Shown here piece after piece: positions 1 to 37,995 of a stretch of DNA of 37,995 nt. Origin of the DNA: a bacterium (GTDB lineage Bacteria; Hydrothermota; Tepidihabitantia; Tepidihabitantales; Tepidihabitantaceae); the NCBI GenBank assembly GCA_035505375.1, contig DATJQV010000084.1, positions 1 through 37,995 of the forward strand, given 5' to 3'. Each line of letters starts with the position of its first letter. The stretch's first letter is position 1. A program made the translations under genes and the position numbers. A model generated the notes under the pieces. That model saw only the letters and a list, made by a program, of their open reading frames with translations, did not search any database and was not told the origin of the DNA.

Positions 1-120
1 CATGCTGACAATCCGGGCACGCTGCACCAGCCGCATGGGCAGACTTCTGCCCCGCGACCAACCATCCAACACCAATTGCTCTTCCGCTGATAATCCGATA
101 GCCGCCGCTGTCCTGCTCAC
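1..120 (-). CDS. IS630-family-like transposase, N-terminal fragment cut by the window edge
   Basis: Read from a GTG at 120 leftwards, the 40 visible codons include ALSAEEQ-like and LPMRLVQRARIV sequence, preceded by an Ala-rich start. This matches the opening of IS630-family transposases, where L-S-x-E-E is followed by an R-x-R-A-R-I helix of the N-terminal helix-turn-helix domain. The catalytic DDE part would lie outside the window. The start choice rests on a promoter five bases upstream, which implies a leaderless message. Only the N-terminus is seen, so intactness cannot be judged, and a non-mobile HTH protein of the same superfamily is possible. Confidence 0.6.
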   Translation of the reverse strand, partial: MSRTAAAIGLSAEEQLVLDGWSRGRSLPMRLVQRARIVSM

Positions 121-125
121 GGCCC

Positions 126-154
126 ATCATACAATACCCCATACTATAAGTCAA
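126..154 (-). promoter_or_regulatory. Promoter of the IS630-like gene, leaderless geometry
   Basis: On the minus strand TTGACT (154-149) and TATGAT (131-126) are separated by 17 bp. The GTG start follows the -10 box after five bases, so transcription should start at or next to the start codon. Confidence 0.55.
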
Positions 155-180
155 GATATTTAGGACGCAGTACACTAGAG

Positions 181-560
181 GACAACGGTCGGAGCTTACT
201 CGGGAGCAACCCGGACAGGAACCCGCGGACTTACTCGGGCCGTAACGCTCCGACCAACCCGGAGAGGAACCGGTAGAGCAACCCGTAGACTAACCCTGAG
301 AGCAAATCGGAGGGCAACCGGTAGACCAACCCGGCGAATTCCGGTGGAGGTTCATCCGGGAATTGCGGTGGAGGTAACCCCCCTGTCTACTGTCTACTGA
401 ATCCTGTCTACTATCTGCGGGGCAATCCCCCGGGTGAGGGAGGGGACTTTCGGAAAGGCGACCTAGCGCTTTATTGTTCAAGTAGTTAGGCAACTTCCTG
501 GCTCCACGGGCTTGTGTCCAAAGGCTAAACTTTCCGCCCGCGCGCCCGGCATGAACGCAA
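181..560 (-). repeat. Dispersed non-coding element, copy 1 (12-bp repeats plus conserved block)
   Basis: Positions 181-347 form a degenerate 12-bp tandem array of about 14 units with a consensus close to ACCAACCCGGAG. A conserved block follows (about 422-470) containing GGCAATCCCCCGGG and GAGGGAGGGGACTTTC, then a second conserved stretch up to the terminator hairpin. The same order recurs at 20712-21150 with long identical runs. Copy 1 carries a CTGTCTA heptad run at 383-417 where copy 2 has different sequence. Both copies lie just beyond the 3' end of a minus-strand gene for a secreted sorting-domain protein. No coding function is supported. Confidence 0.75.
383..417. repeat. CTGTCTA heptanucleotide repeat
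   Basis: Five consecutive 7-bp units (CTGTCTA twice, CTGAATC, CTGTCTA, CTATCTG) lie inside the dispersed element. Related runs occur at 586-613, 21174-21215 and 27456-27476. Confidence 0.7.
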
Positions 561-561
561 A

Positions 562-579
562 GGCGGGCTTTCGCCCGCC
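562..579 (-). terminator. Hairpin terminator of the FG-GAP gene
   Basis: GGCGGGC (562-568) and GCCCGCC (573-579) form a perfect 7-bp stem with a 4-nt loop, about 40 bp beyond the stop codon of the minus-strand gene at 622. Similar hairpins follow the genes ending at 21213 and 27474. The T-tract is short. Confidence 0.6.
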
Positions 580-585
580 CATGCC

Positions 586-613
586 CTGTCTGCTGTCTAC
601 CGTTTGCTGTCTA
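586..613. repeat. CTGTCTA heptanucleotide repeat between stop codon and terminator
   Basis: Four 7-bp units (CTGTCTG, CTGTCTA, CCGTTTG, CTGTCTA) fill the space between the terminator hairpin and the stop codon of the gene ending at 622. The same arrangement occurs at two other genes in the window. Confidence 0.65.
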
Positions 614-621
614 CTTGCTTC

Positions 622-2400
622 TCACCTCGTCACTACCGCCTTCTTCACGTCCCGGAAGCCGGGCGCGTCGAGACGAAGGAAGTAGATTCCGGCAGAAAGA
701 GCACCCGAAGGTAGCCTGGCCTCGTACCGGCCCGGCGAGGTACGTCCGTCGGACAGGGAACGGACGAGTCTGCCGTCGACATCGTAAATACCGAGTGACA
801 CAGGACGCGGGACATAACCCAATTCCGCCGGGGAATTGGGATTGTGTCCCAAGTCCGGCACGTCGTAACGGACAGAGAATGCGCCTCGGGCCGGATTCGG
901 GCTGACGGAGAGCGACCAGCGGAGCGGCACTTTCTGGGTTCCTTCCGCAACGCCGCCGCTGCTGAAGGTGATGACGCTGTCCGACATGTCCCACTGATGG
1001 CCGGGACCATACGCCATTACCACGATGCGGCCGGTGTCAGGGAGCACCGAAGGAGTTGGAACTACCCAGCGATAGACAGTGTCCGATCCCGGAAGACCAG
1101 TCACTATCGTTTGGAGATTCCACAGGGAGTCGAGCCTCAGGAACAGCGACAGCGAATCACAGCGCGGCGGCGAGTGGGTGGCCCAGCGGATTGGGACCGT
1201 GTCCCCGACTTTGTACGAACCGTGGGTTGGCGCCACGAGGTCGACCGCATCGACCTCGAATATCGATATCTTCCCGTTGCCTGCCAGCAGAAGCTCGTTG
1301 TAACCGTCGCCGTTCACGTCATAGACCGTGGTGGTCAGCGAGTTGAAGCCGGACGTGTCGTGATGGTCGTTCCTCCAGTCCCAGACCTTGCGCAGGTCGT
1401 TGTTGCCGAAGGCCTTGTACACCCTGACACTGTCGTATGTGGTCCAGATGCACTCGTCGATTCCGTCGCCGTCGATATCCCCGCCCGCGCTGGCCCGGCC
1501 CCAGTCGTCGCCCCCCGAATACGTGAGAGAATCCACCAGCGTGCGGGTGAATTGGTGGTTACTGCTCTCATCCTGGTACATGTAGAGGTACATTCTGTTC
1601 TGCGATGGAAGGAAGAACGATTCATAGAACTCGGGCCTGCCATCCCCATCTATGTCGGCCGTAGACCAGACGTCCGGGCCATTCTGAGGCCTGAGCGTGT
1701 CACGCCAGACCATCTCGTACTGGTCGCTGCCAGTGTCCTCCCAGACTTCGGCACCATACCAGCCAGTGGCAATCTCGTTCCTGCCGTCTTGGTTGAAGTC
1801 CCGGAAGCCGAAGTTATAACCTTCAAGCGAACCCGTCCACTTGAGTTGATTCTGGTTGTCGCCGACGTTTTCCCAGATATGAGTGCCAGTTGGGGTGGAA
1901 GCGATAATCCCCACGTGCGAGTCCTGACGGCGCATTAGGTCGGCTGGACCGGACCATGCGTAGTTATTCCCACACCGGTAGTACCATGATAGCGAGCAGG
2001 GGTAGCTGAAGCGGTCGGGACTTTCCAGCGTCATCACTATGTTATAGCAGAGACCGTGTCCCATCTCCTCGGTGCTTACGCACAAGATATCGGTCAGGCC
2101 GTCATTGTCGACGTCGCCGGCCGCATAAGGGATGGCATCCCGTACATCAACGCCAAGAGAGTCTTGGTACGCATCCGTATCCTCGTACACAAGCTTGAAT
2201 TGGTTCCAGCCTTGAAACTCCCAAATCTGGTGACCTCTGAGCTTGTAGAAGTACATATCCGGAAGTGAGTCGCGGCCGTCATCGAAGCACACAACACGGC
2301 CATCAGCATACGGTCCTGAAGGGATTCGGGCGATACGCCTCACGCTCATGCCGGTGAGCGCCGTTGCACATCCGGCCATCAAGAGAAGTAAGCGTCGCAT
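622..2400 (-). CDS. Secreted FG-GAP/VCBS repeat protein with C-terminal sorting domain
   Basis: The 592-residue product starts with a short hydrophobic signal containing MAGC (residues 8-11), which could be a lipobox although the signal would be unusually short. Five FG-GAP/VCBS-type calcium-loop motifs are visible: GDVDNDGLTDI (about 95), DFNQDGRNEI (201), DIDGDGRPEF (249), DIDGDGIDEC (308) and DVNGDGYNEL (361). They suggest an integrin-alpha-like propeller. An Ig-like segment follows at about 390-490. The last 90 residues are a Por/T9SS-like sorting domain (SVSPNPARG, YDVDGRLVRSL, AGIYFLRLDAPG). A 42-bp palindrome is inserted in frame within that domain. The gene lies 48 bp after the minus-strand gene at 2449-2925 and may be co-transcribed. 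No Shine-Dalgarno is obvious before the ATG. The biological role is unknown; it is probably surface-displayed. Confidence 0.85.
   Translation of the reverse strand: MRRLLLLMAGCATALTGMSVRRIARIPSGPYADGRVVCFDDGRDSLPDMYFYKLRGHQIWEFQGWNQFKLVYEDTDAYQDSLGVDVRDAIPYAAGDVDNDGLTDILCVSTEEMGHGLCYNIVMTLESPDRFSYPCSLSWYYRCGNNYAWSGPADLMRRQDSHVGIIASTPTGTHIWENVGDNQNQLKWTGSLEGYNFGFRDFNQDGRNEIATGWYGAEVWEDTGSDQYEMVWRDTLRPQNGPDVWSTADIDGDGRPEFYESFFLPSQNRMYLYMYQDESSNHQFTRTLVDSLTYSGGDDWGRASAGGDIDGDGIDECIWTTYDSVRVYKAFGNNDLRKVWDWRNDHHDTSGFNSLTTTVYDVNGDGYNELLLAGNGKISIFEVDAVDLVAPTHGSYKVGDTVPIRWATHSPPRCDSLSLFLRLDSLWNLQTIVTGLPGSDTVYRWVVPTPSVLPDTGRIVVMAYGPGHQWDMSDSVITFSSGGVAEGTQKVPLRWSLSVSPNPARGAFSVRYDVPDLGHNPNSPAELGYVPRPVSLGIYDVDGRLVRSLSDGRTSPGRYEARLPSGALSAGIYFLRLDAPGFRDVKKAVVTR
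809..850. repeat. In-frame palindromic element (GGGACA ... TGTCCC) inside the sorting domain
   Basis: The element starts GGGACA and ends TGTCCC. It has an inner perfect stem, CCCAATTCC (818-826) with GGAATTGGG (832-840). It is 42 bp, exactly 14 codons, and encodes GHNPNSPAELGYVP between two strands of the sorting domain. The other sorting domains in this window have nothing there. It shares its ends with two palindromes in trmFO. Confidence 0.7.
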
Positions 2401-2410
2401 GATAGTATTT

Positions 2411-2439
2411 GGTGGGGAGTCGGTGTCCGCCTCCCCGCC
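2411..2439 (-). terminator. Possible hairpin between two secreted-protein genes
   Basis: GGTGGGGAG (2411-2419) pairs with CTCCCCGCC (2431-2439) with one imperfect pair and an 11-nt loop, just after the stop codon of the minus-strand gene ending at 2449. There is no clear T-tract, so it may attenuate rather than end transcription. Confidence 0.35.
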
Positions 2440-2448
2440 ATTGTGATT

Positions 2449-2925
2449 CTACCTCACGAGCGTCGGACGTCCAGTCAAGACTTTGCCGCCAGCAGACAGG
2501 CGCACGAAGTACACACCGTCAGGCACAGCGCGACCGCGGTTGTCGGTGCCGTCCCATCGCGCGACGTGAATGCCTCTCTGGTGAGGCCCGCTTTCCAGCC
2601 GTCGCACCAATCGGCCTGATACATCATGCACGGTGATTTCAACTGGCCCATACTGCGCAAGCTCGTAGTTGACCGAAGTCCCTATGGCGAGAGGATTCGC
2701 TCGCGACGTAGATGTTGTCGGTGGAACTCCGAAAGGCATATGGCATGGGTGCCCTGCCGGCCCCAGCGGGTCCAGTAGCAGGATTGTATCTGGCGCTGGC
2801 AAACCCGACCCGACGCTCGCGGCAAGGCATATCGCCACGGCGCAGATGGTCAGTCTCAGATTCAGTGCGTTTTTGTTTGCAGTGAGGTGACGGCCGAACA
2901 GACAATGAGCACGCTCAAGTAGCAC
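2449..2925 (-). CDS. Short exported protein that is mostly a sorting domain
   Basis: The 158-residue product begins at a GTG preceded by AGGTGG. A hydrophobic stretch at residues 25-40 (LTICAVAICLAASVGSG) looks like a signal peptide after a long n-region, so a later start is possible. After about 45 residues of low-complexity Pro/Thr sequence comes a complete Por/T9SS-like sorting domain (VHDVSGRLVRRL, RWDGTDNRGRAVPDG, VYFVRLSAGGK). There is almost no cargo between signal and sorting domain, so this may be the remnant of a longer secreted protein that lost its passenger. It could also be a true small surface protein. It reads into the FG-GAP gene 48 bp downstream. Confidence 0.65.
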   Translation of the reverse strand: MLLERAHCLFGRHLTANKNALNLRLTICAVAICLAASVGSGLPAPDTILLLDPLGPAGHPCHMPFGVPPTTSTSRANPLAIGTSVNYELAQYGPVEITVHDVSGRLVRRLESGPHQRGIHVARWDGTDNRGRAVPDGVYFVRLSAGGKVLTGRPTLVR

Positions 2926-3105
2926 GTTCCACCTGCCTTTCGATCTACCACTTCATGCCGCTCCGCGCCTCGCGCAACCACGCGGCGCTCATCGAGCGGA
3001 ACCAATCCCCGGAAATGCACGCGGGAGTCTAGAAGGGAATGCTATATCGGTCAAGACGGCATGGAATCTGCCGGGGAGACAATCAACCCGCCGAGAATTC
3101 AGTAC

Positions 3106-3780
3106 TTAGCGAAGGCTGTGAAACAGACCTGGCCACTTCAAGCATGCAGGCCGGGTCCTTCGGCCGCACACCTGCTCGACCATGCGAACGAACGCGAACG
3201 CACCGAATGGCTTGCCCGTTCTCAGGCACTGCTCCATGGCGAGCACAAACGTCTTGTCCTCAGGTGACTCAAGCCAGGCATGCCACGGCCCCGGCAGAGG
3301 AAGTCGGCCAAGCGTCGCAGTCAGGAGCCCGCGAGCAAGTAGACCCGAATGTTCGTCCGCGCTATTCAGCCAGAACTTGTCATCCGGCCTGGCATCACGT
3401 TCCTGCACCGATGCGATGTCCACGTATCGCAGTACCGACCTGGAGACTTCGTCCGAGAACGGGCAGCAGTTGTAAGTGCGTTGCCAGTGGGGCCCGACCT
3501 GATTGTGAATCTGATTGAACCGCCGGACGAAGGAGCGGTCCGCGTTCAGGAGGGCGAGGCTGATCGTCCGTGAGTGCGCCGGAATAACGACCAAGAGCGT
3601 CCGGTCGGCGAGGATGTTGTACCCGCAGAGCCCAATCCCGTATCTGTAGAGGCTATCACGGAGCATACCAAGGGAGATCTGTCGGTCACCGAAGTCCATG
3701 GAGGCGTGCCGGTCGTAGCGTGCCCGCTGTTCGACGAGATGGAACGCTCCTGGCACTTCGATCCGGGCGATGTGGCTCAC
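3106..3780 (-). CDS. REP-associated tyrosine transposase-like protein (Y1_Tnp fold), eroded active site
   Basis: The 224-residue product follows the layout of REP-associated tyrosine transposases (RAYT/TnpA-REP). It has the opening HIARIEVPGAFHLVEQRA, then YGIGLCGYNILADRTLLVVIP where the family normally has Y-x-x-M-P-N-H-x-H-L-L-x-x-P, then RRFNQIHNQVGPHWQRTYNCCPF and RYVDIASVQERDA where the family has R-Y-x-x-x-N-P-V-R-A. The metal-binding HUH histidines are replaced by Asp-Arg-Thr-Leu-Leu, so single-strand nuclease activity looks lost. It starts at GTG 3780; the ribosome site is weak. It may be a domesticated or decaying copy. Its presence is notable because palindromic elements of unknown mobility occur in flanking genes. 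Confidence 0.7.
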   Translation of the reverse strand: MSHIARIEVPGAFHLVEQRARYDRHASMDFGDRQISLGMLRDSLYRYGIGLCGYNILADRTLLVVIPAHSRTISLALLNADRSFVRRFNQIHNQVGPHWQRTYNCCPFSDEVSRSVLRYVDIASVQERDARPDDKFWLNSADEHSGLLARGLLTATLGRLPLPGPWHAWLESPEDKTFVLAMEQCLRTGKPFGAFAFVRMVEQVCGRRTRPACLKWPGLFHSLR

Positions 3781-4214
3781 GGTGCCTTGGCCACGTCAGC
3801 CATTGAAACGCGGGGTCGGGGATCGCGCTCTTCGCCTGACTCCAGGCAAGAGATGGCATGCCTGCGCGGGCAACCGGTGCGGTCAGGACTCACATCGCGC
3901 TCCCCACTCAGATCGAACTTCACCAAATGCGCCGAGAAGGCTGCGGCGGCGGGGAACCCATTCACCCGCCGTGATCGGCGTAGACGCCAGATTTTGACAA
4001 CTCTGCACGCGATGTCAAGGAAACACTCAAGGGAACTGGGGCAGTCACCTATTACGGAGCGATGTCAAGGCGCGCAGCGCGGCCGGTGGCCGCGAGTGAC
4101 CAGGTTCCAGTAACCAGTCCGTGAAGTCGGCCAACGATGCACTGTCCGACATGGGCCTCAGAGGTCAATGTCGGACGGTTTCTGCCGATCCAACGCAGAC
4201 GGCCCGCGACAGGC
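3781..4214. other. Intergenic region with one clear inverted repeat
   Basis: No convincing gene is present between the divergent RAYT-like gene and trmFO. The clearest structure is a perfect 9-bp inverted repeat, GTCCGACAT (4144-4152) and ATGTCGGAC (4168-4176), around a 15-nt spacer, about 40 bp upstream of the trmFO promoter. It could be an operator or part of an older repeat. No function can be assigned. Confidence 0.4.
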
Positions 4215-4242
4215 TTGCCGCCTGCCCCGTTTCGTCTATGCT
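4215..4242 (+). promoter_or_regulatory. Candidate trmFO promoter, leaderless geometry
   Basis: TTGCCG (4215-4220) and TATGCT (4237-4242) are spaced 16 bp apart. A GTG follows the -10 box after six bases. Both boxes match consensus at four of six positions, so the call is moderate. It gains weight because other genes in the window show the same geometry. Confidence 0.4.
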
Positions 4243-4248
4243 TAGCCT

Positions 4249-6000
4249 GTGAGCACGCAGCAGTTGCCCTCACCGAGGGAAGCCCCTCACCCTAACCTTC
4301 TCCACTCAAGCGGGGCGAGGGGGAATGTGGTGCAAGGGAGAGAGAGCAGGGAGGTCAGCGTCATCGGCGCCGGGTTGGCCGGGTGCGAGGCGGCGCTGCA
4401 GTGTGCGCGTCGCGGTGTCCCGGTGCGACTCTACGAGATGCGGCCGACGAAGATGACGGAGGCGCACCAGACCGGCGACGTGGCCGAGCTCGTCTGCTCC
4501 AACTCGCTGAAATCGGACGAGCCGGAGAATGCGCATGGTCTGCTCAAGGCGGAGTTGCGGATACTGGGTTCGGTTCTGCTTGAATGCGCTGAGCGCGCGC
4601 GGGTTCCGGGAGGCAAGGCGCTGGTGGTGGACCGGCGACTGTTCTCGACCGAGGTGCAGTCCGAGTTGTCACGCGCCGGGGTAAGCGTCGAGCGGGTCGA
4701 GGTTAGTTCATTGCCGGTCGCAGACTCGCTATACCGTCCGCGATTCGGGCTGTCCGACCCGCACCAACCCACGGTGGATCTCGGGACTGACGTTGATCGT
4801 TCATCGTTCATCGTTCATCGTTCGTCAGGACGCGCCGACGATGTTACTGTCATCGCCACTGGACCGCTGACCTCGTCACTCATGGCTGATGCGCTGCAGG
4901 CGTTGCTCGGGACGGAGCACCTGTTCTTCTACGACGCAATCGCGCCGATAGTTGAAGCGGATTCGTTGGACAGGTCTCGGGTCTTCGAGGGTTCTCGCTA
5001 CGGTGCGGGATCGGACTATTTGAACTGCCCGATGACCGAAGAGGATTACGACCGGTTCATCACGGCGCTGCTGGAGGCGGAGCTGCATCCGCTGCATGAG
5101 TTTGAGGAGAACGCCTTGGGAAAACAGGGGACAGTCCCTCAGAGCGCCTGCGTCGAACTCGGCGCGGGACAGTCCCCGTTTTCCGAGACCCATGAGCAAG
5201 GACTAGGGACCAAGAACAAAGAACCCAGGACCTTCTTTGAAGGTTGTCTGCCGGTCGAGGAGATTGCACGCAGAGGCAGGCTGGCGCTGGCGTTCGGTCC
5301 GATGAAGCCGGTTGGGCTGGTTGATCCGCACACAGGTATGAGGCCATTCGCAGTGGTTCAGCTCCGGCGCGAGAACGCTGAAGGCACAATGTACAACCTG
5401 GTTGGTTTCCAGACGCGATTGAGGCAGGGAGAGCAGGAGCGCGTGTTCAGGACGATTCCGGGCCTTGAGCACGCCGCGTTCTTGCGCTTCGGCAGCATTC
5501 ACCGCAACACTTTTCTCGACTCGCCGAGGCTGCTGTTGCCGACGCTGCAGGCCAGAGCAAGACCGGAATTGCTCATTGCCGGTCAGTTGACCGGCGTCGA
5601 AGGCTACGTGGAATCAATTGGTGCTGGACTGGTTGCGGGAATCAACGCAGCGCGCCTGGCCAGTGGCGGCGAGCCCCAGAAACTGCCGCGGGAGATGATG
5701 TTGGGGAGTTTGCTGGCTTGCGTCAGCGGCGGCGATTTGGCGAAGCAGGCCGAAGTGGGGACAGCCCCCGTTTCGGTGAGCTCGGCGCTCGCTGTCGGAC
5801 AGTTGCGAAGCGTCGCGGATGTGTCCCCATCTTTCCAACCGATGAACGCGAACTTCGGGTTGCTGCCGCCTCTCAGTGCTGGCACAGGACACGCTCATGC
5901 CCCTCGGCTGCGAGGGCGCGACAAGCGCCGGGCGATGGCCGAACGGGCACTAGCCACAGCCCGCGAGTTTGCCTTGACTCTCGTGGATAAAAGAGGATGA
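4249..6000 (+). CDS. trmFO: Methylenetetrahydrofolate-tRNA-(uracil-5-)-methyltransferase TrmFO, with inserted repeats
   Basis: TrmFO uses FAD and methylenetetrahydrofolate to make 5-methyluridine at position 54 of tRNA. Hallmarks are the dinucleotide fold (VIGAGLAGCEAA), MRPTKMTEAHQTGDVAELVC, SNSLKSDEPENAHGLLK, VIATGPLTS, GSRYGAGSDYLNCPM, FEGCLPVEEIARRG, FGPMKPVGL and FQPMNANFGLLPP. At 583 residues it is about 130 longer than typical family members. The excess sits in four places: an N-terminal extension of about 35 residues, and segments at roughly 4720-4845, 5113-5240 and 5745-5838. The internal ones contain heptad repeats or palindromes. The frame stays open throughout and the core motifs are intact, so the enzyme is probably functional. 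The start is either GTG 4249 (leaderless promoter just upstream) or GTG 4327/4330 after GAGGGGG, which would remove most of the N-terminal extension. Confidence 0.93.
   Translation: MSTQQLPSPREAPHPNLLHSSGARGNVVQGRESREVSVIGAGLAGCEAALQCARRGVPVRLYEMRPTKMTEAHQTGDVAELVCSNSLKSDEPENAHGLLKAELRILGSVLLECAERARVPGGKALVVDRRLFSTEVQSELSRAGVSVERVEVSSLPVADSLYRPRFGLSDPHQPTVDLGTDVDRSSFIVHRSSGRADDVTVIATGPLTSSLMADALQALLGTEHLFFYDAIAPIVEADSLDRSRVFEGSRYGAGSDYLNCPMTEEDYDRFITALLEAELHPLHEFEENALGKQGTVPQSACVELGAGQSPFSETHEQGLGTKNKEPRTFFEGCLPVEEIARRGRLALAFGPMKPVGLVDPHTGMRPFAVVQLRRENAEGTMYNLVGFQTRLRQGEQERVFRTIPGLEHAAFLRFGSIHRNTFLDSPRLLLPTLQARARPELLIAGQLTGVEGYVESIGAGLVAGINAARLASGGEPQKLPREMMLGSLLACVSGGDLAKQAEVGTAPVSVSSALAVGQLRSVADVSPSFQPMNANFGLLPPLSAGTGHAHAPRLRGRDKRRAMAERALATAREFALTLVDKRG
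4794..4828 (+). repeat. TCATCGT heptanucleotide repeat translated within trmFO
   Basis: Five 7-bp units (TGATCGT, TCATCGT three times, TCGTCAG) lie in frame and encode DRSSFIVHRSS. Typical TrmFO proteins have only a short loop here before the V-I-A-T-G-P-L motif. A related run lies at 18214-18234 inside the YVTN gene. Confidence 0.7.
5119..5184 (+). repeat. In-frame palindromic element in trmFO, first copy
   Basis: Left arm 5119-5138 and right arm 5166-5184 are reverse complements over about 19 bp, apart from one extra A and one A/T difference. The core is GGGGACAGTCCC / GGGACAGTCCCC, flanked by GGAAAAC / GTTTTCC. The interior adds GCGCC / GGCGC pairing. The 66-bp element is 22 codons long and separates the HEFEENAL segment from FFEGCLPVEE, which are nearly adjacent in typical TrmFO. 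Confidence 0.75.
5198..5232 (+). repeat. AAGGACC-type heptanucleotide repeat translated within trmFO
   Basis: Five units of 7 bp (AAGGACT, AGGGACC, AAGAACA, AAGAACC, CAGGACC) follow the palindromic element directly and belong to the same insertion. Related heptads make up the inverted array at 32127-32238. Confidence 0.6.
5757..5828 (+). repeat. In-frame palindromic element in trmFO, second copy
   Basis: The segment begins GGGGACA (5757-5763) and ends TGTCCCC (5822-5828). It is 72 bp, 24 codons. It lies between GSLLACVS and FQPMNANFG, which are about ten residues apart in ordinary TrmFO. It shares CTCGGCGC and GGACAG words with the element at 5119-5184. Its internal pairing is weaker than in the first copy. 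Confidence 0.55.
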
Positions 6001-6024
6001 TTCCCCTTCACAAATAGAGAGGAC

Positions 6025-7731
6025 ATGGTTATGACTAACTTGAAGTCATTGCCCGAGAAAGCGACCGAGATGCTCGGCTGGTCTTGGCCGCAGTTCGAGA
6101 CCTACTACAGCGAACTGGCCAAGCGCAAGCTGACGCAGGTGACGCTTGAGGATTTCCTGGATGACTGGACCCGGTTCCACGACCGGTTGGACGAGGTCGG
6201 GACTCGATTGAGCATCGCCAAGGACGTGAACACGGCCGACACGGAGGCCGAGCGGAAGTTCAACCGTTTCCTCGAGGAGATTTATCCGAAGTCACAGGAG
6301 GCGGAGCAGAAGCTCAAGACCAGGTTCCTCAACAGCGGACTCCAGCAGAAGGGGTTCGAGCGACCACTGCGCCGAATGCAGGCCGACGCCGCGATTTTCC
6401 GCGAGGCGAACCTGCCGCTTCAGGTCGAGGACGCCAAGCTCGGCACCGAGTACGGCAAGATTACCGGCAGCCAGACCGTGGAGTGGGATGGACAAGAGAT
6501 CACGGTCACGCAGTTGCGGCCGGTCCTGATGGAGACCGACCGGGCGCGGCGCGAGAAAGCCTGGCGGTTGTCGGCAGAGCGGCAACTGAAGGACAGGGAT
6601 AAGCTCAACGACTTGTGGCAGAAGTTCCTCAAGCTCAGGCTGCAAATGTCGGCCAACGCCGGTTTCGCCGACTATCGCTCGTTCCGCTGGCAGGAGATGT
6701 ACCGCTTCGACTACACGCCGCAGAACTGCCGGCAGTTCCGGCTGGCGATCGAGAAGGCCGTTGTTCCCGCGGCTGCGCGCATCTACGAGCGGCGCGCAAA
6801 GCAGCTCGGACTTGCGGCCCTGAAGCCCTGGGACCAGGACGTCGACCCGCTCGGCCGCGCGCCGCTGGCGCCATTCAAGAACGGGGACGAGTTCAAGGCC
6901 GGGGTTCATTCCATCCTGACGCGGGTCGACCCGCATGTCGGCGGCTACTTCCGGACGATGATGAACGAGGGCACGCTCGACCTCGAAAACCGGAAGAACA
7001 AGGCGCCCGGGGGCTACTGTGCAACCTATGATGCCGCGAAGCTGCCGTTCATCTTCATGAACGCCGTGGGGCTGCATGGCGACGTCATGACCCTCATTCA
7101 CGAGAGCGGCCACGCGACCCACAGTTTCGAGACGCGCCGCCTGCCCTGGTTCCAGCAGCGCCACGCCGGTCTCGAATTCGCCGAGGTCGCCTCGATGGGC
7201 ATGGAGCTGCTGGCGACGCCGTACCTGGCAAAGTCAAAGGGCGGGTTCTATTCCGAAGAAGAGGCTGAACGTGCGCTGACCGAGAACCTTGAGAAGGACG
7301 TCCAGTTCTGGCCCTACATGGCCGTGGTCGACGGGTTCCAGCAGTGGGTGTACGAGAATCCGCAGGCCGCAATGGAGCCGGCGAACTGCGACCGGCAGTG
7401 GACTGAGCTCTGGAACCGGCTGATGACGGGCGTGGACTGGAGCGGATTCGAGGACGTGGTCGCGACCGGTTGGCATCGCAAGCTCCACATCTTCCTGGCG
7501 CCGTTCTACTATGTCGAATACGGGCTTGCCCAGCTGGGTGCGTGCCAGGTCTGGGCCAACGCTCAGAAGGACGAAGCCGCCGCAGTTGCCTCGTACCGCA
7601 AGGCGCTCGCGCTCGGCGGCACGCAGTCGTTGCCCGAGCTCTACGCGGCGGCCGGGGCGAAGTTCGCCTTCGACTCCGAAACGCTCGGCGCGGTCATCGG
7701 CCTCATCGAGGGGAGACTTGCCGCAGCCTGA
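6025..7731 (+). CDS. pepF: M3-family oligoendopeptidase (PepF-like zinc peptidase)
   Basis: The 568-residue cytoplasmic metallopeptidase should cleave short peptides. The zinc motif HESGH is at residues 359-363, with the downstream third-ligand helix EFAEVASMGMELLA. FRWQEMYRFDYTP, GYCATYD and the C-terminal FYYVEYGLAQLGACQVW segment are typical of the M3 oligoendopeptidase F/Pz-peptidase branch. The length fits the family and there is no signal peptide. ATG 6025 is preceded by AGAGAGG at a good distance; ATG 6031 is an alternative. The gene starts 24 bp after trmFO and is probably co-transcribed with it. Confidence 0.92.
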   Translation: MVMTNLKSLPEKATEMLGWSWPQFETYYSELAKRKLTQVTLEDFLDDWTRFHDRLDEVGTRLSIAKDVNTADTEAERKFNRFLEEIYPKSQEAEQKLKTRFLNSGLQQKGFERPLRRMQADAAIFREANLPLQVEDAKLGTEYGKITGSQTVEWDGQEITVTQLRPVLMETDRARREKAWRLSAERQLKDRDKLNDLWQKFLKLRLQMSANAGFADYRSFRWQEMYRFDYTPQNCRQFRLAIEKAVVPAAARIYERRAKQLGLAALKPWDQDVDPLGRAPLAPFKNGDEFKAGVHSILTRVDPHVGGYFRTMMNEGTLDLENRKNKAPGGYCATYDAAKLPFIFMNAVGLHGDVMTLIHESGHATHSFETRRLPWFQQRHAGLEFAEVASMGMELLATPYLAKSKGGFYSEEEAERALTENLEKDVQFWPYMAVVDGFQQWVYENPQAAMEPANCDRQWTELWNRLMTGVDWSGFEDVVATGWHRKLHIFLAPFYYVEYGLAQLGACQVWANAQKDEAAAVASYRKALALGGTQSLPELYAAAGAKFAFDSETLGAVIGLIEGRLAAA

Positions 7732-7902
7732 GGGTCGCGGTTCAACTCAGCCAAGTCGGGCCCATAGTTCTGAAATGCCAGACATTCGATTGCGGATGCT
7801 GCCCGCGACGTTCGACTCCGGAGCGCGCCGGCGGGCGTTCTGCTGTTGCCGCTCAGGTCGGAACCAACGACTACAACGTCGCAGCCTGGGGAGAGTCCGA
7901 TA

Positions 7903-10527
7903 ATGGCGACAAGGCGTCCGCTTAACCCGTTTCGCCGCGCCGACGGGACGATCCAAGTGTCGGAGCAGTTGATAGAGGCTGCACACCAAGGGTCCGATGA
8001 GGTGCTGCGCGGACTCGGCACTTCCCCTCAGGGCCTGAGCGGTGAAGAGGCCCAACGGCGACTTGACGAGCACGGCCCGAACACGGCGGTGGAGCAGCCA
8101 CATTTCCGGTACCTTCGTCTTTTCGTCCGCTGCTTGATTAACCCCCTGGTAATTCTGCTGGGCGTTCTCGCGACCATCTCCTTCGTCACCAGGGACCTGC
8201 GCGCGGGCACCGTGATGTGCGTGATGATTGCTCTGGGCGTGATTCTGAAGTTCGTCCAGGAGGCACGTGCCGATGCGGCCGCGGCCCGGCTCAAGGCGAT
8301 GATCAGCATCACAACCGCGGTTCTGCGCGACGGGCAGACCCGCGAGCTGCCGGTGCGCGACCTCGTTCCCGGCGACATCGTGGTGCTCGCGGCCGGGGAC
8401 ATGATCCCGGCCGACGTGCGGCTGCTTACGGCCAAAGACCTGTTCGTGATTCAGAGCACGCTCACGGGCGAATCCATGCCGGTGGAGAAGGCCGAGGCGG
8501 TCGAAAACGGGTCAATCACCGCGCCGCTGGAACTGCGGAACCTCTGCTATCAGGGCACGAGCGTGGAAAGCGGCAGCGCAACGGCCGTGGTCGTGACTAC
8601 CGGCCGCAAGACGTATCTGGGGTCAATGGCCAGTACCATTGTCGCCCCGCAGGCTCCTACCAGCTTTGACCGCGGCATCGGCAGGTTCACATGGCTGATG
8701 ATCCGGTTCATGTTCATAATGGTGCCGGTCGTCTTCCTCATCAACGGCTTCGTCAAGCATGACTGGGGCGCTGCGTTCCTCTTCGCTCTCGCCGTGGCAG
8801 TCGGCCTGACGCCGGAGATGCTGCCGATGATTGTGACCGTCTGCCTCTCGCGGGGCTCGATCGCCATGTCCCGGCAGAAGGTAATAGTCAAGCGACTGAA
8901 CTCGATCCAGAACTTCGGGGCGATGGACATCCTCTGCACCGACAAGACCGGCACGCTGACGATGGACCGTGTCGTGCTCGAGCAGCACTGCGACGTAGGG
9001 CTGAAAGAGGACGATACGGTGCTCGAGATGGCGTTTCTAAACAGCCACTTCCAGACCGGGCTCCGGAATATCCTGGACCGCGCAATTCTCAAGTACACGG
9101 AGAATCAGGCGAGCCTCCAGGTCGCCCAACTGGAGAAAGTGGACGAGATTCCCTTTGACTTCGCCCGCCGCCTGATGTCGGTCGTCGTTCGCCTCCGCAA
9201 CGGCAAGAACCAGCTCATCTGCAAAGGAGCGCCCGAGGCCGTTTTCCCGCGTTGTTCATACTACGAGCTGAACGGCGAGGTCTATCCGATCGCGCCATTT
9301 CTGATTGATGATTTGAAGGAGGAGTACGAACGCCTGAGCAGCGACGGATTCCGGGTGCTGGCCGTCGCGTACCGCAACATGAACCCGCGCGCCGCCTACA
9401 CCAAGGACGACGAGAACAACATGGTGTTGAAGGGCTACATGGCTTTCCTTGACCCGCCCAAGGAGTCGACACAAAGGGCGATTGAGGCGCTCAAACAGCA
9501 CGGCGTTACGGTCAAAATCCTGACCGGCGACAACGACCTCGTGAGCCGCAATGTCTGCCACCAGGTAGGCATTCCCACTGACAACGTTCTACTCGGGCCG
9601 GCCGTGGAGGCAATGTCGGATGAGGAGCTGGCCGGCAAAGTCGAGGCCGTGACGCTTTTCGCCCGGTTGTCGCCGGCGCACAAACAGCGCGTGATCCGCG
9701 CGCTCCAAAGGAAGAAGCACGTCGTGGGATTCCTCGGCGACGGCATCAACGACGCCCCGGCCTTGCGCGCCGCCGACGTCGGCATCTCCGTGGATACCGC
9801 GGTGGATATTGCCCGGGAATCCGCCGATGTCATCCTGCTCGACAAGGACCTGCTCGTACTCGAGCGGGGCGTGCTCGAAGGTCGCAAGGTCTTTGCCAAC
9901 ATCCTGAAGTACGTGCGCATGGGCGCCAGCTCGAATTTCGGCAACATGTTCAGCGTGCTGGGTGCGAGCGCCTGGCTGCCGTTCCTGCCCATGGCGCCGA
10001 TCCAGATCCTCACCAACAACCTGCTTTACGATTTCTCTCAGCTTCCCATTCCCGCCGACAACGTGGACCCCGAGCAGGTTACGCGACCCCGGCCCTGGTC
10101 GATGAGCGAGATCACGCGCTTCATCGTCCTTATCGGCCCCTGCAGTTCGATATTCGACTACACAACCTTCCTGATGATGTATTTCCTCTTCCACTGCAAG
10201 ACCCTGGCGCAGGCACCAATGTTCCAGACCGGCTGGTTCGTAGAGTCGCTGCTCACCCAGACGCTCATCATCCACGTGATTCGTACGAACAAACTCCCGT
10301 TCATTGAGAGCCGTGCGAGCAATGCCCTCACGCTTACGACCCTGGCGGTGATGGCAGTCGGCGTATATCTGCCATTCTCACCGATAGCCGGGGCGTTGGG
10401 CTTCGTGCGACTGCCGCCGCTTTACTGGCCGTTGCTCGCGCTGACCCTCGTGTGCTACATTCTCCTGACGCAGGGCGTGAAGCGCCTGCTGCTCAGCAAG
10501 AAATGGATAGAGGCAGCGGCAGGGTAG
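7903..10527 (+). CDS. mgtA: Magnesium-translocating P-type ATPase (P3B, MgtA/MgtB type)
   Basis: The 874-residue inner-membrane pump would import Mg2+ at the expense of ATP. Visible motifs in order are the actuator TGES (188-191), the phosphorylation site DKTGT with Asp347, the nucleotide-binding KGAPE, and the hinge GDGINDAP (612-619). The region after the hinge (RMGASSNFGNMFSVLGAS, QILTNNLLYDFSQ, IPADNVDPE) is specific to the Mg2+ pump subgroup and argues against Ca2+ or heavy-metal ATPases. ATG 7903 is chosen because GGGGAGAG lies upstream and the protein then starts like other MgtA proteins. An upstream TTG at 7846 is open but less likely. The 171-bp upstream gap shows no recognisable Mg2+ riboswitch by eye. 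Confidence 0.94.
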   Translation: MATRRPLNPFRRADGTIQVSEQLIEAAHQGSDEVLRGLGTSPQGLSGEEAQRRLDEHGPNTAVEQPHFRYLRLFVRCLINPLVILLGVLATISFVTRDLRAGTVMCVMIALGVILKFVQEARADAAAARLKAMISITTAVLRDGQTRELPVRDLVPGDIVVLAAGDMIPADVRLLTAKDLFVIQSTLTGESMPVEKAEAVENGSITAPLELRNLCYQGTSVESGSATAVVVTTGRKTYLGSMASTIVAPQAPTSFDRGIGRFTWLMIRFMFIMVPVVFLINGFVKHDWGAAFLFALAVAVGLTPEMLPMIVTVCLSRGSIAMSRQKVIVKRLNSIQNFGAMDILCTDKTGTLTMDRVVLEQHCDVGLKEDDTVLEMAFLNSHFQTGLRNILDRAILKYTENQASLQVAQLEKVDEIPFDFARRLMSVVVRLRNGKNQLICKGAPEAVFPRCSYYELNGEVYPIAPFLIDDLKEEYERLSSDGFRVLAVAYRNMNPRAAYTKDDENNMVLKGYMAFLDPPKESTQRAIEALKQHGVTVKILTGDNDLVSRNVCHQVGIPTDNVLLGPAVEAMSDEELAGKVEAVTLFARLSPAHKQRVIRALQRKKHVVGFLGDGINDAPALRAADVGISVDTAVDIARESADVILLDKDLLVLERGVLEGRKVFANILKYVRMGASSNFGNMFSVLGASAWLPFLPMAPIQILTNNLLYDFSQLPIPADNVDPEQVTRPRPWSMSEITRFIVLIGPCSSIFDYTTFLMMYFLFHCKTLAQAPMFQTGWFVESLLTQTLIIHVIRTNKLPFIESRASNALTLTTLAVMAVGVYLPFSPIAGALGFVRLPPLYWPLLALTLVCYILLTQGVKRLLLSKKWIEAAAG

Positions 10528-10580
10528 CCTCGCTTTGCCGCCGACAGACCTCCGCCCGCTGCCCGTCCTCCCGACATTGT

Positions 10581-10608
10581 TTGACAAGCAACTGACACGG
10601 TCTAGGAT
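10581..10608 (+). promoter_or_regulatory. Promoter of the secreted protein gene at 10615, leaderless geometry
   Basis: A perfect TTGACA (10581-10586), a 16-bp spacer and TAGGAT (10603-10608) are followed six bases later by the GTG start codon. No Shine-Dalgarno is present, in line with a leaderless message. Confidence 0.6.
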
Positions 10609-10614
10609 TCTCGC

Positions 10615-12102
10615 GTGAAGCATGTGTTCCGAGGCTTGGCCGTCATCGTGGTGCTTGTCCTCCTGGCGCAGGCTTGGAATTCGCCCGTGCTCTGGAACGT
10701 CTGCAACTCCGCGGCCGTATCGGGTGGTACAATCGTGGTCGATGCGGATTGCATCGATTCCATCCGGCCGCCGGCCGGCGATTTCGCGCTGCGGGTTTTC
10801 TACTCAAGCGACAGTGAGGCGACGTGGCAGCAGGCGTCGATGGACGCGGTCGCGCAACCGGGCTACGACAGCACGTACGAGGGCAGGTTCCCCGCGCCCG
10901 CGGCGGGAATGGTCTATTACTACGTGCGTGCGGACAACGGCACCAACTACGGCACCGAGTCACCGGTGAACACTGCCGACGCCTGGCCCGTGCCCGACAA
11001 CCTGCTGGCCGAGACGGCACTGGAAGGAACCGGGGACACCATGAACAACCCGGACGGCGAGTGGCTTGACCTGACCAGTTGCGCCATGGGGTACTCGGCC
11101 GGCTACATCTACGCCCGGCTAACCAACCACTACACGTCCTGGCCGACCAGCGGCGGGCTGTTCGGGCCCTGGTACGTCTACTCGGCAGGTTTCTGGAACT
11201 CCGAGGCCTCGACCCGCGACACGCTCGGTTACACGATGACCCATGTTAACGTCCTGTCCTACACCGACGGACTCTACGAGCTCAATCGCTACGAGAGCAC
11301 CTACACGCGGATCGGCGACATCGACATCCAGACCTCGGGCAACCGGCTGATCATGCGCTGCAAGATATCCGACCTCGCCGCACGGCCCGGATTCCAGCCG
11401 TGGCCCAACCAGTGCGGGTATCTTTGCGGTGCCAAGGGCGACGCCCGCACCGCCAATCTGTCACTGCAGAGCAAGGATAACGACACAACCAACGCAGCCC
11501 GCTTCTACATCAACCGCACGCCTCGCCTGGTCGTCGGGCAGAACAAGCCGCCGGCCCTGACCAACTCGCGGGTGATACCCCAGAGCGGTCCGTTGGGAAC
11601 CGCGTTCTGGTTCTCGACCCGCTACTCGGACGCGGACTCCAACCTGCCGGTGCTGCACGCGGTGGTCATTGATGGCGAGACGATAGCACTCAAGCCGACC
11701 CATCACCAATACTGGGGCCCGGACGTGTTCGACTGCCACGACAGCGGCTTTGCGGTTGGCCCGCACCATTTCCAGTTCGTGTTCAGCGACGGCGCAGCCC
11801 TCGTCGCAAGCACGCCGGACACGTTCCTCGTGACCGCCGGTGCGGTTGCTGAAGTCGAGAAGTCCGGCTCGGCGCGTTTCTCGGTCGAGCCAAACCCGTT
11901 CCACGGCACGACCGTGGTGAGCATGGCGGGCTCTCAACCGCGGACACTGGCCATCTGCGATGTCCAGGGACGGACAATCCGCTCGATACCGGCCCGGTCC
12001 CCGGCTCTTCAATTGGACCTGCGGTCGTTTCCAGCCGGAGTCTACTTCCTGCGCGCGGACGGCTCGTCCCAGCGCCGGCTGCTGGTGAAACTCGGCCGGT
12101 AA
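10615..12102 (+). CDS. Secreted protein of unknown function with C-terminal sorting domain
   Basis: The 495-residue product has a signal peptide (residues 1-20, AVIVVLVLLAQA). Its Gly/Tyr/Ser/Thr-rich body shows beta-sandwich character (VYYYVRADNGTNYGTESPV near residue 105). About 90 C-terminal residues form a Por/T9SS-like sorting domain (FSVEPNPFHGTTVVSM, CDVQGRTIRSI, AGVYFLRADG). The central region (about 130-330) is not recognised. It carries several cysteines, consistent with an exported protein. GTG 10615 is chosen because a strong promoter ends six bases upstream. It lies between the Mg2+ pump and mscL with its own promoter and a following hairpin, so it is probably a single-gene unit. 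Confidence 0.8.
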   Translation: MKHVFRGLAVIVVLVLLAQAWNSPVLWNVCNSAAVSGGTIVVDADCIDSIRPPAGDFALRVFYSSDSEATWQQASMDAVAQPGYDSTYEGRFPAPAAGMVYYYVRADNGTNYGTESPVNTADAWPVPDNLLAETALEGTGDTMNNPDGEWLDLTSCAMGYSAGYIYARLTNHYTSWPTSGGLFGPWYVYSAGFWNSEASTRDTLGYTMTHVNVLSYTDGLYELNRYESTYTRIGDIDIQTSGNRLIMRCKISDLAARPGFQPWPNQCGYLCGAKGDARTANLSLQSKDNDTTNAARFYINRTPRLVVGQNKPPALTNSRVIPQSGPLGTAFWFSTRYSDADSNLPVLHAVVIDGETIALKPTHHQYWGPDVFDCHDSGFAVGPHHFQFVFSDGAALVASTPDTFLVTAGAVAEVEKSGSARFSVEPNPFHGTTVVSMAGSQPRTLAICDVQGRTIRSIPARSPALQLDLRSFPAGVYFLRADGSSQRRLLVKLGR

Positions 12103-12124
12103 ACGCGAGCCGATCCCGCTTGAC

Positions 12125-12144
12125 TTCGGCCGATTCCGGCCGAA
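12125..12144 (+). terminator. Hairpin after the secreted protein gene
   Basis: TTCGGCCG (12125-12132) and CGGCCGAA (12137-12144) form a perfect 8-bp stem with an ATTC loop, 23 bp after the stop codon. It lacks a T-tract. It sits between two GCTTGAC words (12118-12124 and 12149-12155), so a role in mscL control is an alternative. Confidence 0.5.
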
Positions 12145-12199
12145 AATCGCTTGACGGGCAAGCATAGTAGCGGATGCTTATTAAGAAAGGAGTGAACCC

Positions 12200-12652
12200 A
12201 TGATCAAAGAGTTCAAAGAGTTCATCATGCGCGGGAACGTGATGGACATGGCCGTCGGTATCATCATCGGCGCCGCGTTCGGTACGATCGTCAGCTCGCT
12301 GGTGAACGACGTCATCATGCCGCCCATCGGTCTGCTGTTGGGCAAGGTCGACTTCTCGAACATGTTCGCCGTACTCAAGCAGGGCGCGACACCGGGTCCG
12401 TACGCCTCGGTGGCAGCAGCCAAGGCGGCGGGAGCGGTAACGCTCAACTTCGGCGTGTTCGTCAACACCATCATAAATTTCGTCATCGTCGGCTTCGCCA
12501 TCTTCATGTTGGTCAAAGGCGTCAATCAACTCAAGCGGCCCAAGCCGGCCCCGGCCGCCGCGCCGACCACGAAGGACTGTCCGCACTGCTTCTCGTCGAT
12601 ACCCATCAAGGCGACGCGCTGCCCGAACTGCACGTCTGAACTGACGGCATAG
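12200..12652 (+). CDS. mscL: Large-conductance mechanosensitive channel MscL with zinc-ribbon tail
   Basis: MscL forms a homopentameric inner-membrane pore that opens under membrane tension and releases solutes during osmotic downshock. The first 115 residues match the family: the N-terminal amphipathic helix [16 protein letters not shown], the pore helix [25 protein letters not shown], the periplasmic loop and the second helix [18 protein letters not shown]. After an Ala/Pro linker the C-terminus carries CPHC and CPNC, a four-cysteine zinc-ribbon-like module of about 25 residues that replaces the usual charged helix. AAAGGAG lies seven bases before the ATG. A TTGACG at 12151 may be the -35 box, but the -10 is unclear. 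Confidence 0.95.
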
Positions 12653-12680
12653 CGTCCGAACCCGCCGGATAGGAGAAGAC

Positions 12681-13556
12681 ATGACCCGTATAGGGATAGC
12701 GTTGGCTCTTGTGGCGACCCTGGCTGCGGCCACGCCCTGGAACCTCGCGGCCGACGCCAACCTGACGCTCAACCAGAACGCCTACACCAACAACTGGGGC
12801 GGCGGCGCGACCGGCCTGCTTGCCTATGCCCTCAACTCCAACTCGCTGGCCGAGAAGCAGCTCAACTCGAAGATGAACACCCGAAGTACCCTGAAGCTCG
12901 CTTTCGGCCAGACCTCGACCCAGGATACGTCTGGTAACTGGGGCGCGCTGGTGAAGTCGACCGACGAGATTGACCTCGAATCGGTGCTCCGTTTCACCCT
13001 CGGCTTCGTCGTGGACCCCTTCGCAAGCGCCGAGGTCCAGAGCCAGTTCTGGGACAAGAGCGACGCGACTCTGAGCCGATACTTCAATCCAATGGACCTG
13101 AACGAAGGGCTCGGTCTCGCCCGGCAGATTGTGAAACACGATAAGACCGAACTCGTGAGCCGGCTCGGTTTCGGCCTCAAACAGAAGTTCGACCGCCAGG
13201 CGCTGGTGGTGGATACTTTTGGCCTGGTAGCAGATCGCGAGAACCGCAGCAGCAACTACGGCGGTATTACCTTCGCGACTGACTTCACAACGCCGCTGGC
13301 GCAGGAGAAGATTCTCTACACCAGCAAGCTGACCTTGTTCCAGGCCCTGTTCTACTCCGAGGCGTCCATGCACACGGGCTCCACTGCCGATTACTGGAAG
13401 GCGCTCGACGTCGGCTGGGAGAACGTCTTCGCCGTCAGCGTTACCAAGGTGCTGATGGTCAACCTCGACGCGCAGTTGCTGTATGACAAGGAGATAGACA
13501 CGAAGGTCCGTCTCAAGGAAACGCTGGCGCTGGGACTGACCTGCAAGCTCATCTAG
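12681..13556 (+). CDS. DUF3078-type outer-membrane protein
   Basis: The 291-residue protein has a signal peptide (residues 1-18) and then a run of alternating polar and hydrophobic strands typical of a beta-barrel. Motifs of the DUF3078 family are visible: NLTLNQNAYTNNWGGG near the mature start, LKLAFGQTST, KSTDEIDLESV and a final strand ending in LTCKLI. This family is described mainly in Bacteroidota; its function is not known. AGGAGA precedes the ATG. It starts 28 bp after mscL and may be read from the same transcript; a hairpin follows it. Confidence 0.75.
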   Translation: MTRIGIALALVATLAAATPWNLAADANLTLNQNAYTNNWGGGATGLLAYALNSNSLAEKQLNSKMNTRSTLKLAFGQTSTQDTSGNWGALVKSTDEIDLESVLRFTLGFVVDPFASAEVQSQFWDKSDATLSRYFNPMDLNEGLGLARQIVKHDKTELVSRLGFGLKQKFDRQALVVDTFGLVADRENRSSNYGGITFATDFTTPLAQEKILYTSKLTLFQALFYSEASMHTGSTADYWKALDVGWENVFAVSVTKVLMVNLDAQLLYDKEIDTKVRLKETLALGLTCKLI

Positions 13557-13582
13557 ATTCGCGCGCACGGGAAACGTCATGT

Positions 13583-13601
13583 GGCGGGGGTTCTCCCCGC
13601 C
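13583..13601 (+). terminator. Terminator after the DUF3078 gene
   Basis: GGCGGGG (13583-13589) and CCCCGCC (13595-13601) form a 7-bp stem with a 5-nt loop, followed by GCTTTGTT. It lies 27 bp after the stop codon. Confidence 0.6.
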
Positions 13602-13638
13602 GCTTTGTTGGGCAGTGCCTTCGCGCGTATGTTGGCAG

Positions 13639-13760
13639 AATGACCAATTCTCAAGCCCCAATTCCCAATCAAGCCCCAGTACTCAATGACGAGCTTCAGC
13701 CCTCCTGCCCGGTCACTCGTGCTTGAATGGTCATTGGTGCTTGGTCATTGGGACTTCAGG
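13639..13760. repeat. Inverted array of AATGACC/AAGCCCC heptads
   Basis: The left arm reads as 7-bp units (AATGACC, AATTCTC, AAGCCCC, AATTCCC and onwards to ACTCAATGAC at 13690). The right arm (about 13711-13760) carries the reverse complement type (GGTCATT, GGTGCTT, GGTCATT, GGGACTT). The two arms could fold into a long hairpin around a 20-bp centre. The rest of this 250-bp gap holds only the preceding terminator and the ribosome site of the next gene. Confidence 0.6.
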
Positions 13761-13809
13761 CGGGCCTGCGATTCTTGCCGGGCGTCCTGCCTGTCGCTAT
13801 GATAAGGAA

Positions 13810-14373
13810 ATGAAAGGCAGAATCGAGCTGGAGCTGCACGAGCCGAATCAGCTCTTTAACTCGATGGACCCGTCGCCATTCGTCGACCGGGACCTCGACG
13901 GCGACGCCGAAGAGTTCATCCTCAATTGGGCGCAGGAGTATGCGCACCGGGACCCGCTGTCACTGACCATCCACCTTGAGCACATGCCGGCCGAGAACCC
14001 GACCGCATGGATGGCCGAGGCCGTGCACAACTTCTTCGGGTACCGGGCCAGACTGAACCGGCTCGCGTTCCGACGCCTGATGGACGACGGCCGAACCAGC
14101 CTGATGGTGGGGCTTGCGTTTCTCGCCGGCTGCCTCGCTATCCGCAACCTGGTGCTCGGCCACACGGCCGGCGCCTGGGCCGCGCTCCTGCGTGAGATTC
14201 TGACCGTCGCCGGCTGGGTTGCGATGTGGCGGCCGGTTCAGATCTACCTCCACGAATGGTGGCCGCTGTGGCGCAGAGGTCGGGTGCTTACGCGGCTGAG
14301 CAAGATGCCGGTCGAGGTCGTCCAGAAGAAACCCGGGACCGCGTTTGCGGCTCCCGGCGAGCTACCGAAGTGA
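13810..14373 (+). CDS. Small membrane protein of unknown function upstream of lspA
   Basis: The 187-residue protein begins at ATG 13810 behind AAGGA; longer in-frame starts would run through the heptad repeat array. An acidic N-terminal half (PSPFVDRDLDGDAEEFILNW, about residues 18-37, and PLSLTIHLEHM) is followed by two hydrophobic segments near residues 100-115 and 120-140, then a basic tail. I recall similar uncharacterised proteins, but no function is known to me. Its stop codon overlaps the lspA GTG (GTGA), so the two are translationally coupled, which suggests a role at the membrane. Confidence 0.65.
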   Translation: MKGRIELELHEPNQLFNSMDPSPFVDRDLDGDAEEFILNWAQEYAHRDPLSLTIHLEHMPAENPTAWMAEAVHNFFGYRARLNRLAFRRLMDDGRTSLMVGLAFLAGCLAIRNLVLGHTAGAWAALLREILTVAGWVAMWRPVQIYLHEWWPLWRRGRVLTRLSKMPVEVVQKKPGTAFAAPGELPK

Positions 14374-14903
14374 AGAGGCTCACATGGGGGCCGCGCTTCT
14401 GGTTTGTCGTCTCGGCAGTGCTGGCGCTGGCACTCGACCAGGTCTCGAAATGGTTGGTCCGCGCGCACTTGACCCCACACGTACCGCAACGCGTCTTTGG
14501 CGAGACGCTCAGGTTCATCCTGACCAACAACGAGCACGGTCTGTTTGGAATTTCCTACGGCGCGCCCTGGATGCACTACGCGCTGCCGCTGGTGGTCGTC
14601 GTCCTAGTGATTTACCTTGCGTGGCGCAGTCCCGACCGATGGACCGGCATCGGGCTCGGGCTGGTGCTCGGCGGCGGCGTCAGCAACAACCTGATTGACC
14701 GGGTGCGCTTTGGGTCGGTCGTAGACTTCATTGACATGGGCACGCGGACCTGGCGCTGGTACACGTACAACCTCGCCGATGCATTTGCGGTGGCCGGGGT
14801 TATCATGATCCTCACGCACGAATTCCTCGGTTGGGGCAGGCGCAAGCCCGCCGCAACTGCCGATTCGAAGGCAGGCAAACCGTCGCCGCCAGGTCCCGGG
14901 TAG
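14370..14903 (+). CDS. lspA: Lipoprotein signal peptidase (signal peptidase II)
   Basis: LspA is an inner-membrane aspartyl protease that removes the signal peptide of lipoproteins after lipid attachment. The 177-residue product has four membrane helices and the family motifs: ALDQVSKWLV (helix 1), TNNEHGLFGI, SNNLIDRVRFGSVVDFIDM with the first catalytic Asp in NLIDR, and YNLADAFAVAGVIMI with the second catalytic Asp in NLAD. The GTG start overlaps the stop codon of the upstream gene (GTGA). The C-terminal tail is basic and Ala/Pro-rich. The region from VVDFID to the end is partly repeated downstream at 16552-16734 and 17791-17920. Confidence 0.95.
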   Translation: MKRLTWGPRFWFVVSAVLALALDQVSKWLVRAHLTPHVPQRVFGETLRFILTNNEHGLFGISYGAPWMHYALPLVVVVLVIYLAWRSPDRWTGIGLGLVLGGGVSNNLIDRVRFGSVVDFIDMGTRTWRWYTYNLADAFAVAGVIMILTHEFLGWGRRKPAATADSKAGKPSPPGPG

Positions 14904-14941
14904 GGCTGGTCGTAGGTAGTGAGCGTCGGAAAGGAGAGCGA

Positions 14942-16555
14942 ATGAAACAAGAGAGCGTGATGAGGTTCGTTCAGCAGCGTTGGTCCGTGCGGGTGATAGG
15001 GCTTTCAGTCGTTTTCGTGCTGGTGATAGCAGGGTTGACGTGCCACAAGGCTTCGAGTGGCTGGGATAGCTTCGACGAGAACACGATCGAGCAGGACCTG
15101 GCCGTCGTCGATTCGGCAAACGTCGTCTACTGGGCACAACTGGCCGCCGGCCACCGTGACTCGGCGGTGCTGCAGGCGCAGGCGGTGTTGTTCGCCCACC
15201 CGGGCACTGACACTGTGCAGGTCGCGCCGGACAGCACGGTCTGGGTCTTCTTCGCCAACGGCCTTGAGACCGGTCTGGGTGAACTGGCTGGGGATTCGAC
15301 CTCCGCGCGTGGCGGAACTCCGGGTTCGAACGCGCAGCCGGTCAAGATTGCTTCCGGGACGCCCGGCGGCGACATCTATCGGGCCGCGACATTCGTCGTG
15401 CCGTTCAGCGATGAACTGCTGGGCACGGAGGAGGCTGCCGATACCGTCAGCAGACGGCTTGAGCGACTCCGAAACTGGGGTTCTACCAGCACTTATCTTG
15501 ACACGTTCGTCACGGTTGAGAATGCCCGTGCCCTGATTCATGGTCAGTCTCCGGTGCTCTTCTGGGCCGGACACGGAATGCTGTTGCCCGTCGAAAGAGG
15601 CGGCAGGTTGTGCACCGAAGGACTCCTGACCGGCAAGCCGTACAGCCGGGTCGAACTGGCCAAGGCCGCAGCGAACGAGTACAGAAGCTATCTTCATCCG
15701 GGCCAGGGGAAGCCACGGCAGGCCGCCGCGTTTCACAGCAAGGTGTGGGGCGAGGGCTACATGGTCATCCTGCCTCCGTTCATCCGCGCCTACGGCGACT
15801 TCAGCGCCTGGAACCTGTCCGGCAACTACAACTACACCAAGACCATCGTCTACCTCGACTGCTGCTGCAGCGCCTGTGGAGAAGCGAATGGCTCGCACTC
15901 GGATCTGATTCAGTCGTTCCTGGATGTCGGAGCTGACCTGGTCTGCGGTTGGGACTGGTCGGTTCATGACGGATTCGCGGAAAACCTCGATACCATGTTC
16001 TTCAATCGTCTGTGCGACACGTTTCTGCCGAAAGAGGCCGAGAGGGCTCTGGGTAACACGACCGATCCGGTTCCGATCGGGCCGAGGTGCGCGACACTCA
16101 AGGTAACGGGGGACACGTTGGTCATGGTCGAACCCGTCCTGCTGGCCCAGAAGAACGGTGCGCTCTGGCGCGCCGACCAGGTGATAGTCGAAAGCACGGC
16201 CAGATTCCTTAACGCCCGTGGCGACCTGTACACCCAGAGCGGGAATTACTACGCCAGCCTGTACGTCCTCTTCCCACCTGCGGCGCGCACATACGACCCG
16301 ACGATCGACAGCGCGTCCATCGAATGGGATGACCAGAGTACCATGCGGGACTACCGGGTTCAGAGAGGCGATAAGGGCGTGAGCGGTGTCATCAAGATTG
16401 ACCAGTTGGGAAGCCATGTCATCATGGGTACTTTTTCGGGAACGCTCGGCTGGTGGTCGGCGGAGCACGACCCTACGAAGGACCCGCCCGACGACGTCGT
16501 CGAGCTGACCGACGGTAGGATCAAGTTCACCGGCAAGATGCAGGTGAGCAAGTGA
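14942..16555 (+). CDS. Caspase-like (clan CD) envelope protein, possibly a lipoprotein
   Basis: The 537-residue product starts at ATG 14942 behind AAAGGAGAG. Residues 17-33 are a hydrophobic signal ending GLTC at Cys34. This resembles a lipobox, though Thr at -1 is unusual. A caspase/gingipain/CHAT-like catalytic pattern follows: VLFWAGHG with His211 at the end of one strand, and TIVYLDCCCSACG with Asp306 and Cys307-309 at the end of the next. DVGADLVCGWDWSVHDGFA then matches the part of such domains where a strand precedes the segment leading to the last helix. Residues about 400-537 look like a beta-sandwich. The target is unknown. The gene sits directly behind lspA and is followed by a copy of the lspA tail. 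The fold assignment comes from motif order only; an inactive relative is possible. Confidence 0.6.
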   Translation: MKQESVMRFVQQRWSVRVIGLSVVFVLVIAGLTCHKASSGWDSFDENTIEQDLAVVDSANVVYWAQLAAGHRDSAVLQAQAVLFAHPGTDTVQVAPDSTVWVFFANGLETGLGELAGDSTSARGGTPGSNAQPVKIASGTPGGDIYRAATFVVPFSDELLGTEEAADTVSRRLERLRNWGSTSTYLDTFVTVENARALIHGQSPVLFWAGHGMLLPVERGGRLCTEGLLTGKPYSRVELAKAAANEYRSYLHPGQGKPRQAAAFHSKVWGEGYMVILPPFIRAYGDFSAWNLSGNYNYTKTIVYLDCCCSACGEANGSHSDLIQSFLDVGADLVCGWDWSVHDGFAENLDTMFFNRLCDTFLPKEAERALGNTTDPVPIGPRCATLKVTGDTLVMVEPVLLAQKNGALWRADQVIVESTARFLNARGDLYTQSGNYYASLYVLFPPAARTYDPTIDSASIEWDDQSTMRDYRVQRGDKGVSGVIKIDQLGSHVIMGTFSGTLGWWSAEHDPTKDPPDDVVELTDGRIKFTGKMQVSK

Positions 16556-16734
16556 GGCTGCGGACTTCCGTGGTCGGCAACACGCGCTGGTACACGTACA
16601 ACCTCGCCGATGCATTTGCGGTGGCCGGGGTTATCATGATCCTCGCGCACGGATTTCTCGGCTGGGGCCGGGCCAAGTCCCCGGCTGCGACGTCTTCGCA
16701 GGCTACACGTCCGGATGACGATTCATCTGCGTGA
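16552..16734 (+). pseudogene. Degenerate copy of lspA (3' part), first repeat
   Basis: Positions 16584-16644 are identical to 14753-14813 over 61 bp and encode the NLADAFAVAGVIMIL segment of LspA. The frame continues through HGFLGWG to an Ala/Ser-rich tail. The open frame starts at a GTG overlapping the previous stop codon (GTGA), as true lspA does, and its first bases resemble the lspA start, but about 115 codons are missing. Only one of the two catalytic Asp motifs and one full membrane helix remain, so it cannot be an active peptidase. It may still be translated as a 60-residue membrane peptide. Confidence 0.8.
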
Positions 16735-16762
16735 TTCTCGGATACTCCTCTCCGAATCCCCA

Positions 16763-16797
16763 ATTCTGGATTCTGGTTTCTGCGTTCTGAATTCTGA
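16763..16797. repeat. TTCTGNN heptanucleotide repeat
   Basis: Five 7-bp units (ATTCTGG twice, TTTCTGC, GTTCTGA, ATTCTGA) lie between the lspA remnant and the GrpB fusion gene. A matching run is at 19454-19488. Confidence 0.7.
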
Positions 16798-16812
16798 CTT
16801 GTCCGGGCATCA

Positions 16813-17778
16813 ATGCCGGGCCCGATAGTCATCGTCGCGCCCGACCCGTGCTGGCCGCAGTGGTTCAACGAAGAAAGCGTGCTCGTTCGCGCCGCCTTGG
16901 GCAAGAGCCTGCTCGGCCTCGAACACGTCGGCAGCACCTCGGTGCCCGGCCTCGGCGCCAAGCCGACGATCGACATGGCGGCGGGCCTCACCGGCAGGGA
17001 CGAAGCGGAAGCGGTCCTGCCCGCCCTGGCGCAAATCGGCTACCACGACGTTTCGCCTGAGACTGATGACGCGGACTGGTACTACTGCATCGGAAAGACC
17101 AGTGGTTCCGGCCGCCATTTCCATCTGCACCTCGTCCGTCACGAGAGCGGGTGCTGGTGCCGACGCATCGCCTTCCGGGACTTCCTGCGTGGCGACGCGG
17201 CCGCGGCCGGCGAGTACTTTGAGCTCAAGAAGTCACTCGCGGCGCGCTTCCCGGAAGAGCGGATTAAGTACTGCGTGGCTAAGACCGCGTTCGTCCAGTG
17301 GGTCGAGGTACAGGCTGCGGGAGTAGACATTACTCAAATGGTTGAGTCCGACATCGCCGCCATCGCCCGCGCATTCGAGCGCTGGAACAAGACCGTGCAG
17401 CAGTATGAGCAGTACTACGTCCAACAGCAGCGTGGCGAACGGGATGTGCTCGTGGCGAAGCTTGCCGGTGCGGTGGTAGGGTATACGACGCTCCTGATTT
17501 CCTCCGGGTATCTGCCTTTCCGTGAGCAGCGGATACCGGAGATCGCCGACCTGAACGTCATCGGCGAGCACAGGCGCCGAGGCATCGGTTCAGCGCTCAT
17601 CTACGCGGCGGAACGGTTGGCGCGGCTGCGCGGATGCTCCGCAGTCGGCATCGGCGTCGAGCAATCGCCTGAGTACGCGCCCGCTAGCCGCCTGTACCCG
17701 CAACTCGGCTTTGAGCCTGACGGCTGCGGCATAACAGCTTCCGACAACGAACTCCATCTTCTGATGCCGCTTCGTTGA
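16813..17778 (+). CDS. GrpB-family (UPF0157) protein fused to a GNAT acetyltransferase
   Basis: Residues 1-170 match the GrpB/UPF0157 family, a nucleotidyltransferase-fold group of unknown substrate. Visible motifs are VIVAPDPCWPQWFNEE, LEHVGSTSVPGLGAKPTIDM, RHFHLHLV, FRDFLRGDAAAAGEYFELK and YCVAKTAFV. Residues about 175-321 are a GNAT N-acetyltransferase: LAGAVVGYTTLLIS, IADLNVIGEHRRRGIGSALI with the acetyl-CoA-binding R-R-x-G-I-G-S, and RLYPQLGF. The two domains often appear as separate small proteins in resistance or modification contexts; the substrate is unknown. ATG 16813 lies in a small inverted repeat (CCGGGCATCAATGCCGG) without a clear Shine-Dalgarno. Degenerate lspA copies flank the gene on both sides, suggesting it arrived as cargo. 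Confidence 0.8.
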   Translation: MPGPIVIVAPDPCWPQWFNEESVLVRAALGKSLLGLEHVGSTSVPGLGAKPTIDMAAGLTGRDEAEAVLPALAQIGYHDVSPETDDADWYYCIGKTSGSGRHFHLHLVRHESGCWCRRIAFRDFLRGDAAAAGEYFELKKSLAARFPEERIKYCVAKTAFVQWVEVQAAGVDITQMVESDIAAIARAFERWNKTVQQYEQYYVQQQRGERDVLVAKLAGAVVGYTTLLISSGYLPFREQRIPEIADLNVIGEHRRRGIGSALIYAAERLARLRGCSAVGIGVEQSPEYAPASRLYPQLGFEPDGCGITASDNELHLLMPLR

Positions 17779-17790
17779 CCTCTCGAGCAC

Positions 17791-17920
17791 GACTTCATCG
17801 ACCGCCGTTGCCGGAGTCATCATGATCCTCGCGCACGGATTTCTCGGCTGGGGCAAGCAGAAGCCCGCCGCAACTGCCGATTCGAAGGCAGCCACGCCGC
17901 CCAGTTCCGGGCAGAACTGA
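17791..17920 (+). pseudogene. Degenerate copy of lspA (3' part), second repeat
   Basis: Positions 17819-17854 are identical over 36 bp to 16633-16668, and 17861-17891 are identical over 31 bp to the tail of true lspA (14844-14874). The frame encodes AVAGVIMILAHGFLGWG, then the KPAATADSKA tail, and stops at 17918-17920. A GACTTCATCGAC at 17791-17802 corresponds to the VDFID codons of lspA, so an internal deletion has joined these two parts. There is no start codon in this frame after the upstream stop. The copy shares some features with lspA and others with the first remnant, so it is mosaic. Confidence 0.8.
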
Positions 17921-17953
17921 CCTCAGGCCGAACGCGACAGCAGAGTAGCTGAG

Positions 17954-17977
17954 AAACCCGTGTCGCGACGCGGGCTT
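17954..17977 (-). terminator. Terminator of the YVTN propeller gene
   Basis: A near-perfect palindrome, AAACCCG / CGGGCTT around GTCGCGAC, ends three bases before the stop codon of the minus-strand gene. On that strand the stem is followed by TTTCTC. Confidence 0.5.
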
Positions 17978-17980
17978 GGC

Positions 17981-19327
17981 TTACCTCGCTATTACGACTC
18001 TGCGCACGGCTTGTGCTTGATCCTGCGCTTGGGCCTCTTTCACAAAGTACACACCGGGTGCGAGCTGACCGACGTCATTCGCGCCCGGGTTCAGATCCAG
18101 CAACCTCCGACCCTCAATGTCGAGCAGGCTTGTGGCCTGCGGCTTGCGGCTTGAGGTTTCCGGCAGGAACAGGACTCCGCGAACGATGGTCGGGCCCGGA
18201 CTCGGCGTTCCGCGCTCATCGTTCATCGTTTCCTCAACTCCTGCCGGCATGCTGTCCCGCAGGACCGCGACCATCCCTTGTTCCTTGTCGGCGACATAGA
18301 CCCGGTTCTGCACCGGGTTCCAAGTGAAAGCGCAAGGAGCGGGGGATTCGCCGTTGAGGTGGATTGTGCGAAGCACCTGTTCGGTCGCGCAATCGACAAT
18401 GGTCACTTCGCCAAGGGATTTGTCGGCGCAGTAGAGCTTGTTGTTAATCCGGTTGTGGCAGAGTGCGACCGCCCCGGGCACCGTGGCAATCGTAGCAGGC
18501 ACATTGTTGCTCGCGCCGTCAATCACGGTCACCGTGGTGTCGCCGGTGTTTGCGCAGTAGACCTTGTTGTCGGCCGAGTCGCAGGCGAGTGCCGCGGGTG
18601 CATATCCCGTGGCGACCGTGGTGATCACAGAGTTGCTGCCGCCGCCAATCACGGTCACCGTATTGTCACCGGCGTTCACGCAATAGACCTTGTCGCTATG
18701 CGGGTTCCAGCATAGCCCGCTGGGAATCCCGCCCACGGGAATCGTGGCGATGACGTTGTTGCTCGCACCGTCAATCACGTACGCGCTGTCGGTCGAGGTG
18801 CTGACGCAATATACCTTGTTGTCGGTCCGGTTGAAGCCGATGACTTCGGGCCACATCCCCACCACGTCGGTAGCGACCACGTGGTCGTTCGCGCCGTTAA
18901 TCACGCTCACGGACGAGCTTCCGGAGTTTGCGCAATAGACCTTGTTGCCGGTCGGATTGTAGCAAACGGCCCAGGGATAGTTCCCGACAATCACCGCGGT
19001 AATCACCGAGTCGCCCGCGCCGTCAATCACGCTCAGTGTCGTGTCGCCGTAGTTCACGACGTAGACCTTGTTGTTGGTCGAGTTGTAGCAGAGGTCGCGA
19101 GGACCGCTTCCGACAGGCACCGTGGCGAGCACGTGGTTGGCCGGGCCGTCGATTATGGTCACCGTGTTGTCGCCGCTGTTGGCGCAGTAGACCTTGTTGT
19201 TGATCGAATTGTAGCAGAGCGCGCAAGCCCCGGCTCCGGCCGGAAGCGAATCTTCAAGCCACTGCGCCCGGAGTGTGCCGACAGTCGCTGAACACAGAGT
19301 CAGGACAATGAGCAGAGACAGTCTCAT
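17981..19327 (-). CDS. Secreted YVTN-family beta-propeller protein
   Basis: The 448-residue product has a signal peptide (MRLSLLIVLTLCSATVGTLRA). About seven repeats of 42-44 residues follow, each with a core like NKVYCANSGDNTVTVIDGA and a strand such as VIATIPVG, which mark the YVTN seven-blade propeller. Such proteins often bind ligands or other surface proteins; no specific ligand can be named. The C-terminus differs from the other sorting domains here. It has PTIVRGVLFLPE, LLDIEGRRLLDLNPGANDV and LAPGVYFVKE, which I take to be a variant sorting domain. Two heptad repeats are translated between propeller and tail (around 18125-18160 and 18214-18234). ATG 19327 is preceded by AAAGGAAG; longer in-frame starts run through intergenic repeats and are rejected. 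Confidence 0.85.
   Translation of the reverse strand: MRLSLLIVLTLCSATVGTLRAQWLEDSLPAGAGACALCYNSINNKVYCANSGDNTVTIIDGPANHVLATVPVGSGPRDLCYNSTNNKVYVVNYGDTTLSVIDGAGDSVITAVIVGNYPWAVCYNPTGNKVYCANSGSSSVSVINGANDHVVATDVVGMWPEVIGFNRTDNKVYCVSTSTDSAYVIDGASNNVIATIPVGGIPSGLCWNPHSDKVYCVNAGDNTVTVIGGGSNSVITTVATGYAPAALACDSADNKVYCANTGDTTVTVIDGASNNVPATIATVPGAVALCHNRINNKLYCADKSLGEVTIVDCATEQVLRTIHLNGESPAPCAFTWNPVQNRVYVADKEQGMVAVLRDSMPAGVEETMNDERGTPSPGPTIVRGVLFLPETSSRKPQATSLLDIEGRRLLDLNPGANDVGQLAPGVYFVKEAQAQDQAQAVRRVVIAR
18125..18160 (-). repeat. GCGGCTT-type heptad repeat translated in the YVTN gene
   Basis: The plus strand reads CAGGCTT, GTGGCCT, GCGGCTT, GCGGCTT, GAGGTTT in 7-bp steps. Read on the minus strand it encodes part of SSRKPQATSLLD inside the C-terminal domain. 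The same DNA motif occurs near the 5' ends of three fibre genes. Confidence 0.65.
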
Positions 19328-19364
19328 GTTGCTTCCTTTCATCAGAGCGGTACCGTTCCAAGAA

Positions 19365-19393
19365 ACGTTAGTGCCCCGGTATGGGGAAGTCAA
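19365..19393 (-). promoter_or_regulatory. Weak candidate promoter of the YVTN gene
   Basis: TTGACT (19393-19388) lies 17 bp from TAACGT (19370-19365) on the minus strand, 38 bp upstream of the ATG. The -10 matches consensus poorly. Confidence 0.3.
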
Positions 19394-19453
19394 GGCGGAA
19401 GGACAGCCGGAAAACCGCAACAGAGCCGCCAGGAGCGCCGGCGCTACGAACTG

Positions 19454-19488
19454 CATTCTGACTTCTGGTTTCTGACCTCTGAATTCTG
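19454..19488. repeat. TTCTGNN heptanucleotide repeat
   Basis: Five 7-bp units (CATTCTG, ACTTCTG, GTTTCTG, ACCTCTG, AATTCTG) lie in the divergent intergenic region between the YVTN gene and the exported protein at 19593. Confidence 0.7.
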
Positions 19489-19520
19489 AGCTGTTCAATA
19501 TCTCCTGCCTGTGCGTCTCA

Positions 19521-19548
19521 TTGACGTCCTTTTCGACCGGTATAGAAT
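19521..19548 (+). promoter_or_regulatory. Promoter of the exported protein gene at 19593
   Basis: TTGACG (19521-19526) and TAGAAT (19543-19548) are spaced 16 bp apart, with each box one base from consensus. The start codon is 44 bp downstream and has a good ribosome site, so this unit is not leaderless. Confidence 0.6.
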
Positions 19549-19592
19549 TCGCTCGTGTCAATGTCTGCGGTTGATCGCGACGAAAGGAGCGC

Positions 19593-20585
19593 ATGAAAAG
19601 AATTCCTGTGGTCATTAGCATGTTTGTTCTCGCCTGCGGCATCCTTGCCGCCGACGAGCAGCCGGGCTTCCGCAATACCAACCTCAAGGTCGTCATTTCC
19701 GTGACTGGCGCCGACGAGTATGATCTGGACGCGATTGATTACGACGACCCGACAGTATCTGAGGGCCTGCTCGAATGCCTGAAGAGCGACGGTGCCGCCG
19801 ACGGCGTCACCTTCACGGAGGCGAACGGCGAGCTACCGCATCTTCGCATTGACGTGGCGTGGTCATACGCGACACAGGGCACGGTACAGATTTCGGCAAC
19901 CGCGAGTGTCTCAGGACTCGGACGGGGGCACCTTTTCGACGCGAGCAGCGGTCAAGCGCCGTTCACCGATGGTTACGATGCTACCAAGGCCCTGGCCGAC
20001 GACATCTACCGATGGATTCACCAGGGCTGGACCTACGGCGGGACGCCGCAATCATCCTATGTACCTCCAAGCTACAACTACGGTAGCTCCGAACAACGGT
20101 TCGGTGTTTTCGGCGTGGGCTTCTCGCTTGGCCGGGGCGCAGGGCTATTTGCAGGCTATGCCTCTTTCCAGCCCCTTGACCTGCTCGGCATCGAGTTCGA
20201 CTACGGCACGCAGCCCTGCGCCACGCCGGTCGGGCCGGGGCAGATTACCGTGTGGCCCGCCATGCTCAGCGCCAAGCTGCAGGTCTTTGGCGGCAAGCGC
20301 TCGCGGTCGAGCCAGCTCGGCTTCGAGTTGGCGGCCGACCGGGCCGACCAGGCAGGATGGGGCGCGTACGGCGCGTTCCTCATCAGGCTCAGGCCGGCCT
20401 CGGGCTTCAATGTGGACTTCAATCTCGGGATGGGTCACTTCTTCAATCAGCCGTTGGCCACTAAGATCTACGAGGAACGCCTGGAGCAGAAGCTCGGCCA
20501 GCCGATGACTGACCTCGGTCTGGGGTTCATCGGGCAGATGCCCAACTATCTCGTGGGCGGCATGGGCATCTGCCTCAGCTTCTGA
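19593..20585 (+). CDS. Exported protein of unknown function, probable beta-barrel C-terminal half
   Basis: The 330-residue protein has a signal peptide (residues 1-19, ending LACGILAA) and GAAAGGAG before the ATG. Residues 25-150 include VVISVTGADEYDLDAIDYDD and IYRWIHQGWTYGG, resembling a soluble alpha/beta domain with a helix near 130-145. Residues about 165-330 are rich in Gly and aromatic residues in alternating strands (FGVFGVGFSLGRGAGLFAGY, LRPASGFNVDFNLGMGHFF) and end in MGICLSF, a terminal Phe typical of outer-membrane barrels. It has no sorting domain. I do not recognise the family. Confidence 0.7.
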   Translation: MKRIPVVISMFVLACGILAADEQPGFRNTNLKVVISVTGADEYDLDAIDYDDPTVSEGLLECLKSDGAADGVTFTEANGELPHLRIDVAWSYATQGTVQISATASVSGLGRGHLFDASSGQAPFTDGYDATKALADDIYRWIHQGWTYGGTPQSSYVPPSYNYGSSEQRFGVFGVGFSLGRGAGLFAGYASFQPLDLLGIEFDYGTQPCATPVGPGQITVWPAMLSAKLQVFGGKRSRSSQLGFELAADRADQAGWGAYGAFLIRLRPASGFNVDFNLGMGHFFNQPLATKIYEERLEQKLGQPMTDLGLGFIGQMPNYLVGGMGICLSF

Positions 20586-20711
20586 CCGCCCGCGCCGACG
20601 TCAGAATCAGGTTCGGTTCTACCAGAGCGCCGGCAGTCTTCGACTGGGGACTCAATCGGTGTTTATCTATGTTCGTCTATGGTTTAATATCCAGCCGGGA
20701 TAGCAATGGAT

Positions 20712-21150
20712 GGAGCAGATCCGAGAGCAGCTCGGGAAGTAATCCTCCGAGCAATCCGGAGAACAACGGTCAGAGCTACCTCGGGACCAACGCCGACGGC
20801 AACCCGCAGACTTACTCGGGCCGTAACGCTCCGACCAACCCGGAGAGGAACCCGTGGAGTAACGGGTAGACTAACCGGGAAAGTAAACCGGAGGGGAACC
20901 GGTAGACCAACCCGGCAAATTGCGGATGGATTTCCTCGGGGAATTGCGGCGCAGATAACCCTCCGGACAAAGGACGAGGTAACGGTCCGGACAACTTCGC
21001 AGACAACTCGAGGGGCAATCCCCCGGGCGAGGGAGGGGACTTTCAGGAAGGCGACCTAGTACTTGATTGTTCAAGAGGTTAGGCTGATTCCTGTGTCCGC
21101 GGGCGTGTATCCAAAGAGTAAACTTTCCAGCTGCGCGCCCGGCAAGAACG
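20712..21150 (-). repeat. Dispersed non-coding element, copy 2 (12-bp repeats plus conserved block)
   Basis: Positions 20712-20935 hold about 18 degenerate 12-bp units close to ACCAACCCGGAG. A conserved block containing GGCAATCCCCCGGG and GAGGGAGGGGACTTTC follows at about 21014-21046, then a stretch up to the terminator hairpin. Runs such as ACTTACTCGGGCCGTAACGC are identical to copy 1 at 181-560. The element is oriented so that it would be the 3' trailer of the minus-strand gene at 21213-21749. Apart from the element, the 20586-21212 gap shows no gene. Short open frames inside it are by-products of the 12-bp period. Confidence 0.75.
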
Positions 21151-21154
21151 CAGA

Positions 21155-21172
21155 GGCGGGCATGCGCCCGCC
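21155..21172 (-). terminator. Terminator of the small sorting-domain gene at 21213
   Basis: GGCGGGC (21155-21161) and GCCCGCC (21166-21172) form a perfect 7-bp stem with an ATGC loop, 40 bp past the stop codon. It closely resembles the hairpins at 562-579 and 27432-27449. Confidence 0.6.
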
Positions 21173-21173
21173 C

Positions 21174-21215
21174 CTGTCTTCTGTCTACTGCCTACTGTCT
21201 ACTACCTGCCGTCTA
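21174..21215. repeat. CTGTCTA heptad repeat running into the stop codon
   Basis: Six 7-bp units (CTGTCTT, CTGTCTA, CTGCCTA, CTGTCTA, CTACCTG, CCGTCTA) fill the space between terminator and gene. The last unit supplies the TAG stop codon of the minus-strand gene at 21213. Confidence 0.7.
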
Positions 21216-21749
21216 CCTCTGAAGCACCAGCTTCTCGGTCGAGTGGTAGCTGCCGGCTGCGAGTCGGACGAAGTAGATGCCGTTGGCAAGGCTCCGGCCC
21301 CGGTCATCGGTGCCGCTCCACGTGATGCTGTACGCGCCGCGCTTCATGCTCGACGCACACAGCGTCCGCACCACGCGGCCGGTGAGGTCATGCACCTGCA
21401 ACAGCGTCTGGCGTTGAGCGTCCAGTGTGTAGTGGATAGTCACGCTTCGGACAGCGGGAGTCGGGAATGGGGAGTAGAGATGGGTCACGAACGGGCCCTG
21501 ACTTGGCGAGTACGCCTGCTCGCGCACGCCGGTCTGCAGCTCCGGCTGCCAGAAGCCGATGAGCGCCCAGTAGGATGTCCCGGTGGTCTGCCCGGCCGCA
21601 GTCTGGCCTAGGGTCGAGCCGCACTTGTAGCTCGACCCGGCCATGTCCCCGCCGCCGATGCCGTTCACGCACCAGTCGCACTTGTAGGGCTGAGCGAGAG
21701 CCAGACCACCACAGAGGGCACAGAGGAGACAGAGAATCCTGATTGTCAT
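21213..21749 (-). CDS. Small secreted sorting-domain protein, paralogue B
   Basis: The 178-residue product has a signal peptide (MTIRILCLLCALCGGLALA). It continues with the mature N-terminus QPYKCDWCVNGIGGGDMAG, which has a C-x-x-C pair and a third Cys in SYKCGSTLGQTAAGQ. After TSYWALIGFWQPELQ and a short linker comes a full Por/T9SS-like sorting domain (FPTPAVRSVTIHY, VHDLTGRVVRTL, WSGTDDRGRSLANG, IYFVRLAAG). It is highly similar to the product of 27474-28022; the sorting domains are almost identical even in DNA. It is the last gene of a minus-strand operon behind two fibre-like genes, with its ribosome site overlapping the upstream stop codon. I infer that it is exported and anchored together with them. 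Confidence 0.85.
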   Translation of the reverse strand: MTIRILCLLCALCGGLALAQPYKCDWCVNGIGGGDMAGSSYKCGSTLGQTAAGQTTGTSYWALIGFWQPELQTGVREQAYSPSQGPFVTHLYSPFPTPAVRSVTIHYTLDAQRQTLLQVHDLTGRVVRTLCASSMKRGAYSITWSGTDDRGRSLANGIYFVRLAAGSYHSTEKLVLQR

Positions 21750-21757
21750 GTCGGCTC

Positions 21758-23794
21758 CTAGCGCTGCGGATTTTCCAGCGGGTGTTCTAGTGGATGCTCC
21801 GGCGGATGTTCCAGCATTTGCTTCATCTTCTCGTACTTCGCCCTGCCCGCCGCGGTGCGGAAGTCGATGCCCTGCGTCTTGCCTTCGCGTACGAGCTGGT
21901 CCATGCAGCCGGCAAGGAAGTCGTCGTCCAGCATTCTTCCGGCCAGCGGGCCGGTCTTGGGTTGCTCGACCGGCATCATCCGGCGTATCGCCTCGGCCGA
22001 CACATCCTTCCGCTCGCCCGTCACCTGCCAGAAGATCTTCGTGCCCGCCTTGCCGCCGATCGTGAACTGGTTACCGACCACCTCCTGCGCCACGTAGACA
22101 TCCGAGCTGCCGACTCCGGTAAGCTGGACACGCGGGTTCCGGTTGAGCGCGTCGAAGTATGCGGGCAGCGTTACGACCGCCCGTCCCGATGCGTCGAGCA
22201 CCGCCTCCCCATCGTACAGGTTCCGCATCTCCGGTCCCTCGATGAAGTAGTGGTTTAGAATCGTACCGGACGGATCCACCGGGTCGTCGATGGTGAAGCT
22301 GCCGCCGGCCTTGGAGATAATGCCGACGCGAGTCTGGTTCGATGCGGTCGTGACCTCGCCGTTGAAGGCGGCGGAATTGCCATGCGCATAGGGCACCTTT
22401 GAGGAGCCGTTGGCAGTGAAAGACTCGGATGCGGCCGATGTATCGTAGTCGCCGCCCGCAACTGTGGCATACACGCCTGACGCGCTGTTGGCATACCCGC
22501 CGCTGACTGTGGCGCCGGCAGACCCCGCGGCGTTTTCGGCCCCGCCGCCTATCGAGGTGTTGACGTCTGTCGCGTGGTTGGACCGCCCGCCGCTTACCGT
22601 GGCGCATGCGTAGGACGCGACGTTGCCGTATCCGCCGACGACTGTCGCGTCGTCGTCCGACGTGGTATTGCTATCACCGCCGCCGATGGAAGACCCTGCA
22701 CCGGCCGCGTAGTTGCCCGAGCCGCCCAACACCGCTGAGTGGATGCCGACCGCAGTGTTGTTCTGTCCACCGCCGACCACGGCATACCCATGGACGGCCG
22801 TGTTGTTTCCACCGCCGCTCACCGTCGAGAACGAACTCTCGGCCGTGTTGTTTCCACCTCCTCCGACCGTCGTGTGGTCGGCAAACGCCCGGTTGGCATA
22901 CCCGCCGCTGACAACTACGTGCGCGTAATCCGAACCGGATACGCCCGTCGTGCAGGCCACACCGAAGTTGACGTGGCTCTGCCGGTAGGTCCCGTAGAGC
23001 ATGTTGCTGGCACCACCCCGGGCGATGCCGAGCCGATGTACTGTGTAGAGCACGCTGTCCGGCGTGCCGCGCACCCACGCGCTGTCACCGCCGCCACCGC
23101 CGATGCTGTCATTCCTTGGCGCCCACGCGCTCCCGTTCCACTTAAGTACCTGATTGGAAGTCGCGCCCATCTGGTTGAGTTTGGGTGCGGTGACCGCAGC
23201 ATCCTTGATGTCCGCCGTGTTCACGGTCGTGTCGCGGATGTCGGCCGAGGTAACCGCGCCGTCGAATATCATCGCACCGGTCACCGAATTCGCCTGGTTG
23301 GTCCGCACGAAGCCAGTCGTGTCCTTCCCCTGCAGCAGGTCGGAGTTGGCCGACTTGCCGGCAAGGTAGCTGTAGGCACTGCCGACCAGCCGCAGGCGCG
23401 GCGACAACTGCGTGCCGCCGGCCACAGCCATGCCGAGATAGAGGTTGCCGGAACTCGGCACGGACTCTATCGGTGCCACCGAACCCAGTAGCGTCGCAAA
23501 CAACCCGCTGCGCGTGCGGACGGTCTGGGTCTCGTTCCAGAACGATGCGCCGCCGGTCGCAACGGTGTAGAGCCGGAATGTAACCTGATAGGTCGTATCA
23601 CTCACCGGCGCGCCCAAGGTGTCGGTCAGCTTGCCTTGGTAGGATAGCATCTGCGGAATCGTTATCGACTCCGTTCCGAGTGTCGTAGCTTGAGACTTGT
23701 AGCTTGTGGCATGCTTCGGCGCTACCGCCGCGCCACCCGCTGCCAAAGCCACAAGGCACAACCCGGCAACGAGCAATAGTGTCATGGTCTTCAT
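21758..23794 (-). CDS. Fibre/adhesin-like secreted protein with GGG-repeat head (678 residues)
   Basis: The protein has a signal peptide (about residues 1-20), then a short heptad-encoded segment. An N-terminal domain at about 45-160 is shared by all three fibre paralogues (LSYQGKLTDTLGAPV, FWNETQTVRTRSGLF, LGSVAPIESVPSSG). A linker with QGKDTTGFVRTNQANSVTG follows. A head of about 14 repeats near V-G-G-G-x-x-N-T-A-x-G-x-x-A-T lies at about 300-460 and resembles YadA/Hep_Hag-type trimeric beta-rolls. The conserved C-terminal domain (LNHYFIEGPEMRNLYDG, YFDALNRNPRVQLTGVG, WQVTGERKDVSAE) ends in tandem HPLE units. It carries no sorting domain. AGGAGG overlaps the upstream stop codon, indicating an operon with 23804-27271. 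Confidence 0.85.
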   Translation of the reverse strand: MKTMTLLLVAGLCLVALAAGGAAVAPKHATSYKSQATTLGTESITIPQMLSYQGKLTDTLGAPVSDTTYQVTFRLYTVATGGASFWNETQTVRTRSGLFATLLGSVAPIESVPSSGNLYLGMAVAGGTQLSPRLRLVGSAYSYLAGKSANSDLLQGKDTTGFVRTNQANSVTGAMIFDGAVTSADIRDTTVNTADIKDAAVTAPKLNQMGATSNQVLKWNGSAWAPRNDSIGGGGGDSAWVRGTPDSVLYTVHRLGIARGGASNMLYGTYRQSHVNFGVACTTGVSGSDYAHVVVSGGYANRAFADHTTVGGGGNNTAESSFSTVSGGGNNTAVHGYAVVGGGQNNTAVGIHSAVLGGSGNYAAGAGSSIGGGDSNTTSDDDATVVGGYGNVASYACATVSGGRSNHATDVNTSIGGGAENAAGSAGATVSGGYANSASGVYATVAGGDYDTSAASESFTANGSSKVPYAHGNSAAFNGEVTTASNQTRVGIISKAGGSFTIDDPVDPSGTILNHYFIEGPEMRNLYDGEAVLDASGRAVVTLPAYFDALNRNPRVQLTGVGSSDVYVAQEVVGNQFTIGGKAGTKIFWQVTGERKDVSAEAIRRMMPVEQPKTGPLAGRMLDDDFLAGCMDQLVREGKTQGIDFRTAAGRAKYEKMKQMLEHPPEHPLEHPLENPQR
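23686..23719 (-). repeat. AGCTTGT-type heptad translated behind the signal peptide
   Basis: TAGCTTG, AGACTTG, TAGCTTG, TGGCATG in 7-bp steps encode HATSYKSQATT on the minus strand. The position is the same relative to the signal peptide as in the two other fibre genes (27144-27199, 30583-30645). Confidence 0.65.
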
Positions 23795-23803
23795 CTGGTC
23801 CTC

Positions 23804-26800
23804 CTAGTGCTGCGGATGTTCTAGCTGCTGCTTCATCTTCTCGTACTTCGCCCTGCCTGCGGCGGTGCGGAAATCGATGCCCTGCGCCTTGCCTTCACGC
23901 ACGAGCTGGTCCATGCAGCCGGCAAGGAAGTCGTCGTCGAGCATCCGTCCGGCCAACTGACCGGTCTTGGGTTGCTCGACCGGCATCATCCGTCGTGTCG
24001 CTTCGGCCGACACGTCCTTCCGCTCGCCGGTCACCTGCCAGAATACCTTGATGCCAGCCCTGCCGCCAATAGTGAACCGGTTGCCGGACACCTCCTGCGC
24101 CACGTACACATCCGAGCTGCCCACGCCGGTAAGCTGGACCATCGGGTTGCGGTTGAGCGCATCGAAGTAGTCGGGCAGGGTGACGTCGGCGCGGCCGCTG
24201 GCATTGAGGACGACGCTGCCGCGGTAGATGTTGAGCATCTCCGGCCCTTCGATGAAGTAGTGGTTGAGTATCTTGCCCTGCGGGTCGAGCGGGTGGTCAA
24301 TTGTGAACGAGCCGGACGCCTTGGACAGCACGCCGACGCGAGTCTGGTTCGAGGCCGTCGCGTACTGGCCGTTGAACGCGGCAGAGTTGGTGTAGCTGGA
24401 AGGTACGACCGATTGACTGCCGACGGCAAAGCTGTAGTCGGCGGCGGCGATGTTGTAGTAGCCGCCGCCCACGGTGGCGTGTTCGCCGCTGGCGGTGTTG
24501 GAGTAGCCACCGCCCACGGTGGCGTACCAGGCGCTGGCGGAGTTGGATTGGCCGCCGCCCACGGTGGCGTACAAGGCGCTGGCGGAGTCGTGGTCGCCGC
24601 CGCCCACGGTGGCGACGCCGCCGCTGGCGATGTTGTGGATGCCGCCGCCCACGGTGGCGTAGTTGCCGCTCACGGTGTTGTGGAGGCCGCCGCCCGCGGT
24701 GGCGTAGCCGCCGCTGGCCGTGTCATTGGAGCCGCCGTCAGCCGTCGCGTATTGTCCGCTGGCGAGGTTCTGGAGGCCACCGCCCACCGTCGCGTATTGT
24801 CCGCTGGCGGTGTTATTGTAGCCGCCACCCACCGTCGCGCAGGATTCGTTGCTGGCGGTGTTGTACACGCCGCCGCCCACCGTCGTGTAACTGCCGCTGG
24901 CGGAGTTGTCGAAGCCGCCGCCGACCACGGCAGAAAGGCCGCCGGCGGTGTTTTCAACGCCTCCGCCCAACGTCGCGTAACTGCCGCTGGCGGTGTCGCC
25001 GTATCCGCCGCCGACTGTTGCGTACATCGCCTCGGCTCTATCAGTGTAGCCGCCGCCGACCGTCGCGTATTGTCCGCTGGCGGTATTCTGGTAGCCTCCG
25101 CCGACGAACGACCACTTGCCGATGGCTTTGTTGTATCCGCCGCCCGCGACCGCCGCGCCGCTATCGCCCGCCGCGTCGCCGGCATGGTTCTGCAGACCAG
25201 CGAGCACCCCGCCGTAGTGCGCCTGCGCGGTGTCTCCCAGCCCGCCGGCAACCGTGGCATAGTTGCCGCCGGCGGTGTTGTCGTAGCCGCCGGCCACGGT
25301 GCAGTAGGAGTAGTTCTGGCTAGCCGCCCCGGTGGCGCTGGCAGTGCCGAGGTTCACGTGGGTGTACCGATTGGTGCCAATCAGCGTGTCGCCGGCTCCG
25401 CCTCGGGCAAGGCCGAGGTTGTGGACGGTCCACAGTATGCTGTCATTCGGCGAAGCCCGGCGCACCCAGGCGTTGTCGCTGGCCCCCGCGCTGTCGTTGC
25501 GCGGGGCCCAAGCAGTGCCGGTCCACTTGATGACCTGTCCGGTGGCGGCGCCGGCATGAGCCAGCTTGGCCATCGTGACGTTTGTATCGGCAATCTTGGC
25601 TGTCGTCACTGCACTCGTGGCAATTGTCGGATTGGGATAGGTTCCCGTCAGGTCACCGCCCGCACTGCCGCCCGGCGGCACGCCGCTGATGGTGACGTTG
25701 CTCGCATTCGTCAGTCTGCCCTTGGCATTGACCGTGAACTGACCGACCTCGGTCGCGCTGCCGTATGTCCCGGCCGTGACGCCGGAGTTGTTCAGCGTTG
25801 GGTTCGGGTACGTGCCGGTCAGGACACCACCCGCACTGTCGCCCACGTTGATGAACCGATTATCGCCCCAGGTCGTGTCGAAGCCGACAGTGCCTGAGTC
25901 GGTTATAGGATTCGGCGAGCAGACCACGCCGGTGGTCTGGACTACCTTCCTCATAGCCGCGCTGCCCATACTGTCATTCCTCGGTGCCCAGGCACTGCCA
26001 GTCCATTTCATCACCTGCCCGCTCGCCGCGCCCATCTGGCCGAGGTCGGCCGCCGCGATGGTGCCGTCGAGTATCTTGGCTGAGGTCACAGCACCCGTGG
26101 CGATGGTGGGGTTGGGGTACGTTCCAGTCAGGTCGCCGCCGGCAGCACCGCCCGGCGGCACGCCGGTAATGGTCACGTTAGCCGCGCCGGTCACCTGGCC
26201 TTTGTTGTTGACCGTGACCTGGGAAACCTGTGTTGCGCTGCCGTACGTACCGGCTGTGACGCCGGTGGTCGCAAGGTCAGCCGCCGCTATCGTGGCGTCG
26301 AGTATCTTCGCGGATGTAACCGTGCCCGTGGCAATCGTCGGGTTGGGATAGGTACCGGTCAAGTCCCCACCCGCTGTCTGCGCTTCGTTCACGTATCTCG
26401 TGTCTCCCCAGGTCGAGTCAAACCTCACCGTGCCCGAGTCGGTAATCGGGTTCGGTGAGCAGACTACACCCGTGGCCTGCACCACCTTCCGCACTGTTCC
26501 GCTGCCGCCGCCGCTGCCCGCGCTGTCGTTGGCCGGCGACCAGTTCGAGCCGTTCCATTTGATGACCTGCCCGGTCGCCGCACCGGTGCGCGCAAGCTTG
26601 GCCATCGTCACGGCCGTATCCTTCAGTTTGCCCGTGGTTATAGTCGTGTCCCGGATGTCGGCCGAGATCACCGTGCCATCGACTATCATCTCACCGGTAA
26701 CCGAATTCGCCTGGTTGGTCCGCACGAAGCCCGTGGTGTCTTTGCCCTGCAGTGTCTTGGCGTTCGAGAGGGCGGTCGTGTCCTTGCCCTGCAATAGGTC

Positions 26801-27271
26801 CGCGCTGGCCGCCCGCCCGGACAGGTACGCGAATGCCGCGCTGCCAATCCGGATGCGCGGCGTCAGTTCCGCCCCGCCCGACACCGTCATCGCCAGATAG
26901 GCCGTACCGGCACTGGGCACTGAATCTAGCGGTGTCACTGACCCGAGCAGGACACTGAAGAGTCCGCTCTTGGTCGTCACGGTCTGGCTCTCGGACCAGA
27001 ACGGCGAGCCGCTCGTCGGTATCGTGTATAACAGGAACATGATCGGGTAGTTCCCGTTGGCTACCGGCGCGCCCAGCGTGTCGGTCAACTTGCCCTGGTA
27101 GGAAAGCACCGGCGGAATCGTTATCGACTCCGTCCCGACCGTCGTTGCTCGGGGCTTGGGGCCTATGGTTTGCGGCTTGACGCCTGCGGCTGCCCGCGGT
27201 GGAACCACCGCGTCGCTGGCCGCGAAAGCAATAACGCTGGCGACTGCCAGTAGTAGTAGCGTGACTCGCAT
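23804..27271 (-). CDS. Large fibre/adhesin-like secreted protein (1155 residues)
   Basis: ATG 27271 follows GGAGG; an upstream open extension is not needed. After the signal peptide (VTLLLLAVASVIAFA) and a heptad-encoded stretch comes the shared N-terminal domain (LSYQGKLTDTLGAPV, GLFSVLLGSVTPLDS, LTPRIRIGSAAFAY). Next is a shaft of tail-fibre-like repeats: GGDLTGTYPNPTIA or a close variant occurs four times, alternating with VTAGTYGSATQVSQVTV and SGQVMKWTGSAWAPRND. A head of about 20 tandem repeats of 14-16 residues (near GGGYNNTASGQYATV) follows. The C-terminal domain closely matches that of the 678-residue paralogue and ends MKQQLEHPQH. Such proteins probably form trimeric surface fibres; this is inferred from repeat style. 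It heads an operon with 21758-23794 and 21213-21749. Confidence 0.85.
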   Translation of the reverse strand: MRVTLLLLAVASVIAFAASDAVVPPRAAAGVKPQTIGPKPRATTVGTESITIPPVLSYQGKLTDTLGAPVANGNYPIMFLLYTIPTSGSPFWSESQTVTTKSGLFSVLLGSVTPLDSVPSAGTAYLAMTVSGGAELTPRIRIGSAAFAYLSGRAASADLLQGKDTTALSNAKTLQGKDTTGFVRTNQANSVTGEMIVDGTVISADIRDTTITTGKLKDTAVTMAKLARTGAATGQVIKWNGSNWSPANDSAGSGGGSGTVRKVVQATGVVCSPNPITDSGTVRFDSTWGDTRYVNEAQTAGGDLTGTYPNPTIATGTVTSAKILDATIAAADLATTGVTAGTYGSATQVSQVTVNNKGQVTGAANVTITGVPPGGAAGGDLTGTYPNPTIATGAVTSAKILDGTIAAADLGQMGAASGQVMKWTGSAWAPRNDSMGSAAMRKVVQTTGVVCSPNPITDSGTVGFDTTWGDNRFINVGDSAGGVLTGTYPNPTLNNSGVTAGTYGSATEVGQFTVNAKGRLTNASNVTISGVPPGGSAGGDLTGTYPNPTIATSAVTTAKIADTNVTMAKLAHAGAATGQVIKWTGTAWAPRNDSAGASDNAWVRRASPNDSILWTVHNLGLARGGAGDTLIGTNRYTHVNLGTASATGAASQNYSYCTVAGGYDNTAGGNYATVAGGLGDTAQAHYGGVLAGLQNHAGDAAGDSGAAVAGGGYNKAIGKWSFVGGGYQNTASGQYATVGGGYTDRAEAMYATVGGGYGDTASGSYATLGGGVENTAGGLSAVVGGGFDNSASGSYTTVGGGVYNTASNESCATVGGGYNNTASGQYATVGGGLQNLASGQYATADGGSNDTASGGYATAGGGLHNTVSGNYATVGGGIHNIASGGVATVGGGDHDSASALYATVGGGQSNSASAWYATVGGGYSNTASGEHATVGGGYYNIAAADYSFAVGSQSVVPSSYTNSAAFNGQYATASNQTRVGVLSKASGSFTIDHPLDPQGKILNHYFIEGPEMLNIYRGSVVLNASGRADVTLPDYFDALNRNPMVQLTGVGSSDVYVAQEVSGNRFTIGGRAGIKVFWQVTGERKDVSAEATRRMMPVEQPKTGQLAGRMLDDDFLAGCMDQLVREGKAQGIDFRTAAGRAKYEKMKQQLEHPQH
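24450..25290 (-). repeat. Tandem repeat region coding for the fibre head
   Basis: About 20 units of roughly 45 bp follow each other with high similarity; on the plus strand the recurring core is near CCGCCGCCCACGGTGGCGT. The uniform third positions indicate recent expansion or homogenisation, so the copy number may vary between strains. Confidence 0.75.
27144..27199 (-). repeat. GGCTTGN-type heptad translated behind the signal peptide
   Basis: GCTCGGG, GCTTGGG, GCCTATG, GTTTGCG, GCTTGAC, GCCTGCG continue in exact 7-bp steps. On the minus strand they encode the GVKPQTIGPKPRATT segment between signal peptide and first folded domain. Confidence 0.65.
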
Positions 27272-27357
27272 CGGACCTCCTGTTTCTAGGACCTCTCCGG
27301 TCTGGTGGCGACGAAAAGCAGAAAGGCGCGGGACGCGCCATGATCCCGCATGCTCTA

Positions 27358-27385
27358 GTAATAACGCAGACAGTCCATGTGTCAA
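27358..27385 (-). promoter_or_regulatory. Promoter of the 27271-21213 operon
   Basis: TTGACA (27385-27380) is perfect. After 16 bp comes TATTAC (27363-27358). The ATG lies 86 bp downstream and has a strong ribosome site. Confidence 0.6.
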
Positions 27386-27431
27386 GTTGTGTGAGTCGAC
27401 CATTCGCTCCAAGTGACGGACGAAATGCAGA

Positions 27432-27449
27432 GGCGGGCTTTCGCCCGCC
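27432..27449 (-). terminator. Terminator of the small sorting-domain gene at 27474
   Basis: GGCGGGC (27432-27438) and GCCCGCC (27443-27449) form a 7-bp stem with a TTTC loop, 25 bp past the stop codon. Heptads CTGTATG, CTGTTTA and CTGACTA (27456-27476) fill the gap and supply the stop codon. It separates the two fibre transcription units. Confidence 0.6.
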
Positions 27450-27473
27450 TCCGCCCTGTATGCTGTTTACTGA

Positions 27474-28022
27474 CTACTTCTGAAGCACCACCTTCTCCGT
27501 CGCACGATAACTGCCGGCGGTGAGCCGGACGAAGTAGATGCCGTTGGCAAGGCTCCGGCCACGGTCGTCGGTGCCGCTCCACATCACGCTGTACGCTCCG
27601 CGCTTCATGCTCGATGCACATAGCGTTCGCACCACGCGGCCGGTCAGGTCATGCACCTGCAACAGCGTCTGGCGTTGAGCGTCAAGCGTATAGTGGATAG
27701 TGACGCTGCGGACAGCGGGAGTCGGGAATGGGGAGTAGAGATGCGTCTTTAACGGTCCCTGGCCCGGCGAGTACGCCTGCTCGCGCACTCCGGTCGCGAG
27801 CTCGGGCTGCCAGTACCCGATGAGCGCCCAGTAACTGGAACCGGTCAGTTGCCCGGCTGCAGTCTGACCTACAGTGGAGCCGCACTTGTAGCTCGTCCCG
27901 GCCATGTCCCCGCCGCCGATGCCGTTCACGCACCAGTCGCACTTGTATGTCTGGGCAAGGGACAGCGACAAACCACCAAGGATGCAAAGAATGCCAAGTG
28001 CCAGACCGACTGTCTTGTTCAT
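27474..28022 (-). CDS. Small secreted sorting-domain protein, paralogue A
   Basis: The 182-residue product has a signal peptide (about residues 1-23) and a mature start QTYKCDWCVNGIGGGDMAG with a C-x-x-C pair, then SYKCGSTVGQTAAGQ and SYWALIGYWQPE. The Por/T9SS-like sorting domain (VTIHYTLDAQRQ, VHDLTGRVVRTLCASS, WSGTDDRGRSLANG) is nearly identical to that of 21213-21749. GAGGAG precedes the ATG and the gene starts 28 bp after the 890-residue fibre gene, so they form one operon. In both units of this cluster the small protein is the last gene behind fibre genes, which supports a joint role. Confidence 0.85.
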   Translation of the reverse strand: MNKTVGLALGILCILGGLSLSLAQTYKCDWCVNGIGGGDMAGTSYKCGSTVGQTAAGQLTGSSYWALIGYWQPELATGVREQAYSPGQGPLKTHLYSPFPTPAVRSVTIHYTLDAQRQTLLQVHDLTGRVVRTLCASSMKRGAYSVMWSGTDDRGRSLANGIYFVRLTAGSYRATEKVVLQK

Positions 28023-28049
28023 GGTCGTCTCCTCGTTAGCAGGCCTCGG

Positions 28050-30722
28050 CTACTTCCGGCCCGGCACCGGCTGGGGCGGCTGAGTCGCAGTCGCGCTGTG
28101 GACCTCCGCCGGTCGTGGCTGAGTCACAGTCGCAGTCGCAGTCTTGCCTTCCACAGTGGCTGGTTTCTCGCCCGCTACGGTCGGCTGCGGCCCGGGCGCT
28201 TCCGGCAGACGCACGTTCTCGTTTCCCTTCCACTTGGCCAGCACGCGCCATGAGAAATGGGCATTGCTCGTCCCGCCCTGCAGTTCGCGCACCTCGAACC
28301 CAGTCAGGTCCTTGTGCACATAGACGCCTTTGCAGTCGTCCTCAAGCTGGACAAAGACCTTGAGCGGGTGCTCGGCGTTCACCGTGACGCAGTCGGAGAA
28401 GAGCTTCTCCAAGTTGACGCGGCATTGACCGTTGGCCAGTTGCCCTTCGCCGCAGTCCTCGAAGTAGGCCTCGGGCATCTCGGGTGCGAACAGCGTCTTC
28501 TTGCCCTCGCGCGTGCCCATTATCGTGCTGACCGTGCCGCCGCCGACGATCTTGTAGTTGGTGCCGTTGTAGTAAGCGACGTACGCGTAGGAGCCATAGG
28601 CGTTCGAGAAGTAGCCACCACACCCACCTGACCCGGTGTTGGTCGCGTGGCCGTACACACCGAAGTTGGTCCCGGTACCCGCGACTCCGCTGCCGCCGCT
28701 GAGGGTGGAATTGGTGGCGTTGTTGCCGACGCCCGCCATCCCCGTGCCGTTCGCGTTGGTGTTGATGCCGTATGAGCCGAGCCCGCTACCGCTGGCGACT
28801 TCTCCGTAGAGTCCGTAGACGGCACCGCTCGTGTTCGTGGCCGTGCCGTACCCTCCGCAAGTCGTGCCAGCGAAGGCGCCGCCGCTGCCATCGGTGTAGG
28901 TGTAGAGCCCTGTGTTGTCGTTGCCGTTGCCAACTATCCCGGTGCCGGTGGCCCCGCGGGCCAGAACGTAGGCGCCGACACCCTGCCCATTGAAGGCACT
29001 GCCGCAACCGCTCGAGGGGATGGTCATGGAGGTTCCGCCCCCAACCGCCATGATGCCGACGCCGTTGGCGTGAGGGTTGACGGCGCGCACGGGGAAGTGC
29101 CACGTGGTACCGGCGATGCTGTCCGTCGTATAGACGCCGTCGGTCTTGGTTCCGCCAACGGCACGGACGGCAGGATAGAGGGATGTATCACTCGACCCAT
29201 AGACGCCGCTCGCGTACGTACCGCCATCACCGTAGATGGCATGGGAGCCGGCCGTAGTCGCCACGCCGTGGCACTGGCCATTGACCGCGACGTCCCCGTT
29301 GAAGTACCCGGCGTAGTTTGCACTGCCGCCGCTGGCGGTTCCGAAGATGCCGTAGTTGGTGCCGGTCCCGGCCGCGCTGCCGCACACGCCGTACTTCATG
29401 CCGCTCCCGGTCGCGTAGCCGTTCACGGCGCAGTTTGTGCCGCTCCCGCCTTCGACGTCGCCGTTGACGCCTAAGTAGCTGCTGCTGCCGGTCGGCGTGA
29501 CAACGCCTTCAACGCCTTTGAACCCTCCAACTCCTTTGACGCCGACGCCCCAGTAATCGGTCACGGCGTGAGTGCCGATGAGACCCGGCGCGTCGTTGGT
29601 CGTCTGGGTGTTGGTGACGCTGAAGGTATTTGATGAGGTGGCGACGCTGCCGCTGTAGGGCAGGTGAATGGTCGGGTTCGGGTACGTCCCGGTCAGGTCG
29701 CCGCCGGCAGCGCCGCTTGGCGGCACGCCGCTGATGACCACGCTGCTCGCGCTTGTGACTCGTCCTTTGGCGTCCACCGTGACCTTACCTACGTGCGACG
29801 AGTCGCCGTAGGTCCCGGCGGTGACGCCCGAGGCGACAAGCGTTGGGCTGGGATAAGTCCCGGTCAGGTCGCCGCCCGCTGCCTGCGCTTCGTTCACGTA
29901 GCGCGCATCACCCCAGGTGGAGTCATACCTCACTGTGCCGGAGTCGGTTATCGGGTTCGGTGAGCAGACTACACCCGTGGCCTGCACCACCTTCCTCACT
30001 GTTCCGCTGCCGCCGCCGCTGCCTACGCTGTCATTGCGCGGCGCCCAGGCACTACCGGTCCATTTCATCACCTGTCCCGTGGATGCTCCCATCTGCCCGA
30101 GGTCGGCCGCCGCAATCGTGCCGTCCACTATCATGGCTGATGTGACGGAGTTCGCCTGTCCGGTCCGCACAAACCCGGTCGTGTCCTTACCCTGAAGTGT
30201 CTTGGCGCTCCAGAGGGCGGTCGTATCTTTACCCTGCAATAGATCCGCGCTGGCCGCCCGGCCGGACAGGTACGCGAACGCCGCGCTGCCAATCCGGATG
30301 CGCGGGGTCAGTTCCGCCCCGCCTGACACCGTCATCGCCAGATAGGCCGTGCCGGCACTCGGCACTGAATCTAGCGGCGTCACTGACCCGAGCAGTACGC
30401 TGAAGAGCCCGCTCTTAGTCGTCACGGTCTGGCTCTCGCTCCAGAACGACGAACCACCCGAGGGCACGGTGTACAACAGGAACATGACCGGGTAATTGCC
30501 GTTGGGCACCGGCGTACCCAGCGTGTCGGTCAGCTTGCCCTGGTACGACAGCACCGGCGGAATGGTGATCGCCTCGACTCCGGAGCTTGGTGCTTGGAGC
30601 TTGAGGCCTGGGGCTTGCGGTTTGATGCTTGCGGCCTGCTTGGGCGCTACCGCCGCGCCGCTTGCGGCCCATGCGCATAGACACAGGGTCGCAATGGTGA
30701 GTACTACGGTCCTGGCATTCAC
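28050..30722 (-). CDS. Fibre/adhesin-like secreted protein with distinct head (890 residues)
   Basis: GTG 30722 lies behind AAGGAGG. The signal peptide, heptad-encoded segment and N-terminal domain closely match those of the 1155-residue paralogue (GLFSVLLGSVTPLDS, LTPRIRIGSAAFAY). Two GGDLTGTYP shaft repeats follow. The head differs: roughly 370-740 is built from Gly/Thr/Asn-rich repeats such as YGVCGSAAGTGTNYGIFG and GVAGTGTNFGVYGHAT. The C-terminal domain also differs (LFAPEMPEAYFEDCGEGQL, HPLKVFVQLEDDCKGVYV, FEVRELQGGTSNAHFSW) and ends in a Pro/Thr-rich tail. One shared N-terminal module is thus joined to two alternative head and tail types. It has no sorting domain. It heads a two-gene operon with 27474-28022. 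Confidence 0.85.
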   Translation of the reverse strand: MNARTVVLTIATLCLCAWAASGAAVAPKQAASIKPQAPGLKLQAPSSGVEAITIPPVLSYQGKLTDTLGTPVPNGNYPVMFLLYTVPSGGSSFWSESQTVTTKSGLFSVLLGSVTPLDSVPSAGTAYLAMTVSGGAELTPRIRIGSAAFAYLSGRAASADLLQGKDTTALWSAKTLQGKDTTGFVRTGQANSVTSAMIVDGTIAAADLGQMGASTGQVMKWTGSAWAPRNDSVGSGGGSGTVRKVVQATGVVCSPNPITDSGTVRYDSTWGDARYVNEAQAAGGDLTGTYPSPTLVASGVTAGTYGDSSHVGKVTVDAKGRVTSASSVVISGVPPSGAAGGDLTGTYPNPTIHLPYSGSVATSSNTFSVTNTQTTNDAPGLIGTHAVTDYWGVGVKGVGGFKGVEGVVTPTGSSSYLGVNGDVEGGSGTNCAVNGYATGSGMKYGVCGSAAGTGTNYGIFGTASGGSANYAGYFNGDVAVNGQCHGVATTAGSHAIYGDGGTYASGVYGSSDTSLYPAVRAVGGTKTDGVYTTDSIAGTTWHFPVRAVNPHANGVGIMAVGGGTSMTIPSSGCGSAFNGQGVGAYVLARGATGTGIVGNGNDNTGLYTYTDGSGGAFAGTTCGGYGTATNTSGAVYGLYGEVASGSGLGSYGINTNANGTGMAGVGNNATNSTLSGGSGVAGTGTNFGVYGHATNTGSGGCGGYFSNAYGSYAYVAYYNGTNYKIVGGGTVSTIMGTREGKKTLFAPEMPEAYFEDCGEGQLANGQCRVNLEKLFSDCVTVNAEHPLKVFVQLEDDCKGVYVHKDLTGFEVRELQGGTSNAHFSWRVLAKWKGNENVRLPEAPGPQPTVAGEKPATVEGKTATATVTQPRPAEVHSATATQPPQPVPGRK
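30583..30645 (-). repeat. AGCTTGG-type heptad translated behind the signal peptide
   Basis: Nine exact 7-bp steps (GAGCTTG, GTGCTTG, GAGCTTG, AGGCCTG, GGGCTTG, CGGTTTG, ATGCTTG, CGGCCTG and one more) make this the cleanest heptad run. On the minus strand it encodes SIKPQAPGLKLQAPSSG, so seven residues repeat per three units. Confidence 0.75.
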
Positions 30723-30816
30723 TTTTCCTCCTTGCTGGACATCACAGTCCGGCTGGGGTCGGCGTTACCTGATTCGAGCCCTGTCGGCGGGCGTCTCTTG
30801 CACCCGCTGGCACTAC

Positions 30817-30844
30817 CTTATAGCGCAAGGGACTTGACTGTCAA
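30817..30844 (-). promoter_or_regulatory. Promoter of the 30722-27474 operon
   Basis: TTGACA (30844-30839) and TATAAG (30822-30817) are spaced 16 bp on the minus strand. The start codon is 94 bp downstream with a strong ribosome site. The remaining 30845-31043 gap shows no gene. Confidence 0.7.
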
Positions 30845-31043
30845 GCCAAACCTGCAGGCGGAGTAGTCGGCTTGGACTCACGCTCGTGTAGGATGTCCGG
30901 GGCATGCCGCTCAACTGTGCCGCCCGTCAATCGGCAGCGTCTGGTCGTCAGCCATGCCGCCGTTGACGAACAGGAGAACAGGGATGACGGTCTCCAGCCG
31001 GTGAGTCAGAGCCTGCAGCCAACGGCCGGTTGCTGTCGCCGTC

Positions 31044-31072
31044 TTGACCATGCTGTCAAGTCGTCCTATGAT
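31044..31072 (+). promoter_or_regulatory. Promoter of the AmrS-like gene, leaderless geometry
   Basis: TTGACC (31044-31049), a 17-bp spacer and TATGAT (31067-31072) are followed after five bases by ATG 31078. No Shine-Dalgarno is present. Confidence 0.6.
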
Positions 31073-31077
31073 TGGCC

Positions 31078-32073
31078 ATGAAGCCGGCTCAGTATTGGAA
31101 GCAAGATGAGAAGATGGCAGGACGGGTCGTGTGCCGTCTCTGCCCGCATGAGTGCGTGATCGCTGAGGGCAAGGCGGGGCGTTGCCTCGGCCGGAAGAAC
31201 GTCGGCGGGCAGCTCGTGGCCGCGGGCTACGGCGAGATTGTCTCGATAGCCGTCGACCCGATTGAGAAGAAGCCACTCTACCATTTCCTGCCCGGAAGCG
31301 AAATCCTGTCGGTGGCAACCTACGGGTGCAATCTCCGCTGCCCGTTCTGCCAGAACGCGGAGATATCGCAGCAGGCAGCGCCGTCGCGGCATGTCGAGCC
31401 GGACGAGCTGCTGGCGCTCGCGAAGCGCCAAGGCACGCCTTCCATCGCCTACACCTATAACGAGCCCTGCATCTGGTTCGAGTACCTGATGGACGCAGGG
31501 AAGCTCATGCATGGCGCCGGAATCAGGAACGTGCTCGTGACCAACGGGATGCTCAATCCTGAGCCGCTGTCCGAATTGCTGCCGCTCGTCGCGGCGATGA
31601 ACATCGACCTGAAGTCAATCCGGCCTGAGTTTTACCGCGACTATGTCCAGGGTGATATGGACACCGTGCTCAACACCATTCGGACTGCAGCCGGGGCCTG
31701 TCACGTCGAGTTGACCAACCTGCTGATACCCGGAAGGAATGATTCGCGTCAGGAAGTCGCCGAGCTTGTGGACTTCGTTGCGAGCCTTGGACGTCAAACC
31801 GTGCTCCACTTCTCGCGGTATTTCCCGCGGCACCGGGAAACCGAGCCGGCGACACCGACCGAGAAACTTGAGGAGGCAGCGGCAGTCGCGCGCAAGAAGC
31901 TGGATTACGTGTATCTCGGCAACATGGCCACACGACCGGAGGACCGGGACACGCTCTGTCCGCAGTGTCGGAATCGGTTGGTCGAGCGGAGCGGCTATGC
32001 CGGGCTCGTCATCGGCATCAGTAATGGGAAGTGCGCGAACTGCGGACGGCCTGCGGACTTCGTGCTAGCCTGA
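31078..32073 (+). CDS. amrS: AmmeMemoRadiSam system radical SAM enzyme (AmrS-like)
   Basis: The 331-residue protein matches the radical SAM member of the AmmeMemoRadiSam set. It has an N-terminal C-x-x-C (CRLCPHEC) with CRVAEGKAGRC-like context, then TYGCNLRCPFCQN with the iron-sulphur Cys84, Cys88 and Cys91. SIAYTYNEPCIWFEY, NVLVTNGMLN, MNIDLKSIRPEFYR and HFSRYFP are typical of this pyruvate formate-lyase-activase-like group. The C-terminus adds CPQC and CANCG, a probable extra metal site. The biochemical role of the system is not well established. The partner AMMECR1 and Memo genes are not in the window. ATG 31078 fits the leaderless promoter; a TTG at 31072 overlaps the -10 box and is unlikely. 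Confidence 0.88.
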   Translation: MKPAQYWKQDEKMAGRVVCRLCPHECVIAEGKAGRCLGRKNVGGQLVAAGYGEIVSIAVDPIEKKPLYHFLPGSEILSVATYGCNLRCPFCQNAEISQQAAPSRHVEPDELLALAKRQGTPSIAYTYNEPCIWFEYLMDAGKLMHGAGIRNVLVTNGMLNPEPLSELLPLVAAMNIDLKSIRPEFYRDYVQGDMDTVLNTIRTAAGACHVELTNLLIPGRNDSRQEVAELVDFVASLGRQTVLHFSRYFPRHRETEPATPTEKLEEAAAVARKKLDYVYLGNMATRPEDRDTLCPQCRNRLVERSGYAGLVIGISNGKCANCGRPADFVLA

Positions 32074-32126
32074 AGCATAAATCGCCACGTCCCAGTAGCC
32101 GCCTGGTCAGGAGTTGACGATTGGCG

Positions 32127-32238
32127 AAGTACAAAGGACCAAGTACTAAGGACAAAGCAAAGCCGAAACGGGAAAGTCCGAAACCTGACTTGTACTTGGG
32201 CCTTTCCCGTCTTGCTTAGTCCTTTGTCCTTGGGACTT
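32127..32238. repeat. Inverted array of AAGGACC-type heptads
   Basis: The left arm (about 32127-32175) is built of 7-bp units such as ACAAAGG, ACCAAGT, ACTAAGG, ACAAAGC and ends in ACGGGAAAG. The right arm (about 32191-32238) carries the reverse complement (CTTTCCCGT, CTTGCTTAGTCCTTTGTCC). The arms match over about 40 bp with few differences and could form a long hairpin between the radical SAM gene and the DUF4321 gene. The rest of this 256-bp gap holds only the next promoter. Confidence 0.7.
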
Positions 32239-32294
32239 AACACTTGAGCTCATCTGGTGGTGGCTGCCCACGGATTCGCGGTGCCGGGCTATTC

Positions 32295-32322
32295 TTGATT
32301 GCTGCCTCACAGCCGTTATCAT
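32295..32322 (+). promoter_or_regulatory. Promoter of the DUF4321 gene, leaderless geometry
   Basis: TTGATT (32295-32300), a 16-bp spacer and TATCAT (32317-32322) are followed after seven bases by ATG 32330, without a Shine-Dalgarno. Confidence 0.55.
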
Positions 32323-32329
32323 TCGCACC

Positions 32330-32617
32330 ATGGCACTGAACAGCCGGCCGTTGCACGCGGGAGGGCGGTCGGTCGGGCTGCTGGTGCTCGCGGTAGTTGT
32401 CGCCGGCATCGTGGGCAGTGTGGTTTCGTATTTCATGGCCGGGGTCTTTCCGCATGGGCCGGTCCGGGATTTCTTCTTCAAGTCTCTCTCTATCGGCATC
32501 CCCACTTTCACAGTGAACCTGGGGTTTGCCGCTTTCACTTTCGGGCTATCGTTTGCCGTGACGACGGTCGCGGTGCTGCTCGTCGCTCTCGCGGTCTATC
32601 TGTGGTACAAGTTTTAG
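32330..32617 (+). CDS. DUF4321-like small membrane protein
   Basis: The 95-residue protein has a first membrane helix (LLVLAVVVAGIVGSVVSYF), a loop with FPHGPVRDFFFKSLSIG, a segment FTVNLGFAAFTFGLSFAVT and a final helix ending LWYKF. This pattern of a Gly-rich first helix, a short loop and N-L-G-x-x-x-F-T-F-G matches the DUF4321 family, known from many bacteria and without assigned function. The leaderless promoter upstream fixes the start. A strong bidirectional hairpin follows. Confidence 0.7.
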   Translation: MALNSRPLHAGGRSVGLLVLAVVVAGIVGSVVSYFMAGVFPHGPVRDFFFKSLSIGIPTFTVNLGFAAFTFGLSFAVTTVAVLLVALAVYLWYKF

Positions 32618-32676
32618 CCGAGAGAGGATTGCACAGAGCGGAGTGAGCAGCTAGGCTTCGGGATTCAGAGAAAGGA

Positions 32677-32702
32677 CCGGGGCGGGCAATTGCCCGCCCC
32701 GG
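32677..32702. terminator. Bidirectional terminator between converging genes
   Basis: CCGGGGCGGGC (32677-32687) and GCCCGCCCCGG (32692-32702) form a perfect 11-bp stem with an AATT loop. It lies between the stops of the DUF4321 gene (plus) and the 1360-residue gene (minus). TCCTTTCT follows on the minus strand and TATCTTGTTT on the plus strand. Confidence 0.75.
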
Positions 32703-32719
32703 TATCTTGTTTCGGGCGG

Positions 32720-35700
32720 CTACTGCTGGATGACGAGTTTCTGAGTCAGGCGCGTGGCGCCGCTCTCGAGTTTGACGAAGTAGATGCCCGCGGGCACCCG
32801 CCTGCCGTTCGCGGCCAGCCCGCTCCAATGCGTCACATACGGGCCACGCGTCCGGCCGGCGTCACAGAGTTGGGTGACGACCTTTCCGGCTGCGTCGTAG
32901 ACGCGGATGCGAGTGGGTGCGGCGCTGGTGATGTTGTAGCTGATATTCACGCCGACGTGCGTCGGGTTCGGGTAGGCAGTCAGCCAGGGCCGGGACAGGT
33001 CGAACGTGTTCTCGGCCTCAACGCCTTCGCGCTTGGGCTGGTAGTCGGCGAGTGTCGGCACGGTATCGGCGCTGGGTTGATACTCCCAGAACTCGTAGGT
33101 ATTGGAACCCTTCAGGCAGAAGATGACCGAATCGTCCGAGGCCATCGCCGTCCCGCCATTGACTTTGACATGGCGGCTGACCGCGAACGGGATATCGGAG
33201 TTCCGCAGCCAGACCTTCCGCGTGAAGTTGTAGTGCCAGAACTGCTGGGTGTTGCCGCCCTTCAGCGCATACAGATTGTTGCCGTTGGCCACGAGCGAGC
33301 CGCCGGCCTTGACGGGGCGCAAACCGGTTCCGTAGAAGGAGTTCTGGTCGAGAGTCTCGGTCCACGCGTTGGCCGTGTAGGAGAAGCCGTAGGCTTCAAC
33401 CGTGCCCGAACCTTTCAGCGCGAAGATCATGTTGTTAAGGTAGGCGAGGTCGGAACCGTAGTTGCACCGTTTGCCGAACGGGCCGGGCGGTATGTCCAGC
33501 GGTACGGGCTGCCAGTACGGTGTGCCCTGGCTCTGGACGTACACCGAGTCGTGGGGGTAGAACCACGAGTCCTTGGCGATGTCGTAGCGCCAGAAGTAGT
33601 TCGTGCGATTACCCGGGATGGCGTAGACCGAGCCTTTGGAACCTGACCCGCCTACGTACACGATCGACGCGCCTTTCTTCGGGGGCCGATACTCGTGGCC
33701 AGCCGCGAATGCGGTCACCAGCGCGGGTCGCTTGGCGACCCAGCTATCCGCGGCGATGTCGAAGTAGTAGAAGTCTGCTACGCCGTTGCCCTTGAACGCC
33801 CAGATGCGGCCCAACCCGGGGCTGCCCACCGGGAAGTTCGGGTCAAAGGTCAGATGAGCGCCGTCGCGCGGCTTCTTGCCCGAGGGCGCGGTCGGCATCG
33901 GTGCGAGCGTGTCCCAGGAGTCACCGGTAACGTCGTACTCCCAGAAGTCGGTCGTGTTACTGCCCTTCAGCGCGTAGAACTTGTTGGTAGTGGGCGCGTA
34001 GCAGAGTGCACCGCTTTGGACCCTGCGTCGGTGGTATGAAGGCGGAATGCCGGCCCTGCTTGCCCACGGGGAAGCGGTCATCATTTCGTAGATGGCGTCG
34101 TTGGCCCCGTTGACGTCGCCGGCGATGTGGACCGAGCAGCATACGGGGTACGTGCCGAGCGCCAGCGTGCAGGGACGGAAGGTCACGATGGCGCTGTCGC
34201 CCGCTATCAACACGGGAGACAGCGTATCACTGGCGTAGCTGCCGATGGTCATGAACGCCCGGATCGAACCCGGGACCGTGCCGTAGTTCTGGATCTTTGC
34301 CTTCGGTGTAATCACGCCCGGGAAATCGGAGCTGGCCGGTCGGATGATCGCCAGCGCTGCGGCGTCGGGCCTTTCCGGGAAGAACGAGATGGCGCGGCCC
34401 GCGCTCAGACGGTTGGCAATGCCGTTCACTGCCGTCGACATCGGCGGCACTCCGTACAGGTAGCAAAGCCCGTCGGTACCACCCTGGTTCTCAAGCCCGA
34501 CGCAGGCATGCCGGCCGTTGTCGTAGGTTACGTTGCCGGTGGTGACGGCCTTATACTGACAGGTGACGACACCGTTCTCACGGAAGATGAGTTCGAAGGT
34601 GAGGCCCTTGGACGTGTCGGTCGGTATCCGATTTACGTCCTGGAACACGACCACCATGTACCGGTTGGGTGTTGTTCCGAACCAACGGTAGCGGATGGAG
34701 CCGTGGCCCCAAGGCGAGCCGACCGCGAGATTATCCCAGTAAGCATAGATACAGCGGTTGGGCGCGCTGGGTGTAGGTATCTTGGCCGGGAAGGAGTCCA
34801 TGTCACTGCCCGGGTCCGCCGACAATCCCAGTCCGACCCATCCGTTGGACGATACGTACACGTAGTTGTAAAGGCTGTCGTAGAACGGGAAGTTCATCCC
34901 CGGCTCGAACGGTATCGTGAGGGGGTTGTTATCACCGATTACGTATTTCGCCGACATGCCGTTCGTATCAATCCAGGCGTACGTCGGCCCGCCGAGGGTA
35001 TCGGAGTCAATCCAGCGGTAGTGCAGCGGACTGACACCGGTGAAGGCACCCTTGAGCACGTCCACCGAGAATCGTTTGTCGTCATTCTGTGGCACCGGGT
35101 CCGGACCGCCGCTGACCAGCGTCCTTACGATGACCGAGCACCGTTCAGTCTGGGTCGGAAGCCAGGTCGGGAATGTCACGAGCGTGTCCTGGCCTGCTGC
35201 GAGCGAGGCGAGCGTCTCGGCCTGCGCGTAGTATGGTCCGCCAACCGTGCCGACGATGCTGCATCTGACGGCAACCGGCGACACTGTCGTCGATCCGAAG
35301 TTCTCAATCCTCGCCTTGGGCGTCATCGGCAGGTTGTACGGGCGCCCGACCCAGTCGTACAGCGGCTGGTCAACGTAGAGAGTCCTGAGGTCGACCGGCG
35401 CCGGGGTGACGGTCCCCATGTTGACGACGGCGCGTATCATGAAGTCGGCGAAGATCAGGGTCGGCGTGAAAATGCCGTTGTGGTCTTCCCAGTGAGTGGT
35501 AAGCGGGTTGGGGCCATCGTTGTCGCAGCCAAGCTGCGGGCAATCGCCATCTTCTCCAACCTGCAGGTAGAAGACGTAGAACTTGCCGGTCGGCATCACC
35601 AGCTGATTGCCGGCGCTGCCCAGGTAGATCGAGTTCCACGCGGTGGTGGAAGGCGGCGCATACTGGACCGGCGTCTTGTAAAAGAGCTTGCCGGGCTTCC

Positions 35701-36802
35701 CGCTGCCGTCATCAAGGAAGATGGCAAGCTGGTAACCGCAGCTGGCTGCGGTACCCGGCGTATGAAGGTACACTTCCAGCGATTCGATGTAGACCGGGGA
35801 AGTATCGGCGTCGAATTCCATGCCGTAGCCGTAGTGGCCGAGGGTGAAGTTCGTGAAGAAGAGATTGTTGCCGTTGTCGTAGCTCACTGTTCTCAGCAAA
35901 CTCCCATCAAAGAAGCGCGAGAGCGTGTCGTTGCTGCGTACCTGGTCTGAGTCGGCGCGAGACCAGAACTTGATGAAGTACTGGCCCAGCGGCAGGTTGT
36001 AGCCGGGAGAGAATGTCACATTTGTCGCGACCCCCGGTGCCAGGCTGGCAATCGTGCTCGTCCAACTCCTCAAGCCGACCATCGCGCTCGTGTAGAGGCT
36101 GCAATTAACCGGCACGTTTGTCTGGGTGTTGCTGCCGTTGTTGATGAAGGATGCGGTCGGCAAGAAGTTCCCGGGTGGGACCCTGCTGGTTGGGTAGACG
36201 ATTGACTGGCAAGCGACGTCCCATCTCACTGTCGACTCGCCGGAGACGACGATGTCGTCGACAAACCACCCTTGAATGAAATTGAGATCGCCGTTGAACA
36301 CCCAGGCGATCTTCACGTTGGCTTTCCCGGCAGCCTGGTCAAGGGACAGAGTCTCGGCTATCGCCGAATCCGGAGGGTTGGGGTGGTTCGTGTAGTAGTC
36401 GTGCAGCGTGAACGGCCAGGTCGCGCCGCCGTCGGTCGAATAGACAAGCTTGGCGGAGTAGGAGTTGGGCGACCAGTAGTAGAAGAGCGTGCTGCAGGCA
36501 AGTGTTACCACGTGGTATGCGGAGCAGTTGATGGTCGGCGAGATGAGCGAATCAGGCGTCGCGTCCGCGCCCAAGTCCGACTGGATGGCAGCGAACGGCG
36601 ACGGGTGGCTGTCCCACGGCGTGGCGTGGGCGGTGTCCCGATGCCAGTCATCCGGGCCGATGCCGGGTCCGGTGTGGAATATCCGCCATCCTGCCGGTGG
36701 TGAGCCCGTGCTCCAAGCGCCATCGAAATTCTGTGTAAGCAGGGTAGTAGTACCGAAGGATGCGGCGACCAGCACGGTCACTGCAATGACCAATCTACGC
36801 AT
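32720..36802 (-). CDS. Giant mosaic secreted protein with sorting domain (1360 residues)
   Basis: ATG 36802 lies behind AGGAGG. After a signal peptide (residues 1-18), residues about 20-190 resemble a MAM/choice-of-anchor-J lectin-like domain (NFDGAWSTGSPPAGWRIF, LDQAAGKANVKIAWVF, QGWFVDDIVV). Three CARDB-like adhesion modules follow near 195-290, 470-590 and 830-910. Between the second and third is a nidogen-like domain (FPFYDSLYNYVYVSSNGWVG, CIYAYWDNLAVG). Residues about 920-1260 contain Kelch-like repeats with the pattern FYALKGSNTTDFWEYDV and FYYFDIAADSWV, probably a propeller. The last 85 residues are a Por/T9SS-like sorting domain (TAYPNPTHVGVNISY, VYDAAGKVVTQL, AGIYFVKLESG). A consensus promoter is upstream and a strong terminator downstream, so it stands alone. 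Surface display is inferred; ligands are unknown. Confidence 0.88.
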   Translation of the reverse strand: MRRLVIAVTVLVAASFGTTTLLTQNFDGAWSTGSPPAGWRIFHTGPGIGPDDWHRDTAHATPWDSHPSPFAAIQSDLGADATPDSLISPTINCSAYHVVTLACSTLFYYWSPNSYSAKLVYSTDGGATWPFTLHDYYTNHPNPPDSAIAETLSLDQAAGKANVKIAWVFNGDLNFIQGWFVDDIVVSGESTVRWDVACQSIVYPTSRVPPGNFLPTASFINNGSNTQTNVPVNCSLYTSAMVGLRSWTSTIASLAPGVATNVTFSPGYNLPLGQYFIKFWSRADSDQVRSNDTLSRFFDGSLLRTVSYDNGNNLFFTNFTLGHYGYGMEFDADTSPVYIESLEVYLHTPGTAASCGYQLAIFLDDGSGKPGKLFYKTPVQYAPPSTTAWNSIYLGSAGNQLVMPTGKFYVFYLQVGEDGDCPQLGCDNDGPNPLTTHWEDHNGIFTPTLIFADFMIRAVVNMGTVTPAPVDLRTLYVDQPLYDWVGRPYNLPMTPKARIENFGSTTVSPVAVRCSIVGTVGGPYYAQAETLASLAAGQDTLVTFPTWLPTQTERCSVIVRTLVSGGPDPVPQNDDKRFSVDVLKGAFTGVSPLHYRWIDSDTLGGPTYAWIDTNGMSAKYVIGDNNPLTIPFEPGMNFPFYDSLYNYVYVSSNGWVGLGLSADPGSDMDSFPAKIPTPSAPNRCIYAYWDNLAVGSPWGHGSIRYRWFGTTPNRYMVVVFQDVNRIPTDTSKGLTFELIFRENGVVTCQYKAVTTGNVTYDNGRHACVGLENQGGTDGLCYLYGVPPMSTAVNGIANRLSAGRAISFFPERPDAAALAIIRPASSDFPGVITPKAKIQNYGTVPGSIRAFMTIGSYASDTLSPVLIAGDSAIVTFRPCTLALGTYPVCCSVHIAGDVNGANDAIYEMMTASPWASRAGIPPSYHRRRVQSGALCYAPTTNKFYALKGSNTTDFWEYDVTGDSWDTLAPMPTAPSGKKPRDGAHLTFDPNFPVGSPGLGRIWAFKGNGVADFYYFDIAADSWVAKRPALVTAFAAGHEYRPPKKGASIVYVGGSGSKGSVYAIPGNRTNYFWRYDIAKDSWFYPHDSVYVQSQGTPYWQPVPLDIPPGPFGKRCNYGSDLAYLNNMIFALKGSGTVEAYGFSYTANAWTETLDQNSFYGTGLRPVKAGGSLVANGNNLYALKGGNTQQFWHYNFTRKVWLRNSDIPFAVSRHVKVNGGTAMASDDSVIFCLKGSNTYEFWEYQPSADTVPTLADYQPKREGVEAENTFDLSRPWLTAYPNPTHVGVNISYNITSAAPTRIRVYDAAGKVVTQLCDAGRTRGPYVTHWSGLAANGRRVPAGIYFVKLESGATRLTQKLVIQQ

Positions 36803-36938
36803 GACTACCTCCTATCGACATTTAGTAATCGTTACCACGAAGACCGCATTTGTGCAATGCAGTCGTATTTGGCTACCGTATGTATGGTTACGCGTCTGTC
36901 CTCGCCCGGTTGGGCAGTCGCCCATCACGAGCAATTAG

Positions 36939-36966
36939 ATTATAGAACTTCGCTCCAGCCTGTCAA
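36939..36966 (-). promoter_or_regulatory. Consensus promoter of the 1360-residue protein gene
   Basis: On the minus strand TTGACA (36966-36961) and TATAAT (36944-36939) both match consensus perfectly, with a 16-bp spacer. The start codon is about 137 bp downstream of the -10 box. The leader 36803-36930 shows no recognisable riboswitch. Confidence 0.8.
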
Positions 36967-37018
36967 TCAGCAATTGGCCGGCCGCGACATGCCGGCACGG
37001 AGCACCGGCATCAGTTTG

Positions 37019-37047
37019 TTGACTTGGCCGGGCAATTCCCTTAAATT
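37019..37047 (+). promoter_or_regulatory. Promoter of the serine tRNA genes
   Basis: TTGACT (37019-37024), a 17-bp spacer and TAAATT (37042-37047) lie 36 bp upstream of the first tRNA. Confidence 0.65.
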
Positions 37048-37083
37048 AGGTCAGAGGCTGTCCGCAATCTGGAGTTTTCAGCC

Positions 37084-37170
37084 GGAGGGCTAGCCTAATT
37101 GGTAAGGCAGCAGACTTGAAATCTGCCGACTCAGCGATGGGTCTTGCGGGTTCGAATCCTGCGCCCTCCG
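37084..37170 (+). tRNA. tRNA-Ser (anticodon UGA)
   Basis: The acceptor stem GGAGGGC (37084-37090) pairs with GCCCTCC (37163-37169). The anticodon arm is GCAGA-CTTGAAA-TCTGC with TGA in the loop. A long variable arm and the GGTTCGAATCC T-loop segment mark a class II serine tRNA. No CCA is encoded. Confidence 0.95.
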
Positions 37171-37307
37171 CTGCTGCGGAGTGCGGGCGCGGCAGTTCCG
37201 CGCCGGGCCGGATGAACCGGCCCCGGATTCGCCGTCAGACGGTGCGCCTCCTGCGCCCTCCGCAAGCGGAATAGGGCCAATGGGCCCTATAGGACCTATA
37301 CCGAGCC
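37171..37307. other. Spacer between the two serine tRNAs, with a repeat and a hairpin
   Basis: The 15-bp sequence TCCTGCGCCCTCCGC at the 3' end of the first tRNA (37157-37171) is repeated at 37249-37263. ATAGGGCC (37271-37278) and GGCCCTAT (37283-37290) form a perfect hairpin with an AATG loop before the second tRNA. The hairpin may be a processing or termination signal; the repeat may be a tRNA gene remnant. Confidence 0.5.
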
Positions 37308-37397
<90 letters not shown>

Positions 37398-37402
37398 TTT
37401 TG

Positions 37403-37431
37403 TTGTCCGACTGACCGTTTGCCGCTAGTGT
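37403..37431 (+). promoter_or_regulatory. Candidate gltX promoter, leaderless geometry
   Basis: TTGTCC (37403-37408), a 17-bp spacer and TAGTGT (37426-37431) are followed after seven bases by ATG 37439. The boxes are weaker than in the other cases and read-through from the tRNAs is possible. Confidence 0.4.
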
Positions 37432-37438
37432 AATCCCG

Positions 37439-37995
37439 ATGAACGAAGTCAGAGTCCGGATAGCGCCGTCGCCGACCGGCGCGCTCCATCTCGGGCTGGT
37501 GCGCACGGCCCTGTATAACTGGCTGTTCGCCCGCCAGCAGGGCGGACGCTTCATCCTCAGAATCGATGACACTGACGCTCAGCGCAACATGGCCGAAGTA
37601 CTGCAACCGATCATTGACGGGCTTCGGTGGCTCGGAATTGACTGGGACGAGGGGCCGGGAATCGACGGCCCCAATGCTCCGTACTTCCAGTCGCAACGGG
37701 TAGCGGGCCACAAAGCCGCCGTGACTCGCCTGCTGGAGTCGGGGCACGCCTACTACGACTATGCGACAACCGATGAGATCGCGGCCGAGCGGCAGACGGC
37801 AGTCGCGAACAAAGAAGGTGTGTTCCGTTACAGCCGGCGTTGGATGGCCGAGGCAGATGCCGACCGCGCCCGGTTTGAGGCCGAGGGACGGAAACCGGTT
37901 GTCCGGCTCAAGATGCCGACCGAAGGCAGACTCGTCATCGATGACATCGTACGCGGACAGGTTGAGTTCGAGTGGCGGCGCGAGCAGGACCACGT
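37439..37995 (+). CDS. gltX: Glutamyl-tRNA synthetase, N-terminal part (runs off the window)
   Basis: The class I synthetase charges tRNA-Glu (and, in the non-discriminating form, tRNA-Gln). The visible 185 codons begin [20 protein letters not shown], containing the HIGH-type motif. [14 protein letters not shown] and FILRIDDTD follow (Asp replaces the more common Glu in R-I-E-D-T-D), then [19 protein letters not shown] and IVRGQVEFE. The catalytic domain is collinear with GltX; the KMSKS motif and the anticodon-binding part lie outside. The start is the first ATG after the tRNA, with no Shine-Dalgarno but a possible promoter seven bases upstream. Whether it discriminates Glu from Gln cannot be decided here. 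Confidence 0.93.

Follow-up and report, generated by a model that had tools for sequence, protein, structure and literature searches.

Short palindromic repeats inside protein genes have been described before. The Rickettsia palindromic elements (RPEs; Ogata et al. 2000; review, PMC2229807) are dispersed palindromes, 105 to 146 bp in size, found as translated in-frame insertions in a large number of conserved protein genes, and activity was demonstrated for one enzyme that carries an RPE, Gmk (PMC2229807). Two of them, RPE-4 and RPE-6, are also CGTC-tagged REPs (PMC3733652). Genes of Rickettsia, Opitutus terrae, and other organisms, some of them tRNA related, also contain GTAG- or CGTC-tagged hairpins of the REP type, at times two in one gene, and loops were proposed to be the tolerant sites (Di Nocera et al. 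2013, PMC3733652). TIRYTs are Y1 transposase genes lying within terminal inverted repeats of the consensus GGGGWSAS (PMC3733652; subclass 2.1, PMC6006769), and some of these TIRs form moderately abundant families of dispersed repeats (PMC3733652). REPINs are short palindromic nonautonomous repeats tied to RAYT genes (PMC3116915), and REPs are known to be extragenic. Finally, the mitochondria of Nematomorpha carry perfect inverted repeats of up to 284 bp inside coding genes (PMC6649704).

In the window (the whole 37,995-nt stretch of DNA that was analyzed) and its genome, palindromes have entered many unrelated protein genes without breaking the frame, as in the case of RPEs. The earlier note's comparison with RPEs holds to this extent, but it does not extend to size or, apparently, to sequence: the cores here measure 39 to 87 bp, compared to the published 105 to 146 bp. 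Furthermore, no dedicated transposase is known for RPEs, whereas the ends found here resemble resident transposase genes, and the host bacteria are unrelated. Because of this resemblance to the ends of the resident Y1 transposase genes, the closer structural kin are the RAYT/TIRYT-associated palindromes. The GTAG/CGTC tag was absent from the flank logos of the two main families, whose termini are GGGACA, and, unlike in the GTAG/CGTC REP work, empty sites were available here from comparison of sister species. The Nematomorpha case concerns an organelle and no transposase-linked family; the likeness lies in the inverted repeats inside coding genes.

In-frame palindromes are known already (RPEs and intragenic GTAG/CGTC REPs); the novel points are the families, the resemblance of their ends to those of transposase genes, the history of insertion traced species by species, and the density. 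The literature search, which left most subscription journals outside its reach, found no description of in-frame translated elements with TIRYT-type ends. The reading that we favor, at a probability of about 80%, is that these are nonautonomous palindromes of the TIRYT/RAYT type that insert into genes and are kept only in frame and in loops. RPEs have so far been a rare curiosity whose mover is not known. Here, larger genomes (2.6 to 4.7 Mb) appear to carry abundant translated palindromes in AlaS, LysS, MnmG, and TrmFO, candidate transposases are present in the same genomes, and gains can be ordered across six species. How selfish DNA turns into protein sequence thus becomes testable by comparison and biochemistry.

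Palindromes of the window and their dispersed families

The earlier note had proposed three inverted repeats with GGGACA/TGTCCC ends, all located within open reading frames, and had suggested folding them as RNA. The host genes were as proposed, and two of the three elements proved to be exact hairpins; the third did not. Element A (809-850, plus strand) is a family-1 palindrome with a 42-bp core, GGGACATAACCC...GGGATTGTGTCCC, and forms an exact GGGACA...TGTCCC hairpin with an RNA fold of -29 kcal/mol (z -5.9 versus shuffles). It lies in frame close to the 3′ end of a minus-strand gene (622-2400) encoding an FG-GAP repeat protein with a C-terminal sorting domain, where its minus-strand reading is LGHNPNSPAELGYVP, and the same insert is present in the paralogous gene of locus L250 (C24). 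Element B (5119-5184, plus strand) is a family-3 palindrome, GGAAAACaGGGGACAGTCCC...GGGACAGTCCCCGTTTTCC, that lies in frame in trmFO and is read as GKQGTVPQSACVELGAGQSPF. It forms an exact 66-bp hairpin (z -5.2), with a covariance-model match at an E value of 5e-19. Element C (5757-5828, plus strand), in the trmFO loop preceding FQPMNANFG, has the end words, but it is a weak palindrome which as a whole folds scarcely better than shuffles (z -1.7), and it was among the own-genome matches of neither covariance model (family 1 or family 3). Since its last 18 bp (5810-5827, plus strand) are identical to the 3′ end of family 2, GCGTCGCGGATGTGTCCC, element C is best seen as a mosaic or eroded element. 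A further palindrome, ACTGTCCGACATGGGCCTC/GAGGTCAATGTCGGACGGT, was observed in the intergenic DNA upstream of trmFO (4141-4179); its sequence differs from all three families.

Further copies, for which the earlier note had recommended a genome search, are plentiful. The own genome contains 83 matches to the simple pattern GGGACA...TGTCCC, compared to 9 for the reversed control, and the covariance models detected ∼60 strong family-1 and ∼70 family-3 copies in its 3.6 Mb. Family-1 cores are 39, 40, 42, or 43 bp long with the structure GGGACATGACC-stem-GGATCGTGTCCC, family 2 is 48 bp long, and family 3 (GAAAAYGGGGACAGTCCC...ACAGTCCCCRTTTTC) ranges from 54 to 87 bp in measured copies. The outer stem of the family-1 hairpin is almost fixed, and the inner stem varies on both sides together: 7 of the 17 pairs show double changes (53 cells compared to 17.7 in shuffles), 99.4% of the cells are paired, and conservation extends to a T-G mismatch and a bulged A. 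In the flank logos, family 1 is preceded by GGCGC and followed by AAGCC, and family 3 is preceded by AAAA and followed by TTTT. Among the 147 genomes of the phylum compared, many of them fragmented assemblies, family 1 was present in 12, all belonging to one family and with each of the six species of the genus represented; family 3 was present in the genus plus a single further genome. Each genome of the genus holds dozens of these tiny mobile hairpin repeats, many of them within working genes, some of which are essential for protein synthesis.

These numbers bear on whether the elements are ordinary expansion-prone loops that happen to contain palindromes. The weak folding of element C would fit such an origin, as would the simple tandem inserts that occupy the same loops. 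However, the dispersed copies, which number in the dozens, are nearly identical, and show covariation, contradict it for elements A and B, and we give it almost no credence. Elements A and B would instead be copies of small mobile palindromes (∼40 to 90 bp) that have spread within this bacterial family.

Placement in genes and reading frame

Some trends were apparent in where the copies lie. First, 29 of 55 family-1 copies were within coding-scored ORFs, compared to 8 of 30 family-3 copies. The coding-scored-frame test is also passed by 53% of positions drawn at random from these loci, so the family-1 figure means no avoidance of genes rather than enrichment, and family 3, with its 8 of 30, is depleted in genes. 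The extragenic placement known for REPs therefore does not apply to family 1, and insertion would occur into intergenic DNA and genes alike. Second, when the two flanks were scored independently, the frame was the same on both sides in 17 family-1 copies and apparently shifted in 4. Read out, these four look like gene junctions; at one of them, what we take to be a ribosome-recycling-factor gene ends and an undecaprenyl-diphosphate-synthase gene starts. No true frameshift was found among these copies. Third, family 1 is open in five of the six frames, the sixth being closed by a TGA and used by no genic copy, and family 3 is open in nearly all six. Being GC rich, the elements are free of stops in nearly all frames. 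Finally, the 42-bp genic family-1 copies, including the one in the window, lie in a single codon phase in 12 of 12 cases (e.g., L226, 2506-3410), which reflects either target preference or selection.

The lengths of 42, 66, and 72 bp had led the earlier note to stress that all elements are multiples of three. This is not an intrinsic property, and we rejected length as evidence, since genic family-1 cores include 39, 40, 42, and 43 bp. What keeps the genes open is a net insertion that, with flanking bases counted in, is a multiple of three.

An alternative is that the ribosome bypasses the hairpins or that they are removed at the RNA level. The byp elements of yeast mitochondria are hairpins that interrupt genes and are bypassed, and strong hairpins do occur here inside essential genes. 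Yet bypassing requires neither frame keeping nor stop-free inserts, whereas 17 family-1 copies keep one frame across both flanks, no true frameshift was seen, and the only family-1 frame closed by TGA goes unused in genes. Bypassing or RNA-level removal is thus very improbable, and translation of the inserts remains the better reading, judging by the open frames and conserved flanks.

The hosts of the families include AlaS (three copies), LysS, RtcB, KdpC, ApbE, an NSUN methyltransferase, UgpC, MnmG, HypD, and AspA. They remain full members of their protein families across the inserts, for instance, AlaS at 796 bits (cutoff, 457), LysS at 631 (468), and MnmG at 642 (525). Under the nonautonomous-palindrome reading, insertions that keep the frame in permissive surface loops would survive and be translated as ∼14 to 25 extra residues, the others would be purged, and the effect on the host protein would probably be near neutral. 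For annotation, stretches such as ECGSAAPAL or GTVPxxxxxGTVP should be treated as mobile-element peptides, not domains. A second type of sorting tail (VRGVLFLP...LLDISGR...GANDV) was observed at L171, L191, L234, and L246 and at positions 17981 to 19696 of the window; its loop contains family-1, family-3, or other inserts, varying by gene.

Insertion history in related species

The cleanest insertion history is that of AlaS, which contains three family-1 copies in the window's genome. One of these is common to sister species G001, and a family-3 insert is found in the same loop in G003; the remaining two are present only in the window's genome. Empty sites were seen in relatives at 82 to 89% AlaS identity, and the net insertions, with flanking bases counted, are multiples of three. 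Plain empty sites were also found in relatives for RtcB, AspA, and a beta-lactamase-fold protein, the last being empty in four of the four relatives aligned, and empty or alternative sites were found for HypD, NSUN, KdpC, MnmG, and LysS. In hypD (L229, 1925; C25:35925), a family-3 element is nested within a family-1 element, and the site in sister species is empty or holds another insert.

These comparisons help to decide whether the genic copies are relics, that is, old and immobile insertions derived from a few ancestral events and gene duplication. Consistent with that idea, one AlaS insert is common to two species, and element A is found in two sorting-tail paralogues; the copies in a given loop may go back to old, inherited insertions and need not be moving at present. 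Against it stand the many single-species inserts whose sites are empty in such close relatives, the beta-lactamase-fold site that is empty in all of its aligned relatives, and the nested element in hypD. A relic origin for the genic copies as a whole is quite unlikely.

The trmFO gene (4249-6000, plus strand) gives a second view of this history. It encodes methylenetetrahydrofolate--tRNA-(uracil-54-C5)-methyltransferase in a 583-aa frame (NCBIfam NF003739, 554.9 bits), with the true start probably near codon 30. Besides elements B and C, it contains another lineage-specific in-frame insert (4795-4827, plus strand), a short tandem repeat GATCGTTCATCGTTC... read as DRSSFIVHRSS, and, immediately 3′ of element B, a dispersed repeat GAGCAAGGACTAGGGACCAAGAACAAAGAACCCAGGACC (5194-5232, plus strand) read as EQGLGTKNKEPRT. 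Sister species have EPGTKNEEPGT-like inserts at the loop of this repeat, and element B is missing or substituted in the TrmFO of relatives. Overall, the same loops in the TrmFO proteins of the genus are filled differently in each species and from several kinds of repeats, and the sister-species TrmFO alignment that the earlier note had called for, like one of AlaS, showed proteins either without the same segments or with different ones at the same loops. The same note had named the presence of these TrmFO segments in distant phyla as a finding that would speak against its reading; in distant bacteria such as Paenibacillus, the TrmFO loops are short and lack the inserts. Where complete, TrmFO frames in the genus are 522 to 601 residues long, compared to ∼440 to 447 in members of the same bacterial family that lack family 1 (e.g., G006, G009, G012, and G013). 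Alignment and AlphaFold bear out the placement of the TrmFO elements in short loops. The AlphaFold model of the window's TrmFO (25 sequences) has a confident core, with low confidence mainly at residues 1 to 29, 159 to 194, 294 to 332, and 497 to 525, which correspond to the N terminus and the three insert regions; pLDDT falls below 50 only at residues 1 to 29, in the insert regions, and in a few short stretches. In this predicted structure, the inserts are low-confidence loops off an intact core.

A bolder reading is that transposase-linked palindromes have become adapted to protein genes, making mobile DNA a standing source of new loops in this lineage. The open frames, the non-avoidance of genes by family 1, the one-phase target preference, and the way in which sister species have had identical enzyme loops colonized again and again would all belong to it, and we put it forward as a tentative, rather doubtful extension.

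Nonpalindromic simple repeats were likewise observed to enter genes in this lineage. For instance, the GGACCAAGTACTAAGGACAAAG-type dispersed repeats occur in frame in trmFO (5194-5232) and as an inverted pair near 32.1 to 32.2 kb (32127-32238).

Y1 transposases and the ends of the elements

The own genome contains five Y1_Tnp genes, four of which are flanked by inverted repeats containing GGGAC, and family-wide, ∼20 of 35 Y1 transposase loci have inverted repeats bearing GGGAC[A/G]. Examples of such locus ends are AATGGGGACGCTACCC and AAAATAGGGACACTTCCCATTTT, compared to AAATGGGGACAGTCCC of family 3; GGGGAC[A/G] ends and A-rich flanks are common to family 3 and many Y1 genes. The TIRYT motif GGGGWSAS is present at the inverted ends of family 3 (GGGGACAG) and of several family-2 copies (GGGGACAC), and family 1 fits it partly, having mostly three terminal Gs rather than four. 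The similarity to ends that bound a Y1 gene is graded: very close for family 3, matching for the ECGS-type TrmFO insert of three sister species, the ends of which match transposase locus L310, and inexact for family 1. Two possible differences from TIRYTs were noted. In-frame translated copies of TIRs are not described in the relevant passages of PMC3733652 and PMC6006769, and subclass 2.1 has a C-terminal HTH domain, whereas none was detected by Pfam in the transposases tested here, in which Y1_Tnp was the sole Pfam domain and NF047646 scored below the cutoff.

Taken together, the GGGAC-bearing loci, the ends and flanks of family 3, the L310 ends, and the TIRYT consensus make mobilization in trans by Y1 enzymes most likely. 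The likely movers would be the resident RAYT/TIRYT-type Y1 (HUH, IS200/IS605-related) transposases acting on the hairpin ends, a proposal that is weakest for family 1. No transposase gene with exact family-1 ends was found among the Y1 loci, nor were family-1 copies found at transposase loci. The lack of an exact partner for family 1 would suit a different mover, such as a DDE transposase that mobilizes MITEs, or slippage during host replication, but the ends and A-rich flanks that family 3 has in common with many Y1 genes argue otherwise, and such a mover is unlikely. No target-site duplication could be proven for the elements; transposases of the IS200/IS605 type are not known to make any.

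A degenerate Y1/RAYT-like transposase frame (3106-3780, minus strand) adjoins trmFO; it aligns with the RAYT of L019 over 206 aa at 24% identity (E value of 6e-15). It is open over 224 codons with its HUH motif replaced, it had no Pfam match, and a scan of its flanks found no element-type inverted-repeat ends. With the HUH motif lost and no such ends, it was rejected as an active transposase; it could be domesticated or merely decaying.

Two other features of the window were observed. A 1,202-codon frame contains 15 copies of a 45-nt periodic repeat (24366-25133), and two adjacent tRNA-Ser genes with anticodons TGA and GCT are located at positions 37084 to 37397.
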